From: Alphaproteobacteria bacterium | GTDB lineage: Bacteria; Pseudomonadota; Alphaproteobacteria; Micavibrionales; Micavibrionaceae | Reading direction: 5' to 3' | Assembly: GCA_030750865.1 (NCBI GenBank) | Contig: JASMHE010000008.1 | Span: 186,001-250,000 of the forward strand | DNA length: 64,000 nt | Shown here: positions 1 to 64,000 of the stretch, piece after piece | Numbering within the stretch: position 1 is the first letter of the stretch | Layout of the letters: every line of letters starts with the position of its first letter | Made by a program: the position numbers and the translations under genes | Notes under the pieces: generated by a model | The model's database searches: none | Told to the model about the DNA's origin: nothing | The model's input: only the letters and a program-made list of their open reading frames with translations

Positions 1-496
1 CCCATATATATGCCGGAACATTCCAGGGAAAACCTGTAAAGACAACGCCGCGCAAGATTTCGGACAGAGACAGCAGTGAGACAAAACCGAAGAAGAGCGC
101 GCGTATATCGCCGCCGAAATACCGTTTGCTGAGCGTACATGCGATAGCGGGAAATGTTGATAGCAATAGCGGTAACGCCAGAATGGCAAGCGGATAGGCC
201 CATCGATAAGGATTTCCGTCAACCAGTAACGCATTGCCGATCCATATCAGGCCGAAGAAGAAGGCGCCAAAACCGAAGGCGCAGCCATATAAAAACGGCT
301 TTGCGTGATCTTGTGCAAAGAGGAAAAAGAACAGGCTGTATGCCAAAAACGCGACGGGCCATATATGATAGGGCGGCATGGCAAGCACCAGCATAGCCCC
401 GCATAAAAAACAGAGAGCAATACGCATAAGCTGCGGCAGAAGCGTCCGGAGCTTTTGAGGCATGTGTGCTGTGATTTTTTGCATTAAAAACATCAT
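1..496 (-). CDS. lnt: Apolipoprotein N-acyltransferase, N-terminal part
   Basis: Inner-membrane enzyme that adds the third acyl chain to lipoproteins. Only the first ~165 codons are present; the gene runs off the left edge, so the nitrilase-like catalytic domain is not visible. Translating the minus strand from the ATG at 496 gives a hydrophobic protein with the family's conserved segments: GLIWIGNALLVDG, then a stretch ending LRGVVFTGFPWN. Several ATGs lie near the start (496, 493, 484); 496 is simply the first. It follows corC by about 25 bp in the same direction, which is the usual alphaproteobacterial order (miaB-phoH-ybeY-corC-lnt). Identification is secure from these motifs and the neighbours. 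Confidence 0.9.
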   Translation of the reverse strand, partial: MMFLMQKITAHMPQKLRTLLPQLMRIALCFLCGAMLVLAMPPYHIWPVAFLAYSLFFFLFAQDHAKPFLYGCAFGFGAFFFGLIWIGNALLVDGNPYRWAYPLAILALPLLLSTFPAIACTLSKRYFGGDIRALFFGFVSLLSLSEILRGVVFTGFPWNVPAYIW

Positions 497-521
497 TTTG
501 ATGCTTTTATCAGGAAATCTT

Positions 522-1535
522 TCAGATGTCTTCTGCTTTGGGAATGTTTTTGATCAGCAGTCTGTTGACACGGCGCGGGTCGGCATCGATCACTTCGAAA
601 ACCATGCCATTCGGATGCGTGATGATTTCACCGCGTGCAGGAATGCGTCCAGCCAGTGTGAAAACAAGGCCGCCCAGCGTATCGACATCGGCATAGTCTG
701 ATTCTTCAATGGCCAGAATTTTGCCGAACTGTTCTTCGAACTCGTCAATATCAATACGGGCATCGGCAGAAACAGAGCCGTCTTTATTCTGTGCGATACG
801 GGGCGCATCATGAAAATCATATTCATCATCAATTTCACCGACAATGGCTTCGATTACATCGCCGACTGTCACCAGACCGTCAATGCCGCCATATTCGTCG
901 ATCACAAGGGTCATGTGCTTTTTCATCTCGCGGAACATTAATAGCAGGTCCAGAACACTCATCGCCGGAGAGACGATCGGCACATCGCGGATCAGATCCT
1001 CGATCACGATCTCTTGCTGTTTGGCAAGACAGGCCAGAATATCTTTGATGTGAATTGTCCCGAGGACATCGTCGAGCGTGTCTTTATAGACAGGAATACG
1101 GCTGTTCTGCTCTCTGGAGAGTAGCGCAAGCAATTCGGCCTGTGACGTGGTGACATCAATGGCGATAATATCGGCGCGCGGGATCATGATTTCGCTGACG
1201 GGCATATCGCGCAGTTCCAGAATATTGGATAACAAGGCGCGTTCATGTGCAGAGGCTTCATCCAGTGCGCTGCTGCCATTTTCCGCTTCGACAATATATT
1301 CTTCGAGCGCTTCGCGCAGAGACGTGTCGTTTTTATTCTTCATGATATTATTGAAAAGCCGTCCGAATATAGACGGTGTCGTGCTGTGCTGTGGCAATTG
1401 AACACCATCAGGGACGCGTTCGGTGCTGGGCACATTTGTTCTGAGGTCGTCTTGATTCATCGTTGTTTGCACGGGCACGGGGCCCTTGCTACTCGGAGGT
1501 TCGCCTTTATCTTCAGTATCAAACATCTTCATCAT
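522..1535 (-). CDS. CBS-domain hemolysin/CorC-family protein
   Basis: 337 residues. After a Pro/Ser-rich N-terminal ~70 residues comes a tandem CBS pair (about residues 110-240): the first begins at the VSEIMIPRADI segment, and the second contains MTLVIDEYGGIDGLVT, a hallmark of the CorC/TlyC family. A CorC_HlyC transporter-associated domain (about 250-335) closes the protein. There is no DUF21 membrane domain, so this is the soluble short form found beside ybeY and lnt. The family is linked to cation (Mg/Co) homeostasis and adenosine-nucleotide sensing; the exact role here is not visible. It sits about 19 bp downstream of ybeY and is probably co-transcribed with it. Confidence 0.9.
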   Translation of the reverse strand: MMKMFDTEDKGEPPSSKGPVPVQTTMNQDDLRTNVPSTERVPDGVQLPQHSTTPSIFGRLFNNIMKNKNDTSLREALEEYIVEAENGSSALDEASAHERALLSNILELRDMPVSEIMIPRADIIAIDVTTSQAELLALLSREQNSRIPVYKDTLDDVLGTIHIKDILACLAKQQEIVIEDLIRDVPIVSPAMSVLDLLLMFREMKKHMTLVIDEYGGIDGLVTVGDVIEAIVGEIDDEYDFHDAPRIAQNKDGSVSADARIDIDEFEEQFGKILAIEESDYADVDTLGGLVFTLAGRIPARGEIITHPNGMVFEVIDADPRRVNRLLIKNIPKAEDI

Positions 1536-1554
1536 CGTTTTCTAGCTTTCTCTA

Positions 1555-2088
1555 CTATGCCACAGTTTTTTCATTTGTATAGGGGTTTTCGATCGCAAGG
1601 GCTGATAAAACCTCTATCTCAAGCGATTCCATCTCTTCAGCTTCATCATCTTCGATATGATCATAGCCCATTAAATGTAACAAGCCGTGAATAATCATGT
1701 GTGTGTAGTGATCTTTCAGGCTCTTATCCTGTTCGTCTTTTTCCCGATCAAGCGTTTCATAGGCCACAACGATATCACCCAGCGGCACGGGGGATTGCAG
1801 GGCAAGAAAGGCGGGATCGTCATTGTCGAAATCAATGGCGGGAAAGGACAAAACATTCGTGGCTTTGTCTTTTTCGCGGTAATGATGGTTCAATGTTTGA
1901 ATGGCCGTATCATTGGTGAGGGTCAGTGCAAGTTCTGCTGTTTCGATCATATCCGGCCATCGTCCTTGCGCGCGCAGATGGTCGTAGGTGGCATTACACG
2001 CTTGTTTGGTAACGGCATCCAGATCGAACGGAACGTTGTCCCATTGCGCATCATCTTGCAGGATATCAATCGTGATCAGGTCGGACAT
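1555..2088 (-). CDS. ybeY: Endoribonuclease YbeY
   Basis: Zinc-dependent endoribonuclease needed for 16S rRNA 3'-end maturation and ribosome quality control. The family metal motif H-G-x-L-H-L-x-G-Y-D-H is present as HGLLHLMGYDH in the C-terminal third, followed by an acidic EDDEAEEME helix. I place the start at the ATG at 2088 (MSDLITID, 177 residues); an in-frame TTG at 2103 overlaps the phoH stop and would add five residues. It lies directly downstream of phoH and upstream of corC, the conserved operon in which PhoH/YbeZ is the functional partner of YbeY. Confidence 0.95.
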   Translation of the reverse strand: MSDLITIDILQDDAQWDNVPFDLDAVTKQACNATYDHLRAQGRWPDMIETAELALTLTNDTAIQTLNHHYREKDKATNVLSFPAIDFDNDDPAFLALQSPVPLGDIVVAYETLDREKDEQDKSLKDHYTHMIIHGLLHLMGYDHIEDDEAEEMESLEIEVLSALAIENPYTNEKTVA

Positions 2089-2099
2089 TGTCTGTGATT

Positions 2100-3098
2100 T
2101 CAACTCTTGTTGCGCTTTGTATCATAGGCATCAATGATGCGAGAGACGATTTTGCTGCGCACAACGTCCTGACTTGTGAATTTCGTGATGGCGATGCCTT
2201 CAACCCCGCCCAGAATGTTTTCGGCTTCGATTAAGCCGGATGTCTCATTCTTGTGCAGATCGATTTGTCCCGGATCGCCCGTAATGACCATGCGTGCATT
2301 GTTGCCCATTCGTGTCAGGAACATCAACATCTGGTTGCTCGTGGTGTTCTGGGCTTCGTCCAGAATGATGAAGGCATTATTGAGCGAGCGTCCGCGCATA
2401 AAGGCCAGCGGTGCAATTTCGATTTCCTCGCTGGCGATTTTTTTGACAAGTTTATCGCTATACATTGTATCTTGCAGAGCGTCGTAAAGTGGCCGCATAT
2501 ACGGGTCCATCTTTTCTTTCATCTCGCCGGGCAGGAAGCCGAGTCGTTCACCGGCTTCGACAGCGGGGCGGCTTAGAATAATACGTTCGATGTCGCCGCG
2601 TTCCAGCATGGAGACCGCCATCGCAATGGCCAGATATGTTTTCCCTGTTCCTGCGGGGCCGACCCCGAAGGTCAGCTGGTTTTTATACATGGCTTCGATA
2701 TATTTTTTCTGGGCGGGCGTGCGCGGTTCTATTTTCCGCTTTTTGGTCGTGATCATGCCCTCGATCCCTTTGAAAAGCTCATGATCGCTTTTCTTCTCGG
2801 ACGATGATCCTTCCTCGTCCTTGCTTTCATTGTCACGCAGGAACCTGATAACGGAATCGACCACTTGGTTGCTGATTTCTTCGTCTTTCTGGACGCGGGC
2901 CCATAATCTTTCCAGCACTTTTTTGCTGAGTGAAATATTTTCAGGGCTGCCGCTGATCGTCAGCTCATTACCGCGGCAGGCAATATCAACCTGTAGCGCG
3001 TTCTCAATGCGTTTGAGATGAGAGTTGTGTTCACCGTAAAGGGCAGGAATGAGCCGATTATCTTCAAAGACAATATTTGACTGATTTTCTGTTTTCAG
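2100..3098 (-). CDS. phoH: PhoH-family ATPase (YbeZ type), probable CTG start
   Basis: Cytoplasmic P-loop ATPase of the PhoH/YbeZ family, associated with YbeY in RNA metabolism. Walker A is GPAGTGKT (about residues 147-154 of the 332-residue model); FIILDEAQN is the Walker B region. The first ATG/GTG/TTG-type codon is the GTG at 2918, which would delete the conserved N-terminal domain. Homology clearly continues upstream in frame (VFEDNRLIPALYGEHN, then IACRGNELTISG) to a CTG at 3098 that has AGGAG seven bases before it. No ATG, GTG or TTG occurs in frame between the upstream stop and 2918. A CTG start is therefore the best reading; a sequencing error at the start codon is the alternative. 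Confidence 0.88.
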   Translation of the reverse strand: MKTENQSNIVFEDNRLIPALYGEHNSHLKRIENALQVDIACRGNELTISGSPENISLSKKVLERLWARVQKDEEISNQVVDSVIRFLRDNESKDEEGSSSEKKSDHELFKGIEGMITTKKRKIEPRTPAQKKYIEAMYKNQLTFGVGPAGTGKTYLAIAMAVSMLERGDIERIILSRPAVEAGERLGFLPGEMKEKMDPYMRPLYDALQDTMYSDKLVKKIASEEIEIAPLAFMRGRSLNNAFIILDEAQNTTSNQMLMFLTRMGNNARMVITGDPGQIDLHKNETSGLIEAENILGGVEGIAITKFTSQDVVRSKIVSRIIDAYDTKRNKS

Positions 3099-3213
3099 GG
3101 CTGTACTCCTATTTTTGCATCCGTTAGGTTCATTCTATCCTGAAATCGTTAAAAATTCCAAAGGATTAGACAAAAATCGATCGTTTTTATAGGTGCGGTG
3201 CAGCATGGTGTGT

Positions 3214-4554
3214 TCAGGCGACCAGTTCAGCTGTCAGAGAGCTTTGTGTCGATGCCGTGACGCGCACTTTACGCATTTGGCCGAACAGATCTTCATTTGC
3301 AACAACGTGGACGGCCTGATTATATTCGCTGCGCCCCAGATATTGGTTGTCCTGGCGGCCGCGACGGTCGAAAATGACGGTGACATCTTTGCCGACTGTA
3401 TTGGCATTAAACTGTTTTTGCTGCTCTGCGAGCAAGGCTTGCAGACGTGTCAGACGCTCTGATTTGATTTTGTCGTGCAGTTGCTGCTGCATGTTTGCTG
3501 CAGGTGTGCCCGGGCGCGGGCTGTATATAAAGGAATAAGCCGATGAGAAATTCACCCGTTCGATTAAATCCATCGTGTCTTCGAAATCCTGATCGGTTTC
3601 ACCGGGGAAACCCACGATGAAGTCCGAGGAAAGCGCGATGTCCGGACGTCCTTTGCGGACATCTTCGATGATTTTGAAATAAAGATCGCGGTCATGTTTA
3701 CGGTTCATTGTTTTTAGCAATTTGTTTGATCCGCTTTGTATCGGCAGATGCAGGAACGGCATGCATTCTGGAATGTCGCGGTGCGCGTCAATCAGTTCCT
3801 GATCCATGTCACGCGGGTGTGATGTGCTGTAACGCACGCGTTCAATGCCGTTAATGTCTGCGACAGCGGCGATCAGACGGCCAAGTGACCATGTTTTGCC
3901 GGTCTCGTCTTCACCGTGATAGGCGTTCACATTTTGACCGAGCAGCGTAATTTCACGTGCGCCTGTATCGGCAAGGCGTTTTGCTTCGTCAACAACTTCG
4001 CGCACACTGCGTGAATATTCGGCGCCGCGTGTATAAGGTACAACACAGAATGTGCAGAATTTATCGCACCCTTCCTGAATGGACAGGAACGCGGTCGGGC
4101 CTTGACTGATATTTTCTTCGGGCAATTTGTCAAACTTGGATTCGGTGACCATTTCCGTGTTGACAACACGTTCACCGGTTGCGCGGATGACCATTTCCGG
4201 CAGTTCATGGTATGTTTGCGGTCCGAATACCATATCGACATATGGGGCGCGTTTCATAATGAAATCGCCTTCGGCCTGTGCAACACAGCCCGCAACGGCC
4301 ATCAGCATTTTGCCGCCGTTTTCTTTCTTTTTGTCCTGATGTTCACGCAGGCGGCCGAGTTCGGAGAAAACCTTGTCCGTTGCTTTCTCGCGAATGTGAC
4401 ATGTATTCAGAATAACCATGTCCGCATCATCGGGCGCTTCCACCTGTTTATAGCCAAGCGGAGACAGGATGTCAGCCATGCGATTGCTGTCATAAACATT
4501 CATCTGACAGCCCCATGTCTTTATGTACAATTTTTTCTGCGTATTTTCGTTCAT
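3214..4554 (-). CDS. miaB: tRNA-2-methylthio-N6-dimethylallyladenosine synthase MiaB
   Basis: Radical-SAM methylthiotransferase that modifies i6A37 of tRNAs reading U-starting codons. The 446-residue length is typical. The UPF0004 domain carries the cysteines for the auxiliary Fe-S cluster (KTWGCQMN, LNTCHIR, VAGCVAQ), the radical-SAM motif is CDKFCTFC, and a TRAM domain follows at the C terminus (about 380-443). The start ATG at 4554 fits the usual N terminus. First gene of the minus-strand phoH-ybeY-corC-lnt run, about 115 bp upstream of phoH, and divergent from the dehydrogenase at 4644; the 89-bp gap should hold both promoters. Confidence 0.97.
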   Translation of the reverse strand: MNENTQKKLYIKTWGCQMNVYDSNRMADILSPLGYKQVEAPDDADMVILNTCHIREKATDKVFSELGRLREHQDKKKENGGKMLMAVAGCVAQAEGDFIMKRAPYVDMVFGPQTYHELPEMVIRATGERVVNTEMVTESKFDKLPEENISQGPTAFLSIQEGCDKFCTFCVVPYTRGAEYSRSVREVVDEAKRLADTGAREITLLGQNVNAYHGEDETGKTWSLGRLIAAVADINGIERVRYSTSHPRDMDQELIDAHRDIPECMPFLHLPIQSGSNKLLKTMNRKHDRDLYFKIIEDVRKGRPDIALSSDFIVGFPGETDQDFEDTMDLIERVNFSSAYSFIYSPRPGTPAANMQQQLHDKIKSERLTRLQALLAEQQKQFNANTVGKDVTVIFDRRGRQDNQYLGRSEYNQAVHVVANEDLFGQMRKVRVTASTQSSLTAELVA

Positions 4555-4643
4555 GGTCCTTGCGATCCTTTTGTTCAGGCGTTAAACCATATTTGGTAAT
4601 CAAAAATCAATTCTTTTTTGTAAATAGGAACGGAATAGACACT

Positions 4644-5594
4644 ATGACACAGTCAATCCTGCTATTTGGAGGTCTTCTTCCGCCCGAAGTCGCGCTACTA
4701 TCCAAGCATTTTAACGTATTACGCTTTTCGCATGACCGCGATCCCGAAGCCGTGATCCGTGAAAACAGGGACGATATTGTAGGGGTTATTTCCGTGCCGT
4801 CTCTGGGTGTGTCGCGGTCCTTGATCGAAGCGTTGCCAAACCTTGAAATCATTAGCCAGTTCGGCGTTGGCATTGATAATATCGATCTGGCCGCAGCAAA
4901 AGAGCGCAATATCGCGGTCACCAACACGCCGGAACTTGTAACAAATGATACAGCCGATATCGCTTTGGCGTTGTTGCTGGGCGTTGCGCGCCGGACGATG
5001 GAAGCGGATTTGTTTGTCCGTATCGGCAAATGGAAAAATGGCAGTCTCGGGATGTCTACGAGTTTGACAGGCAAGAAAGCCGGTATTCTCGGCCTCGGAC
5101 GGATCGGTAAAGCGATTGCACAGCGCGCGTCCGCGTTCGAAATGGATATTTTATATCACAGCCGTTCGGAAAAAGAGGGCGTGGAGTATGAATATGTACC
5201 GAGCGTAAAGGAATTGGCCGAAAAATCCGATTTCTTGATTTGCGCTTGTCCGGGTACGGCAGAGACCGAAAACATCGTCAATGCGGAAATTCTGGAGGCA
5301 TTGGGATCAGACGGCTTCTTGATTAATATTGCGCGCGGCTCTGTGGTTGATGAAGATGCGCTGCTTGTCGCCCTGACTAATCAGCAGATTGCAGGGGCGG
5401 GGCTGGATGTCTTTAAAAATGAACCGCATGTGCCGGAAGCCCTGTTTAAAATGGATAATGTTGTGTTATTCCCACATATCGGGACAGCAACAACAGAAAC
5501 CCGTTCACAAATGGGACAACTTGTTTTAGGAAACCTGCTGGCGCATTTTAAAGGCGAGCCGTTATTGACCCCCGTTGAACTTCTAACAGAGTAA
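4644..5594 (+). CDS. D-isomer-specific 2-hydroxyacid dehydrogenase
   Basis: 316-residue NAD(P)-dependent dehydrogenase, most like the hydroxypyruvate/glyoxylate reductase branch. The nucleotide-binding motif GLGRIG and the catalytic triad are visible: Arg in NIARGSVVDEDAL, Glu in DVFKNEP, His in LFPHIGTAT. The start at 4644 (MTQSILLFGG) has AGGAA upstream; an open frame back to 4515 overlaps miaB and shows no homology. The last residues (LLTPVELL) match the tail of this subfamily. The substrate cannot be read from sequence: glyoxylate, hydroxypyruvate or another 2-keto acid are all possible. It is too short to be SerA with an ACT domain. Confidence 0.88.
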   Translation: MTQSILLFGGLLPPEVALLSKHFNVLRFSHDRDPEAVIRENRDDIVGVISVPSLGVSRSLIEALPNLEIISQFGVGIDNIDLAAAKERNIAVTNTPELVTNDTADIALALLLGVARRTMEADLFVRIGKWKNGSLGMSTSLTGKKAGILGLGRIGKAIAQRASAFEMDILYHSRSEKEGVEYEYVPSVKELAEKSDFLICACPGTAETENIVNAEILEALGSDGFLINIARGSVVDEDALLVALTNQQIAGAGLDVFKNEPHVPEALFKMDNVVLFPHIGTATTETRSQMGQLVLGNLLAHFKGEPLLTPVELLTE

Positions 5595-5601
5595 TATTTT
5601 G

Positions 5602-6096
5602 ATGAAATTCTTTTTCTATGTTTTTTGTATGGTGACGGCATTATTGGCGGCGCGGCCTGCTGATGCGGCGGCAAACGGTTGTTTTACACCATTTGAAGCC
5701 GAGGCGGAGCAGGGGATACGCATTCATAGTGAATTGATGGTGATCGGCCTGAATTGCAGGCATCTGTATCGCATTCACGGCCGTAATCTGTATGATTACT
5801 ATCGCGCCTTTACATCGCGCCAGTCAGAGGTTTTGGAAATGTATGAAAGCAGCATGCTTGCCTATTACCGGCGTATCGGGGTGCGTAATCCGGATGCTGC
5901 GCTTCGGTCGTTGCGGACAAAGTTTGCCAATAATGTGTCTGTGAGTGTGGCATCGATGCGGCCGGATATCTTTTGCACCAAATATTCGCCGCGCGTTTAT
6001 TCGGCATCGCAAATGAGTGTTGGTGACTTCCGCCGCTGGTCCACGACCTATTACACATCGCATCCGGTTTCACAAAAAATGTGCAATATGCGATAA
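5602..6096 (+). CDS. Small exported protein, function unknown
   Basis: 164 residues. A clear Sec signal peptide (MKFFFYVFCMVTALLAARPADA) with likely cleavage after ADA gives a mature protein of ~142 residues. The mature part holds four cysteines, which could form two disulfides in the periplasm, and is rich in Tyr and Arg (LYDYYRAFTSRQ, MLAYYRRIGVRN). I recognise no domain. It begins 7 bp after the dehydrogenase stop and ends 45 bp before the symporter, so it may be co-transcribed with either. An in-frame TTG at 5599 directly precedes the ATG; the ATG is preferred. Confidence 0.75.
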   Translation: MKFFFYVFCMVTALLAARPADAAANGCFTPFEAEAEQGIRIHSELMVIGLNCRHLYRIHGRNLYDYYRAFTSRQSEVLEMYESSMLAYYRRIGVRNPDAALRSLRTKFANNVSVSVASMRPDIFCTKYSPRVYSASQMSVGDFRRWSTTYYTSHPVSQKMCNMR

Positions 6097-6141
6097 TCCG
6101 TCATTCTGGAATGATTCGTACGATGCAGGGGGAAATACGAT

Positions 6142-7626
6142 ATGACCGCAGAAACAGACGCGCAGGCGAGTGCTATCGCCATTGATGATGCGCTGAATGC
6201 CTTTTTCGAACCAATTGCAAATTTTGCATCCAGCATTATTTTCTACGCGGAGCCGTTTTCCGGTTATGATGTTGAGATTATATTACTGTGGCTTGTTGCG
6301 GCGGCGCTTTTCTTCACAATTTATCTGGGCTTTATCAATGTGCGCTTTTTTGCGCATGCGATTGATATTTTACGCGGTAAATATGACAAAGTGTCCGGCG
6401 ATGGTGAGATTAACCGCTTTCAGGCTCTGACGACGTCTTTGTCAGGGACGATCGGCCTCGGGAATATTGCGGGCGTTGCGGTGGCGATTTCCGTTGGTGG
6501 TCCTGGCGCTGTGGTTTGGATGATGCTGATGGGCTTTTTCAGCATGACAACCAAATTCGTCGAAGTGGCGCTTGGCGTGAAGTACCGTCACCGTGTTAAG
6601 AAAGGGGATCGGGAAACATTTTCCGGCGGTCCGATGTATTATCTGCGTGATGCGATCAATAACCGCAATGTGCCGTTTCTGGGCTCTTTTCTGGCGGCCT
6701 TTTTTGCGATTGCCTGTGTGCTGGGCACACTTGGCGCGGGGCCGATCTTTCAAACCAATCAGGCCTATCAACAGCTTGTCGGTGTGACAGGTGGTGAGGC
6801 AAGCTTCTTTGCTGATAAGGCGTGGCTTTTTGGTGTCTTGATGGCGATTTTGGTTGGCGTTGTTATTATCGGCGGCATTAAGTCGATTGCGCGCGTTGCC
6901 GAACGTGTCGTGCCGATTATGGGCGGTGTGTACTTGCTGGCGGCGCTTGTCGTTGTTGGTATTCATTATGCGGATGTGCCTGCGGCGCTTGCGACAATAT
7001 TCAAAGAGGCGTTCGCGCCGGAAGCTGGTTTGGGTGGTTTGCTCGGTGCGCTTTTGATGGGGGTACGTCGTGCGGCATTTTCCAACGAAGCCGGTTTCGG
7101 TACTGCATCCATTGCACATTCATCCGCGCAGACAGACAGTCATGTGCAGCAAGGTTTTGTCGGAATGCTCGGGCCGTTTATTGATACTGTTGTTGTGTGT
7201 ACGTGTACGGCGCTTGTGATTGTGGTGACCGGCGCTTACACGGAAGGAAGCGGTATTGAAGGGGTTGAGCTGACATCACGTGCCTTTGCGGATGGCATTT
7301 CATGGTTTCCGTATATTCTGGTTCTGACGGTCTTCCTGTTCGCTTATTCAACGATGATTTCATGGTCCTATTATGGTGTGAAAGCCTTTACCTATCTTTT
7401 TGGTGAGACCAAGTTAACGGATAGCATGATGAAAATCATCTATCTTGCCTTTATTCTGGTTGGCGCTTCGGCCAGTCTGGATTCCGTTGTGCTATTTACA
7501 GACTCTATGGTCTTTGCAATGGCGATCCCGAACTTGATTGGCATGTATGTCTTGTCCCGCGAGATAAAGTTCGATGTTAGGAAATATATACAAGATATTG
7601 GTATAAAAGGAAAAAGTGAATCATAG
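6142..7626 (+). CDS. AGCS-family sodium:alanine/glycine symporter
   Basis: 494-residue inner-membrane transporter of the alanine-or-glycine:cation symporter family, coupling Na+ to uptake of small neutral amino acids. Family signatures include SLSGTIGLGNIAGVAVAISVGGPGAVVWM near residue 100 and RRAAFSNEAGFGTASIAHSSA near residue 310, both part of the substrate and sodium site. About ten or more hydrophobic segments are visible. A strong AGGGGGA lies ~9 bp before the ATG. The N-terminal ~30 residues before the first membrane helix are longer than in many homologues. Confidence 0.93.
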   Translation: MTAETDAQASAIAIDDALNAFFEPIANFASSIIFYAEPFSGYDVEIILLWLVAAALFFTIYLGFINVRFFAHAIDILRGKYDKVSGDGEINRFQALTTSLSGTIGLGNIAGVAVAISVGGPGAVVWMMLMGFFSMTTKFVEVALGVKYRHRVKKGDRETFSGGPMYYLRDAINNRNVPFLGSFLAAFFAIACVLGTLGAGPIFQTNQAYQQLVGVTGGEASFFADKAWLFGVLMAILVGVVIIGGIKSIARVAERVVPIMGGVYLLAALVVVGIHYADVPAALATIFKEAFAPEAGLGGLLGALLMGVRRAAFSNEAGFGTASIAHSSAQTDSHVQQGFVGMLGPFIDTVVVCTCTALVIVVTGAYTEGSGIEGVELTSRAFADGISWFPYILVLTVFLFAYSTMISWSYYGVKAFTYLFGETKLTDSMMKIIYLAFILVGASASLDSVVLFTDSMVFAMAIPNLIGMYVLSREIKFDVRKYIQDIGIKGKSES

Positions 7627-7862
7627 GTATGCGTTTTGGTCGTGGCTCGTGATGGCGGGGTATGTTTTCCCCAAATGATCCACAAGAAATGATTCGTTTT
7701 TGCTTGTCCGTGATTAGCCTATGTGAATCAGGGGCTTCGGCGCGATATTTTTGATTTTGGAAAAGCGTCGGCTTTTTAAGCACTTGCCACATATTTCTAA
7801 TCCTGATTAATTGCACCCGTTCCAAATTTAAAAATGATGTTACGAAGAGCGGGAGTACGTGC

Positions 7863-10800
7863 ATGTCTTCATCTGCCAAAAATGATCTTGTTGCAAAAAA
7901 ACAGGGTGACGAAACGCTATCAGACAAAAGCGAGACGGATTTAAATCCGGCGCATGTTGCTGAACGGCAGGCTGATTTACGTGCGGACCGCATCCCCGAA
8001 GTCACAGCAAAAAAGGCAGAGCAGCTGGGACAGTCCGGTTTTTCAAGTGGGCTGCGTATCAAGGCCGAACCATTGGGGGCTGCGAAAGATTCTGTGTCCA
8101 GTGGTTTGTCCGTCAGTGTAAAAACGGCCGGCGCTAAAACCGGAGAAGAAGAAACATCAACAACATCTGCAACAACATCTGCGGTCGCTTCTGCGCCATC
8201 CGCAGGAACGCAGGCTGAAACGAAAAGCGCGCCATATCAAGCCAAAGGGTTGAATTTGCGATCCGTATCGCCATCTTCCGACGTCTCTTCTGCTGGTGCT
8301 TCGGGTGCAGGTGGGTCTGCTGCTGCGTCACGTCGTGACACGTCATATGACACAGGTGACGCGGGCAATGCGCAATCCCATTTGTCTGAAAGTGGCGATG
8401 AAGATGCGATTTTAAGTCTGCCTTCTGGGAATTATAAATCGCTGGAACGCAGTTTCGGACAGCAAGTAACGGTTTATGCCGCGTTTGCGGCAACGGCGGC
8501 GTGGGTTGGCTATGTATTGTCGTATTTTGCGCGTGCGTACGGTTTTGACGGGCTTTTGGCCGTTTCTCCGGCTGAACTTGGCGGATTACTCGCCGGTCTG
8601 CTGACGCCTGTTGTCTTGTTGTGGGCTGTCATCGGTCATTTTCAGCGTGACAATGATATCCAGCGTTATTCCGAAGTTCTGCGGGCCGAGCTGGAGTCAA
8701 TCATCTTCCCATCCGAAGAACGTACACGCCGCGCAAGTCAGGATATTGAACGTTTGAGCCAACAGGCAGCCGAGCTTGCCGCGTCTTCAAAGGCTGTTCT
8801 GATGTCTATTGCGAAGGCCCGCCACGGCATGCGCAATGAATTGCGTGATTTTATGTCGGCTTCAAAAGAAACTGAGCATCGCATTGATCAGCTTTCGGCG
8901 ATGATCAACAGCAAGTCCAGCGATCTGGTTTCACTGACGGATACCATTGAAAGCCGTACGTCGGTGCTGGACGAAAAAGCGGGGCAATCCGTGCAACGTT
9001 GGGATGCCGCGACAGCGCAGATTATTTCCCGTGCGTCCGATGTCGAAGCAAAGATTGAAAAAGGCATTTCGGATATTCTTGCCGCGGCCGACAAGGCGCA
9101 GGAAAAAACGCGCTCTATTCAGGATGACTTGCATAACACGCATCAGTCGCTTGAAACATCGGTTGATGTCGTGGCCGAGCGCTTGCAAGCCTTGTCGATC
9201 CATTTTGAAGACCAAAAAGACAGTCTGGATCGCACGATTACGGCATTTTCCGAGAAGACAACCGAATTTGCCGATACGCTGGGCGACCAGATCAAGGGGC
9301 TGGATGATGTTGCAACGGAAACGTTGTCGTCCATGACAAAATCAAGTGAGCTGATCCGTACGCATCGCGAGGAACTTGACGAAAGCACGGAAAATCTGGC
9401 GCGTCAAACAAGCATGATTGCAGAGAAGATCGCCGGAAGTCTGGATTCTATTAATGAAACGGCCGATCATATCGAAGCCGGTACATCGGATGTGGAGGCC
9501 CGTCTGGAACGTCAGGTTGAATGCCTGCAGGATGCGGTTGCCCGTATTAAAGAACAATCCGATGATATTGGTAATATCGGTGATGTTGCGGCCAATAAAC
9601 TGACCGAAGCAATGGGCAGCGCCATGACCGGCGCGGATGCGATTTCGTCTTCTGTGCGCAAATCATTGGAATTGATTGATGCGGCAACGGAAAAAGCCCG
9701 CCAGCAAGCCGATGACATTCTGACAACGACATCCGAAAAAACAGACCGTTTGTCTGTGGTCGGGAATGAAAATCTGGAACGTGTGTCCGAAATTGTGTCC
9801 TTGCTGGATAAAAGTGAGGAGCAGGTCACACGTGTTGCCGGTTTTGCGCAAGAGAATATCGACAAGCTGACGGAAAATGTCGAAAGACAAACACATAAAC
9901 TTGAAATGGGAACGAAATCTCTGGCGGAAAGTGTCACGCAGATTATCGCATCGCTGGATGAACCGATTTCTGAGATTGAAAAATCAATTGCGACGGCCTC
10001 CAGCCGCCATATGGATATCGAGGATACATTGTCACGCCGCGTTGATGATTTGGGTAATGCCGGATCTAAAGCGCGCGAAAGCGCCGAATATATCCGCGAT
10101 ATTCTGAAAGAACAGGCGCAGGATATTTCAAGCCTGTCCGGGCAGATTTACGGTAATGTGCGCGGCATCAATGAACAGCTTGTTGAACAGAAGGCATTGC
10201 TGCAAGGCGAAGTGCAGGAGTCTTTGTCGCAAATTGAAGATGTGCGTCAATCATTGTTACGCCAGTCTGAACTGGTTGAAACGGTGTCCGATGATGCAGT
10301 CAGCAGTATCTCGGCACTGGATGAGCAATTGTCATCACGTTATGCAACGATCCGCAGATTTTCCAAAGAAGCGGCTGATGAAATGTTTGAGCTGGATAGC
10401 AGTATTTCACAAAAGGCCGGACGTATGGAAGAAAACGCTACGCAGTTACTGGGCGCTCTGGGGCGTGTTTCCGGTGATCTGACGGAAAAGGCGGAGCATT
10501 TCGAGCCTGTCTTTGAAAAAGCATTGTCGGATGCCGAGCGAACAGCGGATCGCTTTGAAGAGATTCACGGTAATTTTGACCGCTTTAGCGCAGAAAATCT
10601 GGCCAAGCTTTCCGATATGGAGCAGGCGTTCGATGCGGCGCTTGAAATGTTGCAGGATGGCGCAGTCAGTGCGGAACAAAAGATTGCTGCGGTGGAGCAG
10701 ATGCTTGGCAAATCAAGCCGGACCATTTCTGATGCAACGGAGAAGTCATTTGACCGCATTCACGAAATGGATGAATTGCTGTCAGATCAATCATCAAATA

Positions 10801-11942
10801 TCCATCTGCTGACCGACCAGTCTTTGCTGAAGATGCAAGCGGTGCAGCGCGAAATGGATGAGCATCTCCACGACTTGTCAAAATCTGTCGGTCAGGCAAT
10901 GGCGCAAATTTCAGGCGTCGTGGCCGAGCTGGGGCAGTCCTCCGATGCAATCGACAGTGTTTCGGACAAAGTTGTGTCGCGCTTCGAGCGCGCCGGCGAG
11001 AAGGTGCGGGAAGAAAGCGAGTCCTTTAATATCTCTTCCGCCAAGTCTGTGGCACTGACCGAAGATTTGCTGAAACGCTTGCGGGATGAAACCGTACAGT
11101 TCCGCGACAGTTCGAAAGACAACCTGCTGGCCTTGCAAAAAGCCAGCGATGGTATGGCCGTCAGAACAAAAGAAATCGAAGCGCAGATGGAACATGCCAT
11201 GAAGCTGACGCGTGATTACAGCGCTGAGCTGAAGGAAAATGCGACCACGATTTCCGAAACAACAGAACAAACTGTCGAGCGGATTTCGGCATCTATTTCC
11301 GATCTGTCGAAACGTATTGTTGATGTGAATGATATGTCCGGTGAGGCAGAGCAGGGGATCAAGCGTGTGAGTGCGGAATTCGAAGACCAGCACCGCCGCC
11401 TGGATACGGCATCCCGCGCGGCGCTGTCTGCGTCCGAACAGATTACGGAGTCATTCCGTGCGGAATCCGACCAGATATTCAAGATGCTGGAAACGACACA
11501 ATCCACGGTGGACCGTCTGAAAAAACGCGAATGGCGTGCACAGCGCGATGCGTTCATGACATCGGCGAAGTTCGTGATTGAAAGCCTTCATTCATTGTCT
11601 GTGGACTTTACACGTCTTCTGGATGGCGAAGTGTCTGAAAAGACATGGAAGAAATTCAATCGTGGCGATGTGTATGCCTTTACGCGCCGCTTGATCAGTC
11701 TGGGCGATAAGCTGCCGATGGAAAAAATCAGAGCGAAATATGCCGATGATGCCGATTTCAGAACATATGTGCAGCGCTTTATCCGCCAGTTCGAGGAAGT
11801 CTATCATCAGGCACGAGAAAATGATCACGGCGCATTGCTCGAGTCGACATTTGTGTCGAGTGACCTCGGCCGTTTGTATGAAATATTGTGTCAGGCCTCG
11901 GGTAAAGAGCCTGTCATGGTCCATGACAGAACGGTTCATTGA
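7863..11942 (+). CDS. Giant coiled-coil membrane protein, TipN-like architecture
   Basis: 1359 residues. Residues 1-190 are low-complexity (Ser/Ala/Thr, disordered); two membrane helices follow (about 201-222 and 235-258); then ~960 residues of nearly unbroken heptad-type helix rich in Ser, Asp, Glu and Gln, with repeated segments reading like 'ISSLDEQL' or 'SVSDKVVSRFERAG'. A distinct globular-looking C-terminal domain starts near residue 1223 (WRAQRDAFMTSAKFVIESLH) and ends SSDLGRLYEILCQASGKEP. Two N-terminal helices plus a long cytoplasmic coil is the layout of the Caulobacter polarity factor TipN; orthology is inference only. GGGAG lies ~8 bp before the ATG. It stands alone, with 236 bp upstream and 261 bp downstream free of genes. 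Confidence 0.85.
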   Translation: MSSSAKNDLVAKKQGDETLSDKSETDLNPAHVAERQADLRADRIPEVTAKKAEQLGQSGFSSGLRIKAEPLGAAKDSVSSGLSVSVKTAGAKTGEEETSTTSATTSAVASAPSAGTQAETKSAPYQAKGLNLRSVSPSSDVSSAGASGAGGSAAASRRDTSYDTGDAGNAQSHLSESGDEDAILSLPSGNYKSLERSFGQQVTVYAAFAATAAWVGYVLSYFARAYGFDGLLAVSPAELGGLLAGLLTPVVLLWAVIGHFQRDNDIQRYSEVLRAELESIIFPSEERTRRASQDIERLSQQAAELAASSKAVLMSIAKARHGMRNELRDFMSASKETEHRIDQLSAMINSKSSDLVSLTDTIESRTSVLDEKAGQSVQRWDAATAQIISRASDVEAKIEKGISDILAAADKAQEKTRSIQDDLHNTHQSLETSVDVVAERLQALSIHFEDQKDSLDRTITAFSEKTTEFADTLGDQIKGLDDVATETLSSMTKSSELIRTHREELDESTENLARQTSMIAEKIAGSLDSINETADHIEAGTSDVEARLERQVECLQDAVARIKEQSDDIGNIGDVAANKLTEAMGSAMTGADAISSSVRKSLELIDAATEKARQQADDILTTTSEKTDRLSVVGNENLERVSEIVSLLDKSEEQVTRVAGFAQENIDKLTENVERQTHKLEMGTKSLAESVTQIIASLDEPISEIEKSIATASSRHMDIEDTLSRRVDDLGNAGSKARESAEYIRDILKEQAQDISSLSGQIYGNVRGINEQLVEQKALLQGEVQESLSQIEDVRQSLLRQSELVETVSDDAVSSISALDEQLSSRYATIRRFSKEAADEMFELDSSISQKAGRMEENATQLLGALGRVSGDLTEKAEHFEPVFEKALSDAERTADRFEEIHGNFDRFSAENLAKLSDMEQAFDAALEMLQDGAVSAEQKIAAVEQMLGKSSRTISDATEKSFDRIHEMDELLSDQSSNIHLLTDQSLLKMQAVQREMDEHLHDLSKSVGQAMAQISGVVAELGQSSDAIDSVSDKVVSRFERAGEKVREESESFNISSAKSVALTEDLLKRLRDETVQFRDSSKDNLLALQKASDGMAVRTKEIEAQMEHAMKLTRDYSAELKENATTISETTEQTVERISASISDLSKRIVDVNDMSGEAEQGIKRVSAEFEDQHRRLDTASRAALSASEQITESFRAESDQIFKMLETTQSTVDRLKKREWRAQRDAFMTSAKFVIESLHSLSVDFTRLLDGEVSEKTWKKFNRGDVYAFTRRLISLGDKLPMEKIRAKYADDADFRTYVQRFIRQFEEVYHQARENDHGALLESTFVSSDLGRLYEILCQASGKEPVMVHDRTVH

Positions 11943-12155
11943 TCGATCACGAATTCCTTCGTTTCCCAATATTCTCTTGTTGCATAGAGTAAGTGTTACA
12001 GAGAGCGGGGTGTACACAATATGTGCGTCCTGTCTCTGTGCGCTATCATTTTGTTTTTACAGAATAAAACCTTTTTCTTGTTTTTGGATTGTGCATTGGC
12101 TTTTTTTTATTCTGTGCTAATATTTTATTCAGATTTGTCGCTTATTCTGGGATTT

Positions 12156-12180
12156 CATGCGCATCCATTTCCTGCGCATG
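12156..12180 (+). promoter_or_regulatory. Hairpin in leader of HAD gene
   Basis: A perfect 8-bp inverted repeat (CATGCGCA / TGCGCATG) with a 9-base loop ends 23 bp before the ATG at 12204. There is no T-run, so it is not a terminator. It may be a 5'-UTR hairpin or an operator palindrome. Weak evidence beyond the symmetry. Confidence 0.35.
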
Positions 12181-12203
12181 CTTAACAAGGGATCATAGGT
12201 TCA

Positions 12204-13136
12204 ATGAGTGTTCTAAAAACAAAATTTTGTGAAGGTATTTCAGATATATCAGATAGTTATGCCGCGTTTGTGATTGATCAATGGGGTGTGCTGCATAATG
12301 GTGAAGAACCGTATGAAGGCGTTATCGATTGTTTGAAACATCTGAAAGAACGAAAAAAACAAATTATTATTTTGTCCAATTCGGGCAAGCGGGCCGAAGA
12401 AAATAAAGAGCGCCTGAAATCACTTGGCATCGGGCCGAGCCTTTATACCGATATTGTGACATCCGGTGAAATCACCTGGCAGGGGCTGCATGATCAAAAA
12501 GACGGTGTTTTTAAAGATATCGGTCATAAATGCTTTTTGATGAGCCGTGGCGGTGACCGTTCAATCATCGCGGGGCTTGATATCGAGGTTGTTGACGATA
12601 TTCAGGACGCTGACTTTCTGATGATTAGCGGCACGGATGCGCCTGAAAAGACTTTGGTTGATTATTATGAACCGATTTTGAAGGCGGCCATCCGCAGACG
12701 TTTGAAAGCCGTTTGTGCCAATCCGGATAGTCGCGCGTTGATCGGTGACGGTTATGTGATGGGACCGGGTATGATTGCCCGCCGTTATCAGGATTTTGGC
12801 GGTGTTGTTCATTATATCGGTAAGCCGCATGCGCCGATTTTCCAGCATTGCATCAAGATGTTACAGGAAAGAGATATTTATCCCGGCCAGACTGTGATGA
12901 TCGGTGACACGATGGCACATGATATTATTGGTGCGGCCGCTGTGAATATTGATACATGTCTTGTGAAGACGGGGTTGCATCACGGGTCTTTTGCGAAATG
13001 CACCAACCCGACGGAAGTGGATCATGCGCTGAATATCCTGACGCTGCAATATCACAATATCCGGCCGAATTATCTGGTTGATGTGATGAAGTGGGGTAAG
13101 GCGTTGCCAGACCGTAAGCACAAAAAGCGTTCTTAA
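12204..13136 (+). CDS. HAD-IIA family hydrolase (TIGR01459-like)
   Basis: 310-residue haloacid dehalogenase-type phosphatase of the NagD-related IIA class. Motif I reads DQWGVLHNG (residues ~23-31), in which Trp stands at the usual second Asp position; DxWGVLHDG-type motifs are normal for this alphaproteobacterial subfamily. Motif II is ILSNSG and the C-terminal Asp motif is MIGDTMAHDIIGA. The substrate is unknown; homologues are annotated as sugar- or nucleotide-phosphatases. A hairpin lies just upstream. It is convergent with the patatin gene, with ~127 bp between them. Confidence 0.88.
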   Translation: MSVLKTKFCEGISDISDSYAAFVIDQWGVLHNGEEPYEGVIDCLKHLKERKKQIIILSNSGKRAEENKERLKSLGIGPSLYTDIVTSGEITWQGLHDQKDGVFKDIGHKCFLMSRGGDRSIIAGLDIEVVDDIQDADFLMISGTDAPEKTLVDYYEPILKAAIRRRLKAVCANPDSRALIGDGYVMGPGMIARRYQDFGGVVHYIGKPHAPIFQHCIKMLQERDIYPGQTVMIGDTMAHDIIGAAAVNIDTCLVKTGLHHGSFAKCTNPTEVDHALNILTLQYHNIRPNYLVDVMKWGKALPDRKHKKRS

Positions 13137-13263
13137 CAGTTATATTGAGTTCTCGACAGGTTGAACATGACAGGTGGGCGGCGTGTTGCGCTCGCAGCGG
13201 AGCAGTATGTGTTGCCTGATCTGGGCGTATCTCTGTGGTCCGGTTTCGTCGCGTTTGGTCGCC

Positions 13264-14250
13264 TCAGTCTTGTCCCAATGTTGGGGTCGGGGGCAGCAGA
13301 ACAGACATTGCGGCCTGAATATTTTCCAGATTTTCTTCTACGGCTTCTTCGCCCAGCTTGATCAGTTCGTCGGCTTTCTCGAATTCCAGCAAACCGATAT
13401 GTCCGATATGTGGTTTGATATGAATGTCAGGCGGATCACCGGCAAGGCGGGACCGCGTCAGACGGTCCTGCATAATATTCAAGGCGGACACCATAACGCC
13501 GAACAGGCTGGGATTATTATGTTCGCGCCGGAACAGGCGTTTTTGCATAGATCCTTTGAACTTCTTCTGATCTTCGGGCGATACGTCGTTATCGTTGAAA
13601 ACATCAAAACCTGCAACGGTCTGGAATTTTTGTCCGGGCTTTGCGGCCTTGCCGATCAGATCGGCATTCAAATCGACTGCAATTGTCAGGCGCGATCCGA
13701 GTGCGAGCGCCGTTGATACCGGCACAGGGTTGACGAGCGCGCCGTCAATCAGGTTGCGTTGACTGATTTCCACTGGCGGGAAAACACCGGGCAGGGCGAA
13801 CGAGGCCCGCACAGCATCAATAAAGTTCCCGCGCCGAAGCCAGACTTCGTGCCCTGTGACCATATCTGTTGCAATGGCAACAAACGGGTGAGGCAAGTCT
13901 TCGATATTCATGTCCTGGAAATATTCTTCCATCAGGGCGACCAGCTTTTTCCCGCCAATCAAACCGGCACTGCGGACGCGGAAATCAAGATAGGTAAATA
14001 TTTTGCGGCGGTTGAGTGAAAGCGCCCACTCTTCGAGTTCATCAAGCGTATCTGTCAGATAACAGCCGCCCACAAGCGCGCCGATAGATGTGCCCGCAAC
14101 GATGGTTGGCTCGATGTTGTATTTCTTGAGCGCCTTTAAAACACCAATATGCGCAAAGCCCCGCGCAACCCCGCCACCAAGTGCGAGGCCGATTTTTGCC
14201 GGAGGTGGCGTCGGTGTCTTTGTCGGATTATTCTTTTCTTCTTCGATCAT
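13264..14250 (-). CDS. Patatin-like phospholipase (RssA/NTE type)
   Basis: 328-residue serine lipase. The oxyanion-hole motif GGGVARGFAHIG (near residue 25) and nucleophile motif GTSIGA (near 58) are present, with the dyad Asp in IDGALVNPVP (about 175). This places it in the bacterial RssA-like patatin group, probably acting on membrane phospholipids or acyl esters. I prefer the ATG at 14250 (MIEEEKNN); the open frame extends to 14289 without added homology. Divergent from the ABC exporter at 14347, so the ~97-bp gap contains both promoters. Confidence 0.9.
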   Translation of the reverse strand: MIEEEKNNPTKTPTPPPAKIGLALGGGVARGFAHIGVLKALKKYNIEPTIVAGTSIGALVGGCYLTDTLDELEEWALSLNRRKIFTYLDFRVRSAGLIGGKKLVALMEEYFQDMNIEDLPHPFVAIATDMVTGHEVWLRRGNFIDAVRASFALPGVFPPVEISQRNLIDGALVNPVPVSTALALGSRLTIAVDLNADLIGKAAKPGQKFQTVAGFDVFNDNDVSPEDQKKFKGSMQKRLFRREHNNPSLFGVMVSALNIMQDRLTRSRLAGDPPDIHIKPHIGHIGLLEFEKADELIKLGEEAVEENLENIQAAMSVLLPPTPTLGQD

Positions 14251-14346
14251 GTGCAGTACAACTCTATTGAATTTAGTCCATAATAGCATGAAAATATTAA
14301 AAAAAGTAAAGAAACGCTATTCTAGTACTTTGAAAAACAAAGAAAA

Positions 14347-16107
14347 ATGATGCAAGGCACAAACAAAGAATTCAAAACATCGGCACTGGTCGCCCGTTTG
14401 ATCCGCGATTATCTGAAGCCGTATTTCCCGCGCATTTTGCTGGCTTTTTTGCTGATGGTGATTGCAGCGGCTATGACGGCGGCGTTTGCCAAGTTGATCG
14501 AACCGATTTTGGATGAGGTTCTGAACAATAAACAGCGGCATTTAATCTGGCCGATGGCATCGGCTGTCTTTGCGGCCTTTGCTATTCGAGGACTTGCGAC
14601 ATACGGGCATACATTGCTGATGAACAAAACGGGCCATGAAATTATCGCGCAAATCCAGCATGAATTGATTGAAAAATATATGTCTCTTGATCTTGTCTTC
14701 TTTCATCAGAATACAAGCGGCCAGTTATCATCTCGGATCATCAATGATGTGACGGTGATGCGGAACGCCGTTGTTGATGCGATGACGGGCTTTGGCAAAA
14801 ACCTGATGACGCTGGTGTTTCTGGTTGCGCTTATGTTCTATCAGGATTGGGTCTTGTCGCTTATTGCATTTGTGGCGTTGCCGTTTGGGGCGGCGTTTGT
14901 GGTGGTTATCAGCAAGAAGATCCGCCGTGTATCAGGTAATATTCAGGGCGAGATCGGTCATCTGTCCGAGGTTTTAATCCAGATTTTTCAGGGCATCCGT
15001 CAGGTCAAAGCGTACGGTCAGGAAAAGTTCGAGCAAAAACGGGCCGGTGAGCGCGTGGATCAGCTAAAACGGCATGCAATCAAGGCCGTGCGTCTTGGAA
15101 CATTGTCAGTGCCGTTTAACGAAGCATTGGTCGGATTGGCCATTATGGGCGTAATTGTTTATGGCGGGTTCCAGATCGCAGATGGTGACATGACGACGGG
15201 CCAGTTAATGTCATTCATTGCGGCATTTTCACTGGCTTATGAACCGATGAAAAAGCTGGCAAAGCTGAATAATGCGCTGCAAATGGGTCTTGGCGCGTCT
15301 GAGCGTGTTTTTGAAATTCTAGACCAGCAGCCGCAGGTCGTCGATCAGCGCGGCGCAAAAAACGTAACACTGAAAAAGCCCGATATCGTGTTTCAGGACG
15401 TAACATTCGGGTATGAAGATGATGGCTATGCATTAAATGGCGTGTCTTTTACCGCTGATAAAGGGAAGGTCACCGCATTGGTCGGGCCGTCGGGCAGCGG
15501 TAAAACGACATGTTTGAACCTGATTCCACGTTTTTATGATTTGCAGGGCGGCAGTATTGAGCTTGGCGGCCATGACATTGCAAAAATCAAATTAAAATCC
15601 TTGCGCGCGAACATTGCGCTTGTGTCACAGGATATCACAATTTTTGATGATACGGTGCGGGCGAATATTGCATATGGCCTGCAAAAGACGACGGAAAAAG
15701 ATGTGATTAAGGCCGCAAAGGCGGCTGCTGCGCATGAATTTATTGTGGATATGCCTGATGGCTATGACACGCGTCTGGGCGAAAATGGCGTGAAGTTATC
15801 CGGCGGGCAGCGTCAACGTTTATCTATCGCGCGGGCCATCTTGCGGAATGCGCCGATTTTACTGTTGGATGAAGCGACCTCGGCTCTTGATAATGAATCC
15901 GAAAAGCTGATCCAGAAATCACTGGAAAAGTTCCGCAAGGGGCGCACCGTTGTTGTGATCGCGCACCGCTTATCAACTGTCAAGGATGCGGATAAAATTG
16001 TGGTGCTGAACGAGGGGCGCGTTGTCGAAGAAGGGGCGCACGATGCGCTGATGAAACAAAATGACGGAATTTACACGACAATGTATCAGGCCGGACTGAA
16101 GGAATAA
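14347..16107 (+). CDS. ABC exporter, MsbA-like (TMD-NBD fusion)
   Basis: 586-residue half-transporter. About six membrane helices occupy residues 25-310; the ATPase domain follows with Walker A GPSGSGKTT, signature LSGGQRQR, Walker B ILLLDEATSALD and switch IAHRLST. Length and sequence resemble MsbA/lipid A-core flippases and related alphaproteobacterial exporters. The cargo cannot be decided from sequence; no glycosyltransferase genes are adjacent. It overlaps the start of the DUF192 gene by one base (TAATG), so the two are translationally coupled. Confidence 0.92.
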   Translation: MMQGTNKEFKTSALVARLIRDYLKPYFPRILLAFLLMVIAAAMTAAFAKLIEPILDEVLNNKQRHLIWPMASAVFAAFAIRGLATYGHTLLMNKTGHEIIAQIQHELIEKYMSLDLVFFHQNTSGQLSSRIINDVTVMRNAVVDAMTGFGKNLMTLVFLVALMFYQDWVLSLIAFVALPFGAAFVVVISKKIRRVSGNIQGEIGHLSEVLIQIFQGIRQVKAYGQEKFEQKRAGERVDQLKRHAIKAVRLGTLSVPFNEALVGLAIMGVIVYGGFQIADGDMTTGQLMSFIAAFSLAYEPMKKLAKLNNALQMGLGASERVFEILDQQPQVVDQRGAKNVTLKKPDIVFQDVTFGYEDDGYALNGVSFTADKGKVTALVGPSGSGKTTCLNLIPRFYDLQGGSIELGGHDIAKIKLKSLRANIALVSQDITIFDDTVRANIAYGLQKTTEKDVIKAAKAAAAHEFIVDMPDGYDTRLGENGVKLSGGQRQRLSIARAILRNAPILLLDEATSALDNESEKLIQKSLEKFRKGRTVVVIAHRLSTVKDADKIVVLNEGRVVEEGAHDALMKQNDGIYTTMYQAGLKE

Positions 16108-16685
16108 TGATGCAAGTGATCTATATGATATTTGTCTGTCTTTTGCTCTTGATGCAGCCTGTTGCGGCCCAGCAGCAGGAGAACAGCAGGACACAGAACA
16201 ATAATAATAAGGTTACCGATATCACGGCGCCCGCCGCGGATGTGACGGAGCAGGGCGCCCTGTCATCATCATTATCCTCTGCTGCTGCGGCCGATCAGCA
16301 CGCTGTACCATCCTTGCCAGTGCTGGAGATTAAAACACGCGACGGGCAGGTGGTCCGGTTTCATGTCGAGGTTGTTGATACGCCCGAAAGTCGTGCCAAA
16401 GGTATGATGTTCAGGCAGGCCATGCCCGAAGATCAGGGCATGTTCTTTATTTTCGAAGATTCGCGCCGCCGTTCTTTCTGGATGAAAAATACCCTCATTC
16501 CGCTGGATATCATCTTTATCGATAAAAATGGTGTGATCCGGCATATTCATCATGATGCGGTTCCGCAGGATGAAACACCGATTCCATCCCGGGCCGATAT
16601 CCTGACTGTGCTTGAAATTAACGGCGGTCAGGCCGCGGAAAAAGGGATTCATGTTGGCGACCGCATTTTTCATGAAATTTTTTAG
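16107..16685 (+). CDS. Exported DUF192 protein
   Basis: 192 residues. An N-terminal signal peptide (MMQVIYMIFVCLLLLMQPVAA) is followed by a Gln/Asn/Ser-rich linker of ~50 residues and then the DUF192 domain (about 75-190), recognised by AKGMMFRQAMPEDQGMFFIF, RRSFWMKNTLIPLDIIFID and the closing VLEINGG motif. DUF192 domains are small beta-barrels of unknown biochemical role found in exported bacterial and archaeal proteins. Coupled to the upstream ABC exporter by an ATG/TAA overlap. The next gene downstream is tRNA-Pro, ~90 bp away. Confidence 0.88.
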   Translation: MMQVIYMIFVCLLLLMQPVAAQQQENSRTQNNNNKVTDITAPAADVTEQGALSSSLSSAAAADQHAVPSLPVLEIKTRDGQVVRFHVEVVDTPESRAKGMMFRQAMPEDQGMFFIFEDSRRRSFWMKNTLIPLDIIFIDKNGVIRHIHHDAVPQDETPIPSRADILTVLEINGGQAAEKGIHVGDRIFHEIF

Positions 16686-16734
16686 GAATTAAGCTTGCGC
16701 TTTAGAAGAAGTTTCGTTAAGAATGCAGTTCTGA

Positions 16735-16773
16735 AAAGCAATATTGCTTTGTAAAGACGTTTTTAAAGTCTTT
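16735..16773 (+). other. Palindrome and weak hairpin before tRNA-Pro
   Basis: A perfect 16-bp palindrome (16735-16750, half-site AAAGCAAT) is followed by a 6-bp hairpin (AAAGAC / GTCTTT, 16753-16773) running into a T4 stretch just before the tRNA. This may be a weak terminator for the ABC-DUF192 operon or part of the tRNA promoter region. Suggestive only. Confidence 0.3.
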
Positions 16774-16774
16774 T

Positions 16775-16851
16775 CGGGGTGTAGCGCAGTCTGGTAGCGC
16801 GCCTGCTTTGGGAGCAGGATGTCGGGAGTTCGAATCTCTCCACCCCGACCA
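16775..16851 (+). tRNA. tRNA-Pro (TGG anticodon)
   Basis: A complete cloverleaf is readable: 7-bp acceptor stem CGGGGTG / CACCCCG, D arm, anticodon stem CCTGC / GCAGG enclosing TTTGGGA (anticodon TGG), T arm with GTTCGAATC, and a genomically encoded CCA end. Confidence 0.97.
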
Positions 16852-16896
16852 TTTTTCCTTTTATTATTCAGCCTTTCTATTCGATTTGTCTGCCGC

Positions 16897-16919
16897 TATA
16901 ATGCGGCCTGCGCATTATA
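16897..16919. promoter_or_regulatory. Inverted repeat upstream of ECF sigma gene
   Basis: A perfect 9-bp inverted repeat (TATAATGCG / CGCATTATA) around a 5-base loop lies 45 bp after tRNA-Pro and 67 bp before the sigma factor ATG. No T-run follows, so a terminator is unlikely in either direction. It may be an operator or promoter-overlapping palindrome for the sigma/anti-sigma operon. Confidence 0.4.
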
Positions 16920-16985
16920 CGATTTATTCATATAACTGACGCATAATACGGACCAATCAATTGTGATCGACACGGACTCGCATAT

Positions 16986-17531
16986 ATGGAAGATGATAAT
17001 CAGTGGCAGCAATGGGCTGTCGCCGCACAGCAAGGAGACAAAAAGGCTTATAATAGCCTGCTGCGCGATATTGTGCCCTATATCCGTGCCGTTCTGGGCG
17101 GAAGTCTGGCCAACGAAGATTGGGCCGACGATATTGTTCAGGACATTTTGATCTCGGTTCATAAATCGCTGCATACCTATACAGAAAGTCGTCCGTTCAA
17201 GCCCTGGTTGACGTCGATCATCTATTTCCGCCGCACAGATTATTTGCGCAAATATTATGGCCGCAAGAAATTAAAGGATGTTGTGAAAGAGGATGCCGTT
17301 TTCTTTGGTGAAAATGTAACGGAACAGATTGGATACAGCGAATTAAAGGACATAGAGCGTTATCTTGGCGGTTTGAATGAAAAACACAAAGATGCCTTCA
17401 TTCTGATGAAGCTGGAAGGGTATAGCGCATCTGAAGTCGGAGAAAAGCTGGATATGTCCGAGTCTGCGGTCAAAGTGTCTGTACACCGCACGAAAGAAAT
17501 GCTGAAAAGTGCAATGGAAGAGGGGGCATAA
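16986..17531 (+). CDS. ECF-type RNA polymerase sigma factor
   Basis: 181 residues. Sigma region 2 spans about 10-85 (DWADDIVQDILISVHKSL with a preceding acidic helix, then FKPWLTSIIYFRRTDYLRK for -10 recognition), and region 4 about 125-178 with the helix-turn-helix GYSASEVGEKLDMSESAVKVSVHRTKEML. The next gene, 19 bp on, encodes a six-helix NrsF-type membrane anti-sigma, so this matches the SigF/NrsF pairing known in Caulobacter, where it responds to oxidative or metal stress. No good Shine-Dalgarno is visible before the ATG. Autoregulation is likely by family rule but not shown by a recognisable promoter. Confidence 0.92.
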   Translation: MEDDNQWQQWAVAAQQGDKKAYNSLLRDIVPYIRAVLGGSLANEDWADDIVQDILISVHKSLHTYTESRPFKPWLTSIIYFRRTDYLRKYYGRKKLKDVVKEDAVFFGENVTEQIGYSELKDIERYLGGLNEKHKDAFILMKLEGYSASEVGEKLDMSESAVKVSVHRTKEMLKSAMEEGA

Positions 17532-17550
17532 AAATGCCGCGTAGAACATA

Positions 17551-18213
17551 ATGAATAATGATGAACAAAACAAAATAGACAAGATGATCGATGATCTGTC
17601 TGATCGTCTCGAACCGGTGAAGGTGATCAAGCCAACGCATATTCGTGCGTTTGTTGTGTTCGTCTTGTCTGTTGTGTATGTCACGGTGGTCACAAACTTC
17701 TTTCTGGATATGCGTTTTGACCTGAAGCACAGATTACAGGACTTCAGCTTTTTGTTCGAAGTTGTCTATGTGTTGCTGATTTGCTTTTTATCCTTCTATG
17801 CGGCTGCCAAATTATCGCTGCCTGATGTCAGGCATGTGAAATGGTATGTCTTGTCACCTGTTTTGATGGTTGTGCTGGGGGCCGTGTTGCTGCTTGCGCA
17901 ATATATCAGCCACGATTTGCCGCTGCGGATTGATATCGGCCGCTTTTCTTACCATCATTGTATGCTTGACGGTGTGTTCCTTGTGTCATTGCCGGTGTTG
18001 ATCTGTGTGTTTCTGGTGCGGCGCGGGGCGACCACGCATCCGTATCTTGCGGCGATGGTCAGCAGTATCGGCGGCGGTATGATGGGCTGGCTCGGCCTGC
18101 GCATGGGATGCGGAAGCAATGATATATCCCATCTGTTCTTTGCGCATTTCTTGCCGTTTTTTATTATTGCTTTTGTGCCGAGCCTGCTTGCCAGAAAGAT
18201 TTTTCGTTGGTAA
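17551..18213 (+). CDS. NrsF-like membrane anti-sigma factor (DUF1109)
   Basis: 220 residues with six predicted membrane helices and a short cytoplasmic N terminus (MNNDEQNKIDKMIDDLSDRLEPVK), the standard arrangement of NrsF/DUF1109 anti-sigma factors. Conserved features include SLPVLICVFLVRRGATTHP and the Gly-rich GGGMMGWLGLRMGCGSNDISHLFFAHFLP near the end, with Cys and His residues that may take part in sensing. It should hold the upstream ECF sigma factor at the inner membrane until a signal releases it. Position 19 bp after the sigma gene supports one operon. Confidence 0.9.
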   Translation: MNNDEQNKIDKMIDDLSDRLEPVKVIKPTHIRAFVVFVLSVVYVTVVTNFFLDMRFDLKHRLQDFSFLFEVVYVLLICFLSFYAAAKLSLPDVRHVKWYVLSPVLMVVLGAVLLLAQYISHDLPLRIDIGRFSYHHCMLDGVFLVSLPVLICVFLVRRGATTHPYLAAMVSSIGGGMMGWLGLRMGCGSNDISHLFFAHFLPFFIIAFVPSLLARKIFRW

Positions 18214-18259
18214 TGTTTGAACAGTCTGAAATATAAGAAATTTCGAGAAAGATACCCTG

Positions 18260-18565
18260 ATGAACGTAAGAATTTACAAACCGTCCAAATCAGCCATGCA
18301 GTCCGGTCGCGGTAAAACGCAAAAATGGCATCTGGAATATGAAACGGAAACAGCCCGTGCGCCGGAACCGCTTATGGGATGGGTGTCATCGGGTGATACG
18401 CTTAATCAGGTTGTGCTGAAATTCGATGCGCAGGAAGATGCCATTGCCTATGCCGAGAAAAGGGGCTGGTCTTATACGGTGACTGAGCCACATACCAAGA
18501 AAGTGAAGCCGCGTAATTATGCGGACAACTTCGTTTTTGATGATTCGGTCTTGTCCTCAAAATAA
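18260..18565 (+). CDS. Complex I accessory subunit, NDUFS4-like
   Basis: 101 residues. MNVRIYKPSKSAMQSGRGKTQKW at the start, GWVSSGDTLNQVVLKFDAQEDAIAYAEKRGW in the middle and PRNYADNFVFD at the end are the signature of the ETC_C1_NDUFS4 family, the alphaproteobacterial homologue of the mitochondrial NDUFS4 (18 kDa) subunit of NADH:ubiquinone oxidoreductase. It lies on the matrix/cytoplasmic side of the peripheral arm. As usual in alphaproteobacteria it is encoded away from the nuo operon. Monocistronic between the anti-sigma gene and tRNA-Arg. Confidence 0.93.
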   Translation: MNVRIYKPSKSAMQSGRGKTQKWHLEYETETARAPEPLMGWVSSGDTLNQVVLKFDAQEDAIAYAEKRGWSYTVTEPHTKKVKPRNYADNFVFDDSVLSSK

Positions 18566-18666
18566 TCAGTGTTGATTTTTATCCCATTTTAACATTATAA
18601 CGTCATTGTTAAATGCTGATGACGTGTTTGTCGTTTTATGGCATAAGACAGCCAGCATCATTGTGT

Positions 18667-18743
18667 GCGCCCTTAGCTCAACTGGATAGAGCAATTGCCT
18701 TCTAAGCAATAGGTTACAGGTTCAAGTCCTGTAGGGCGTGCCA
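18667..18743 (+). tRNA. tRNA-Arg (TCT anticodon)
   Basis: Full cloverleaf: acceptor GCGCCCT / AGGGCGT, D arm TAGCTCAACTGGATAGAGCA, anticodon stem ATTGC / GCAAT around CTTCTAA (anticodon TCT), T arm GTTCAAGTC, encoded CCA end. It borders the 517-bp gene-free leader of the three-gene cluster. Confidence 0.97.
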
Positions 18744-18799
18744 TTTTCTCCGAATATTTCCCTACATTTTGAAAGTTGAGATTATCCCGCGTTCAGGGC

Positions 18800-18832
18800 A
18801 AAAAAAGGTCCGGAGATCAAAGATCTCCGGAC
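18800..18832 (-). terminator. Terminator-like hairpin, minus-strand orientation
   Basis: An 11-bp stem (GTCCGGAGATC / GATCTCCGGAC, 3-base loop AAA) is immediately preceded on the plus strand by AAAAAAAG. Read on the minus strand this is stem-loop then a T7 tract, the standard intrinsic terminator layout. On the plus strand no T tract follows, so it is not a usual terminator for tRNA-Arg. No minus-strand gene is visible upstream of it (see findings). Confidence 0.55.
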
Positions 18833-18923
18833 AAACGGCGGTAATAGAGGGTGTGTATCTTCATTACTAACGGTAATATTTTATGAATGCAAGAAAAAAA
18901 TGTGTGTTATTGAAAGTTTCTTG

Positions 18924-18942
18924 AAAAAACACTGTGTTTTTT
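18924..18942. repeat. AT-rich palindrome in leader
   Basis: Nine-base arms AAAAAACAC and GTGTTTTTT separated by a single T. The one-base spacer makes an RNA hairpin unlikely but suits a dimeric DNA-binding protein. About 320 bp upstream of the first cluster gene. Confidence 0.4.
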
Positions 18943-19234
18943 GCCTAACTTATGAAAAACAAGCTTTTTACTTAAGTAAAATCTACTTTACACAAAAAGA
19001 AAATTTTGGAGCCTGATTCAGGGCGTCGGGCGAGAGAATCGCGTGTTACAATATTTCAATTTCAGAATAGAAAACTGTCGAAAAATTGCCGAACATAGTT
19101 CGCTGAATTTATTATTGAAAATCAGGGGGTTAAGAAAAAAGCTGTATATAAAATAAAAAATTTCCTTGTAATTACATATATACATAACTATAAATTCGGG
19201 TAAGCAAATAATAATAATTTAAAGAACAACAGGG

Positions 19235-19250
19235 CCTTAATTTTTTAAGG
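19235..19250 (+). promoter_or_regulatory. Hairpin overlapping the ribosome-binding site
   Basis: CCTTAA / TTAAGG arms around TTTT end exactly on the AAGGG that is the only Shine-Dalgarno-like sequence properly spaced (9 bases) from the TTG at 19261. If that start is used, folding would hide the ribosome-binding site. Confidence 0.35.
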
Positions 19251-19260
19251 GTTTGCAGAA

Positions 19261-21627
19261 TTGGGGAAGGGTATGACGCCGGCAGAACGAATTGAACGTT
19301 ATCTCGATGGAACTCAAAAGCACCCGTTTGACTGGGTAAACAATCCTATTTTCTATGATCCAAGACCGACACCAGGTGATACACACACCGAAAAACTGCG
19401 TGCAGCAGCGACAATGCTGTCGATTGCAGCGGCAGAAGTAACCGAACATCTTGATATTTGTTTCCGTGCCAGTTCAATGTCCAATGGCGCGAAAGCATAT
19501 GACCTTGTTGATTTATATGAAGATCAAATTCTAAACCGTGTCGAGGCGACGTATGGCGAGCCATATAAGACGACACAGAATATCATGAAATTCCTGCCCC
19601 CGAGTGAAGTCAAAGAAAAAGTGGTCGCACCGAATGCGCTGAAAGACGAAAATGCGGGCAACCTTCTTGAAATTAATCAGCCTGATAAAGCCGCCGTTGT
19701 TCCGATCTGGACTGAGGCGGCTTTGCGTAACGGCCGTAATGTTCAGGCCTTTACAGGTGGATCCGAATTCGAAGACTGGACGTATGAGGTATATTGGGGA
19801 TCGCGCATGCTTGATGCCTCTTCGCAGGTAATGGGCGGCGACCATGTTTATTCACGGTACGGCAGTTACGAAGATGTGCGCGGTGATCTGGCGCAGTGCG
19901 GTCTGGCAGATGATTACATGAAAACGCCGGATGCCGGTAAACATTATGACATTGTTGATGATGCAGGACAGCCGGTTAGCCACGCTGATCGTATGTGGGC
20001 GCGTGCACAACATGTTTTCGATGTGGTCGAACGCGGTTTTCGTACAGATTTGGGCGCAGCTGCACTGGTCGCGCAGTTCATCATTGATGATTGGCTGAAT
20101 GATATTGAAAACAGCCCGCTTGACCCTGAAAAAGTGCATGATTCACTGAAAAACAGACCACAACAAGACATCAAACGTGCAACGCAGTTAAAGAAAATAA
20201 TGCTGCCTTATATTGCGCAAAAATGCGCGTCATGGATTCCATTTGAAGAAGATGACGATCTGGGCGCATATTACGAAGACAAGATCAAGCCGCTTGTTGA
20301 AAAGGGCGATGCACTTGATGTTGATTGCGATGCGTTGAAGAAAACATTGTTCTCTTACCATCCGCTTGGCGGGTTTGCGCATAAAGATTTATCCGCAGAA
20401 GCGACGGCGAAGCACCGCGAAACGCTGGCGGCACAGTTTAACGGCAATGCAAGCACGCAAAGCCTGAAGGCCGTCAAACGCCGCACGACAGATGGGGCTT
20501 ATTTCCAGTCACCGGCCAAATTATTTGATGAACATTTCTACGAAGATCTGGATGTTTGGGAACGCGCGGGTCTGCCGTTCCTGATGGGCGCGATGGAGTC
20601 TTTCCGTTTGCCGGAAAACGCGCCGAAAGCAGCCTTTTACGTGGCTGAACCAAAAGGCGGCAAGCGCGCGTCCAAGTTTATGAAGAAAAATGATGTTCTG
20701 ACCGTACGCGAGGCACAGAACGTGATTGCGCCGGACGAGTTTGATGCGTCTTTCGGCAAGAAAGTGATCGAAAAGAACAAAGCGGACGAAGAGCTGGTTA
20801 AAAATACGCTGGTCGGCGATGATGCGGTGAAAGCGCTTGGCGTTTCCAATATCGTCAGTACATCGAACATCAAGCGTATTGCTGAATCTGCGGAAAAGCA
20901 CCGTAAATTTGTTGCCGCAAAAGGGACACAGCGTTTTTCACCAAAAGCCTATATGGCGATGACAATGGAATGGATTGACCGGAATGCCGAAGTCGTCGTG
21001 TTGAACGAAGGCTGGTCGGTGCATCATGACGATGTGCAGGTCGCAATGCGGGCGCTTATGCTTGCGACGGGGCTGGTAGAGCGCCCTTACGAAGGCGGCA
21101 AGCACCGTATGGAAATCTTTGTTGAAAAACATAATGCGAAAGGCGAAGTGACGTTGGATAAGCAGGATTTACACAGCCTTATCAAGACGTTATCAGAGCG
21201 TGTTGATACATTGCTTGATAATAATGAAGAGGCTCGCGAACATTACGTAACGATGGCGCGGATGCTGGCTGTTCTTGATATGCATATTGATCCGGTGAAC
21301 CGCAATTTTGAATCTGTACGCGACAAAGCAACGGGCGCAGACAGTAAGCACCAGATTATCGACTGGGCGGCTGTTGACCCGTATCTGACGCATTTCTGGG
21401 AATTTGATCCCGATAAAAAGCAGGAAATTGTCACGATCAGAGAAAAGATGAGAGAGAAGCTGCTGACGATTGGTGTTCAGCAACATAACTTCTCTGCCGA
21501 TGATGTTGTCGAGCTGGATAAAGATTATGTTGATGCGTGGGTCCGCGTGAATGGCGATAGTGCGCTTCTGCATCGTGGAAGCCCGGGCAGTGAAGTCCGT
21601 CATATTCCGGATGGGCCGACCGTTTAA
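19261..21627 (+). CDS. Large protein of unknown function, first gene of three-gene cluster
   Basis: 788 residues from the TTG at 19261 (AAGGG 9 bases upstream) or 784 from the ATG at 19273 (poorly spaced GGGGAAGG); the choice is open. Soluble, acidic, no signal peptide or membrane helix, and no domain I can name. Residues ~455-620 look alpha/beta: a strand AAFYVAEP, then a long helical stretch, then NAEVVVLNEGW followed by HHDDVQVAMRALMLATG. The strand-GW-acidic-helix pattern faintly recalls nucleoside 2-deoxyribosyltransferase-like or TIR-like Rossmann folds, but the catalytic Glu context is not evident. The C-terminal part has a helical segment and ends HIPDGPTV. The next gene follows after 43 bp in the same direction, so a functional link with the two nuclease-like proteins is likely. 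Confidence 0.85.
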   Translation: MGKGMTPAERIERYLDGTQKHPFDWVNNPIFYDPRPTPGDTHTEKLRAAATMLSIAAAEVTEHLDICFRASSMSNGAKAYDLVDLYEDQILNRVEATYGEPYKTTQNIMKFLPPSEVKEKVVAPNALKDENAGNLLEINQPDKAAVVPIWTEAALRNGRNVQAFTGGSEFEDWTYEVYWGSRMLDASSQVMGGDHVYSRYGSYEDVRGDLAQCGLADDYMKTPDAGKHYDIVDDAGQPVSHADRMWARAQHVFDVVERGFRTDLGAAALVAQFIIDDWLNDIENSPLDPEKVHDSLKNRPQQDIKRATQLKKIMLPYIAQKCASWIPFEEDDDLGAYYEDKIKPLVEKGDALDVDCDALKKTLFSYHPLGGFAHKDLSAEATAKHRETLAAQFNGNASTQSLKAVKRRTTDGAYFQSPAKLFDEHFYEDLDVWERAGLPFLMGAMESFRLPENAPKAAFYVAEPKGGKRASKFMKKNDVLTVREAQNVIAPDEFDASFGKKVIEKNKADEELVKNTLVGDDAVKALGVSNIVSTSNIKRIAESAEKHRKFVAAKGTQRFSPKAYMAMTMEWIDRNAEVVVLNEGWSVHHDDVQVAMRALMLATGLVERPYEGGKHRMEIFVEKHNAKGEVTLDKQDLHSLIKTLSERVDTLLDNNEEAREHYVTMARMLAVLDMHIDPVNRNFESVRDKATGADSKHQIIDWAAVDPYLTHFWEFDPDKKQEIVTIREKMREKLLTIGVQQHNFSADDVVELDKDYVDAWVRVNGDSALLHRGSPGSEVRHIPDGPTV

Positions 21628-21670
21628 AAATAATAATAAATAAAGAATCAAACAGGGAGATAAAAACACA

Positions 21671-24600
21671 ATGACATATCAAAGCGACGAATTGCTGCGA
21701 CGTGTCGGTCTGTTCTTTCGTAAAGGACGCAGGCCAAAGGATTCTGTTGTCTTATCTTCCGCGTCATCTGATCCGAAAACAGGCATGCTGGCCCGCGTCA
21801 CATCGGAAACATCATTAGATAAAAATAACGATGTTGAAAGCATGTCCCTGAAATATTGGCGGCATCAGCCATATGGCATGAATCGTGATCAGCACCTGAT
21901 TACGGTGAAAACACAGCCCAATGCCCGCAAAACAGCGCGTACGCTGTCACAGCTTTGGGTGCAATCACAATGTATTTTTGATGTATCCCGTGGCGACACG
22001 CTTGATGATCCGGAAACGGCAAAGCGCGTGAACCGTGTGCTTGAAGGTGTAAACCGCATGAATGCGCATCTGCGCGAAGGCGGTGATGTGGCCGATACGG
22101 CAAAAATATTTGATGCATGCATGTTTGATGATGTTCTGGGCGAGCATCTGATTATCAAAGGGCTTAGCAAAGAAGGCGGTTATACATTTTCACTGTCTTC
22201 GGCATTTGCACGCGTCGCAGACGAAGAGGCAAAGCGCATTGCGTTCAAAAATATCAGCGAAACAGATTTGAAGGCGATCCTGGGCTTCCAGATCAATACA
22301 CTGGAAAAAGACAAGAATTACGATAAGGCGCGGGAACTGACAACAAATGATCCGCAATCTGGTAAAACATATGTATCCGGCAGTGCCTATAAAAAAGCCA
22401 AAGACGGTACGATTACAGCCAGTGTATATCTGCGCCCTGATGATGGTGAAGCGACGCTTGAGGCCGAAGATGTGCCGGATTTTGTATCTTTTGAGTTCAA
22501 GCCGGTTTCCGGTAAGGGGGGCAAAAATGCAGGCTATGAACTGACGGATGTCAAATTCGAAGGCCGCAAGATTTCGCTGGATGATACGGATATGATTTTG
22601 CGCCTGATCGGTTTGTCGCAAGATTGTAATAGAGATATCTGTAACTGGAAATATCCGTCCTTTATGGATCATATCGCAAAACGTGATTTGCTTGACAAAA
22701 TTGATCCGTTACCTGTGCCGAAATCACTCGAGAAAAAAGGCGGTGAATTGCTGTATGTCTCTATGCATGGTAGCGGCACAGAAAAACATATCGAGAATTT
22801 CGGCGATCAAATCGGTATTGGTGGTTTGTTCCTGCAACGTGGCCGTAAACAGGATGGTATGATCAGCACGGTCGGTGCTGTCGTTGACTTCCCGTTTGCA
22901 TCCGGGGGTCCTGATTCCAATTATGACGGGGCTGTACCTGATTATCTGCCGTTCTGGGATGATATCCGGTCATTCTTTATCACGCACGATCACTTTGACC
23001 ACGCCGATGGTATGGCGTATTACGCCAAAGCCGGTCTGATGAAGAAGAAAGACGTGTATGCCACACCGGAAGTAAAATATATGCTGCGCGCGAAGATGGA
23101 TTATTTGCAAGTGCCAAAGAACTTGCGTCCGAAAATCCATGTCTTGCGGGAAGAAGGGCATGTCGCGCTGAAGGACGAAGATGGCGTGAACCGCCTGATT
23201 GTACAATATTCACCGAACGGTACGCGTCACTCTGCGCGGTGTACGCCGTATGTTGTGTCCGGTGTTTACGGGAATGAACATTATAACGGATCAACAGTTG
23301 TCTATGGTGACGGGAACACGATTAACCCGAGCGGCCGCGAGTTTTTCAAGAAGGGCTTGAAAGCACTGGACGGCAAAGAAGATGTGCCAAAAGAGCTGCT
23401 GAAATCCAAATATAGCGTTGTGCTGCACGATATTACGGCTGTCCGTTACGAAGGGCACGCACCGGAACCTGAGGACGTTGAAGAAAATCTGTCGATTGCG
23501 ACAGGCTGGTTTGCCGATAAAGGCGTGTTGATGGCGCCGATCACAACAAATGATGCGGAATATACCGTCGCGATGAACACGGCCAGCCGCACAGGCCGTC
23601 ATATTACAGCGGTCGGCAGTAACGCCGAAAGACGCCTTGCGTGTAAGAACCTGTTCGGTGTTGATCCGTTCATCAATTTGCGTGAATTTGCGCTTGATCC
23701 GTTTGAAGAGTTTTTCAAAGGCGATTCCATTATCCCGCGCGACATTCTGGAAGACTATGTTGATCGCTTCCTGGCTCTGGATGATGATGACGAAGAAAAA
23801 GGCAAGGTTCCTGCCACATATCTGGAAGCACTGGAACAAGCCCGCAAAAAGATCAAGAAGACAGAAAAAGACAAGGTGCAACCACGTGACCGTGAACATG
23901 TCAGTGCCGTACGTTCCTATATCAAGGAAACACTGGATAAACACGGACAGCTTGTTTTTGAAAATGACGTGAACGGTTACTTGATGTGGAAAGCCATCAT
24001 GGATGGTCAGGATACGGCCTCTATGCGGGCCACGCGTACATCGAAAATGGCCAAAGAATTCCGTGACAATCCGTCCGAGTTGATGATTTTCGTCACAGGG
24101 ACGCAAGGCAACGCCGAAGAGCATTTCTCGACCGTGCAGAAATTGGTGAATTACTTCTCCTTGCTGGATGCGAATCCGGAAGTGCAGCCAACCGGCTATA
24201 AAATCAATTTGCAGGATTATGTGGCGGTGATTACACAGTCAGCCATTCCGGGCAACGAAAATTCACAAGATCGCATGATTCAAGACCTCGTAGAACAACG
24301 TGATATCACGGTGATCGGCGCGATCAAAGACGGGTTCAAGGTTTATAACCCGAAAGACAAGCGTCATGAAATCGAACATGACCTGAGACGACGTGGCTGG
24401 AATTTTGATACAGATGCCAATGGCAATCTGCATGTGCATGGCCATTCAATTCACTTCCACGGTCATGGCTTTAAAAAGAATTTGGAAAGCATTATTTCCG
24501 ACATTCCGGCTCATACGCACGAAGTGCACCACGTGCCGGATCGTAACTCTTATGACACGTTCCGTAGACTGAGCCGTGAAAAAGGATTTGGTCATTCCGA

Positions 24601-24997
24601 ACAGCAACCCGAAGATTTTCTTGTGCGCCGTATTAGCGCCAAAGGCAAAAAGCCAGGTGATTTATATGCGCCGGTCGCGCGGCTGAACCCGTCCTATATT
24701 CTGGTGAATATGGAACGTAAGTACGGGCAGTTCTATAACGGGTCATTGTCATTGAGCCGCGTGACAAAGCTGGCACGCGAAGGCGGTAACCGTGATGACG
24801 GGCTGATGGCGCGTACAGGCGGAAAAGACGGCACTTATCAGCGCAAGACAGCGCATCGTGACTGGGAAACAGCAAATAACGATAATACACGGAAGCCGAT
24901 TACACGGATTCGTAAAATGGGGCCGGGGGTCGCAGATCGCGGTCACGGGCGGAAGGCCCAGAATATTCCGCTCTGGAGCAAAAGAACGCCGAGTTAA
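21671..24997 (+). CDS. RNase J-like metallo-beta-lactamase/beta-CASP protein with long N-terminal extension
   Basis: 1108 residues, about twice a usual RNase J. Residues 1-~350 are unrecognised. The rest follows RNase J motif by motif: metal motif HDHFDH (439-444), His in HSARC (520), Asp in VYGDGN (547), VVLHDITAVRYEGHAPEPEDV (around 582-602) matching the RNase J 'DSTNAE...SE' region, GSNAERR (649-655), TGTQGNAEE (809-817), QSAIPGNE (856-863) and a final VHGHSIHFHGHG (around 922) in place of SGHA. Insertions lie between the metal and beta-CASP halves (about 690-800). The metal ligands are kept, so nuclease activity on RNA or DNA ends is plausible; the usual HGE near the end is not clear. GGGAG lies ~11 bases upstream; the third gene starts 27 bp after the stop. 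A housekeeping RNase J is less likely given size and company. Confidence 0.88.
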   Translation: MTYQSDELLRRVGLFFRKGRRPKDSVVLSSASSDPKTGMLARVTSETSLDKNNDVESMSLKYWRHQPYGMNRDQHLITVKTQPNARKTARTLSQLWVQSQCIFDVSRGDTLDDPETAKRVNRVLEGVNRMNAHLREGGDVADTAKIFDACMFDDVLGEHLIIKGLSKEGGYTFSLSSAFARVADEEAKRIAFKNISETDLKAILGFQINTLEKDKNYDKARELTTNDPQSGKTYVSGSAYKKAKDGTITASVYLRPDDGEATLEAEDVPDFVSFEFKPVSGKGGKNAGYELTDVKFEGRKISLDDTDMILRLIGLSQDCNRDICNWKYPSFMDHIAKRDLLDKIDPLPVPKSLEKKGGELLYVSMHGSGTEKHIENFGDQIGIGGLFLQRGRKQDGMISTVGAVVDFPFASGGPDSNYDGAVPDYLPFWDDIRSFFITHDHFDHADGMAYYAKAGLMKKKDVYATPEVKYMLRAKMDYLQVPKNLRPKIHVLREEGHVALKDEDGVNRLIVQYSPNGTRHSARCTPYVVSGVYGNEHYNGSTVVYGDGNTINPSGREFFKKGLKALDGKEDVPKELLKSKYSVVLHDITAVRYEGHAPEPEDVEENLSIATGWFADKGVLMAPITTNDAEYTVAMNTASRTGRHITAVGSNAERRLACKNLFGVDPFINLREFALDPFEEFFKGDSIIPRDILEDYVDRFLALDDDDEEKGKVPATYLEALEQARKKIKKTEKDKVQPRDREHVSAVRSYIKETLDKHGQLVFENDVNGYLMWKAIMDGQDTASMRATRTSKMAKEFRDNPSELMIFVTGTQGNAEEHFSTVQKLVNYFSLLDANPEVQPTGYKINLQDYVAVITQSAIPGNENSQDRMIQDLVEQRDITVIGAIKDGFKVYNPKDKRHEIEHDLRRRGWNFDTDANGNLHVHGHSIHFHGHGFKKNLESIISDIPAHTHEVHHVPDRNSYDTFRRLSREKGFGHSEQQPEDFLVRRISAKGKKPGDLYAPVARLNPSYILVNMERKYGQFYNGSLSLSRVTKLAREGGNRDDGLMARTGGKDGTYQRKTAHRDWETANNDNTRKPITRIRKMGPGVADRGHGRKAQNIPLWSKRTPS

Positions 24998-25024
24998 TAA
25001 CAGAGCAAATGTTAGTGAAAACAA

Positions 25025-28000
25025 ATGATTAAGAATATCGCGAAAAAAGCCGATGTATGGCACTTGATAGAACGAGGTGAACTGGTTGAGCATCACTTCG
25101 ACTTCGAGGCATTTTCGCTTGAAACAAATTTCGCGCAAATCGCCTCTTATGGTGATGCGATCGGTGATATTGCGGGCAACTTTATCGATTCCACCGAATA
25201 TCATGTAAAGCGCCCTGATCGTTATATCCCGACCATTGAATCGCTGGCTGTGACCAAGACAGGGCCATACGAGTTGGAAGAAGAAGGGCGCCTTGACCAT
25301 CACGAAGCAATGGGCAAGATTGCAGGTCGTTTTGAAAGCGCATCAATGATGGTGCAGCACCTTGACCTTGAAAGCGAAGACATTTCTTTTGAAACGGTGC
25401 GCGTGTTCGGTAATGAAGAATACGGCAAAGAACATCAGGAAACGGTTTTGAAATATCCGCTTCTGGATGATGAAGGTAACGTTGTTTATGATGTGCGCAT
25501 CCATCCTGATCGCAATATGATTGCCTTCCGTCTGGATGATGATGTCGAGAGTGATTATTACCACAATGAAGATGTGACGTTTTACCGTGATGAAAACGGT
25601 GACCGCTGGAAGATGATTAAGCCGCGGACGTTGGAAAGCGGGTATCGCATCAAATGGTATGATATGGCTGTGTTGCGGGCGAATTTGATTCGTGCCGGAT
25701 ATCACCCGAAAAACACATTCTTTGCGCATTCAAAAGCGACCATTACCGACAAGGAAATGGCGAAAAACCACGCGGTTGACGGTTACAGCGTTGTGATGAA
25801 CACGCATCTGTTCGGTAAGCATGGTGAAGAAGGGCTGCAAATTGACCGCCGTATTGATCAAAATACCGGCGAGGATGTCTCCTCAGCCAAGCTGGAATTG
25901 GTGATGCAGAAAAATTCTCGTTTTGAGAACGCGACACTCGGTATTTCCGAAGGTGTGCGCATGCCGGATGGGTCTGTTTATGACCAACGCAAAGCGCATA
26001 AGAGCCCAGCTTATGACTCGATGGCATCGTACCAGATTTATAATTTCTGCCGGAAGCTCGAGCCGGAAATCTTGAAAGAGATTGAGGTTCAGGCCGATAA
26101 ATCAGCGTTACAGGCAATGCTGCCCGGTAATAACCTTGTTGATCCGCAATTTCCGATTTTCGGTATGTTGCGCAATGACTGGCGTACGCAGCCGCATGCT
26201 GATCCGCTGGCGTTCGTTGGCTTTGATGACCGTCAGGGGAAACCGCCGCGCCGCGCGATTCTGGCACGCCTTGATATTGATTTGCGCAATTACAAATATA
26301 ACGGGCAGACATTGCTCGATATGTTGAAAGCGCACGAAGAAACGGATGATGCGCATCTGTACCAAAGCCCGATTTACCGCCTGTTGAAGGATAAATTGTT
26401 CCAGCATGATTGCCCGTTCCGTATCGAAGGATTGAAACGCTGGGGCGGCGCAATCCCGTTTGATAAATGCTTTAATTCGAAAAGCAGCGCAACATGGGAT
26501 ATCGAAGAACTGGACAGCAATTTTGCTTTCTTGCGCAGCCATCCGGCGCTCAAAGAAGCGATCATGGATTGTGTCGAGATTATCAACTATGAACGCCAGC
26601 AGGAATTTGAAACACCGGCCAATCCGATCATGGAAGAACAGTGGCTGTATAGCGGTTTTGGCGAGCTTGATTATTATGAGCGCGAAGCCGAGTACGAACG
26701 TTATAAGCGCCGCAAAGACGGTATGAAGTCTTATGTCGGGAAGGGGCGCATTCACTCCTTTGCCGAAATGCTGTTCGAACGCGCCAGCCGTGAATATATC
26801 TTCTTCAATGATATGGATAATTTCCTGCATCATGGCTTTATCCAGCCGCATCCGATTGACTGGAGCGATGATGACGATGTTGTGAAGAATTACGGTGAAC
26901 AACTGCGCAAGATTTACCGCAAGTTGAAGAAGAAAGATTCGCCGCATGTGGCACTGTTCAAACGTTTTGTCGTGGATGAGAAATTCAAGCCATCCAAGAG
27001 CCCTGATGTCTTGCGCCGTTTCCGTACAGAAACACTGAAACGTTTGCTGCGTAACGATGAAAAAGAGCGCAACGACAAGAATTCCGATTTTGCCGATGGC
27101 TTCATCGACAGTAAAAATTTCAACAAGCGCCGTCAGATTTTTGCAAACGCATCACGTGATTTCCGTGTGATTGATGAAGGCGGCCGCGAAGTGTCATTGA
27201 ATGTGCTGCGTGATCTGTACCGCACATGGCCCAATGAAGTCATTCAGCGCTTTGATAACAAGAAATGGCGTATCCAGTTCTATCGTTTGTCGTCCGAGCC
27301 ATCAGTGTCTGCGATTCTGATGCAGTTTGCAGATAAGGGACGTTTGAAAGAATTGCCCGAAATCTGGCAGGACCGCTATGACACATTAAAACGTCTGTAT
27401 CTGAACGGACCGCCGAACCAGAATGATTTGTCGGATTCTGATATTCGTTGGTTGGGGATACCGCAACTGGACCGCCAGTTGAAAGCGCTTGAAGTAAACG
27501 CCAAAGGCGGCAGCTTCAAAGAAGGGCTGCGTCGTGTTTTCCGCGATGCAACGGCAGCCGGCGCGGCGGAAATTTACCTGCAGTCCGATGAAGGGCAACG
27601 TTTCTTGTCTGATTACCGTGAATTTCTGGATACGATCCGTAAAGGCAATGCGCTGAGCGAGGATTTTGTCGAGGCGCTGCATTATGATCCGGAAACGGGC
27701 GCGCCGTATGATTATATCGAATTCGAAATTCCGCAAAGCCGGAACAGACATGTCATTATTGATGTGCCGGACCCGCATTTACGCGCACCATTGCATGATA
27801 TTCGCGTGGGTGTGACCTCGCTTGTCGTACCGGAAATCAGCAAAAGCAAGCGTGACAAAATTGAAAAGGGATATCCGGTTATTCTGCGCGGCCAGCAAAC
27901 AGGACGCTTGTATGCCGCCGGCAAGACAGATATAGCAAAAGCCTTGCCGGAAAACGGTTCGACCGAAGATTATTATGATCTGGCGCGCCGTGCTTATGAA

Positions 28001-28663
28001 GGGGAAGCGGGAATGAACTTTCCGTCGGCCAGTAAACGTGATGTGATCGTCATTCAGGACGTTATGCCGCTGGCGGCAACGCGCAAGATCGATCCGTCTG
28101 TACCGACATTCCGCGTGCCGCTCGTCTATCTGGACGGTCTTGTGGCGCCTGAGCTGGCCTTCAGAGAGAAAAGAGAGCCGATACAAGGATTGTTGATGCC
28201 ATCTGATGTTATTCATCAGCGTGTCGAGGAAGGGCAGTCCATTCGTTTCCGTGGTATGGTTGCGGAAATGAATGCCAAAATCGAAGGCACGGAAGGCGAA
28301 GAAACGGGCGATATTTATGAATCAAACGTTGTTTCGGTCAACAGAATCACCGTCGGTGAGCTATGGTCGCAAATTCAGGACGGGTCCTTCACAGATGCGG
28401 ATGCGCGCCGTTACGGCTATGCCGGGGCTTATCCACTGCGTGACAGCTTGTTACAAAGCTATAATCAGGTCATGTCACCTGATCCATATGCCGAAGAGCT
28501 GACACTGATCGAATTCGACAAAGTCGATAAGAAGAGCTGGGCTTATTTCAACCCGCCGGAAGCGCCGCGCGCGGCGATGGTGGCGAAGGGGCAGCGCGTG
28601 TCGCCGTCTGCATATCGTGATTTGTCTGGTGTGAAGCCTGTGAACGGTCCGCAGCCCGGATAA
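25025..28663 (+). CDS. Exonuclease I (SbcB)-like protein with C-terminal extension
   Basis: 1212 residues against ~475 for E. coli ExoI. Residues ~20-700 align with ExoI: FDFEAF (D26, E28, motif I), AQIASYGDAIGD, YIPTIESLAVTKTGP, then D213 in YDMAVLRANLIRAGYHP, which aligns without gaps to ExoI FDDEVTRNIFYRNFYDP, and later the SH3-like and C-domain blocks. Motif III, AHDAMAD in ExoI, reads AYDSMAS (329-335), so the catalytic His and last Asp seem replaced by Tyr330 and Ser335. The nearby H325 might compensate. Residues ~870-1212 are a further unknown region with beta-rich segments. It may be a DNA-binding pseudo-exonuclease or an altered nuclease. Weak Shine-Dalgarno; last gene of the cluster; no clear terminator in the 236 bp before tRNA-Asn. 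Confidence 0.85.
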   Translation: MIKNIAKKADVWHLIERGELVEHHFDFEAFSLETNFAQIASYGDAIGDIAGNFIDSTEYHVKRPDRYIPTIESLAVTKTGPYELEEEGRLDHHEAMGKIAGRFESASMMVQHLDLESEDISFETVRVFGNEEYGKEHQETVLKYPLLDDEGNVVYDVRIHPDRNMIAFRLDDDVESDYYHNEDVTFYRDENGDRWKMIKPRTLESGYRIKWYDMAVLRANLIRAGYHPKNTFFAHSKATITDKEMAKNHAVDGYSVVMNTHLFGKHGEEGLQIDRRIDQNTGEDVSSAKLELVMQKNSRFENATLGISEGVRMPDGSVYDQRKAHKSPAYDSMASYQIYNFCRKLEPEILKEIEVQADKSALQAMLPGNNLVDPQFPIFGMLRNDWRTQPHADPLAFVGFDDRQGKPPRRAILARLDIDLRNYKYNGQTLLDMLKAHEETDDAHLYQSPIYRLLKDKLFQHDCPFRIEGLKRWGGAIPFDKCFNSKSSATWDIEELDSNFAFLRSHPALKEAIMDCVEIINYERQQEFETPANPIMEEQWLYSGFGELDYYEREAEYERYKRRKDGMKSYVGKGRIHSFAEMLFERASREYIFFNDMDNFLHHGFIQPHPIDWSDDDDVVKNYGEQLRKIYRKLKKKDSPHVALFKRFVVDEKFKPSKSPDVLRRFRTETLKRLLRNDEKERNDKNSDFADGFIDSKNFNKRRQIFANASRDFRVIDEGGREVSLNVLRDLYRTWPNEVIQRFDNKKWRIQFYRLSSEPSVSAILMQFADKGRLKELPEIWQDRYDTLKRLYLNGPPNQNDLSDSDIRWLGIPQLDRQLKALEVNAKGGSFKEGLRRVFRDATAAGAAEIYLQSDEGQRFLSDYREFLDTIRKGNALSEDFVEALHYDPETGAPYDYIEFEIPQSRNRHVIIDVPDPHLRAPLHDIRVGVTSLVVPEISKSKRDKIEKGYPVILRGQQTGRLYAAGKTDIAKALPENGSTEDYYDLARRAYEGEAGMNFPSASKRDVIVIQDVMPLAATRKIDPSVPTFRVPLVYLDGLVAPELAFREKREPIQGLLMPSDVIHQRVEEGQSIRFRGMVAEMNAKIEGTEGEETGDIYESNVVSVNRITVGELWSQIQDGSFTDADARRYGYAGAYPLRDSLLQSYNQVMSPDPYAEELTLIEFDKVDKKSWAYFNPPEAPRAAMVAKGQRVSPSAYRDLSGVKPVNGPQPG

Positions 28664-28899
28664 TAAAGCTATAAGCTGTCGTTGACTGCGATATGCACCG
28701 TTACTGCGTCGTTTTACGGCATTCCTTGCTTGCCTGCATCTCATACATTGTCATTCGTTGATCTCTATCTTCTGCTTCAGGCGGAGGGAATTGATGTACG
28801 CGCTGTGTATTATTTCAACGAATATGTGCGAGAACATTGTTCAGCCGCCGGTTCATGGGCTGTTATTTCGTGGAATAGCATTGTTGGGAAAAGAAAGAA

Positions 28900-28974
28900 T
28901 GGCTCCCCGAGCAGGATTCGAACCTGCGGCCAAACGATTAACAGTCGTTTGCTCTACCGCTGAGCTATCGGGGA
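28900..28974 (-). tRNA. tRNA-Asn (GTT anticodon)
   Basis: On the minus strand: acceptor TCCCCGA / TCGGGGA with G73 and encoded CCA, D arm TAGCTCAGCGGTAGAGCA, anticodon stem AACGA / TCGTT around CTGTTAA (anticodon GTT), T arm GGTTCGAATCC. Marks the right edge of the three-gene cluster. Confidence 0.97.
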
Positions 28975-29065
28975 ACAGCCAAAAGCTTGTATGTTATGCC
29001 GTTTCTACATTTTTTTGTCAATGTCATTTTCCAAAAAAATACGACTCTCCTGAGAGGGAGAAAAA

Positions 29066-29139
29066 TGGAGGCACGAGCCGGAATCGAACCGGCGTACGAG
29101 GATTTGCAGTCCTCTGCATCACCACTCTGCCATCGCGCC
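29066..29139 (-). tRNA. tRNA-Cys (GCA anticodon)
   Basis: On the minus strand: acceptor GGCGCGA / TCGTGCC with the U73 discriminator expected for Cys and encoded CCA, anticodon stem GAGGA / TCCTC around CTGCAAA (anticodon GCA), T arm GGTTCGATTCC. Co-oriented with tRNA-Asn, 91 bp upstream of it. Confidence 0.97.
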
Positions 29140-29274
29140 TCTAGGCAGTGGTATCCTTATAAACCAATATACGTTATATTGTAAAGAAGTTAACTGGGGC
29201 TTTTCATTCATTTTCTGATGGATTATATATAAGCCAGAGATTCTGAATAACGTTTCATAAGGAGTATCCCTTTC

Positions 29275-29940
29275 ATGACAGTCGATTACGATGCGTGCCG
29301 CAAGAATATGGTAGAATGCCAGTTATGCACGAATGGCATTATTGATGAAGATATTATCCGTTTTTTCGAGGATATTCCGAGAGAGTTTTTCCTGCCGGAT
29401 GAGAAAAAGCCGTTCGCCTATGTCGATGAAGATATCATGCTGGATGAGGATGAATTTTTGCTCGAACCTTTAATTCATGCCCGTTTGTTGCAGTTGGCCG
29501 CACTGAAGAAAAGCGATGTCATGTTGAACATCGGTGATTCTACGGGATATGTCTCCGCTGTGGCCGCAAACCTTGTCGGCACTGTGGTTACGATCGAGAA
29601 AAAAGCCGGTCTTCTGGACCGTGCGCGGGAAATCTGGGCGGCGCATTCCACATGTAATGTGGCAACGGTCGAAGGCGTCTATGTAGATGGATCGCCTGAA
29701 AATGGGCCTTATGACGTTATTCTGATTAATGGCGCTGTTGTGAACTTGCCCGAAAAATTGAAAGACCAACTCGCCGTGAACGGCAAATTGCTCTATGTTC
29801 ATCGTCCGACCCCGCTGGGATCAGGAAAGATCAAAGTGATTACACGTGTGGACGAGAATGAATTTTCAGAAGTGACGTACCATGATTCGTCTGCACCTTA
29901 TGTCGACGGTTTTGCACCGGAAGAAGAGTTTGTCTTTTAA
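29275..29940 (+). CDS. Protein-L-isoaspartate O-methyltransferase family protein
   Basis: 221 residues. N terminus MVECQLCTNGIIDEDIIRFFEDIPREFFLP and YVDEDIMLDEDEFLLEP are the conserved PCMT entry region; the SAM-binding motif is degenerate (LNIGDSTGYVSAVAANLVGTVVTIEK). This is the alphaproteobacterial Pcm-like branch. Repair of isoaspartyl residues is the family reaction, but the GxGxG-type motif is weakened (GDSTGY), so activity is uncertain. AAGGAG lies properly before the ATG at 29275. Upstream are two divergent tRNA genes, downstream popZ. Confidence 0.85.
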   Translation: MTVDYDACRKNMVECQLCTNGIIDEDIIRFFEDIPREFFLPDEKKPFAYVDEDIMLDEDEFLLEPLIHARLLQLAALKKSDVMLNIGDSTGYVSAVAANLVGTVVTIEKKAGLLDRAREIWAAHSTCNVATVEGVYVDGSPENGPYDVILINGAVVNLPEKLKDQLAVNGKLLYVHRPTPLGSGKIKVITRVDENEFSEVTYHDSSAPYVDGFAPEEEFVF

Positions 29941-30089
29941 GGTTGCGTGATTGCAGCGTCGTTTTGAGATCAATTTCTTGGGGATTGTCCATGAATCTGT
30001 GTTGATAGATCTTCAACATGTTTTGACAAGGCGTTACTTTTGCTACAAGATTACAAATAATATTGAATTAACCAAAATTAGAACCACTT

Positions 30090-30710
30090 ATGTCAGATAA
30101 TTCAACAGAAGAAGAACCATCGATCGAGGAGATCTTGTCATCCATCCGTCAGATTATTTCTGACGACGATGAGGACGCGACGACGGAAGAGACTGTTGAA
30201 GAAGAGGCCGCCGCTGAACCTGATGTTGCGCCGGAACCAGAGCCAGAGCCTGAGGAACCTGTTGAAGAACCTGAGCCTGAGGTGGAAGCGGAACCTGAGC
30301 CCGAGCCAGAGCCCGAGGAACCCGAGGAAGAGGATGTTTTCGAATTGACGGAAGATTATCTGGAAGAAGACGACGAAATTCTGCCCGAGCCAGAGCCGGT
30401 TGATCTTGATTTTGATGCGGCAGAAGACGAGCCTGCACCTACACCGGAACCGGTCGAAGAAAAGCCGGCAGCAGAAACAGTGCCTGATACGGATATTCTT
30501 TCGGAAAAAGCGGCATCTGCTGCACTGGGCGGGTTCACAAAACTTGCCGATAGCGTACGTCTCGGTCAGGGCGATGCGACAATCCACCAGATTGTTCAAG
30601 ACCTGTTGAAACCAATGTTGGCAGAATGGCTTGATGACAACCTGCCCGACATTATAGAGCGTCTTGTTCAGCAGGAATTGGATAAGCTGTCCGGCAAAAT
30701 CAAAAAATAA
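30090..30710 (+). CDS. popZ: PopZ-like polar organising protein (DUF2497)
   Basis: 206 residues. The N-terminal helix EPSIEEILSSIRQIISDDDED is the PopZ client-binding motif; residues ~35-115 are an extremely acidic Pro/Glu-rich disordered linker (repeating EPEPEPEEP); the C-terminal ~60 residues (GDATIHQIVQDLLKPMLAEWLDDNLPDIIERLVQQELDKL) are the conserved oligomerisation helices. In Caulobacter PopZ forms polar condensates that anchor the ParB-centromere complex. Location directly upstream of valS is the conserved alphaproteobacterial arrangement. The repetitive codons make spurious ORFs in other frames. Confidence 0.93.
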   Translation: MSDNSTEEEPSIEEILSSIRQIISDDDEDATTEETVEEEAAAEPDVAPEPEPEPEEPVEEPEPEVEAEPEPEPEPEEPEEEDVFELTEDYLEEDDEILPEPEPVDLDFDAAEDEPAPTPEPVEEKPAAETVPDTDILSEKAASAALGGFTKLADSVRLGQGDATIHQIVQDLLKPMLAEWLDDNLPDIIERLVQQELDKLSGKIKK

Positions 30711-30834
30711 TCATTTCATGATCGGAATAAATCAGGTTTTTTGCGGGAAATCGGTTGGATTTCTGGCGGTTTTGCGCTATCCAATTATCTTGGGTTTTGA
30801 ATTTTGGAACGGCAATTTAAAGGATTAAAACAGT

Positions 30835-33504
30835 ATGTCCGGTGAACTCGATAAAACTTTCGATTATCAGCAAGCAGAGCAAAAGCAATATAAGAAATGG
30901 GAAGCAACAGGGGCATTTGCCTGTGATGCAGCCAAAGAGGGGCAGCCATTTTCTATTATGATGCCGCCGCCAAATGTCACCGGCAGTCTGCATATGGGGC
31001 ATGCCCTGAATATGACGTTGCAGGATATTTTGACCCGTTTCAAACGTATGAAAGGCTATAATACGCTGTGGCAACCCGGTACGGACCATGCCGGTATTGC
31101 AACGCAAATGGTTGTCGAACGGAAGCTGGAAGAACAACAAATCAAGCGCGGCCGTGATTTGAATCGCGAGCAGTTCCTGGAAAAAGTCTGGGAATGGAAA
31201 GCGGAATCAGGCGGGACAATTGTGAACCAGCTTCGTCGCCTCGGAACCACGCCGGACTGGAGTCGTGAGCGCTTCACGATGGATGAAGGGCTGTCCAAAG
31301 CCGTGCGGAAGGTTTTTGTGCAGTTGCACGGCGAGGGGCTTATTTATCGTGACAAGCGGCTTGTGAACTGGGACCCGAAATTCCACACAGCGATTTCCGA
31401 TCTGGAGGTCGAGCAAAAAGAAGTCAAAGGTCATATGTGGCACATTGAATACCCGATTGAAGGGGATCAGGCCATGACAATCCGTGTTGCAACAACGCGT
31501 CCGGAAACGATGTTCGGTGATACGGCTGTGGCTGTGCATCCTGACGATGAACGATACAAGAATCTGGTTGGTAAATTTGCCGTGCTGCCGATTTCAAACC
31601 GATTGATTCCGATTGTTGCTGATGAACATGCCGATCCGGAGCAGGGCAGCGGTGCGGTGAAAATCACACCGGCGCATGATTTTAACGACTTTGAAGTCGG
31701 CCGCCGTCATGATCTGACGATGATTAACGTGCTGGATATCAATGCCTGCATGAACGAAAACGCGCCTGAGGCTTATCAGGGCATGGACCGCTATGAAGCG
31801 CGCAAGCAGGTCTTGAAAGAGCTGGAAGAGCTTGATTTGCTCGCTGGTGTCGAAGATATCACGCATGTTGTGCCCTATGGCGACCGTTCCGGTGTTGTGA
31901 TTGAACCTTATTTGACTGATCAGTGGTATGTAAATGCCAAAGAGCTTGCCAAGCCGGCAATTCAAGCCGTGCGGGACGGGCGTACAAAATTTGTGCCTCA
32001 GCAATGGGAAAACACTTATTTCAACTGGATGGAAAATATCCAGCCGTGGTGTATTTCGCGTCAGCTATGGTGGGGACATCGTATTCCGGCGTGGTATGCG
32101 GAAGATGGCAGTATTTTTGTCGCCGAGAGCGAGGACGACGCAAAAGCACAAGCGCGCGAAAAATTCGGCGAAGATGTGCCGTTGGCGCAGGATGAAGATG
32201 TGCTGGATACGTGGTTCTCGTCTGCGTTATGGCCGTTTTCAACGCTGGGATGGCCGGACCAAACGCCGGAACTGGATACATATTATCAAACAGATGTGCT
32301 GGTGACCGGATTTGATATTATTTTCTTCTGGGTTGCGCGCATGATGATGATGGGATTGCATTTTATGGATGAAGCGCCGTTCCACACGGTTTACATTCAC
32401 GCGCTTGTCCGTGATGCGAAGGGGCAGAAGATGTCCAAATCAAAGGGCAATGTTATTGATCCGCTGACTTTGATCGACAAATTCGGCACGGACGCGCTGC
32501 GCTTTACATTGACGGCAATGGCCGCGCAGGGGCGCGATATCAAATTGTCCGAAGACCGTGTTGAAGGATACCGCAACTTTGGAACGAAGCTGTGGAATGC
32601 ATCACGTTATTGCCAGATGAATGAATGTTTGCCGTCGGATGACTTTGATCCGTCTGCGGTTACCTTTACGCCGAATAAATGGATCATCCATGAAATCGCA
32701 AATGTGAAGGCTCGCATTGAAGAAGCTCTGGATGCGTATAAATTCAACGATGCCGCAACAGCAATCTATCAGTTTGTCTGGGGTACGTTTTGTGACTGGT
32801 ATCTGGAATTTACAAAGCCGTTATTGGCGGATGATGCTGATGACGCGGCATTAAAGGATGAAATCCGTCATACAACAGGCTGGATTTTGGAACAGATTCT
32901 TATTTTGCTGAATCCGTTTATGCCTTATGTCACAGAAGAGCTGCAGGAAAAGCTGTTAAAACGCGATACATTGCTGCTCGAAACAGCGTGGCCGTCTTAT
33001 GGTGAAGAGTTTTCTGACGATGACGCCGCGGCGGAAATGGACTGGGTGATGCGTATTGTGTCGGAAATCCGCAGTGTACGTTCGGACATGAATGTGCCGG
33101 CAGGGGCGTGGCTTACCATGCTTGTGAAGGACATGAAGGACGAGCGCGCCGATATTCTGGATAAATATGATGATGTCATCAAACGCATGGCCCGCTTGAA
33201 GACGGTGGATGTGTTGCAGGATGCGGATGTGCCGACCGGTTCGATTCAGACAGTTGTTGACGAAGCGACGCTGATCTTGCCGATTGCCGATATTATCGAT
33301 CTTGATAAAGAGCGTGCGCGCCTGAAAAAAGAGATTGATAAGATCAATAAAGATATCAAGCAAATCAACGGCAAGCTGAGCAATGAGAAATTCTTGCAGA
33401 ATGCGCCTCAAGATGTTGTTGAGGAGCAAAAACGCCGGAAAGATGATGCGGAAAAGCTTCTAAATAAGCTGAGTAGTGCATTGGAACAGCTGGCTGCGGC
33501 GTAA
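30835..33504 (+). CDS. valS: Valyl-tRNA synthetase
   Basis: 889-residue class Ia aminoacyl-tRNA synthetase. HIGH-type motif HMGH at 53-56 within PPPNVTGSLHMGHALN, KMSKS at 532-536, editing (CP1) domain in between (TTRPETMFGDTAVAVHP), and a C-terminal coiled-coil tRNA-binding arm (LDKERARLKKEIDKINKDIKQ). All expected parts are present and the length is normal. Follows popZ by ~125 bp with AAAGGA ~9 bases before the ATG. Confidence 0.98.
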   Translation: MSGELDKTFDYQQAEQKQYKKWEATGAFACDAAKEGQPFSIMMPPPNVTGSLHMGHALNMTLQDILTRFKRMKGYNTLWQPGTDHAGIATQMVVERKLEEQQIKRGRDLNREQFLEKVWEWKAESGGTIVNQLRRLGTTPDWSRERFTMDEGLSKAVRKVFVQLHGEGLIYRDKRLVNWDPKFHTAISDLEVEQKEVKGHMWHIEYPIEGDQAMTIRVATTRPETMFGDTAVAVHPDDERYKNLVGKFAVLPISNRLIPIVADEHADPEQGSGAVKITPAHDFNDFEVGRRHDLTMINVLDINACMNENAPEAYQGMDRYEARKQVLKELEELDLLAGVEDITHVVPYGDRSGVVIEPYLTDQWYVNAKELAKPAIQAVRDGRTKFVPQQWENTYFNWMENIQPWCISRQLWWGHRIPAWYAEDGSIFVAESEDDAKAQAREKFGEDVPLAQDEDVLDTWFSSALWPFSTLGWPDQTPELDTYYQTDVLVTGFDIIFFWVARMMMMGLHFMDEAPFHTVYIHALVRDAKGQKMSKSKGNVIDPLTLIDKFGTDALRFTLTAMAAQGRDIKLSEDRVEGYRNFGTKLWNASRYCQMNECLPSDDFDPSAVTFTPNKWIIHEIANVKARIEEALDAYKFNDAATAIYQFVWGTFCDWYLEFTKPLLADDADDAALKDEIRHTTGWILEQILILLNPFMPYVTEELQEKLLKRDTLLLETAWPSYGEEFSDDDAAAEMDWVMRIVSEIRSVRSDMNVPAGAWLTMLVKDMKDERADILDKYDDVIKRMARLKTVDVLQDADVPTGSIQTVVDEATLILPIADIIDLDKERARLKKEIDKINKDIKQINGKLSNEKFLQNAPQDVVEEQKRRKDDAEKLLNKLSSALEQLAAA

Positions 33505-33676
33505 TATCCTGCGTAGGGCTATCCATGCGGAAAAACGTGTAATAAAAAGCTTTGGGCGTGCGTGGCAAATGTTTGTCCTGCCTTACCTTGTTATTATTTG
33601 ACATAATTTGACAGGGGGTATTGTTTTATGTTCCAATGGTGTCTTGAAGAGAAAAGATGCAGGAGATATAGAGGAC

Positions 33677-34402
33677 ATGCTTGGTATGGGAAACTCAAAA
33701 ACACTGAAAACATCACACGACCAAGCCCGTGGGCGCGATCAATTGATTCTGGATTATAACCATAATCTGCATTATGGGACATATCTGGAGGCCTCAAGCG
33801 CTTTGGCAGTTTTGGCACAAGACGGGCATTTGGCTGACAATAATTGTGCGGAAGCGATTGTGGAAAGTGCGTCTTCGCTCATAGAAAAAGCGAATTTTCT
33901 GCAATTGCAATCAGCATTCCAACATAATTTCTATGCGTTTGCGAAAATGGATAAATCAATCTCGACCAAAGTGTTTGGCGGTGTTCTTGACCGTCTTGCT
34001 GAAAAGCCGGTGATGAATGCTGTTGATTATCCGCAGCGCGCTTTCTTTTTACAAACCATGATTCGCTCTGCTGATGCAGAATTCGGGCATATTCAGAGCC
34101 GTGCGACGGATGAATGGAAGGCGATGATGCAAATGACAAAAGAGCAATGTGATGAAGAGGCCTATATTGCGGCGCTGCTGAATGCGGCAAAGGGAACGCC
34201 GAAATGTGATCTGAACTACATGGCGGCACATATGTGGCATGATTATGTGGTGAAAGACGTGGCTGCAGAAGATAAAGACCATGCGCAGGCATTGATTAGC
34301 CGTGATTATGATACGTTTAACGGGGTTGTTGCCGGATCATTACAGAATAGGAATTTTGGGGCGCTATGCAGGTGCCTGCTGTTATATAGGCGGCTTATAT
34401 AG
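33677..34402 (+). CDS. Unknown helical protein
   Basis: 241 residues from the ATG at 33677 (MLGMGNSKT; GAGG just upstream). The frame is open back to a TTG at 33608 without a better ribosome site. Mostly alpha-helical by composition, no signal peptide or membrane segment, three Cys in the last third, and an odd hydrophobic/basic end (CRCLLLYRRLI). I recognise no family. It resembles a repeat-like helical scaffold (EAIVESASSLIEKANFLQLQ). Followed at once by a bidirectional terminator shared with rpmE, so it is either alone or a read-through from valS (172 bp upstream). Confidence 0.65.
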   Translation: MLGMGNSKTLKTSHDQARGRDQLILDYNHNLHYGTYLEASSALAVLAQDGHLADNNCAEAIVESASSLIEKANFLQLQSAFQHNFYAFAKMDKSISTKVFGGVLDRLAEKPVMNAVDYPQRAFFLQTMIRSADAEFGHIQSRATDEWKAMMQMTKEQCDEEAYIAALLNAAKGTPKCDLNYMAAHMWHDYVVKDVAAEDKDHAQALISRDYDTFNGVVAGSLQNRNFGALCRCLLLYRRLI

Positions 34403-34416
34403 CGAGAGTTGAGCAA

Positions 34417-34449
34417 TAAAAAAGCAGCCGGAAGTGGCTGCTTTTTTTG
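34417..34449. terminator. Bidirectional intrinsic terminator
   Basis: AAAAAAGCAGCC, a 6-base loop GGAAGT, then GGCTGCTTTTTTT. A tract and T tract flank the stem on both sides, serving the unknown gene ending at 34402 (plus) and rpmE ending at 34470 (minus). Confidence 0.93.
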
Positions 34450-34469
34450 AATCATAATATTCAAAGAGC

Positions 34470-34709
34470 TTACTTGTCGCTGTCTGATCCTGATGACAGG
34501 AAAGAGCCGAAACGCTTTTCGAACTTTGAAAGTTGACCTTTTTCGATCACGCGTGCTGAACCGCCACTCCATGCAGGGTGTGTCAACGGATCAACGTCCA
34601 GCTTCAACACGTCGCCTTCTTTGCCGTAAGTGCTACGTGTTTTGTATTCTGTTCCATCTGTCAAGACGACTGTAATCTCATGATAATCTGGATGTACATC
34701 TGCCTTCAT
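34470..34709 (-). CDS. rpmE: 50S ribosomal protein L31, zinc-free type
   Basis: 79 residues from the ATG at 34709 ([29 protein letters not shown]) with GAGGAG a few bases upstream. Large-subunit ribosomal protein. The CxxC zinc pair of classical L31 is missing; this is the cysteine-free form normal in many alphaproteobacteria. The SHPAWSGG-like segment (THPAWSGG) and C-terminal KFEKRFGSF are typical. An open frame continues to 34766 but adds no homology. Divergent from epmA. Confidence 0.95.
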
Positions 34710-34823
34710 TTTTAATCTCCTCTTGAAATCAGGCTCTCTTTTATCGTTAATAGCATTATATTTCAAGCTTTTTGTTCGAGTTTTTTGTATATTCGGGTGA
34801 TTTTAAACGGAAGGAACGAAAAT

Positions 34824-35840
34824 ATGTGGTGGAAGCCTGAGAATTTCGCACAAAAACGGAATAATCTGTTGATGCGGACGCGTCTGATACAAGCTGTGCG
34901 CGCCTATTTTGACGGCCGGTCTTTTGTCGAAGTGGAAACACCGATTCTACAGGTTTCGCCTGTAATGGATACGCATATTCATGCGGTGAAAGCCGATATA
35001 CGCGGCATTGATTTGAAAAAAGAGCGTGAGATGTATCTGCACACCAGTCCTGAATTCGCCATGAAAAAATTGTTAGTGGCGGGAATGACGGATATTTACC
35101 AGATTTGTCATGTGTTTCGGGATGCGGAAGGCTCACGCCGTCATAGCCCTGAGTTTACAATGATTGAGTGGTATAGTGCAGGAAAAGATTATACGCACCT
35201 GATGCAGGATTGCGTCGAGATGGTGCGTTTTTGTGCCAAGAAACTGGATATCAGAATGCTGCGTTTTGACGGGTGTGAATGTGATCCGTTCCAGACATGG
35301 CAAAAATTATCGGTGGCTGATGCGTTTTATGAATATGCCGGTCTGAATTTGAATGCATATCTTGGTGATAAAGACATGTTTGCCAAAGATGTCAAAGAAA
35401 AGCTGGGACTGCATGTCGCGGCGGATGATGATTGGGATGATATTTTTTTCCGTGTTATGGCCGAAAAAATCGAGCCGCATCTTGGTATGGATGTACCGAC
35501 ATTTTTGTACGATTACCCCGCATCAATGGCGTCGTTGTCACGCAAAAAGCCGAGCGATCCGCGTTACGCAGAACGTTTCGAGCTTTATATCTGTGGACTG
35601 GAAATTTGCAATGCGTTTAGTGAGCTGACTGACGCGGACGAACAGCGCAAACGTTTTGTCGAGGAAATGACGCTCAAGCAGCGTTTATACGGTGAACAGT
35701 ACCCGATTGACGAAGATTTTCTGGCTGCTCTAGAGTATGGATATCCGGAAAGTGCGGGTAATGCGCTTGGTATTGATCGTTTGGCGATGTTGTTTGCCGA
35801 TGTTGATGATATTCAGGATATTCTCTGGATGTCTGTGTAG
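34824..35840 (+). CDS. epmA: EF-P--lysine lysyltransferase EpmA (GenX/PoxA)
   Basis: 338-residue class II LysRS-like enzyme without the anticodon-binding domain. Motif 2 region FRDAEGSRRHSPEFTMIEWY and motif 3 region GNALGIDRLAMLFADVDDIQDIL are clear, as is LHTSPEFAMKKLL near residue 75. The enzyme attaches beta-lysine to elongation factor P. Start is the ATG at 34824 (MWWKPENF) with AAGGAA upstream; the TTG at 34785 is in the divergent promoter region. The partners epmB and efp are not in this window, so their presence elsewhere is inferred. Confidence 0.93.
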   Translation: MWWKPENFAQKRNNLLMRTRLIQAVRAYFDGRSFVEVETPILQVSPVMDTHIHAVKADIRGIDLKKEREMYLHTSPEFAMKKLLVAGMTDIYQICHVFRDAEGSRRHSPEFTMIEWYSAGKDYTHLMQDCVEMVRFCAKKLDIRMLRFDGCECDPFQTWQKLSVADAFYEYAGLNLNAYLGDKDMFAKDVKEKLGLHVAADDDWDDIFFRVMAEKIEPHLGMDVPTFLYDYPASMASLSRKKPSDPRYAERFELYICGLEICNAFSELTDADEQRKRFVEEMTLKQRLYGEQYPIDEDFLAALEYGYPESAGNALGIDRLAMLFADVDDIQDILWMSV

Positions 35841-35863
35841 CAAACAGCCCGTCAGACAACGAG

Positions 35864-35900
35864 AAAAAAGCGGCCTTACAGAAGTGTAAAGCCGCTTTTA
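35864..35900. terminator. Bidirectional intrinsic terminator
   Basis: AAAAAAGCGGCCTTACA / TGTAAAGCCGCTTTTA forms an 11-bp stem with one mismatch and a GAAG loop between the convergent epmA (ends 35840) and fba (ends 35939). Confidence 0.88.
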
Positions 35901-35938
35901 TATTCTTTACCTACAAACCGGTAAACGGTCTGCCGCTT

Positions 35939-37039
35939 TTATGCTGCACAGCTTGATTTGCCCTGACAACACTCTTTCTTGGCAATAGATTTGCCTTTTG
36001 ATTTCAGATCGATGAAGGCTTCACCGAGGCGTTCAACCATGCCTTGTTCGGCAAGGCGGAGCCATTTACGCGGATCGTACAGTTTTTTCTGTGGTTCGCC
36101 CGTTTCAGGATCGATTTGATGTTCAAATGCGACGGGATGTTCTTTTACAAAGGCACCGACAGGTTCGGCGAAAGCGAATTGCGTATCTGTGTCAATATTC
36201 ATTTTGAAAACGCCATAGCCGAGTGATTCCTCGATCTTTTCTTTTTCGGAACCTGATCCACCGTGGAAAACCAGATCAAGTGGATTATGGTCGGTGCCGT
36301 GCGTTTCCTGTACCAATGCCTGAGAGTTCTTCAGGATGTCAGGGCGCAATTTCACATTGCCCGGCTTATATACGCCGTGAACATTACCGAAGGAGGCCGC
36401 CAGAGAGAAATGTCCGATCGGGGCGAGTTTTTCGTATGCCTGCAGACATTCGGATGGCTGTGTGTAAAGCTTGTCATTATCAATGTCATCCGATCCCACG
36501 CCGTCTTCTTCGCCACCCGTCACGCCGAGTTCGATTTCGATGCTCATGTCAATCTTGACCATACGTTCCAGAAGGCGCGCGCATTCAGACAGGTTATAGT
36601 CGATGTCTTCTTCTGACAAATCAACCATGTGGGAGCTGAACAGCGGTTTGCCTGTTTCTTTGTAGAATTCCTCGCCGTGATCCAGCATTGCTTCGACCCA
36701 CGGTACAAGTTTTTTGTTTGCGTGGTCCGTGTGCAGTACAACGCAGACGCCATAATGTTCGGCCAGCAAGTGCACATGTTTTGCCGCAGAGACTGCGCCG
36801 AGAACTTTTGCTTTGAAACTGTCGCCCATACCTTTGCCGGCGAAAAATTCCGCGCCGCCGTTCGAGAGCTGGATAATCACATCCGCATTGTTGTCGCGGG
36901 CCGCTTCGAGAACAGCATTCAGAGAGTTTGTACCTGTGACATTGACAGCGGGAAGGGCATATCCGCCTTCTTTACATGCTGTAATGAGTGTTTGCAGGTC
37001 TTTGCCGCTTACGACGCCCGGTTTCAGTGAATGAGACAT
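35939..37039 (-). CDS. fbaA: Class II fructose-bisphosphate aldolase
   Basis: 366-residue zinc-dependent aldolase of glycolysis and gluconeogenesis. The zinc-binding VVLHTDHANKK motif, EIELGVTGGEEDGV, the HGVYKPGNVKL segment with a further ligand His, and HGGSGSEKEKIEES are present. Length and sequence are those of the long class IIA (E. coli FbaA-like) form. The last residues (CCQGKSSCAA) carry a Cys cluster not needed for catalysis. Start ATG at 37039 preceded by an AAGGAAA on the minus strand. Confidence 0.96.
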   Translation of the reverse strand: MSHSLKPGVVSGKDLQTLITACKEGGYALPAVNVTGTNSLNAVLEAARDNNADVIIQLSNGGAEFFAGKGMGDSFKAKVLGAVSAAKHVHLLAEHYGVCVVLHTDHANKKLVPWVEAMLDHGEEFYKETGKPLFSSHMVDLSEEDIDYNLSECARLLERMVKIDMSIEIELGVTGGEEDGVGSDDIDNDKLYTQPSECLQAYEKLAPIGHFSLAASFGNVHGVYKPGNVKLRPDILKNSQALVQETHGTDHNPLDLVFHGGSGSEKEKIEESLGYGVFKMNIDTDTQFAFAEPVGAFVKEHPVAFEHQIDPETGEPQKKLYDPRKWLRLAEQGMVERLGEAFIDLKSKGKSIAKKECCQGKSSCAA

Positions 37040-37204
37040 ATGATTTTCCTTCTCGATTATTCGTCCGTTTACATTGATATGCAGCGACTATAGCAATCTT
37101 TTACGCAGAGAAAAAGATGTTTGATGGACAATTTCCAGTATGAAAAAAACTTGCATATTTTATTGACATAATGTAATCAAAGGGGCCTAGATGAAGGAAA
37201 AAAG

Positions 37205-37786
37205 ATGAAGTTGCCCGAAGAGCTGACCCGTAAATACCGACAAGAGTTCAATGAGATTGCCAGCGGACAGCCCGCGCCGCCGCCTGCTGTGCATGATATC
37301 GCGCCTTTGCGTTCGATCCTTTTAATTGGTGCTGTTCTTGAAAAAGAAGACCTTTCCGCAATGGATTCGCTGTTTCTGTCGATGTTTTTGTATGCGTGTT
37401 GCCATCACAATATTGCTGTTGCCCCGGATTTTGATTTGCAATTGGTGAATCTCGACCCGGCACTAGGAGGGGAAGATTTTCTGACGGGTGATTATAAGGC
37501 TGATGGCTTGATCAGCTGTTTTCTTTATAATGCGGCACCCTTTGGTCATTGCGGCTTTTCGAGCAGGCACCTGACCAGTGCGCGTAGTCATGTTCCCGGC
37601 ATCTGGCATGACAAAGCCGCGCAGACTGGAGCCCGGTTAATTTGTGTTTTTGGCGATACAGAAACCGAAATTACATCAGCGCATTATGAAGGGCCGTCAT
37701 TTCAGACCGTTCAGTCAAAAAGACCGGGGGCGGGACAAGGGGCGCTGCTTGTGAAGAAGGACTTTCTGCCTTTCATCAATGCGTAA
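37205..37786 (+). CDS. Hypothetical protein between fba and gap
   Basis: 193 residues, soluble, no signal peptide. Residues 35-70 (LRSILLIGAVLEKEDLSAMDSLFLSMFLYACCHHNI) are hydrophobic but broken by charges. A short segment GARLICVFGDTETEI reads like a beta strand and turn of an alpha/beta fold. It ends GAGQGALLVKKDFLPFINA. I recognise no family. It occupies the place where pgk is often found in the gap-pgk-fba order but is on the opposite strand and unrelated. Weak AAGGAAAAAAG ribosome site before the ATG; a strong terminator follows. Confidence 0.7.
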   Translation: MKLPEELTRKYRQEFNEIASGQPAPPPAVHDIAPLRSILLIGAVLEKEDLSAMDSLFLSMFLYACCHHNIAVAPDFDLQLVNLDPALGGEDFLTGDYKADGLISCFLYNAAPFGHCGFSSRHLTSARSHVPGIWHDKAAQTGARLICVFGDTETEITSAHYEGPSFQTVQSKRPGAGQGALLVKKDFLPFINA

Positions 37787-37821
37787 CAGATGAACGCGCA
37801 GTATATAAAAAGGCATATAAT

Positions 37822-37851
37822 AAAAAAGCGGGCAAAACGGCCCGCTTTTTG
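37822..37851. terminator. Bidirectional intrinsic terminator
   Basis: AAAAAAGCGGGC, loop AAAACG, GCCCGCTTTTTG: six GC-rich pairs flanked by A and T tracts, between the convergent hypothetical gene (ends 37786) and gap (ends 37874). Confidence 0.92.
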
Positions 37852-37873
37852 TTGTTCGTATCTTCGGTTGATA

Positions 37874-38908
37874 TTAGGCAGCTTCCGCGTTAGCGGCGTA
37901 GCCGACGGCGTGCATTTTCGCGCCTGTATCAAGCATACGGTTTGAAAAGCCCCATTCGTTATCGTACCAGGACATCACGCGTACAAGATTGCCGCCTGTG
38001 ACTTTCACGTCGCTTGTGGCAACGACAGAAGATAGCGGGTTGTGGTTGAAGTCACCGGAAACCAGTGGCAGATCGTATGTGCCCATCACGCCGTCAAGGT
38101 CGCCGCCTGCAAATTCCTTCACAGCAGCGATCACTTCGTCTTCGGTTGTGTCACGGCTTGCAACGAATTTCAGGTCAACCAATGACACGTTCGGTGTCGG
38201 TACACGAATGGCCACGCCGTCAAGCTTTCCGTTCAGCTCAGGCAAGACCTTGCCAACAGCTTTGGCGGCGCCTGTTGATGTCGGGATCATGTTCAATGCG
38301 GCTGCGCGGGCGCGGGCCATGTCTTTATGCATTGTATCAACAACGCGCTGATCGCCTGTGTAGCTGTGAATTGTTGTCATGAAACCGCTTTCGATACCGA
38401 TTTTGCTGTGCAATGCGTGCGCCAGCGGTGCAAGACAGTTTGTTGTGCATGACGCGTTTGATACGATTTTATGATCGCCTGTCAAATCGTCACTATTGAC
38501 GCCGTAAACAACTGTAATGTCTTCATCTGTTGCAGGAGCAGAGATCAGAACTTTCTTTGCGCCGGCTGTCAGGTGTTTGGATGCGTCATCGCGTTTTGTG
38601 AAAATACCGGAACATTCATAAACAATATCAATGCCCATATCGCCCCAGGGCAGGGCGGCCGGATCGCGTTCTTGTACACATTTGACCTTTTTACCGTTTA
38701 CAACGATTGTGTCGTCGCCTTCTACGGATACAGTAAACGGTGATGTGCCGTGTACGGAATCATATTGTAGAAGGTGGGCGTTTGTTTTGATATCGGCCAA
38801 ATCGTTAATCGCAACGATTTCAATGTCATCACGATCTGATTCAAGCCAGGCGCGAAATACCAGACGTCCGATACGTCCAAATCCGTTAATAGCAACTTTT
38901 GCACTCAT
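37874..38908 (-). CDS. gap: Glyceraldehyde-3-phosphate dehydrogenase
   Basis: 344 residues, type I NAD(P)-dependent GAPDH. N-terminal GFGRIGR dinucleotide motif, catalytic SNASCTTNCLAP with Cys154, and the C-terminal SWYDNEWGFSNRM. The Asp in INDLAD after the second strand suggests NAD preference. ATG at 38908 has AGGAGAT upstream. It lies 39 bp downstream of tkt in the same direction, so the two are an operon of central carbon metabolism. Confidence 0.97.
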   Translation of the reverse strand: MSAKVAINGFGRIGRLVFRAWLESDRDDIEIVAINDLADIKTNAHLLQYDSVHGTSPFTVSVEGDDTIVVNGKKVKCVQERDPAALPWGDMGIDIVYECSGIFTKRDDASKHLTAGAKKVLISAPATDEDITVVYGVNSDDLTGDHKIVSNASCTTNCLAPLAHALHSKIGIESGFMTTIHSYTGDQRVVDTMHKDMARARAAALNMIPTSTGAAKAVGKVLPELNGKLDGVAIRVPTPNVSLVDLKFVASRDTTEDEVIAAVKEFAGGDLDGVMGTYDLPLVSGDFNHNPLSSVVATSDVKVTGGNLVRVMSWYDNEWGFSNRMLDTGAKMHAVGYAANAEAA

Positions 38909-38947
38909 CTTTATCTCCTTTGTGCGTTGGTTGTTAATCTTGTTACG

Positions 38948-40960
38948 TTAGATTCTTGATTTTACAGCTTCTTCAATAGCTTCTGGTGTTATATTAAAGT
39001 GTTTGTATAGGTCCTTATATGGTGCGGAATCACCAAAGCTTGTCATGCCGACAAAGCCGCCTTTTGGCCCGATCCAGCGATCCCAGCTTTGACGTACGCC
39101 AGCCTCGACAGCGACGCGGACAACATCGTCATATGCGCCCAGCACAGATGTTTGATAATCTTCGCTTTGCTCTTCGAACAAGTCCATGCATGGAACAGAC
39201 ACAACACGTGTCGGGATGCCTTGATTTTCAAGGGATTCCTGTGCGGCCATTGCAAGCTCGACTTCGGACCCTGTGGCCATCAGCACTGCTTTCGGTGTTG
39301 TTGATGCATCGCGCAGAATATACGCACCATAAGCACACATATTCTGTTCATCCGCTGTTGTACGAGCCGGTTCAAGGTTCTGACGTGTCAGTGACAGGAT
39401 TGTAGGTGTTTCTTTCGCTTCCAGCGCAATCTGCCAGCACTCGGCTGTTTCAACACCGTCGCACGGACGCATGACGTACAGGTTCGGAATGCTGCGCAGG
39501 GCCGATACATGTTCGACAGGCTGGTGCGTTGGACCGTCTTCGCCCAGACCGATTGAATCGTGTGTCATGACATAAACAACCCGCTGTTTCATCAGTGCAG
39601 ACAGACGAATTGACGGGCGGCAATAATCACTGAAGGACAGGAATGTGCCTGAGTAAGGGATAAGCCCGCCATGCAATGCCATGCCGTTCATGATGGCGGC
39701 CATACCGTGTTCGCGCACGCCATAGTGGATATACTGGCCGTTATAATTATCGCCTGTAATTACTTCCGGACCTTTGATTTTTGTGTTCACAGAGCCTGTC
39801 AAATCGGCGCTGCCGCCAATCATAAACGGTAAAGACTCGACCAGACCTTCCAGTACTTTACCGGATGTTTTGCGGGTTGCATTGGCTTTCAGTTCAGAGA
39901 CGAAATGCTCTTTTGCTTCAGCAATTGGCTTTTTGATGATGTCGCTGACATCACCGTTAAGCACGGATTCGAACTGATCTTTGAAGCGGTTTTGTTCCAG
40001 TCTGTTCAGCCATTGATCGTAAAAATCACTGTTGCGCAGGCCGGTCATGCTCCAGAGTTCTTCGATTTCCAGCGGAATTTCGAATGGCTTGTGTGGCCAG
40101 TCAAGGTTTTCACGTGCGCCTTTGATTTCATCTTCGCCAAGTGGTGCGCCGTGTGCCCCGGCTGTGTCTTGCTTGCTTGGAGCACCAAAACCGATATGGG
40201 TGTTGCAGCAAATGATGCTTGGTGTGTCTGTGACTTGTGCGTTGGCGAGGGCCGCGTCAATTTGCGCATAATCGTGGCCGTCAATCTCTTGCACGTCCCA
40301 GCCGTAGGATTCAAAACGTTTTTTGGTATCTTCGCTGAATGACATGCTTGTCGGGCCATCAATACAAATGCCGTTATCATCATACATGACAATCAGTTTG
40401 CCGAGTTTCAAGTGACCGGCCAGAGAGCATGCTTCGTGGCTGATGCCTTCCATCAAATCGCCGTCACCGGCCATGACGTAAGTGTAATGATCGACCAGTT
40501 CGTCAGAAAAGCGGGCATTCATGATGCGTTCGGCCAGTGCAAAACCGACGGCATTGCCGATGCCCTGTCCAAGCGGGCCTGTTGTTGTTTCAATGCCGAC
40601 TTCAAAATCGACTTCCGGGTGACCCGGTGTCAGGCTACCGAGTTGACGGAAATTCTTCAACTCGTTCAGTGTCATTTTTTCATATCCTGTCAGGTAGAGC
40701 AGGGAATAAAGAAGCATAGAGCCGTGACCGCCTGAAAGAACGAAACGGTCTCTGTCCGGCCATGTTGGTTCTTTGGGATTGAATTTCATATATTTCGAGA
40801 AAAGAACAGTGGCGACATCTGCCATGCCCATCGGCATACCGGGGTGACCGGAGTTGGCTTTTTCAACGGCATCCATCGAAAGGGCGCGTATCGCGTTTGC
40901 CATATTTTTGTAATCAAGTTGTTGTTCGCTGTTTGTTACAATTGCGGATGCTGATGTCAT
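38948..40960 (-). CDS. tkt: Transketolase
   Basis: 670-residue thiamine-diphosphate enzyme of the pentose phosphate pathway. SGHPGMPMGMADVA near the N terminus, the ThDP motif GDGDLMEGISHEA, the pyrimidine-domain YVMTHDSIGLGEDGPTHQPVEH and the C-terminal DRWIGPKGGFVGMTSFG are all present. I use the ATG at 40960 (MTSASAIV) with AGGAA seven bases upstream; the open frame to 41044 is unlikely to be translated. Upstream and divergent are the two ZapA-region genes. Confidence 0.97.
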   Translation of the reverse strand: MTSASAIVTNSEQQLDYKNMANAIRALSMDAVEKANSGHPGMPMGMADVATVLFSKYMKFNPKEPTWPDRDRFVLSGGHGSMLLYSLLYLTGYEKMTLNELKNFRQLGSLTPGHPEVDFEVGIETTTGPLGQGIGNAVGFALAERIMNARFSDELVDHYTYVMAGDGDLMEGISHEACSLAGHLKLGKLIVMYDDNGICIDGPTSMSFSEDTKKRFESYGWDVQEIDGHDYAQIDAALANAQVTDTPSIICCNTHIGFGAPSKQDTAGAHGAPLGEDEIKGARENLDWPHKPFEIPLEIEELWSMTGLRNSDFYDQWLNRLEQNRFKDQFESVLNGDVSDIIKKPIAEAKEHFVSELKANATRKTSGKVLEGLVESLPFMIGGSADLTGSVNTKIKGPEVITGDNYNGQYIHYGVREHGMAAIMNGMALHGGLIPYSGTFLSFSDYCRPSIRLSALMKQRVVYVMTHDSIGLGEDGPTHQPVEHVSALRSIPNLYVMRPCDGVETAECWQIALEAKETPTILSLTRQNLEPARTTADEQNMCAYGAYILRDASTTPKAVLMATGSEVELAMAAQESLENQGIPTRVVSVPCMDLFEEQSEDYQTSVLGAYDDVVRVAVEAGVRQSWDRWIGPKGGFVGMTSFGDSAPYKDLYKHFNITPEAIEEAVKSRI

Positions 40961-41257
40961 ATCAATTCCTGTCTTCTCTAATTCGCATTTAAGTGGTGTT
41001 TTTGATAATGTCCGTACCATGCCCTTGATGACTACAGAAATCAATATAAAAGCCGCCTTTTATCACGAATTATCACGAAAAAAATCGATTCTTCCGTGAT
41101 TGATTCTCATGAGCGGAAAAACGGTGTTTTTTTGTGGTTTATTTTGCGAAATGCAATGATCCAGCTTGCGTGACAGGCCAAGACTTGCTAAATCGGAGTC
41201 TTCACGAAGCATGTTCAACTGATTGTAAAACTGCAACATACAAGTTTGAGGGAAATT

Positions 41258-41467
41258 GTGTCTGAAATTATGAAATCCATTGGCCGCCTGACAGAGGCTT
41301 TGAACTATCTTGAAGAAGCTGCCTCTCAGCAGGAACAGCAGAAATTGATATTGCAGCAACAGGATCTTTTTGGCGGCGATAACGTCGTGGCCCTTGATCC
41401 GGCCGTCATTGCAAAGAAACTTGATGTTGCGATCGAGCGTGTCGAGCAAATTTTGCAAGAAGGATAA
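41258..41467 (+). CDS. Small coiled-coil protein upstream of zapA (DUF4164-like)
   Basis: 69 residues, GTG start at 41258 with GAGGGA upstream (an open frame extends to 41246). An almost wholly helical coiled coil (IGRLTEALNYLEEAASQQEQQKL) with a C-terminal helix AKKLDVAIERVEQIL. Small genes of this sort commonly precede zapA in alphaproteobacteria. Probably assists or interacts with ZapA in cell division; that is inference from position. The zapA ATG is 27 bp downstream. Confidence 0.78.
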   Translation: MSEIMKSIGRLTEALNYLEEAASQQEQQKLILQQQDLFGGDNVVALDPAVIAKKLDVAIERVEQILQEG

Positions 41468-41494
41468 TGAAGAGGGATAAGCGGGATTAAAATA

Positions 41495-41851
41495 ATGGCT
41501 GAGCTAAATCTGAATATTCACGGACATACATATGGCGTTGCATGTGACGACGGTCAGGAAGAGCGCGTTTACGAAGTCGGCGAATATGTGAACCAGCGCG
41601 CGACAGATATCGCAACGGCGGGCGCGGCATCAAATGAAACACATTTGTTGGTTTTGACCTCACTTGTGCTGGCTGATGAGATCAAAGAATTGCGTGACCA
41701 TCTGCAAGCCGCACAGACCAACCAATCCGGCGGCGCGCCGCAACAAGGCGATGCGCAGGGGATGAGCGACGAAGAACAAGCCCGTATTGCCGGTGCAATT
41801 GACCAGCTTTCCAGTAAAATCATCGGGATTGCAGACCGCTTGGTGAAGTAA
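41495..41851 (+). CDS. zapA: Cell division protein ZapA
   Basis: 118 residues. N-terminal MAELNLNIHGHTYGVACDDGQEERVYEVGEYVNQRATDIA is the ZapA globular domain; a helical coiled-coil tail follows with a Gln/Gly-rich break (QTNQSGGAPQQGDAQG). ZapA crosslinks FtsZ filaments at the division ring. In many proteobacteria zapA is followed by 6S RNA and the 5-formyl-THF cyclo-ligase gene; here those lie ~6 kb away, after an inserted minus-strand block. Confidence 0.93.
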   Translation: MAELNLNIHGHTYGVACDDGQEERVYEVGEYVNQRATDIATAGAASNETHLLVLTSLVLADEIKELRDHLQAAQTNQSGGAPQQGDAQGMSDEEQARIAGAIDQLSSKIIGIADRLVK

Positions 41852-41906
41852 AGCACATTTTATAGTCGTATTGGCCGGATATTATTGCAGATACCCGCGC
41901 CAATCT

Positions 41907-41940
41907 AAAAAAACGCCTCGGTGAATGAGGCGTTTTTGTT
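41907..41940. terminator. Bidirectional intrinsic terminator
   Basis: A-tract, ACGCCTC, loop GGTGAAT, GAGGCGT, T5: a clean 7-bp stem between zapA (plus) and the convergent ornithine aminotransferase gene (minus). Confidence 0.93.
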
Positions 41941-41981
41941 TATGTGGTGTGCAATGCTATGTCTGCGTTCTATCTACACTT

Positions 41982-43199
41982 TTATGCGGCGCATTGTTCT
42001 GCGTGGGACAAGACTTTGCGTATTTTTGTCATCGCCCAGTCAATATCCTCTTTTGTGATGGTGAGTGGCGGCGCGAAGCGAATGACGGTTTCGTGGGTTT
42101 CTTTACACAAAAGTCCTTCTTGCAGAAGCTCTTCGCATATGGCGTGTGCATCGGCTTTGTCCGGATCAAAATCCATCCCGATCCAGAGACCGGAGCCGCG
42201 CACTTCGCGTACAAGCGGCGATTGCAGATCAATCAGCGCGTTTTTCAGATAGTCACCAAGTTCACGGCTACGCTCGGCCAGTTTTTCTTCTTCGAGAATA
42301 TTCAGGGCTTCAAGACCGATCGCCGCCGCAATCGGGTTGCCGCCGAATGTTGATCCATGTGTGCCGGGGACAAAAATATCCATCACATCCTTGCGGGCTA
42401 AAAATGCAGAAACGGGATAAATACCGCCGCCCAGCGCTTTGCCGAGGATAAGGCCGTCCGGTTTATCGATTTCATATTGGAAGGCGAAATTCTTGCCTGT
42501 GCGGCCAATGCCCGACTGAATTTCATCCAGAATGAGCAGCACATTATTCTTTTTACAGATTTCCTGCACCTTTTTCAGCCAGCCTTTGGGCGGAATAATA
42601 ATGCCGCCTTCGCCTTGCATCGGTTCTGTGATATAGGCGCATGTTTCGGGTGTTATAGCGGCCTCTAGCGCATCGGCATCACCGAAAGGAACGGTGGTGA
42701 AACCACCATCAAACGGGCCGAAATTCTCTTTGTATTCCTCATCGGATGAAAACCCGACAATGGTTGTCGTGCGCCCGTGGAAGTTTCCGCTGGACACAAT
42801 AATATTGGCTTTGTCTTTGGCGATGCCTTTTTGTTGGTATCCCCAGCGTCTTGCCGCCTTGATTGCGGTTTCGACGGCTTCTGCGCCTGTATTCATCGGC
42901 AGCATTTTGTCCATGCCGGTCATTGTGCAGAGTTTTTCGGCAAAAGGAGCAAGCTTATCTGTATAAAAGGCGCGGGACGGCACGTCGAGCACATCAAGCT
43001 GGTTTACCAGCGCGTCGCGAATGCGTTTATTGAGGTGTCCGGCACTGACGGCACTATAGGCGCTTAGGAAATCGAGATATTTGTTTCCGTCAACATCGTA
43101 CATCCAAACGCCGTCGGCCCGGCTCAGGACGACGGGAAGCGGGCTGTAGTTTTGTGCGATATAGTGTTGTTCTGTGTTGATATAATCATGTGTTTTCAT
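41982..43199 (-). CDS. rocD: Ornithine--oxo-acid aminotransferase
   Basis: 405-residue PLP-dependent class III aminotransferase. FLSAYSAVSAGHLNKRI near the N terminus, MNTGAEAVETAIKAARRWGY, NFHGRTTTIVGFSSDEEY, and the PLP-lysine region GLILGKALGGGIYPVSAFLARKDVM all match ornithine aminotransferase closely. It converts ornithine and 2-oxoglutarate to glutamate semialdehyde, linking arginine and proline metabolism. It lies 25 bp downstream of the TPR genes on the same strand, so it may be transcribed with them, though a functional link is not apparent. Confidence 0.93.
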   Translation of the reverse strand: MKTHDYINTEQHYIAQNYSPLPVVLSRADGVWMYDVDGNKYLDFLSAYSAVSAGHLNKRIRDALVNQLDVLDVPSRAFYTDKLAPFAEKLCTMTGMDKMLPMNTGAEAVETAIKAARRWGYQQKGIAKDKANIIVSSGNFHGRTTTIVGFSSDEEYKENFGPFDGGFTTVPFGDADALEAAITPETCAYITEPMQGEGGIIIPPKGWLKKVQEICKKNNVLLILDEIQSGIGRTGKNFAFQYEIDKPDGLILGKALGGGIYPVSAFLARKDVMDIFVPGTHGSTFGGNPIAAAIGLEALNILEEEKLAERSRELGDYLKNALIDLQSPLVREVRGSGLWIGMDFDPDKADAHAICEELLQEGLLCKETHETVIRFAPPLTITKEDIDWAMTKIRKVLSHAEQCAA

Positions 43200-43223
43200 G
43201 TCTCCCCATCCTTGTTTTTTGTT

Positions 43224-44627
43224 TTATAGTTTTTGTTTTTTCAGAATATCGTCAATCAGGCCGAGTATATCAGCATCAGATGATTGCGCATAGGCTGTAA
43301 GTATCTCATCAGCCATGCCGAAAACGGCATCCCAGTCATTTGGTGCGGGTTGATGGATAAAGCGCATCGTATTATATAGCGGCGTCGTATGGCTTTTCGG
43401 CGTGTATAGCCAGTATGGACGGTAATTCAGCAGGTTCAGGACAGGCACATCAAACGCGCCGGCCAGATGGGCCAGTGCGCTGTCGGTCATGATGATCATA
43501 TCCATATGTTGCAAGGCTGCTGCTGTATCTGAAAAAGTCTGGAAAGAGTGGCCCAGCGGCAGAACCGTGCCCGCGCCAAAGGTTTTCAGGTCTTCCTCGC
43601 GTTCGCCTTTCTGGAAACTGAAAAATTGTATATTCGGGTGTTTGGCCGCGAGCGCCATAAAATATTCCAAAGACGCAGAGCGCTTTTCATTGTTTTTGAA
43701 TGTGACACTGCCGGACCAGACAATACCGACTTTCTTCGGTATGAAATAATTGTCGAGAAACGCGTATTTTTGTTGCGATTGTGCGGTGACGGATAATTTG
43801 GGCATCGCGGGCCATTTATGCCAGTCTTTTTCGACATGACGCGGGATGCTCATCATCGGGGTGTAATAATCATAACCGCGTAACGATATCTTCTCATGAT
43901 TGACCAGCTTGACGGGCAGATGTTCGAATAACGGGGCAAGCGGCGGTTTACAGGAGACGTACACGTCTTTGAATTTTTCGGCCATCAGTGGCAAAAAACG
44001 CGACATCAGAATACTGTCCCCGAAGCCTTGTTCGGAAATAATCAGCAGTTTTTTATCCTGCGTGTCTGTTTCACCTTCCCATTTCGGAATGGGCATTGTG
44101 TCGGGGAAGGGAACCTGATCCGTTTTTAAGCGCCATTCAAAATAATCCCACGCGGTGTCGAGGTCATTCAGATACATCGATACAAAACCGATATCCGATT
44201 TTGTAACCGGATCGTCGGGGCGATGTTTTTCGCATTCCTTATACATTTGCAGCGATTTTTCGCTTTCCATCGCTTCTCTGTAATTCACGGCCAGATTATT
44301 GATAAAGGTGTAATGATCCGGTTCGATCTCAACGGCTTTTTCGCCATGTTTCAGCGATTCATCCATGCGATCGGCATCCTTCATCAGGTTGCTGAGGTTG
44401 GAATGAATTTCGGCGTTGTCCGGTGCAATCAAAAGGGCGCGGCGGTAACAGGCCTCTGCCGCATCGTATTTTTTCTGCGCCCGATAGGAGATGCCAAGCC
44501 CGACAAGAGCCCAGACTGAATCGGGGTAATTGATCAGGAACGGCACGACAAGCTGTTCGGCTTCTTTGTATTTTTTCTTGCCGATTAAGTCATGTGTTTG
44601 TTTTGCAAGCTCAGCTTCTGTGACCAT
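43224..44627 (-). CDS. TPR-glycosyltransferase-like protein 1
   Basis: 467 residues. TPR repeats cover about 1-160 (VWALVGLGISYRAQKKYDAAEACYRRALLIAPDNAEIHSNLSNLM); the C-terminal ~280 residues resemble the GT9/GT41-like fold: LLIISEQGFGDSILMSRFLPLM, VGIVWSGSVTFKNNEKRSASLEYF, QFFSFQKGEREEDL, and MDMIIMTDSALAHLAGAFDVPVLNLL. Family members are soluble TPR proteins with a predicted sugar-nucleotide site, some linked to protein or flagellin glycosylation; the substrate is unknown. Third in a tight operon of three paralogues (3-bp gap from the gene before). The ATG at 44627 directly follows the neighbour's stop. Confidence 0.85.
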   Translation of the reverse strand: MVTEAELAKQTHDLIGKKKYKEAEQLVVPFLINYPDSVWALVGLGISYRAQKKYDAAEACYRRALLIAPDNAEIHSNLSNLMKDADRMDESLKHGEKAVEIEPDHYTFINNLAVNYREAMESEKSLQMYKECEKHRPDDPVTKSDIGFVSMYLNDLDTAWDYFEWRLKTDQVPFPDTMPIPKWEGETDTQDKKLLIISEQGFGDSILMSRFLPLMAEKFKDVYVSCKPPLAPLFEHLPVKLVNHEKISLRGYDYYTPMMSIPRHVEKDWHKWPAMPKLSVTAQSQQKYAFLDNYFIPKKVGIVWSGSVTFKNNEKRSASLEYFMALAAKHPNIQFFSFQKGEREEDLKTFGAGTVLPLGHSFQTFSDTAAALQHMDMIIMTDSALAHLAGAFDVPVLNLLNYRPYWLYTPKSHTTPLYNTMRFIHQPAPNDWDAVFGMADEILTAYAQSSDADILGLIDDILKKQKL

Positions 44628-44630
44628 GTG

Positions 44631-46073
44631 TTAAAGCGCCTTATCAATAAGAGATAACGTTTTGTCAGCGGATAATTGATCATAATCCAGTTTGTCGATT
44701 TCACCAAGAACGGTGCGTAACTTTTCAAGAGGTGTTGCCCAATCATTGGGGGCGTTCTGCCGTAATAAGCGCATAGACGGGTATATCGGCGTTTTTGTGT
44801 CAGCGGGCAGATAAATCCAGTATGGTGCATAATCCAGCATGTTCAGAACCGGAATATCGTATGATCCGGCCAGATGAGCCAGCGCACTGTCCGTCATGAT
44901 GATCAGGTCCATATGTTGCAGGGCGGCGGCGGTATCGGCAAAATCATCAAAGCTGCCTCCCAGATGGGCAATGGTGCCTGAACCGCATTCGTTTAATTCG
45001 CTTTCCGGTGCACCCTTTTGAAAACTGAAAAAGCGCATTTGCGGAAAATGACGCACCAGTTCCAGAAACGGTGTTAACGTCAGGGCGCGGCGTTTGTTAT
45101 GTTCGAATGCGGGACTGCCCGACCAGACGATACCGACTTTGAAATGTTCTTGGGAATGGCGGGCCAGTGGTTCATATTTTGCGGATGCCTCAGCCGGGAT
45201 GCTAAAAGATGGCGCGGCAGGCCATTTGTGCCAGTCCTGTTCAAAATGGTAAGCAAGGCTCATCATCGGGATGTAGTAATCAAATTGATCTTGGCGGATC
45301 ATACGTTCTGTCTGGATTTTGCAGGGTAGCGTAGAAAACAGACGGACAAGTTCGGGTTGGCATTTCAGGGCGATATCAGCACCCGTTTCTTTGAGCTGCG
45401 GAATAAAACGCGAGAGCATGATATTATCACCGAATCCTTGCTCGGTCACCAGCAAGACGCGCTTGCCGTTTAAATCTGTGTTACCGTCCCATTTAAGGAT
45501 CATCCAGTTTGGCGAGAAATGATAATAATTGGTGTCAATCCGCCGTTCATAAAGCGGCCAGCCTTGTTTGAAATCGCCCTGTTCCATATAAATCAGCCCG
45601 AGATTAAACAGCAAGTCCGGATCATCAGGGGATATGCGCAGTAATTCTTTATACAGCCGGATCGCATCATCATAGCGTTTCACATAGCGGTACTTATTCG
45701 CCAGATTGCGAATGATCGGCGGGTGCTTTGGCTGTATGTCATAGGCCTTTTCACTGAACAGAAGGGCGTTATCCGTGTCATACATATCCAGATAGAGATT
45801 CCCCATATTGGACAGTAGTGCAGGATCATCCTGATAAAGGGTATAGGCCCGCTGGTAACAGCCCAGTGCCGCATCAAGCTGTCCTTTGTCATGATAGATT
45901 TGTCCAGCGTAATTCAGCGCCATATAATCATTTTCACGGCAAAATAGCAGATCTGTTACAAGGTGCAGGGCCGCATCTGTGCGTCCGGCATCCATATGTG
46001 CAAGGACCGTTTCTTTGATCTTGTTCGGGGTTTTGCCGTTGATGGAGCGGGGCACAGGTCGTGTGTTTGCCAT
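44631..46073 (-). CDS. TPR-glycosyltransferase-like protein 2
   Basis: 480 residues, same design as its two neighbours: TPR units from about 15 to 165 (AGQIYHDKGQLDAALGCYQRAYTLYQDDPALLSNMGNLYLDM), then the GT-like half with VLLVTEQGFGDNIMLSRFIPQL, VGIVWSGSPAFEHNKRRALTL and MDLIIMTDSALAHLAGSYDIPVLNML. Conserved Trp-Ser-Gly, Phe-Gln-Lys-Gly and Thr-Asp-Ser-Ala-x-x-His-Leu motifs suggest the fold is intact. Separated by only 3 bp from each neighbouring paralogue. The three are diverged enough that they are not a recent duplication. Confidence 0.85.
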   Translation of the reverse strand: MANTRPVPRSINGKTPNKIKETVLAHMDAGRTDAALHLVTDLLFCRENDYMALNYAGQIYHDKGQLDAALGCYQRAYTLYQDDPALLSNMGNLYLDMYDTDNALLFSEKAYDIQPKHPPIIRNLANKYRYVKRYDDAIRLYKELLRISPDDPDLLFNLGLIYMEQGDFKQGWPLYERRIDTNYYHFSPNWMILKWDGNTDLNGKRVLLVTEQGFGDNIMLSRFIPQLKETGADIALKCQPELVRLFSTLPCKIQTERMIRQDQFDYYIPMMSLAYHFEQDWHKWPAAPSFSIPAEASAKYEPLARHSQEHFKVGIVWSGSPAFEHNKRRALTLTPFLELVRHFPQMRFFSFQKGAPESELNECGSGTIAHLGGSFDDFADTAAALQHMDLIIMTDSALAHLAGSYDIPVLNMLDYAPYWIYLPADTKTPIYPSMRLLRQNAPNDWATPLEKLRTVLGEIDKLDYDQLSADKTLSLIDKAL

Positions 46074-46076
46074 CGC

Positions 46077-47636
46077 CTATGCCTTTTTGCGTTTCGACTT
46101 TGCAGCCTTCTTTTTTGTCTTTGAAGAGGATTTCTCGTCGGTTTTTTTTGCGCTTTTCTTCTGTGTTGATTTTGCGGCCTTGCGCGATGGCTCATCATCG
46201 GGCCATAAGTCTTTCGGCAGATGCGCATCAATGACTTGCAACACCCGTTCGTGAGATAATGGTTTTTCGGCGCGTTCCTGTTGCAGGTCGTCGAGAATGG
46301 CGGCCGCGTCATCAAAAACCTGATCCCAGTCACCGGATTTTTCCTGATGGACAAAACGTACGGAGTTATAAAGCGGTGTTGTGTTACTTTTCGGATAATA
46401 CAGCCAATAAGGGTTATATTGCATCAGATCGATAACCGGTACGCCGAGCGAGCCCGATAAATGACAAACGGCGCTGTCTGTCATCATGATGCAATCCATT
46501 TCCCGCAGGGCGGCAGCCGTCTGGCTGAAATCATCAAGTGTGTGACCCAGCGGTGTAATCGTCGAAATGCCATGTTCTGCGAAATCGTCTTCGCGCGGCC
46601 CTTTTTGGAAGCTGTAAAACTGAACGTTTGGAAAACGGGCCGTCAGCTTTATAAAGCGGTCAAGGTCAACGGCGCGTTTTTCATTGCCCGCAAATGTGAC
46701 ACTGCCCGACCAGATGATGCCGACCTTGAGGCGGTCTTTGCTGTGGTTTTTGATCCATTTATATTTTTCTTCTGATTCCTCCGGAATATGAAAGCGCGGC
46801 TGTTTCGGCCATTTCAGCCAATCTCTTTCCAGATGTTGCGGTATGCTCATCATCGCGATATGCAGGTCATAATCGCTTTGCCGGATTTCACCTTCGGTAA
46901 TCAACTTGACGCCGCTAATGCCGCTGAATAACTTATGGAGCGGCGCTTTGCATGACAGCGTGACCTCTGCGCCCATCTCTTGCAATACGGGTAAAAAGCG
47001 TGTCATCAAAATCGTGTCGCCGAAGCCCTGTTCGGCCAGTACCAGCAGTTTCTTGCCTTCCAGACTTTCCCCCTGCCATGCGGGCAAGGTGAATTCTTTC
47101 GGGAAATTCATTTTGCCTGTTTTAAAACGCCATTCGAATAAATCCCACGCGCGCTCCAGTTCGCGTTGATACATCGAGATATAGGCAATGTCGAAATTCA
47201 GGTCCGGATCATCAGGACGTTCATTGTGGCACCACATATATTGTTCATAGGCATCGTCATACTGTTTGGCCTCACGGCAGGTGACGGCGTAATTCTTGTG
47301 GAACAGATACGTGTCCGGGTCGAGGTCAACAGCGCGTTTTGAATATTCAAGCGCTTCGTCAAACCGGTCCATATCGACCAGCAGGTTGCCGTAGTTCGAG
47401 CAAACCTCGGGATTGTCTTCCTTGATCATCAGGGCGCGGCGGTAACAGCATTCCGCAGCATAAGGACGGTCTGTTGAACGGAACACAATGCCAAGCGCCG
47501 TTAGAACCCAGACCGCATCAGGGTAGCGCGCCAATAAATTTTGCAATATTGGTTCGGCTTTCTCGTATTCTTTTCCATTTACGAGCTTTGCAACAACGGG
47601 ACGTAATTTAGCCGGCTGGCTGTAATCGATCTTCAT
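46077..47636 (-). CDS. TPR-glycosyltransferase-like protein 3 with Lys-rich tail
   Basis: 519 residues from the ATG at 47636 (MKIDYSQPAKL); the frame is open to a TTG at 47672. TPR units occupy ~10-165, the GT-like domain ~175-450 (LLVLAEQGFGDTILMTRFLPVL, VGIIWSGSVTFAGNEKRAVDL, MDCIMMTDSAVCHLSGSLGVPVIDLM). Unlike its paralogues it ends with ~35 residues that are almost all Lys, Ser and Ala (KSTQKKSAKKTDEK and so on), a tail typical of nucleic-acid or polyanion binding. First gene of the operon; the region upstream holds the divergent 6S RNA. Confidence 0.83.
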   Translation of the reverse strand: MKIDYSQPAKLRPVVAKLVNGKEYEKAEPILQNLLARYPDAVWVLTALGIVFRSTDRPYAAECCYRRALMIKEDNPEVCSNYGNLLVDMDRFDEALEYSKRAVDLDPDTYLFHKNYAVTCREAKQYDDAYEQYMWCHNERPDDPDLNFDIAYISMYQRELERAWDLFEWRFKTGKMNFPKEFTLPAWQGESLEGKKLLVLAEQGFGDTILMTRFLPVLQEMGAEVTLSCKAPLHKLFSGISGVKLITEGEIRQSDYDLHIAMMSIPQHLERDWLKWPKQPRFHIPEESEEKYKWIKNHSKDRLKVGIIWSGSVTFAGNEKRAVDLDRFIKLTARFPNVQFYSFQKGPREDDFAEHGISTITPLGHTLDDFSQTAAALREMDCIMMTDSAVCHLSGSLGVPVIDLMQYNPYWLYYPKSNTTPLYNSVRFVHQEKSGDWDQVFDDAAAILDDLQQERAEKPLSHERVLQVIDAHLPKDLWPDDEPSRKAAKSTQKKSAKKTDEKSSSKTKKKAAKSKRKKA

Positions 47637-47715
47637 AATGTTTATTAAAGATGAAATAAATTGTGCTGACAAGCATGAAAAGCTGGATTTTTAAGAGATT
47701 TCCCCTTATATAAAA

Positions 47716-47884
47716 GACGCTGCGCAGTGCGTGATACAATACTAATTCCTCGGGCCGATGCTTTTTCGTACGGGAGCGGTTCCTTTTTGGATACTTAGTG
47801 TTTTGCCGCTTCGACCAAAAATACTGCACCCACCTGGTCTTTCGGGCCAGAGCGAATAGACATGTACACGGCTGACGCGGCTTT
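47716..47884 (+). ncRNA. ssrS: Probable 6S RNA
   Basis: A ~170-base gene-free stretch directly upstream of the 5-formyl-THF cyclo-ligase gene, the classical 6S location. It has a long imperfect closing stem (GCTGCGC..GTGCGTG at 47719 pairs with TACACGGCTGACGCGGC ending 47881), a CCTCGGGCCGATG segment much like E. coli CCCTGAGCCGAT, a following GGGAGCGGTT, and a 3'-side hairpin CCTGGTC / GGCCAG (47833-47850) corresponding to the E. coli 3' stem-loop. A TATATA at 47708 could be its -10 box. Ends are approximate. 6S RNA binds housekeeping RNA polymerase holoenzyme. Confidence 0.68.
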
Positions 47885-47916
47885 CTTATTTTCCGGATCT
47901 GGGATAATATTATTTC

Positions 47917-48504
47917 ATGACAGATGCAAAAAATACGATCAGAAAAGAAGCAAAACGCGTGCGGAGCATGATTGATCTGGCGGACCCGTCCGAAGACCCG
48001 CAAAAGGCGGCCGCACATTTCTTTGAAGCTTTTGATTCCTTACTTGATGACAAAACGGTGATTGCTGCTTATGTACCGCAGGCGGATGAGTTTGATGTTT
48101 ATCCGTTGCTGGATATAGCGCAAAGCCGCGATATAACACTGGTTATGCCGATTGTCGAAGAGGGTAGCCGGATTTTAAAGTTCGCCAAATGGGATCGTGA
48201 TACGGAAATGGAAAAGGGCGCATTCGGCATTTGTCAGCCCAAGCTGACACCGGATACAGTGTTTTATGATCCGGATATTGTGCTTGTGCCGCTTTTGGCA
48301 TTTGATCTATCCGGAAATCGTATCGGTTACGGGGGCGGGTATTACGATGCGACATTGGCCGATTTGCGCGCGAAAAAAGAGGGTGTTATTGCCGTTGGGC
48401 TATGCTATGCAAGGCAGGCAGTGCTGTTCAAGTTGCCGACAGAGGCTCATGATGAAAAACTCGATTGGGTTGTGACACCGCAAATGGCAAAAAATTACAC
48501 GTAA
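47917..48504 (+). CDS. fau: 5-formyltetrahydrofolate cyclo-ligase
   Basis: 195 residues. The nucleotide-binding loop near the N terminus (RKEAKRVR), the central VLVPLLAFDLSGNRIGYGGGYYDATLADL motif and the C-terminal ARQAVLFKLPTEAHDEKLDWVVTP are diagnostic. The enzyme converts 5-formyl-THF to 5,10-methenyl-THF with ATP. It follows the 6S RNA and is followed by the YmdB-type phosphoesterase after 28 bp, likely co-transcribed with the RNA, as in E. coli ygfA. Confidence 0.94.
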   Translation: MTDAKNTIRKEAKRVRSMIDLADPSEDPQKAAAHFFEAFDSLLDDKTVIAAYVPQADEFDVYPLLDIAQSRDITLVMPIVEEGSRILKFAKWDRDTEMEKGAFGICQPKLTPDTVFYDPDIVLVPLLAFDLSGNRIGYGGGYYDATLADLRAKKEGVIAVGLCYARQAVLFKLPTEAHDEKLDWVVTPQMAKNYT

Positions 48505-48532
48505 GACATTTGAAACGATATTTTGAGACGAT

Positions 48533-49345
48533 ATGAAGATTCTATTTATTGGTGATATTTACGGACGGTCAGGACGCGAAGCGCTCGAAGCGCATTTACC
48601 GCGCCTTAAAACCAAATATCAGCCTGATTTCTTAATCATTAATGGTGAAAATGCGGCGCACGGGCGTGGCATTACATCAAAGATATGCGGTCAGCTTTAT
48701 GATCTGGGGGCAGATTGTATCACAACGGGAAATCATGTGTTCTCCCAGAAAGAAACATTGTTTTTTATTGGCGATGACCCGAAATTACTGCGGCCGCTGA
48801 ATTATCCTGAACAAACGCCCGGCAACGGTTATGGCGTTTTTACAACATCAGCCGGAAAAAAGGTGCTGGTGGCGAATTTGATGGGGCGCATTTATATGGA
48901 TGTGCTGGACAACCCGTTTCGGGTGGCCGATACGCTACTGGACCGGTATAAACTGGGCAAGGATGTTGATGCTATCTTTATTGATTTTCACGCCGAAGCG
49001 ACGAGTGAAAAATGCGCTTTCGGTCATTATATGGATGGGCGCGTATCAGCCGTTATTGGCACGCATACCCATATTCCGACGGCAGATACGGTTATTCTGG
49101 ATGGCGGCACCGCGTATCAGACAGATGCGGGTATGACCGGCGATTATAACAGTGTGATCGGGGCTGATAAGGATGTACCCGTGCAGCGCTTTGTGCGTGG
49201 TTACGCCGCCAATCACATGAGTCCGGCAGGAGATACCGGTTCTGTGTGCGGTACATTGATTGAAACCAATGATGCCACAGGGCTTGCAAAAGCCATTTCA
49301 CCGATCCGTATCGGTGGCCGCCTGCCATCAACGGAAAATGACTGA
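48533..49345 (+). CDS. YmdB-family metallophosphoesterase
   Basis: 270 residues. Metal-binding motifs GDIYGRSGREAL, NGENAAHGRGIT, TTGNHVFSQKE and HTHIPTADTVIL match the TIGR00282/YmdB family, cyclic-nucleotide phosphodiesterases characterised in Bacillus. The full set of Asp/Asn/His ligands is present, so activity is expected. Its cellular role in alphaproteobacteria is not established. Position next to 5-FCL and before yebC is common in alphaproteobacteria. Confidence 0.93.
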   Translation: MKILFIGDIYGRSGREALEAHLPRLKTKYQPDFLIINGENAAHGRGITSKICGQLYDLGADCITTGNHVFSQKETLFFIGDDPKLLRPLNYPEQTPGNGYGVFTTSAGKKVLVANLMGRIYMDVLDNPFRVADTLLDRYKLGKDVDAIFIDFHAEATSEKCAFGHYMDGRVSAVIGTHTHIPTADTVILDGGTAYQTDAGMTGDYNSVIGADKDVPVQRFVRGYAANHMSPAGDTGSVCGTLIETNDATGLAKAISPIRIGGRLPSTEND

Positions 49346-49395
49346 AGAACGATATCAGGGCGGGTACTGGACAAGTAAACCCTGCTTTGTCTAGA

Positions 49396-49413
49396 ATATT
49401 TCGAGCGAAATAT
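49396..49413. promoter_or_regulatory. Perfect palindrome upstream of yebC
   Basis: ATATTTCG AG CGAAATAT: 8-bp arms, 2-bp centre, 47 bp before the yebC ATG and after the phosphoesterase stop. The short centre points to a dimeric repressor site rather than an RNA hairpin. May control the yebC-ruv block. Confidence 0.4.
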
Positions 49414-49460
49414 GATTCACATGACACACAACACGACACAGGACATATAGGTAGATTATC

Positions 49461-50216
49461 ATGGCCGGCCATTCCAAATTTAAAAATATCCAACATCGTA
49501 AAGGCGCACAGGACAAAAAACGCGCGAAACTTTTCGGCAAGCTTGCCCGTGAAATTACGGTTGCCGCGAAGATGGGCGGCGGTGACCCCGATATGAACCC
49601 GCGTTTGCGTCTTGCTATTGCCACGGCACGCGGACAAAGCATGCCCAATGACCGTATTACAAAAGCCATTCAGACCGGAACGGGCGAGGGTAGCGATGCC
49701 GCCGATTACGAAGAAATGCGTTATGAGGGGTACGGCCCCGGCGGTGTTGCCGTGATTGTCGATACGCTGACGGACAACCGGAACCGTACGGCGTCATCTG
49801 TGCGATCCACATTTGCCAAATATGGTGGCAATCTGGGGGAAACGAATTCAGTCAGCTTTATGTTCGATCAGGTCGGCGAAGTTGTGTACCCGCTGGATAA
49901 AGCCGCCGGAGAAGCCATGTTCGAAGCGGCTGTCGAAGCCGGCGCAACGGATTGTGAAACAGAAGACGAACATATCATTACCTGCGAACCGGATGATTTT
50001 GCGGCTGTACGGGATGCGATGGAAGAAAAATTCGGTGAACCGCAAAGCAGTGGTTTTGTCTGGCGCCCGAATGTCGATGCCGATATTGACGAAGAGCAAG
50101 CCAGAACATTGCTGAAGTTGATTGATGTGCTGGAAGATGATGATGACGTGCAGCATGTGACGACGAACTTTAACGTCAGTGATGAAATCATGGAAAAACT
50201 GATGGATGATGCGTAA
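49461..50216 (+). CDS. yebC: YebC/PmpR-family protein
   Basis: 251 residues. The MAGHSKFKNIQHRKGAQDKKRAKLFGKLAREI start is diagnostic, followed by GGVAVIVDTLTDNRNRTASSVRS. Members act as DNA-binding regulators, and recent work links some to translation at polyproline stretches. Located directly before ruvC, its usual partner position; its stop codon overlaps the ruvC ATG by one base (TAATG), so the genes are translationally coupled. Confidence 0.96.
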   Translation: MAGHSKFKNIQHRKGAQDKKRAKLFGKLAREITVAAKMGGGDPDMNPRLRLAIATARGQSMPNDRITKAIQTGTGEGSDAADYEEMRYEGYGPGGVAVIVDTLTDNRNRTASSVRSTFAKYGGNLGETNSVSFMFDQVGEVVYPLDKAAGEAMFEAAVEAGATDCETEDEHIITCEPDDFAAVRDAMEEKFGEPQSSGFVWRPNVDADIDEEQARTLLKLIDVLEDDDDVQHVTTNFNVSDEIMEKLMDDA

Positions 50217-50707
50217 TGCGGATATTGGGCATTGATCCGGGGTTAACAAAAATGGGATGGGGGCTGATTGAGTCCCGTGGCAGTACGTTGTCATTTGTTG
50301 ATTCCGGCTTGATTCGCACCAATACAAAATTACCGCTTTATGCCCGTCTTGCCGAGATTGACGCAAAACTGTCTGAAATTGTGCATAATTATCAGCCCGA
50401 TACGGCGGCTATCGAAGAAACTTTTGTGAATAAAAACCCTGCCTCGGCCTTGAAACTTGGTATGGCCAGAGGGGTGGCAATGACCGTTCCGGCACGGTAC
50501 GGGCTGGATGTCGGGGAATATGGCGCCAATCATATCAAAAAATCTGTTGTCGGCACGGGCCATGCGGCCAAAGACCAGATGGGCATGATGATCAAGACGT
50601 TGTTACCGCAATCCGGCAAGCTTTCCGAAGATGAAGCGGATGCACTGGCCGTGGCCATCTGTCATGCGCACCATCAGGCCGCAAAGCAATATAAAATTAT
50701 CTCTTGA
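50216..50707 (+). CDS. ruvC: Holliday junction resolvase RuvC
   Basis: 163 residues. RNase H-like nuclease that cuts Holliday junctions as part of RuvABC. The four acidic catalytic positions are visible: GIDPGL (D7), IEETF (Glu ~66), and DEADALAVAICHAHH near 140. TAATG overlap with yebC. A 67-bp gap with a hairpin separates it from ruvA. Confidence 0.97.
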   Translation: MRILGIDPGLTKMGWGLIESRGSTLSFVDSGLIRTNTKLPLYARLAEIDAKLSEIVHNYQPDTAAIEETFVNKNPASALKLGMARGVAMTVPARYGLDVGEYGANHIKKSVVGTGHAAKDQMGMMIKTLLPQSGKLSEDEADALAVAICHAHHQAAKQYKIIS

Positions 50708-50740
50708 TAAGCGTGTATAACCTTGACCAAAGCATAGAAT

Positions 50741-50759
50741 AGCGTGCTTTTCGCATGCT
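50741..50759 (+). other. Hairpin between ruvC and ruvA
   Basis: AGCGTGC / GCATGCT, 7 bp with one G-U pair, loop TTTTC, 15 bp before the ruvA ATG. No T-run; could affect ruvA translation or mark a processing point. Confidence 0.3.
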
Positions 50760-50773
50760 AATCTGTTGGCATT

Positions 50774-51430
50774 ATGATCGCAAAATTATCTGGTTTATTA
50801 GATTCGGTTTCTCTTGATCATCTCATTCTGGATGTGAATGGGGTTGGTTATCTTGTTTTTGGCAGTCGTTCGACCTTGTCGAAATTGCCGGAAAAGGGCG
50901 GCACAGTATCCCTGTATATCGAAACGCAAATACGCGAAGATGCCTTTAACCTTTACGGTTTTGCCGACAAGGCGGAACAGGAATGGTTCAAGCTGTTGAT
51001 TTCTGTGCAAGGGGTCGGTGCCAAAGCCGCCCTTGCGATTCTCAGTGCTGTTCCGGTTGATCAGCTCGGCTTTGCCATTGCGTCGCAGGATAAGGCCGCT
51101 ATCACGCAGGCCGATGGTGTCGGACCAAAGCTTGCGACACGTATTGTGACCGAATTGAAAGACAAGGTCGATAAAATCGAGATTTCGGCAGAGGACTTTG
51201 CCGCATCAGGCACAAAAATGGACGTGCAGGCGGCAGGCGCGGCTGATACGTCCGGCGGCGGCAGTAGCAGCATCGATAATGACGCGGTGTCTGCGCTTGT
51301 GAATTTGGGCTATGGGCGGACTGATGCGTTTGCAGCGGTGCGGCAGGCACGGGAAAAATCGAATGATAACCAGCCAGAAGATGTCGGGACGTTAATCCGT
51401 CTTGCCCTGAAGGAGCTGGCATCCTCATGA
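50774..51430 (+). CDS. ruvA: Holliday junction helicase subunit RuvA
   Basis: 218 residues. N-terminal OB fold ([29 protein letters not shown]), central helix-hairpin-helix pair ([17 protein letters not shown] and [19 protein letters not shown]), Gly/Ser-rich linker ([11 protein letters not shown]) and C-terminal UBA-like domain III ([18 protein letters not shown]) that contacts RuvB. Overlaps ruvB by 4 bp (ATGA). Confidence 0.97.
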
Positions 51431-52509
51431 GTGAATTTTTAAACAGAAATCCGGAATTGGAGACGGACAAGCAGGATCAGGATTTTGATCTGGAACGTTC
51501 GTTACGGCCGCAGATACTGGATGACTTCATCGGGCAGCCTGCGTTGCGTGATAATCTGAAAGTCTTTATTGATGCCGCCAAAAAGCGCGGCGATGCGATG
51601 GATCATACATTGTTTTTCGGCCCGCCGGGGCTTGGTAAAACGACACTTGCGCAAATTGTTGCCAAAGAGCTTGGCGTCGGGTTTCGGGCAACATCGGGGC
51701 CGGTGATTGCCAAAGCGGGTGATCTGGCCGCGATTTTGACAAATCTGGAAGCCAATGATGTCTTGTTCATTGATGAAATTCACCGTTTGAATCCGGCTGT
51801 TGAAGAGATTCTCTATCCTGCGATGGAGGATTTGAAACTGGATATTATTATCGGCGAGGGACCGGCCGCCCGTTCTGTGCAGATTGAGCTTGCCCCCTTT
51901 ACATTGGTGGGCGCGACAACACGTAGCGGCCTTTTGACGACGCCGTTGCGGGACCGTTTCGGTATTCCGTTGCGATTGGAATTTTATTCACCAGAAGAAC
52001 TGACCTTGATCGTGAAACGTACCGCGATGTTGCTTGATATCGACATGGATGATGACGGCGCGCTTGAAATCGCAAAACGCTCACGCGGAACGCCGCGTAT
52101 TGCGGGCCGCTTAACCCGCCGTGTGCGTGACTTTGCCTCGGTGCTGGAAACAGGATGTATTGATGCGGCTGCGGCTGATACGGCGCTGCAACGCCTTGAT
52201 GTTGATGCCGAAGGACTTGATGTTATGGACCGTCGTTACCTGACATGCATTGCCCAGAATTATGGCGGCGGGCCTGTGGGGGTTGATACGTTGTCGGCGG
52301 CTTTGTCTGAACAGCGCGATATGATCGAGGATGTGATTGAACCCTATTTGATGCAGCGCGGCCTGGTGCAACGGACACCGCGTGGCCGTATGCTATCGCA
52401 AAAGGGGTTCCGGTATCTGGGCATGGATATTCCGGCAGATCCACAAGGCGGAAACGTGCCGCAATATGATTTGCTTGGCGGTACATCCGATACAGATCAG
52501 GAGGTGTAA
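51427..52509 (+). CDS. ruvB: Holliday junction helicase ATPase RuvB
   Basis: 360-residue AAA+ motor. [11 protein letters not shown] near the start, Walker [10 protein letters not shown], Walker [12 protein letters not shown], sensor [19 protein letters not shown] with the arginine finger, and a C-terminal winged helix ([17 protein letters not shown]). The start overlaps ruvA. ybgC follows after 2 bp. Confidence 0.98.
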
Positions 52510-52511
52510 TC

Positions 52512-52934
52512 ATGACAAGTCATGACATGAATATTCGTATCTATTACGAAGACACGGATGCTGGCGGCGTGGTTTATCACGCAAATCATTTGCGTTTTGC
52601 CGAACGCGGCCGAACAGAATTTTTGCGCCATGTCGGGTTTGAGAACCGTAAATTGCGCGATGAGCATGATATCTTTTTTGTCGTGCGTGATTTACAGGCG
52701 TCTTACAGAAAGCCTGCGTTCTTGGATGATATGTTGCGCATGGAAACGAAAGTGAAGGCACTGAAAAAGACACGTTTTGTCATGAAGCAGTCATTATTTC
52801 GCCACGAAGAATTGATATTTGAAATGGATGTCACAGTTGTTTGTGTGCAACAGGACAGCGATGGTGTAACCAAAGCCGTCCCGATGCCGAATGACGTGCT
52901 GGATGAATTTGAAAAGCTTGTAACGAAGGAGTAA
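52512..52934 (+). CDS. ybgC: Acyl-CoA thioesterase YbgC (Tol-Pal associated)
   Basis: 140-residue hot-dog thioesterase. YYEDTDAGGVVYHANHLRFAERGRTEFLR contains the catalytic Asp and substrate pocket of the 4HBT/YbgC family. It is the first gene of the conserved ybgC-tolQRAB block and acts in the cytoplasm on short or medium acyl thioesters. Separated from ruvB by 2 bp and from tolQ by 5 bp, so ruv and tol genes may share a transcript. Confidence 0.95.
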   Translation: MTSHDMNIRIYYEDTDAGGVVYHANHLRFAERGRTEFLRHVGFENRKLRDEHDIFFVVRDLQASYRKPAFLDDMLRMETKVKALKKTRFVMKQSLFRHEELIFEMDVTVVCVQQDSDGVTKAVPMPNDVLDEFEKLVTKE

Positions 52935-52939
52935 ACACA

Positions 52940-53701
52940 ATGGCGGAAGCCCAACCTGTAGGCGATATTGCCGCGGCCAATATCGGAGAAAGTTTTAGTG
53001 GTGATATGTCGATGTGGGGTCTGTTTTTGCAGGCCGATATGATCGTCAAGATTGTGATGTTGATGTTGATTGCGGCATCAATATGGGCGTGGGCCATTAT
53101 TCTGGAAAAGCGTAAAACGCTCAAGGTTTTGAACAGAAAAGCCGATGAGTTCGAAGAGGCATTCTGGTCCGGTGAATCGCTTGATAAATTATACAAGGAT
53201 GTGAAACAGACGGAACAAGACCCGCTTGTGCAGACATTCTGTGCGGGAATGGAAGAATGGCATAATGGTGTTTCCGGCGGCATGCCATCCGGTGAATCCA
53301 TGCAAGCCGGATTGCGCCAGCGCATTGAACAGATCATGAGCATGACCATCAATAAACAGATGGGCCTGCTGGAGCGCGGCATGACATTTTTGGCCAGTGT
53401 CGGTTCGACAGCGCCGTTTATCGGCCTGTTCGGGACGGTTTGGGGCATTATGAACAGTTTTACGGCCATTGCAGGTACGAATAATACAAGCCTGGCCGTT
53501 GTTGCGCCGGGGATCGCCGAAGCCCTGTTTGCAACCGCGCTTGGCTTGGTGGCTGCGATTCCGGCCGTTGTCGGTTATAATATTTATTCCAACGCGATTG
53601 ATCGTTATGGTGATCGTCTGGATGCGTTCGTCAGTGAATTTTCGACCATATTGGCGCGCCATCTGGATGCGCAGGACCGCAAGAAAAGAAAGGCGGCGTA
53701 G
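52940..53701 (+). CDS. tolQ: Tol-Pal proton channel subunit TolQ
   Basis: 253 residues with three membrane helices (about 30-55, 150-172 and 185-210) and the MotA/TolQ/ExbB signature GSTAPFIGLFGTVWGIMNSF. With TolR it forms the proton-driven motor for outer-membrane constriction at division. Length is slightly above the E. coli protein because of a longer N terminus. The tolR ATG lies 2 bp after the stop. Confidence 0.96.
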   Translation: MAEAQPVGDIAAANIGESFSGDMSMWGLFLQADMIVKIVMLMLIAASIWAWAIILEKRKTLKVLNRKADEFEEAFWSGESLDKLYKDVKQTEQDPLVQTFCAGMEEWHNGVSGGMPSGESMQAGLRQRIEQIMSMTINKQMGLLERGMTFLASVGSTAPFIGLFGTVWGIMNSFTAIAGTNNTSLAVVAPGIAEALFATALGLVAAIPAVVGYNIYSNAIDRYGDRLDAFVSEFSTILARHLDAQDRKKRKAA

Positions 53702-53703
53702 TC

Positions 53704-54150
53704 ATGGGCGCGTCTTTGCAAGGAAAATCAGGGCGTTCATCCGGCGGATACAGACGGCGACGTTCTTCGTCAACGATGTCGGATATCAACGTCACGCCAT
53801 TTGTTGACGTTATGCTGGTGCTGTTGATTGTCTTTATGGTGACGGCACCGCTGTTGACCGCAGGGGTCAAGGTTGATTTGCCAAGCTCGCAGGCCAACCC
53901 GATCAATAACCGTGACAATAAACCGCTGGAAATCTCATTGACCAAAGATAGTCTTATTTTTATCGGTGAAACAGAAGTCAAGCGGGAACGGCTTGTTACG
54001 TTGCTGTCTTCAATGACGAATAACGACTCGGATCGCCGTATTTTCATTCGTGCGGATCAAGCGCTCGATTACGGCTATGTCATGGATATTCTTGGCGCAT
54101 TGAATAAGGCGGGTTTCAACAAAGTGGCTCTTCTGTCTAACGCATCTTAA
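53704..54150 (+). CDS. tolR: Tol-Pal protein TolR
   Basis: 148 residues. A basic N terminus is followed by SDINVTPFVDVMLVLLIVFMVTAPLL, the single membrane helix with the conserved Asp of the proton path (VDVMLVLL), then a periplasmic ExbD/TolR domain (IFIRADQALDYGYVMDILGALNKAGF). Partner of TolQ in the inner-membrane motor. Confidence 0.96.
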   Translation: MGASLQGKSGRSSGGYRRRRSSSTMSDINVTPFVDVMLVLLIVFMVTAPLLTAGVKVDLPSSQANPINNRDNKPLEISLTKDSLIFIGETEVKRERLVTLLSSMTNNDSDRRIFIRADQALDYGYVMDILGALNKAGFNKVALLSNAS

Positions 54151-54171
54151 ACAAAGCGATACGATAATATT

Positions 54172-55089
54172 ATGGGTGTCGATATAACAGGATTTCAGAA
54201 TCTGCATGTCTCATTGTCGCAAGATAATGAGGACGGCGTTTCTGTACGGTTTCTTGTTGCATCGGTGTTTTTACATGGCGCGATCATTCTGGCGGCAATC
54301 ATCGGGTTGCCGTATATGACACCGGATTTACCGCCTGTGGAAGATACGATTGTTGTCGAGCTGGTGGAGGTGTCTGACCAAGCCCGCACGACACAAATTC
54401 GTGAGGCTGGGTCCGTGCGGGATATCAAACCGAAACAGACAAAAAAGGCGCCCGAGCCGGTCAAAAAGGCCGCCCCGCAAGTGACGTCCGATAAACCGCC
54501 AAGTCCGTTTTCTGCGCCGAAACCATCCGAAGATGCGATCGCACCGCCGGATGCGCCGCCGCCGATGAAAAAGCCGAAATCAAAACCGAAAGAGAAGAAA
54601 AAGCCCGAAGAGCGTAAACCGATGCTGATTGATGAAAATCTTGATCCGGCAGAGGATGACGGCGCCTTCGAGTCTGTGTTAAAGAATTTGTTGCCGGATG
54701 AATCGGCAGACGGTGAACAAAGTGATGACCAAAAGGCGCAGGCCGCCCCGAAAAGTAAAGCCACACTGGCCGATCGTATGACACGCGGCGAAATGGACGC
54801 GCTGAAATATCAATTGGCACGGTGCTGGAATTTGATGGCTGGTGCGCGCTATGCCGAAGATTTGGTTGTTGATCTGCGTATTTTCGTGAATCGTGACCGG
54901 ACGGTGCGTTCGGCCGAAGTGACGGATAACGGACGTTATCAGCGCGATCCGTATTTCCGTGCCGCCGCCGATAGCGCAATGCGGGCAATCCGTAACCCGG
55001 AATGTAGTCCGCTGGAATTACCGGCGGACAAATATGACCTCTGGAAAGTCATGGTTGTGCGTTTCGATCCGCGCGAAATGTTGTTATAG
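54172..55089 (+). CDS. tolA: TolA-like energy-transducing protein
   Basis: 305 residues. One N-terminal membrane helix (FLVASVFLHGAIILAAIIGLPY), a Pro/Lys-rich periplasmic linker (about 75-185; KPKSKPKEKKKPEERKP), and a C-terminal TonB/TolA-like domain (about 215-305; GEMDALKYQLARCWNLMAGARYAEDLVVDLRIFVNRDRTVRSAEV). Bridges TolQR to TolB/Pal across the periplasm. The linker is shorter than the long helical domain of E. coli TolA, which is usual in alphaproteobacteria. Confidence 0.92.
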   Translation: MGVDITGFQNLHVSLSQDNEDGVSVRFLVASVFLHGAIILAAIIGLPYMTPDLPPVEDTIVVELVEVSDQARTTQIREAGSVRDIKPKQTKKAPEPVKKAAPQVTSDKPPSPFSAPKPSEDAIAPPDAPPPMKKPKSKPKEKKKPEERKPMLIDENLDPAEDDGAFESVLKNLLPDESADGEQSDDQKAQAAPKSKATLADRMTRGEMDALKYQLARCWNLMAGARYAEDLVVDLRIFVNRDRTVRSAEVTDNGRYQRDPYFRAAADSAMRAIRNPECSPLELPADKYDLWKVMVVRFDPREMLL

Positions 55090-55105
55090 TATTCAGGATT
55101 TTTGA

Positions 55106-56440
55106 ATGGAAAGACATGTGATGAAAAAGATATTGGCCGTTTTACTGGTTTGTTTTGTTTTTGTGCAGCATAGCGCGAAGGCAGAGCTGCAAGTCGATGT
55201 AACACAGGGGAAACTTGAACCTGTTCCGATTGCCGTGACCACATTTCATGCTGACCGTCCCGAGTTAGTATCGATTGCGCGCCGTTTGCCCGAGGTCATC
55301 ACGGCAAATCTGGAGCGTACGGGGCTGTTCAAGGCGCTGAACCCGCGTTCCTTTATTCAGACAACGGGGTCTATCGCACAGGATGGGCCGCGTTTTGGCG
55401 AGTGGCGTTCAATCAATGCCGAAGCTCTTGTAACAGGGACGGTGTCGGCTCTGGATAATGGGCGCACACGTGTTGAATTCCGGTTGTGGGATGTGTTCAG
55501 TGAAAAGCAGCTCAGCGGTGTGGCCTATACGACGACAAATGATAACTGGCGCCGTATCTCGCACATTATTTCCGATGTGGTCTATGAACGTCTGACAGGG
55601 GAAGAGGGGTATTTTGACTCCCGCATCGTTTATATTTCCGAACAAGGACCGCAAAATGCGCGTGTAAAACGCCTTGCGATCATGGATCAGGATGGTGCAA
55701 ACCATCATTATCTGACAGATGGCAGCGCGCTTGTCTTGACGCCGCGCTTCTCGCCAAACAAACAGCGCATCGCATATATGGCGTATTACAACCGCAAACC
55801 GCGTGTTTACATTTATGACATCAATACAGGACGTCAGGAAGTGCTGGGTAATTTCCCGAACATGACATTCGCACCGCGCTTTTCGCCGGATGGTAACAAA
55901 GTGATTATGAGCATGTCTAAAAACGGGAATAGTGAAATCTATACGATGGACCTGCAGAGCCGCCGCATTGAAAAGCTGACTAATCATTCTGCGATTGATA
56001 CAGCGCCGTCTTATTCGCCGGATGGTAAATATGTGGTGTTTGAATCGGACCGTGGCGGATCACAGCAGCTGTATGTGATGAAGGCGGATGGCTCTGATGC
56101 GCATCGTATTACCTTTGGTAATGGGCGTTACGGTACGCCGGTCTGGTCACCGCGCGGGGATTTGATTGCCTTTACCCGTCTTTATCGGGGCAAGTTCTAT
56201 ATCGGGGTTATCCGCCCCGATGGGTCGGGTGAGCGTTTGATTACATCTGCTTTCCATGTGGAGGGACCGACATGGTCGCCTAATGGCCGTGTTCTGGCCT
56301 ATTTCAAGGAAACACCGACAGGACCGGGCGGACAGGGGCGACGGGCGCGTTTATACACAATTGACCTGACAGGCTATAATGAACGTCTTGTCCCGACACC
56401 AAAAGATGCGTCCGACCCTGCATGGTCGCCACGTAATTAA
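55106..56440 (+). CDS. tolB: Tol-Pal periplasmic protein TolB
   Basis: 444 residues from 55106 (AGGA seven bases upstream); an ATG at 55121 (MKKILAV) would give a more compact signal peptide (cleavage after SAKA). N-terminal domain to about 150, then a six-bladed beta-propeller with repeated WD40-like motifs such as [45 protein letters not shown] and [13 protein letters not shown]. Binds Pal and TolA. The expected pal gene does not follow. Confidence 0.96.
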
Positions 56441-56547
56441 CCATGCAATTAGAATGGTTATGTCTCTAATATTGACAATGCGACACCCGTGATCTATGTT
56501 ATGAAAACAATAAATAAAGAGATATTTAAGGAGATATGGGGAGAGAT

Positions 56548-57024
56548 ATGGCAGGGTTTAAGCAAAGTTGGTTAGACGAACGTTGGTCTTATAAAAATAG
56601 AATTTTTCCGGTCAGTAAAGACCGTTTCATCGCATTGGCGCGTGATTTCAAACACGCTGCCGAAACATCTTTCCAGACACCATGTGATGTTGAACTTGTT
56701 GCGCTTTCATCAGCAAAGTTTGAAGGTGGGTCTCGTTATGATCCGGATACGGCCGATTGGTGCATGAAGAAAAACCGCCAAAACAGAATTTATGAATCGG
56801 CGAACGTTGATGATATTCCGGACGATGTCTGGGATAACGCTGGCCATGTGGAATTGATTATTAAGCCGAAAGAAGACGGCGATCTCGGGTCGCCGTTCGC
56901 GATGGCAAGCTATGCGCCAACGACAGATTCCCGTGCTGTTGATTTCTATATTCAATGTACGGCAAAAGGCTACGAAAGCTATGCGAATCCAACCGTAAAG
57001 CATGCGCCCGCCCTCACGGCCTGA
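56548..57024 (+). CDS. Hypothetical protein in the pal position
   Basis: 158 residues from the ATG at 56548 (MAGFKQSW; GGGGAG five or six bases upstream). An ATG at 56536 is possible but only 2 bp from AAGGAG. No signal peptide and no lipobox, so it is not Pal. A soluble, mixed alpha/beta composition with aromatic-rich start (WLDERWSYKNRIFPVSKDRFIALARDF) and VELIIKPKEDGD in the middle. No family recognised. Convergent with rppH, 12 bp apart with no clear terminator. Confidence 0.7.
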   Translation: MAGFKQSWLDERWSYKNRIFPVSKDRFIALARDFKHAAETSFQTPCDVELVALSSAKFEGGSRYDPDTADWCMKKNRQNRIYESANVDDIPDDVWDNAGHVELIIKPKEDGDLGSPFAMASYAPTTDSRAVDFYIQCTAKGYESYANPTVKHAPALTA

Positions 57025-57036
57025 TTGTGGCTCAGC

Positions 57037-57513
57037 TTATTCTTGTGTGAATTCTTTGAACGCGTCGATAACTTCGGCGTAGGTATTGCGTTTGAACGGC
57101 ACAATCAGATCAAGCACATTATCAAGGCCGACCCATTGCCATTTACCGAATTCAGGGAAGGTGTGGGCATAAATATCAATGTCACTGTCATCGCCGGTAA
57201 AACGGGCGGCAACCCAATATTGTTCCTGTCCGCGATATTTCCCGTTCCATAACTTGCCCATCAGATGATCGGGCAGATCATAACGCAGCGGCGTGTCGTG
57301 TATTTTCAAGATATCAGCCTGACGGGTGCCGATTTCTTCTTCCATTTCACGAAAGAACGCTGTCTGGATATCTTCACCGGCATCAATACCACCTTGCGGC
57401 ATTTGCCATGCCCCCGGTGAATCCATGCGTTCACCGACAAAGACCTGCTGTTCTGCGTTGAAAAGCGTAATGCCGACACATTTGCGATAGGGAAGTTTTG
57501 AGTAGTCTGTCAT
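57037..57513 (-). CDS. rppH: RNA pyrophosphohydrolase RppH
   Basis: 158-residue Nudix hydrolase. The Nudix box GGIDAGEDIQTAFFREMEEEIGT spans 41-63, and the N terminus YRKCVGITLFNAEQQVFVGERMDSPGAWQMPQ is that of RppH (invasion-associated/NudH type). It removes pyrophosphate from mRNA 5' ends to start decay. Last gene of the minus-strand nadD-to-rppH cluster, 22 bp after the polysaccharide deacetylase gene. Confidence 0.95.
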   Translation of the reverse strand: MTDYSKLPYRKCVGITLFNAEQQVFVGERMDSPGAWQMPQGGIDAGEDIQTAFFREMEEEIGTRQADILKIHDTPLRYDLPDHLMGKLWNGKYRGQEQYWVAARFTGDDSDIDIYAHTFPEFGKWQWVGLDNVLDLIVPFKRNTYAEVIDAFKEFTQE

Positions 57514-57535
57514 GATTATCTATATATCTTTGTGT

Positions 57536-58597
57536 TTATCGACCGGTTTGTGCCGAAAGCGGAGCAAGAACAAAGCCTTTTGATTCCAGACTTTGAACCC
57601 ATTTCAGGACGAGGTCATAGCTTGCGGGCAAGGTATGAATAAATCCGGCGGCCGCACCGTTTTGTATGGCGCGTTCTTCGATTTTGGCCAGCTTTTCTTC
57701 CATCTTGTGTTTGTCTGCGGGCATATCAATATAAACGGGGACATTGGCATATGGACCTTCCAGACCAAGCGCGATATTTTCTGTCATCAGGAAGCCGTCT
57801 TTGCGTGTATCGACAAAACCAAGACCGCGCTCCAGAATGTCGGTGAAGATGGGGCGCATATCATCCTGAGAGTCCATAAAGGTTGCATTATATGGTGTAA
57901 CAAAGCCGACATAGCCTTGCGGTCTGGCCAGAAGCCAGCGAAGCTTGCGTTGATTATCAACCAGATTGGCTTCGACCAGTAAGGTGTGCGGTCCGGTATC
58001 ATGCTGCGGGTAACGGGCTGTTTCCATTGGCAATGTCAGCCAGATTTCATGGCCGCGCACACGGGATTCTTTCATCCAGAGTCCCAGTTCCGGCGCGTAC
58101 GGTGACATAACAAACGATATTTCCGGCGGCATTGATTTCAGAGCCGCTTCGGATGCCGCATAGGATGTTCCCATATCAAGAATAGCGATCGAAATATACG
58201 GTTTATCGCTGCCCTGCAGGTCAAACGGGTGACGATATGTCTGGAAGGCCGTTTTGCTACCGTCGCGGCTTTTAACAGGAACGATATCTTCGTTTTCCAT
58301 GATCTGGTAAATCCCTTCGGCCGGTGCGTCTGCCAAAGGCTGAAAATCATCGAGTGATGGTGCCGCTGCTTGGTTTTCGGATTGTTGTTCATGGAAGACA
58401 AGTCGGTCTTTTTTATGCTCGATGATGACCGTCTTTGTGGCAAGGCGATCCTGCTGCGATAAAAACACGTCCTTCTTTTTCAGAACGGCAAGCCCGATCA
58501 GTAATGCATAAATCAAGATAACGGCAACCAGACCGCGCATAAAGAGTTTGCGCGATAGATTGGCCGTTATCCATTGTTGTGCAGAGACTTTGTCCAT
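57536..58597 (-). CDS. Divergent polysaccharide deacetylase-family protein
   Basis: 353 residues: short cytoplasmic tail, one membrane anchor (GLVAVILIYALLIGLAVL, 20-40), ~60-residue linker, then the DUF610/YibQ-type catalytic fold (about 130-350): ISIAILDMGTSYAASEAALKSMPPEISFVMSPYAPELGLWMKESR and GHEIWLTLPMETARYP. In classical members the beta-strand motif carries a metal-binding Asp pair; here LDMG keeps one. Probably acts on a periplasmic glycan or peptidoglycan strand; substrate unknown. It lies 6 bp from ctpA and near the EnvC-like gene, a standard alphaproteobacterial cluster. Confidence 0.88.
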   Translation of the reverse strand: MDKVSAQQWITANLSRKLFMRGLVAVILIYALLIGLAVLKKKDVFLSQQDRLATKTVIIEHKKDRLVFHEQQSENQAAAPSLDDFQPLADAPAEGIYQIMENEDIVPVKSRDGSKTAFQTYRHPFDLQGSDKPYISIAILDMGTSYAASEAALKSMPPEISFVMSPYAPELGLWMKESRVRGHEIWLTLPMETARYPQHDTGPHTLLVEANLVDNQRKLRWLLARPQGYVGFVTPYNATFMDSQDDMRPIFTDILERGLGFVDTRKDGFLMTENIALGLEGPYANVPVYIDMPADKHKMEEKLAKIEERAIQNGAAAGFIHTLPASYDLVLKWVQSLESKGFVLAPLSAQTGR

Positions 58598-58603
58598 ATA
58601 TCC

Positions 58604-60100
58604 TTATTCCGTTGCCGGTGTGTCCTCTTTTTCTTTTAGAACAGGGGACTGTTCGTCAGATGAATCTGATGTCTCTTGTTCAGGAGCGTTTCCAGCCATC
58701 TTTTCCAGATGCTTTTTCAGTGCCTTCTGCGGGACATAGATGTCCAGTCCTTTTACGAGGTCAATTGCGCGGGAGAGCTGGTAGTCTTTCTGAAGCAAGA
58801 GAGCTTCTTTTTCCTCTTCGGTCATCTCGTCTTCATTATCATTTGCAGCCGCATCATCGGTTTCTGCCGGGGCGTCCGCCTGTTCCGCTTTATCAAGGGC
58901 GCCGTTATAATCGGCTTCTTTAAAGCGCTCGACCTTGATGGTCTCGATTTTCGCAGGTTCAACGAGAATGTCCGGTTCAATGCCTTTGGCCTGAATAGAA
59001 CGGCCTGACGGCGTGTAATAACGCGCCGTTGTCAGACGCATCGCCGACGTCATACTGACGGGGATAACGGTCTGCACAGACCCTTTGCCGAAACTCTGTG
59101 TGCCCAGAACAATCGCCCGTCTGTGATCTTGTAAGGCGCCGGAGACAATCTCGGACGCAGAGGCAGAGCCGCCGTTAATCAGAACAACGATCGGCAGGCC
59201 ATCCAGAATATCGCCGGATGTTGCGTTATCGCGTTTTGTATCGGCTTCGTGACGACCGCGTGTCGAAACAATCTCTCCTTTATCAAGGAACAGGTCTGAT
59301 ACGCCGATGGCTTGATCCAGCAGACCGCCGGGGTTGTTGCGCAGATCAAGAACAAGGCCGATAAGCGGGCTGTCGGCTTCTTTTTTGATGTCTTTGTACG
59401 CATCTTTAACGTTTTTCGTCGTGCTTTGGTTAAAGCTTGTGATCCGGATATAGGCCACATCATTTTTCAGCAAACGGCTTTTAACCGGATTAATTTTGAT
59501 GACATCGCGTGTGATTTCGATTTTAAGCGCTTCGGGCGTGCCTTCACGGCGCACGGTCAGCTCGATTTTTGTGCCGATTTTGCCGCGCATGATATCAACG
59601 GCTTCGCTCAGGCTCAGACCAATAACGCTTTCGCCGTCCAGATGGGTGATATAATCACCAGCTTCGATGCCTGCTTCATAGGCGGGGGTGTCGTCAATAG
59701 GAGAGACAACCTTCACGAACCCGTTTTCCATTGTGACTTCAATGCCCAGACCGCCAAACTCGCCTTTTGTTTGGACTTGCATCTCTTCGAAATCATCTTC
59801 GTTCAGGAAAGCCGAGTGCGGGTCGAGGCTTGTCAGCATGCCGTTAATGGCATGTTCGATCAGCTCTTTGTCGGTGACTTCCTCGACATACTGGTCGCGG
59901 ACCCGTTCAAAAATATCCCCGAACAGGCTGAGCTGACGGTAAATATCATCAGGATCTTCTTGCGGCGCTTCGGCGGCAACGGACTGACCGGCTGTTCTTT
60001 CTTCGTCTTGCGAGAAGGCAAGCTGCGGTGTCAGCGATCCGAAGACCAGCAGGCACATAAAAGAAAAACGGAGTGAAAATAGTTTTGAGAAGATCATCAT
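58604..60100 (-). CDS. ctpA: C-terminal processing peptidase, S41 family
   Basis: 498 residues. Signal peptide (RFSFMCLLVFGSLTPQLAFS), N-terminal cap, PDZ domain about 110-190 (GGLGIEVTMENGFVKVVSPIDDTPAYEAGIEAGDYI), and the S41 catalytic core with Ser in NGGSASASEIVSGAL and Lys in GTQSFGKGSVQT. A long acidic tail from ~410 (PAETDDAAANDNEDEMTEEE) is unlike minimal CtpA. Periplasmic protease that trims or degrades proteins, often cell-wall hydrolases. One base after the EnvC-like gene, matching their functional link. Confidence 0.95.
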   Translation of the reverse strand: MMIFSKLFSLRFSFMCLLVFGSLTPQLAFSQDEERTAGQSVAAEAPQEDPDDIYRQLSLFGDIFERVRDQYVEEVTDKELIEHAINGMLTSLDPHSAFLNEDDFEEMQVQTKGEFGGLGIEVTMENGFVKVVSPIDDTPAYEAGIEAGDYITHLDGESVIGLSLSEAVDIMRGKIGTKIELTVRREGTPEALKIEITRDVIKINPVKSRLLKNDVAYIRITSFNQSTTKNVKDAYKDIKKEADSPLIGLVLDLRNNPGGLLDQAIGVSDLFLDKGEIVSTRGRHEADTKRDNATSGDILDGLPIVVLINGGSASASEIVSGALQDHRRAIVLGTQSFGKGSVQTVIPVSMTSAMRLTTARYYTPSGRSIQAKGIEPDILVEPAKIETIKVERFKEADYNGALDKAEQADAPAETDDAAANDNEDEMTEEEKEALLLQKDYQLSRAIDLVKGLDIYVPQKALKKHLEKMAGNAPEQETSDSSDEQSPVLKEKEDTPATE

Positions 60101-61384
60101 TTAACTTTCCAGATTGGGTAATTTTTTGTACGGGTTTATTGGTTTTCCATTATAGCGTAACTCATAATATAACGTTGGATGAGCATTAGGTGAAGTGCTA
60201 ATTGGCAGGCGTCCGATCGGGTCACCAGAATTTATTGTGCGCCCCACTTTTGTGTCCACATCACCGAGCCCTGAAATCAGACTGTGATAGCCGTTCTTAT
60301 GCTTAACAATGATGATTGTACCATAGTTTTTGAACGTGTTGGCAAACTGAATTATACCCCCCATCGGTGCCATGACAATCGCGCCGGAGCGGGAACGGAT
60401 ATGCACCCCCTGAGAGTCCGCGCCAATATCATCTTTCTCGCCATATTTGACGACCACTTTACCGGCGACGGGGCTTTGTATTTTGCCGATCTTTGGCAAA
60501 TCTTCCGGCGGCAGTGCCATTGACGCTTGCCTGATGCGCGATGCGGTGCGTTGTGCTTGCGCCGCACGTGTCCGTTTATTTTCTGCTTCGATGGCGGATA
60601 ACAGTTCTTTCAGTGACTTAGCCTGATCTGTCATGCGGGCAATGGCCTGATCATTGCTTTGTTTATCATTACGCAGCACGCTATAGAGCTCTTCTTGTTT
60701 TGCAAAAAGCGATTGGATCTCGGCTTGTTTTTCGCCGAGATTTTTATTCAAGGTGATAAGTGTTTTGTGGTCACGCTCTAGTTCGGATTCAATTTTGCGT
60801 AAACGGTTCAAATCCTTTGTTAGGGCTTTTGCGCGGTGATGGACGGCAGGCAATGTGCCTTTCAACAGCATTGAAATCTGGGCCGTTTCAAGCGTATCGC
60901 CGGGGCGGGCGATAATGGCCTCGGGCGGAATTTTACGCATACGTTCCATTGCCAGAATAAGATCGGCGATTACATCGTGATCTTTATGCAAACGGGTTGT
61001 CAGTGTTTCTTTTTCATCTGTCAGGGATTCGATCTTGGTTTCTGTTTTAATCAAACCTCTTTCCGTGTCGGATAATTTGCCGGAAATATCATTCAGGCGG
61101 GATTTTATTTTGTTAAGCTCTGCCCGTGTGTCTTCCAGATTCTTTGTGATCTGCGCGTTTTCATCTTTGCGGGCTTTGATATTTTGTTCAATAACGTCCA
61201 AAGCATCTGTTTTACGGGATGGAATAGGGGCGGCCGCGCTTACCGCTTGGGGCAAATAAATGATGCACATCACCGCAAACAGGCATAGCACACGTATCCC
61301 CGTTACGACACTAGCGTCATGGGGGTGTTGTCTATAAGATGATCGTTTATCAGACTGTAAAGCCGAAGAAGAGTCCTGCATCAT
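60101..61384 (-). CDS. EnvC-like murein hydrolase activator
   Basis: 427 residues. Signal or anchor segment around 30-50 (VLCLFAVMCIIYLPQAVSAA), a coiled coil from ~60 to 290, and a LytM/M23 domain in the last ~120 residues (GAIVMAPMGGIIQFANTFKNYGTIIIVKHKNGYHSLISGL ... HPTLYYELRYNGKPINPYKKL). The HxxxD and HxH zinc motifs of active M23 peptidases are missing, as in EnvC, which activates amidases rather than cutting peptidoglycan. Directly upstream of ctpA. Confidence 0.92.
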   Translation of the reverse strand: MMQDSSSALQSDKRSSYRQHPHDASVVTGIRVLCLFAVMCIIYLPQAVSAAAPIPSRKTDALDVIEQNIKARKDENAQITKNLEDTRAELNKIKSRLNDISGKLSDTERGLIKTETKIESLTDEKETLTTRLHKDHDVIADLILAMERMRKIPPEAIIARPGDTLETAQISMLLKGTLPAVHHRAKALTKDLNRLRKIESELERDHKTLITLNKNLGEKQAEIQSLFAKQEELYSVLRNDKQSNDQAIARMTDQAKSLKELLSAIEAENKRTRAAQAQRTASRIRQASMALPPEDLPKIGKIQSPVAGKVVVKYGEKDDIGADSQGVHIRSRSGAIVMAPMGGIIQFANTFKNYGTIIIVKHKNGYHSLISGLGDVDTKVGRTINSGDPIGRLPISTSPNAHPTLYYELRYNGKPINPYKKLPNLES

Positions 61385-61396
61385 TCTTCTATTCTG

Positions 61397-61837
61397 TTAA
61401 TCGCGGTGATAGGGATGCCCGGCAATAATTTGCTGTGCCCTGTATAATTGCTCTAACAGCATAATACGAACCATCATATGTGGCCATGTCTGGACACCAA
61501 ATGATAAACAGAAATTTGTGTTTTTATGAATGGATTCACCAAAACCGTTTGCGCCGCCGATCAGGAACTGGATGTGGTTTTGTCCGTCAAGGAATAGCGA
61601 ATCCAGTTTTGATGCAAGTTTACGGCTTGAGATTGATTTTCCGCGCTCATCAAGGGCAATCACAAAGGCTTGTTTGACAATTTTGTCGATGATCTTCGCG
61701 TCGATGTCGTCCGGATTTTTATCCGGTACTTCGATGATGTTTAAATCCCACGCCATGCGCTTGCCGTAATCCTGAATAAGGGCAAGTTGGTTTTTGTCAC
61801 GCATTTTACCGGCGGCTATAATATCAATTTTGGGCAT
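61397..61837 (-). CDS. rlmH: 23S rRNA (pseudouridine1915-N3)-methyltransferase RlmH
   Basis: 146-residue SPOUT methyltransferase. MPKIDIIAAGKMRDKNQ at the start, ALDERGKSISSRKLA, FLIGGANGFGESIHKN (the trefoil-knot SAM loop) and MVRIMLLEQLYRAQQIIAGHPYHRD at the end are diagnostic. I choose the ATG at 61837; the open frame to 61933 adds a non-homologous N terminus. Twelve bases upstream of the EnvC-like gene. Confidence 0.97.
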   Translation of the reverse strand: MPKIDIIAAGKMRDKNQLALIQDYGKRMAWDLNIIEVPDKNPDDIDAKIIDKIVKQAFVIALDERGKSISSRKLASKLDSLFLDGQNHIQFLIGGANGFGESIHKNTNFCLSFGVQTWPHMMVRIMLLEQLYRAQQIIAGHPYHRD

Positions 61838-62039
61838 AGGGCATGTATGATGTTTGATTAAATTTGTGGAAGAGGTAGGAGAATAGGGAAAAACGCGATT
61901 TGTTGACGTCGTAAAAGAAGGTGGCTCTGACAAAGAACCGTTTTATCATTGTGACAGTTTATGTACGCACGGAAACCGAAGAAAAACGTGTCGGTGGATT
62001 ATGCGTCGGCCGCCGTTGGCAATGGGCCACAGTTCCGCA

Positions 62040-62432
62040 TTAAAACGCGGGCGCGTGATCTACCGTGTTGTTGTCTTTGGCGTTGCTTGGTGTTTGCCAC
62101 ATTTTTTCAATGTTATAAAATTCGCGGACCTCAGGGCGGAAAAGATGAACGATAGCATCACCGGCATCAACAATGACCCAGTTACATTCGCCCATACCTT
62201 CGATATGAATATCTTTATATCCCAGAGATTTCAGGCGTTCAGCCAGCTTTTCAGCCATTGCGCCAACTTGGCGGCTTGACCGTCCGGACGCGATAATCAT
62301 GTGGTCCGCCAGCGCTGCGCTTTCGTCGAGTGCAATGCTTACAACGTCCTCTGCTTTATCGGCATCGAGTGACTGTTCGATTAAATCCTTTAATTTATTC
62401 GGATCTCCTGTTCCGTCTGTGTAACTTTCCAA
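62040..62432 (-). CDS. rsfS: Ribosome silencing factor RsfS, non-ATG start
   Basis: 130 residues. LKDLIEQSLDADKAEDVVSIALDESAALADHMIIASGRSSRQVGAMAEKL and ECNWVIVDAGDAIVHLF are the RsfS (DUF143) signature; the protein binds L14 and blocks subunit joining in starvation. No ATG lies near the start: in frame after a TAA come AAG AAG GAG AAA ATA GCC ATT TTG. AAGGAG is nine bases before ATT (62435) and twelve before TTG (62432). The TTG is used for coordinates, ATT is just as possible. Between nadD and rlmH, the usual order. Confidence 0.94.
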   Translation of the reverse strand: MESYTDGTGDPNKLKDLIEQSLDADKAEDVVSIALDESAALADHMIIASGRSSRQVGAMAEKLAERLKSLGYKDIHIEGMGECNWVIVDAGDAIVHLFRPEVREFYNIEKMWQTPSNAKDNNTVDHAPAF

Positions 62433-62709
62433 AATGGCTATTTTCTCCTTCTTTTAATGAATGTTGCGTTACAGCATTATCGCTCTAAACACGCAAAAGC
62501 GCCTTGATGTTTTTCAAGCATCAAAGCGCTCAAAATAACGTATTCAAAAGCAATGTGTGCATATGTCTGGCTTGGATTAGCCCTCATACACATACCTTTC
62601 TAATATCGTTACGAGATAACCTTATTCTCATACTACAATTTTACGCCTTTTTTGGGATCGCTGCAAGGAAACTTGTGTTGCGCTGCGTTATTATGCAGGA
62701 AAATATCGC
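62433..62709 (-). promoter_or_regulatory. 277-bp structured nadD-rsfS intergenic region
   Basis: No gene seen. It contains a 12-bp hairpin with one mismatch (62498-62530, AGCGC.TTGATG arms; on the minus strand followed by only TTT) and, just upstream in transcript order, a longer imperfect stem-loop (62553-62593; outer arms ATGTGT / ACACAT, inner GGC / GCC). The hairpins lie between the nadD stop and rsfS and may be a partial terminator or attenuator. Confidence 0.45.
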
Positions 62710-63327
62710 CTAAGTCATTGATTTTCTTATATCTGTGGATGAAATGTTAATCATTTTCTTTTGCTGGATCCAATAGGTGTTTCCAGCCTCCAGAGAGACA
62801 TTTTCAGGATATGACAGCATATGGTGATTCTGGGTTTTTAGCATCCGTAAGGGAAAATTTTTGATTAAATCCGTGGCAGGCGGTCGTGCAATATGTGCCG
62901 TTGGAACCAGGTTCAGGATATTCTTCCAATTATCCCATGTGTGGAAGGTTTTTGCATTGTCCATACCGCTGATCCAGATGAAATCCGTATCCTGAAAATA
63001 GGAGCGTAATTTGATCAATGTTTCAAAGGTTGTGCGGGATTCAAATTCTTTTTCCAGATTCGTGACGTGGATGCGTGGGTGCTGAACAATATCCTGACAC
63101 AAGGCATAGCGTTTTCTATACGGCATCAGCATACGGGCGCTTTTATGCGGGTTTTGTGGTGTGACAAGCCACCATATGGCGTCCAAACCCAACATGTGTA
63201 AAGCTGTGCGGCTAATATGAAGGTGCCCATGATGGGGTGGGTTGAACGATCCGCCCAGAAGCCCGATACGCCTATATTTCCATTTCTGGCTTGAATAGCG
63301 GTTGAAAGACGGTATTTCTTTTTTCAT
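62710..63327 (-). CDS. nadD: Nicotinate-nucleotide adenylyltransferase
   Basis: 205 residues. GLLGGSFNPPHHGHLHISRTALHMLGLDAIWWLVTPQNPHK contains the nucleotidyltransferase GxFxPxHxGH motif, and INISSTDIRKSM at the end is the ISSTxIR motif. Catalyses the NaMN-to-NaAD step of NAD synthesis. First gene of the nadD-rsfS-rlmH-envC-ctpA cluster. Confidence 0.96.
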   Translation of the reverse strand: MKKEIPSFNRYSSQKWKYRRIGLLGGSFNPPHHGHLHISRTALHMLGLDAIWWLVTPQNPHKSARMLMPYRKRYALCQDIVQHPRIHVTNLEKEFESRTTFETLIKLRSYFQDTDFIWISGMDNAKTFHTWDNWKNILNLVPTAHIARPPATDLIKNFPLRMLKTQNHHMLSYPENVSLEAGNTYWIQQKKMINISSTDIRKSMT

Positions 63328-63432
63328 GACAGACTATATTGCGGGCCTGTTTCCCGAAACGACAAGCCGCATTACCTTATTTGTATATGTGCCGGACAAC
63401 AGCACAGGTAAGCGCGTTCATAATGTTGTGTA

Positions 63433-63924
63433 TTAGTTGATACGCGATGAGATATTGGCCAGAGAGTCTTTGACGAGTTTCTCGTGATCTTTCTTGCCTA
63501 CCTTCTCGATAATGATTTGTTCTGTCGCTTCGACAGCCAAACGGGCGGCGTAATCACGAATTTCCTGCAAGGCTTCGTCTTCCATGCGACCCAAGCGTAC
63601 TTCCAGTTGTTGTTCGCGGCGCTGCAGCGTTTTCTGGATATCCTGTTCCGCGCTTTTCTTGATCTCTTCGGCGTGTTCTTTCGCTGTGGCGACGATTTCT
63701 TTGGCTTCTTTTGCCGCATCACGTTGTTTACGTTCGTACTGGGCGAGCAACTCTTGTGCTTCAACGCGCAGGGATTCTGCTGTTTCCAGTTCTTTTTTGA
63801 TCCCGTCAATGCGGGAATCCAGTGCCGTTGTTACTTTTGAACGGCCAAGTTTAAAACCGATCGATGCGAAGATCAGAAAAGAGATTAAAACCCAAGAGCC
63901 GGTATGTTCTAGAAACTCTAACAT
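63433..63924 (-). CDS. atpF: F0F1 ATP synthase subunit b
   Basis: 163 residues: one N-terminal membrane helix (WVLISFLIFASIGFKLG) followed by a long charged helix (about 35-150; RIDGIKKELETAESLRVEAQELLAQYERKQRDAAKEAKEIV), the peripheral stalk of ATP synthase. The ATG at 63924 is 3 bp after the stop of the upstream gene, so it ends the F0 operon. In alphaproteobacteria b normally follows b' (atpF'). Confidence 0.93.
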   Translation of the reverse strand: MLEFLEHTGSWVLISFLIFASIGFKLGRSKVTTALDSRIDGIKKELETAESLRVEAQELLAQYERKQRDAAKEAKEIVATAKEHAEEIKKSAEQDIQKTLQRREQQLEVRLGRMEDEALQEIRDYAARLAVEATEQIIIEKVGKKDHEKLVKDSLANISSRIN

Positions 63925-63927
63925 GAT

Positions 63928-64000
63928 TTATGCTGCCTTTTTCTTATGGAGTGCCGCGACAACGGACTTCGCGTTATCAACATCAAGATCAATGCCGACG
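63928..64000 (-). CDS. C-terminal end of upstream F0 gene (probably subunit b')
   Basis: Only the last ~23 codons are in the window: the minus-strand frame reads VGIDLDVDNAKSVVAALHKKKAA followed by TAA at 63928-63930. Position directly before atpF suggests subunit b' (atpF'), but the visible residues are too few to prove it. The gene is cut by the right edge. Confidence 0.6.
   Translation of the reverse strand, partial: VGIDLDVDNAKSVVAALHKKKAA

Follow-up and report, generated by a model that had tools for sequence, protein, structure and literature searches.

We have identified three neighbouring genes, A, B and C, which apparently form an undescribed three-gene nuclease set in relatives of predatory bacteria. 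Gene B encodes a beta-CASP protein of the RNase J type and gene C an Exonuclease I (ExoI, SbcB)-like exonuclease, and we consider it likely that both act as a paired nuclease complex. The set lies in the window, a 64,000-nucleotide stretch of DNA from a member of the Micavibrionaceae (Alphaproteobacteria). The first-pass annotation of this DNA had treated gene B as a single odd enzyme, missing the three-gene system and its ExoI-like exonuclease. The relevant features of the window are as follows:

19273..21627, + strand: gene A, a tandem duplication of ~784 aa, remotely DUF4406/N-(deoxy)ribosyltransferase-like
19852..19872, + strand: S198-R199-x4-E204 in repeat 1 of gene A, numbered from the TTG, invariant in 18/18
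21671..24997, + strand: gene B, 1108 aa, beta-CASP protein of the RNase J type, extended at its N-terminus
21746..22150, + strand: extension repeat 1, beta5-alpha, residues ~26-160 (predicted secondary structure; hhalign of the halves)
22283..22705, + strand: extension repeat 2, beta5-alpha, residues ~205-345 (same basis)
22706..24856, + strand: MBL/beta-CASP core, residues ~346-1062 (profile match, AlphaFold2 model, structural superposition)
22985..23002, + strand: HDHFDH metal motif (H439/H441/D443/H444), in 21/21 homologues
23228..23230, + strand: H520 (HSA), motif 3, in 21/21 homologues
23309..23311, + strand: D547 (GD), motif 4, in 21/21 homologues
24464..24466, + strand: H932 (HGHG), motif B, in 21/21 homologues, by profile alignment
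24530..24532, + strand: H954 (VHHVPD), motif C, in 21/21 homologues, by profile alignment
25025..28663, + strand: gene C, 1212 aa, DEDDh exonuclease of ExoI (SbcB)-like type, with a long extension at its C-terminus
25025..26104, + strand: exonuclease domain of gene C, residues 1-~360 (catalytic residues and profile match)

We found the operon in 23 genomes: 21 of 142 in the order (the Micavibrio group), plus two in a class-wide sample of 385 genomes. The order A-B-C on one strand is kept at 19 of the 23 loci; one locus reads B-C-A, and at three the contig ends before A, leaving B-C. By longest ORF, the B-C gap ranges from -40 to 62 bases, with the exception of L047, in which a HAD gene lies between them. 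Neither operon nor fusion was detected with the B profile in 117 of the 142 genomes, counting G053, which has pieces of A and C at contig ends; in G838, the profile match crosses one stop and B is an open 1207-residue ORF. The pairwise distances of A, B and C correlate over 18 loci (Spearman 0.81-0.87, with none of 2000 permutations as high), so the three genes coevolve. Moreover, B and C are joined in one chain of 1551-1604 residues in four other genomes (L050, L051, L100 and L101). In an NCBIfam scan of three of these fusions, each was hit by RNase J models, with best E values between 8e-25 and 2.4e-19, as well as by the ExoI model, at 1.6e-15 to 3.7e-9. Given this natural fusion, B and C probably belong to one complex. 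In the literature covered, with subscription papers mostly outside it, no such paired system is described, and RNase J and SbcB co-occur in a general review only.

Gene B shares 44-52% identity with genes from four other genomes but 21% with the gene of its same-genus relative, and the operon occupies differing chromosomal sites among loci. Together with the phylogeny, this suggests horizontal movement of the operon. As for a tRNA-linked mobile island, among the loci in view a tRNA-Arg neighbourhood is limited to the window, L038, L046 and L048.

Gene B is a single ORF with an ATG start. This start agrees with those of close homologues, whose N-termini open with a matching segment, so the extension is not due to a mis-start. 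The extension of ~350 residues described in the first-pass annotation is therefore real, with a length of 345 residues. It is conserved across the 21 homologues and consists of a duplicated beta5-alpha domain whose two halves align with each other (hhalign 94%, E 1e-7). It is also homologous to the N-termini of three of the four fusions (L050, L100 and L101, with L051 left out of the comparison; 98%, E 2e-13). Hence, the idea of a new substrate-recognition domain stands as far as a conserved, duplicated and shared domain goes, its role in recognition being putative.

Regarding the catalytic core, the five motifs reported earlier were all located in gene B, in RNase J order: HDHFDH, HSARC, GD (within YGDG), TGTQGN and SAIPGNE. 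H439, H441, D443, H444, H520, D547, H932 and H954 are invariant in an alignment of 21 homologues (the partial B of L049 and L098 omitted), and D587 is kept in 19 of the 21, with E in the other two. Two supposed anomalies disappeared on alignment. The ‘altered SGHA’ segment is motif B itself, G931-H932, where the residue preceding the GH is S in eight homologues, H in seven (the window's subclade and L095) and another residue in six. The terminal HGE, described as not obvious, corresponds to motif C: H954 in VHHVPD, 22 residues past H932, which the profile aligns with the PIHGE histidine of RNase J1. Judging from these alignments, all the RNase J metal ligands (HxHxDH, the motif 3 H, the motif 4 D and the motif B and C H) are present, and the metal site, previously thought likely to be intact, is so with every metal ligand invariant in 21/21 homologues and aligned by profile to RNase J1 (E 3.6e-15). 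The RNase J motif reads TGxQGE; its Glu, position 814 in gene B, is replaced by N in 12, T in six and S in three of the 21 homologues.

The AlphaFold2 model of gene B (mean pLDDT 83.8) has a predicted MBL/beta-CASP fold. Superposition of residues 346-1028 on RNase J 5a0t, one of the checks proposed beforehand, gave a Z of 29.6 and an rmsd of 2.4 A over 434 residues of a chain of 454. The core carries an insertion near residues 704-741, modelled with low confidence.

In gene C, the DEDDh residues D26, E28, D213, H325 and D331 are invariant in 22/22 sequences (the contig-cut C of L045 and L052 omitted), and its profile matches E. coli ExoI in the PDB with E values of 3.8e-10 to 4.6e-10. Like Exonuclease I, gene C has the DEDDh residues and detectably matches both the exonuclease and the C-terminal regions, but it differs in its size (1212 aa versus ~480), its long extension and its beta-CASP partner. 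Against the curated ExoI model NF008746, with a cut-off of 260 bits, no match was found in the window genome at E <= 0.001, and the best operon gene reached 36.5 bits.

Gene A is a duplicated unit of ~380 residues, alpha/beta plus helical. Its ORF opens at a TTG (19261), and we chose the ATG at 19273, which agrees with the starts of the homologues. No confident fold match was found in the PDB, and the CARF/NADase-type matches were marginal (8ka1, Z 6.2; Csm6 9w3u, Z 4.7). DUF4406 was tested after a weak Foldseek match in a viral library (rank 10, probability 0.80, E 0.55). In profile comparisons, DUF4406 matched the two repeats at 38% and 40% separately and at 81% (E 1.2e-5) when merged, compared with at most 1.52% for column-shuffled controls of the separate repeats (n=120). 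In global mode the values were 3.4-6.3%, and against a combined DUF4406 and NDT set 0.8-7.3%. As to the nucleoside deoxyribosyltransferase (NDT) family itself, the PF05014 set matches DUF4406 at 96%, whereas gene A gave 0.1-0.8% with the PF05014 set, the same level as controls, which leaves NDT kinship unsupported. None of the 18 gene A members showed a Pfam match to DUF4406 or NDT; left out of this alignment is gene A where it is broken (L046), cut by the contig end (L042), a piece (G053) or off the contig (L045, L049 and L098). What gene A has in common with the DUF4406/NDT-like proteins (DNPH1, MilB, DmtZ) is an alignment of each repeat with the DUF4406 segment ‘W..S.GA..E’. In repeat 1 only, S198, R199 and E204 have the S-x5-E spacing of ‘SRGARLE’ in a phage DUF4406-type protein. 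According to one report, the NDT-type catalytic Tyr sits in the first strand (PMC12884076). The presumed equivalent in gene A, placed by eye outside the aligned part, is Y in nine, F in six (including the window), M in two and I in one of the 18. Unlike these families, gene A is a duplicated protein without a Pfam hit or PF05014 match, and the presumed Tyr appears not to be conserved. By profile, DUF4406 kinship is partly supported.

We propose that B is a subunit of a three-protein nuclease system, in which the complex with C would carry out cytoplasmic breakdown of single-stranded nucleic acid. The B core would act on RNA or single-stranded DNA, while the C core would degrade single-stranded DNA from the 3' end inward to yield mononucleotides. 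Both the duplicated extension in B and the long one in C would probably serve to hold the complex and its substrate. Gene A probably binds or cleaves the freed nucleotides. At its fullest, the proposal is a cytoplasmic dismantling complex: the bound or fused RNase J-like and ExoI-like nucleases would feed A, an N-glycosidic hydrolase, with a 5'-nucleotidase-like HAD protein and a deoxyribose-phosphate aldolase processing the products further in some lineages, so that a single operon would turn DNA or RNA into base and a central-metabolism sugar. We regard a paired complex with a catabolic purpose as possible rather than probable, and this full route as somewhat unlikely.

Some neighbours of the operon are in line with such a purpose. 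A DeoC-family aldolase adjoins it at seven of the 23 loci, in two arrangements and with a KTSTG/KTCTG motif in 7/7, and a pyrimidine 5'-nucleotidase-like HAD gene is found in L047 and L096. According to two reports, hydrolases of the NDT superfamily convert dNMP into base and 2-deoxyribose 5-phosphate, and an assay for the latter is coupled through the aldolase DeoC (PMC12884076, PMC3834327). Several results count against it: there is no PF01791 DeoC match in the window genome, and DeoC is not enriched genome-wide with the operon (7/21 operon genomes of the order versus 59/121 others, counted by hand from the match list, with two of the 66 genomes, G037 and G841, below the cut-off). The patchy distribution of the operon weighs in the same direction, as do, for gene A, the missing Pfam and PF05014 matches, the low scores in global mode and against the combined DUF4406 and NDT set, the lack of a confident PDB fold and the mixed residues at the presumed Tyr position. 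Besides, the Micavibrio genome is reported to have complete nucleotide synthesis without known transporters for nucleotides (PMC3189940), which makes a need for salvage uncertain.

The main rival is defence against phages or plasmids, in which A would sense or alter nucleotides and activated B and C would destroy RNA and DNA. This would fit the patchy presence of the operon and its signs of horizontal movement, and one phage record labels DUF4406 as ‘TIR2 superfamily’. The beta-CASP nuclease Cas14 is, according to one study, the type VII CRISPR effector (PMC12669027), and the Cas14-containing complex 9j9e appears among the structural matches of gene B. Both are beta-CASP nuclease cores within multi-protein systems, but gene B is closer to RNase J (Z 29.6) than to 9j9e (Z 20.4), and A and C gave no Cas-protein match in Pfam scans. 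Within the 2023 PADLOC library, none of the window's A, B and C had a match at E <= 0.1. The RTasSbcB model, which represents an SbcB-like exonuclease within the multi-protein DRT defence systems, matched one fusion (3.6e-18) and one C weakly (0.0025), but not the window's C, and A and B showed no reverse-transcriptase match. When ten neighbouring proteins were scanned, three matched helicase, RtcR-type AAA and cyclase models, as single proteins and not as a whole system, and many flanks are housekeeping genes by our reading of the sequences. DeoC and 5'-nucleotidase-like partners are atypical of defence. On balance, a defence role seems rather unlikely.

A housekeeping complex for RNA/DNA processing or repair, replacing a missing ExoI and supplementing RNase J, is improbable. 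Among the 26 genomes searched, a separate ExoI-family match (E <= 0.001) was missing in 17/17 operon genomes, as such a replacement would predict. Yet it was also missing in five of the six searched genomes without operon and fusion, the sole match being that of G023, which has neither; and the 117 genomes of the order lacking both indicate that the system is dispensable.

Finally, gene B could be an ordinary RNase J whose start was mis-called or whose neighbours are unrelated, given its RNase J-like fold (Z 27-30), metal ligands and motif order. In a midpoint-rooted tree of 52 rows, built without a distant outgroup, the 21 gene B homologues form their own branch with 100/100 support and do not nest among 23 ordinary RNase J proteins, which supports the distinct beta-CASP branch suggested at the outset. 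The tree omits partial or broken RNase J (L124, L125, L127), L126 (no ORF extracted), two fusions already included (L128, L062) and the partly masked L089; stand-alone proteins of 492-589 residues in G070, G094 and G879 were not counted as B. The window genome holds the normal RNase J that the first-pass annotation had advised looking for: it is full-length (positions 1-545 of 546 of TIGR00649) with 394 bits, slightly below the curated 400-bit cut-off, compared with 13.1 bits for gene B. A separate RNase J was found in 25 of the 26 searched genomes, the exception being 66% complete. Gene B further departs from RNase J in its duplicated extension, its replaced TGxQGE Glu and its constant neighbours A and C. 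This separate clade, the normal RNase J elsewhere and the extension common to homologues and fusions practically rule out a mis-annotated RNase J. We also rejected a virus or plasmid gene: with short strict patterns in the viral scans, gene B had no match in phages, plasmids or viral contigs, and gene C none in viral contigs.

Both the RNase J and the ExoI type are textbook nucleases, generally studied apart. A conserved operon and natural fusions that couple them suggest one machine with two cutting cores. The Micavibrio group offers a defined and testable system for it, and the fused single-chain version would be suited to direct expression and structure solution.

The ORF under study, gene B, lies between two neighbours on the same strand of the window, genes A and C:

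19261/19273-21627, plus strand: gene A, a 788-residue ORF upstream of B
21671-24997, plus strand: gene B, 1108 aa with an ATG start
25025-28663, plus strand: gene C, 1212 aa, downstream of B

Genes A and B are separated by 43 bases, and B and C by 27 bases. Among 23 loci (L-numbers, from related genomes), 19 have the order A-B-C, counting L046, where A lies in several ORFs, and L042, where a contig end cuts A. Three (L045, L049 and L098) show B-C with A off the contig, and one (L094, 7819-16591, from a distant genome) has A after C, giving B-C-A. A HAD gene is inserted between B and C at L047, and a 142-aa ORF sits between A and B at L093. Genome G053, with pieces of A and C at contig ends and without B, was not counted as an operon. 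Pairwise distances of A, B and C correlate at 0.81-0.87 over 18 loci, with none of 2000 permutations as high. Regarding the surroundings, the operon of the window is flanked by tRNA-Arg(tct) and tRNA-Asn (18667-28974), and the stretch separating tRNA-Arg from A contains an 11-pair inverted repeat (18808-18832), accompanied by a minus-strand T-run. The versions at L038, L046 and L048 adjoin tRNA-Arg(tct) and common flanking genes, one of the three being inverted. At L046, A is split into at least three ORFs (12168-14737), with B and C still open.

Searched alone, gene B weakly matches Lactamase_B_2 (6.2e-6) and RNase_J_b_CASP (0.0041) in Pfam, both under the cut-off, and RNase J models in NCBIfam at 1.8e-5 and 0.022. 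A profile built with 21 homologues matches RNase J1 of the PDB with E 3.6e-15. The observation made in the first-pass annotation is confirmed. Its doubt about the C-terminal motifs is settled, since both H932 of motif B and H954 of motif C are conserved without exception in the 21 homologues, as are all eight metal-site residues to which they belong. We also ran the structural superposition proposed there: the core of the AlphaFold2 model (pLDDT 83.8) fits bacterial RNase J best among the matches listed (Z 26-30), followed by archaeal RNase J (around 24) and CPSF/Integrator types (20-22). Gene B very probably works in an RNase J-like manner.

We did not file gene B as RNase J because it falls under the family's sequence cut-off, lacks the Glu of TGxQGE and stands elsewhere in the tree. 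The maximum-likelihood tree has 52 rows, midpoint rooting, no distant outgroup and some long end branches. In it, a branch with 100/100 support sets the 21 B proteins apart from 23 RNase J, which bears out the distinct beta-CASP branch suggested at first pass. The RNase J side also holds four B-C fusions and four RNase J-like proteins that stand alone, all eight of them outside the clade of RNase J itself. The window's genome also holds the separate normal RNase J that the annotation had left to be checked, one full-length copy besides gene B (394 bits, positions 1-545 of 546). RNase J is present in 25 of the 26 relatives searched, the exception being a 66% complete genome; the copy in G037 is split in two and has an internal stop. 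Stand-alone RNase J-like ORFs of 492-614 residues, with a 'GGN...G.N' start and without B's long extension, occur at L088, L089, L090, L063 and L129, and four of them fall between RNase J and the fusions in the tree.

Residues 1-345 of gene B form two beta5-alpha units in the AlphaFold2 model, and the two halves of this extension match each other by profile comparison (94%, E 1e-7); all other slice pairs gave 4.2% or less, apart from a trivial core/insertion pair and two self-comparisons of A. In four genomes of the order Micavibrionales (G021, G022, G035 and G846), a single chain of 1551-1604 aa combines a B-like with a C-like part, the RNase J part of G022 being seen in the genome searches with the B profile and for RNase J. 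In the three fusions compared (L050, L100 and L101), the N-terminus is homologous to the extension (98%, E 2e-13). The three of the four chains scanned against NCBIfam (L050, L051 and L101) all match both the RNase J and the exodeoxyribonuclease I models, under curated cut-offs. This fusion is the strongest evidence for B and C working together. No gene A was found in G021, G022 and G035, the three fusion genomes searched with the window's A, and the A profile likewise had no match in the extracted stretches.

The window's gene C gave no Pfam match, and among 22 members the ExoI C-terminal model was matched by two and RNase_T by one, weakly. With the 22-member profile, ExoI structures match at E-values from 3.8e-10 to 3.3e-7, those from E. 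coli scoring 4.6e-10 or better. Residues D26, E28, D213, H325 and D331, which correspond to the DEDDh motifs, are invariant in 22 of 22, and x4 or x5 separates the H from the D. A search of 17 operon genomes at E <= 0.001 gave no further ExoI-family match; in G023, which has neither operon nor fusion, there is one (223.5 bits). Operon and fusion both link two nuclease cores whose catalytic residues are intact, and B and C would act as one complex on single-stranded nucleic acid.

For gene A (model pLDDT 86.1), no PDB structure matched with confidence (Foldseek at best E 9.7e-4 and TM 0.13; VIA-align at best Z 6.2). It is a tandem duplication (82% between repeats 1 and 2, and 72% between the middle and C-terminal parts, by profile). 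Its repeats gave 37.7% and 40.0% against 13 phage DUF4406-type proteins (eight other slices, 0.22% or less), 6.3% and 3.4% in global mode, and 81% when merged. The joint DUF4406+PF05014 alignment gave 0.8-7.3%. The positive control, PF05014 against DUF4406, gave 96%; when the columns of each repeat were shuffled (120 shuffles), no score exceeded 1.52%, and reversed controls gave 0.2%. Given these scores and controls, and a matched part of 43-59 columns, kinship with DUF4406 is likely, although not secure. All 18 members aligned keep S198, R199 and E204. A deoxyribosyltransferase-like domain, first suspected from the 'SRxxxxE' spacing, was not supported: 28 PF05014-type sequences gave 0.1-0.8%, like controls. 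The window's A has F at the position that we assign to the Tyr reported as catalytic in the NDT-type family (excerpts of PMC12884076). A separate nucleoside deoxyribosyltransferase-family gene lies elsewhere in the genome (L130, G000:C8:135156-135590, 124 bits).

A deoxyribose-phosphate aldolase gene directly follows C at L041, L043, L097 and L098; it overlaps C at L041 and L097, as it does at L098 if the longest ORF is taken. The two scanned score 138 and 167 bits, above the 117.3 of the deoC equivalog cut-off. At L039, L040 and L095, a diverged DeoC-like gene is divergent to A, the two scanned matching TIGR00126 under the cut-off (5e-6 and 1.7e-5); the L039 and L098 proteins match by BLAST at 2e-8. 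The KTSTG/KTCTG motif, presumably catalytic, is kept in all seven. L041, L097 and L098 belong to one genus, so the seven loci represent fewer independent associations, perhaps two. Counting against a link with DeoC, PF01791 (DeoC) has no match in the window's genome and, by our count, matches in 7 of 21 operon genomes vs 59 of 121 others. The HAD proteins of L047 and L096 are homologous, nearest to pyrimidine 5'-nucleotidase (4e-13 and 4e-12, under cut-off). Homologous nucleotide-cyclase-type genes adjoin C convergently at L037 (14269-15423), L038 (3934-5088) and L099 (191-1348); the L038 copy, the only one scanned, matches Guanylate_cyc (4.4e-16) and PADLOC PycC models (9.7e-17).

Should C release dNMP and A act as a dNMP N-hydrolase, an occasional DeoC partner would fit, since the product would be its substrate, 2-deoxyribose 5-phosphate (chemistry described in PMC12884076 and PMC3834327). 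In Bdellovibrio, the DNA and RNA of the prey are broken down to nucleotides, according to passages of PMC7925074. Counting against such breakdown, Micavibrio aeruginosavorus makes its own nucleotides and has no known nucleotide transporters, according to parts of PMC3189940.

Using the gene B profile (E <= 1e-10), 28 of 142 genomes of the order matched; reading the rows ourselves, we found 21 B (two cut by contig ends), four fusions and three other stand-alone proteins. In a class sample (n=385), six matched, of which two are operon genomes of the order and two are further operons, from other families (G311 and G400); the remaining two are a fusion and a stand-alone protein. The sole match in a phylum sample (n=398) was the window's own genome. 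Named records with gene B bear Micavibrio or Alphaproteobacteria/Proteobacteria MAG titles. Four other genomes have genes 44-52% identical to the window's B, vs 21% for the one in its same-genus relative, and these sequence identities suggest horizontal movement, or ancient paralogy with loss. An A-B-C operon serving in defence is a serious rival to breakdown: it is patchy and probably mobile, and type VII CRISPR has a beta-CASP effector (excerpts of PMC12669027), although PADLOC models gave no match to the window's A, B and C. More broadly, A, B and C make up a new system of three components that draws on two known nuclease types.
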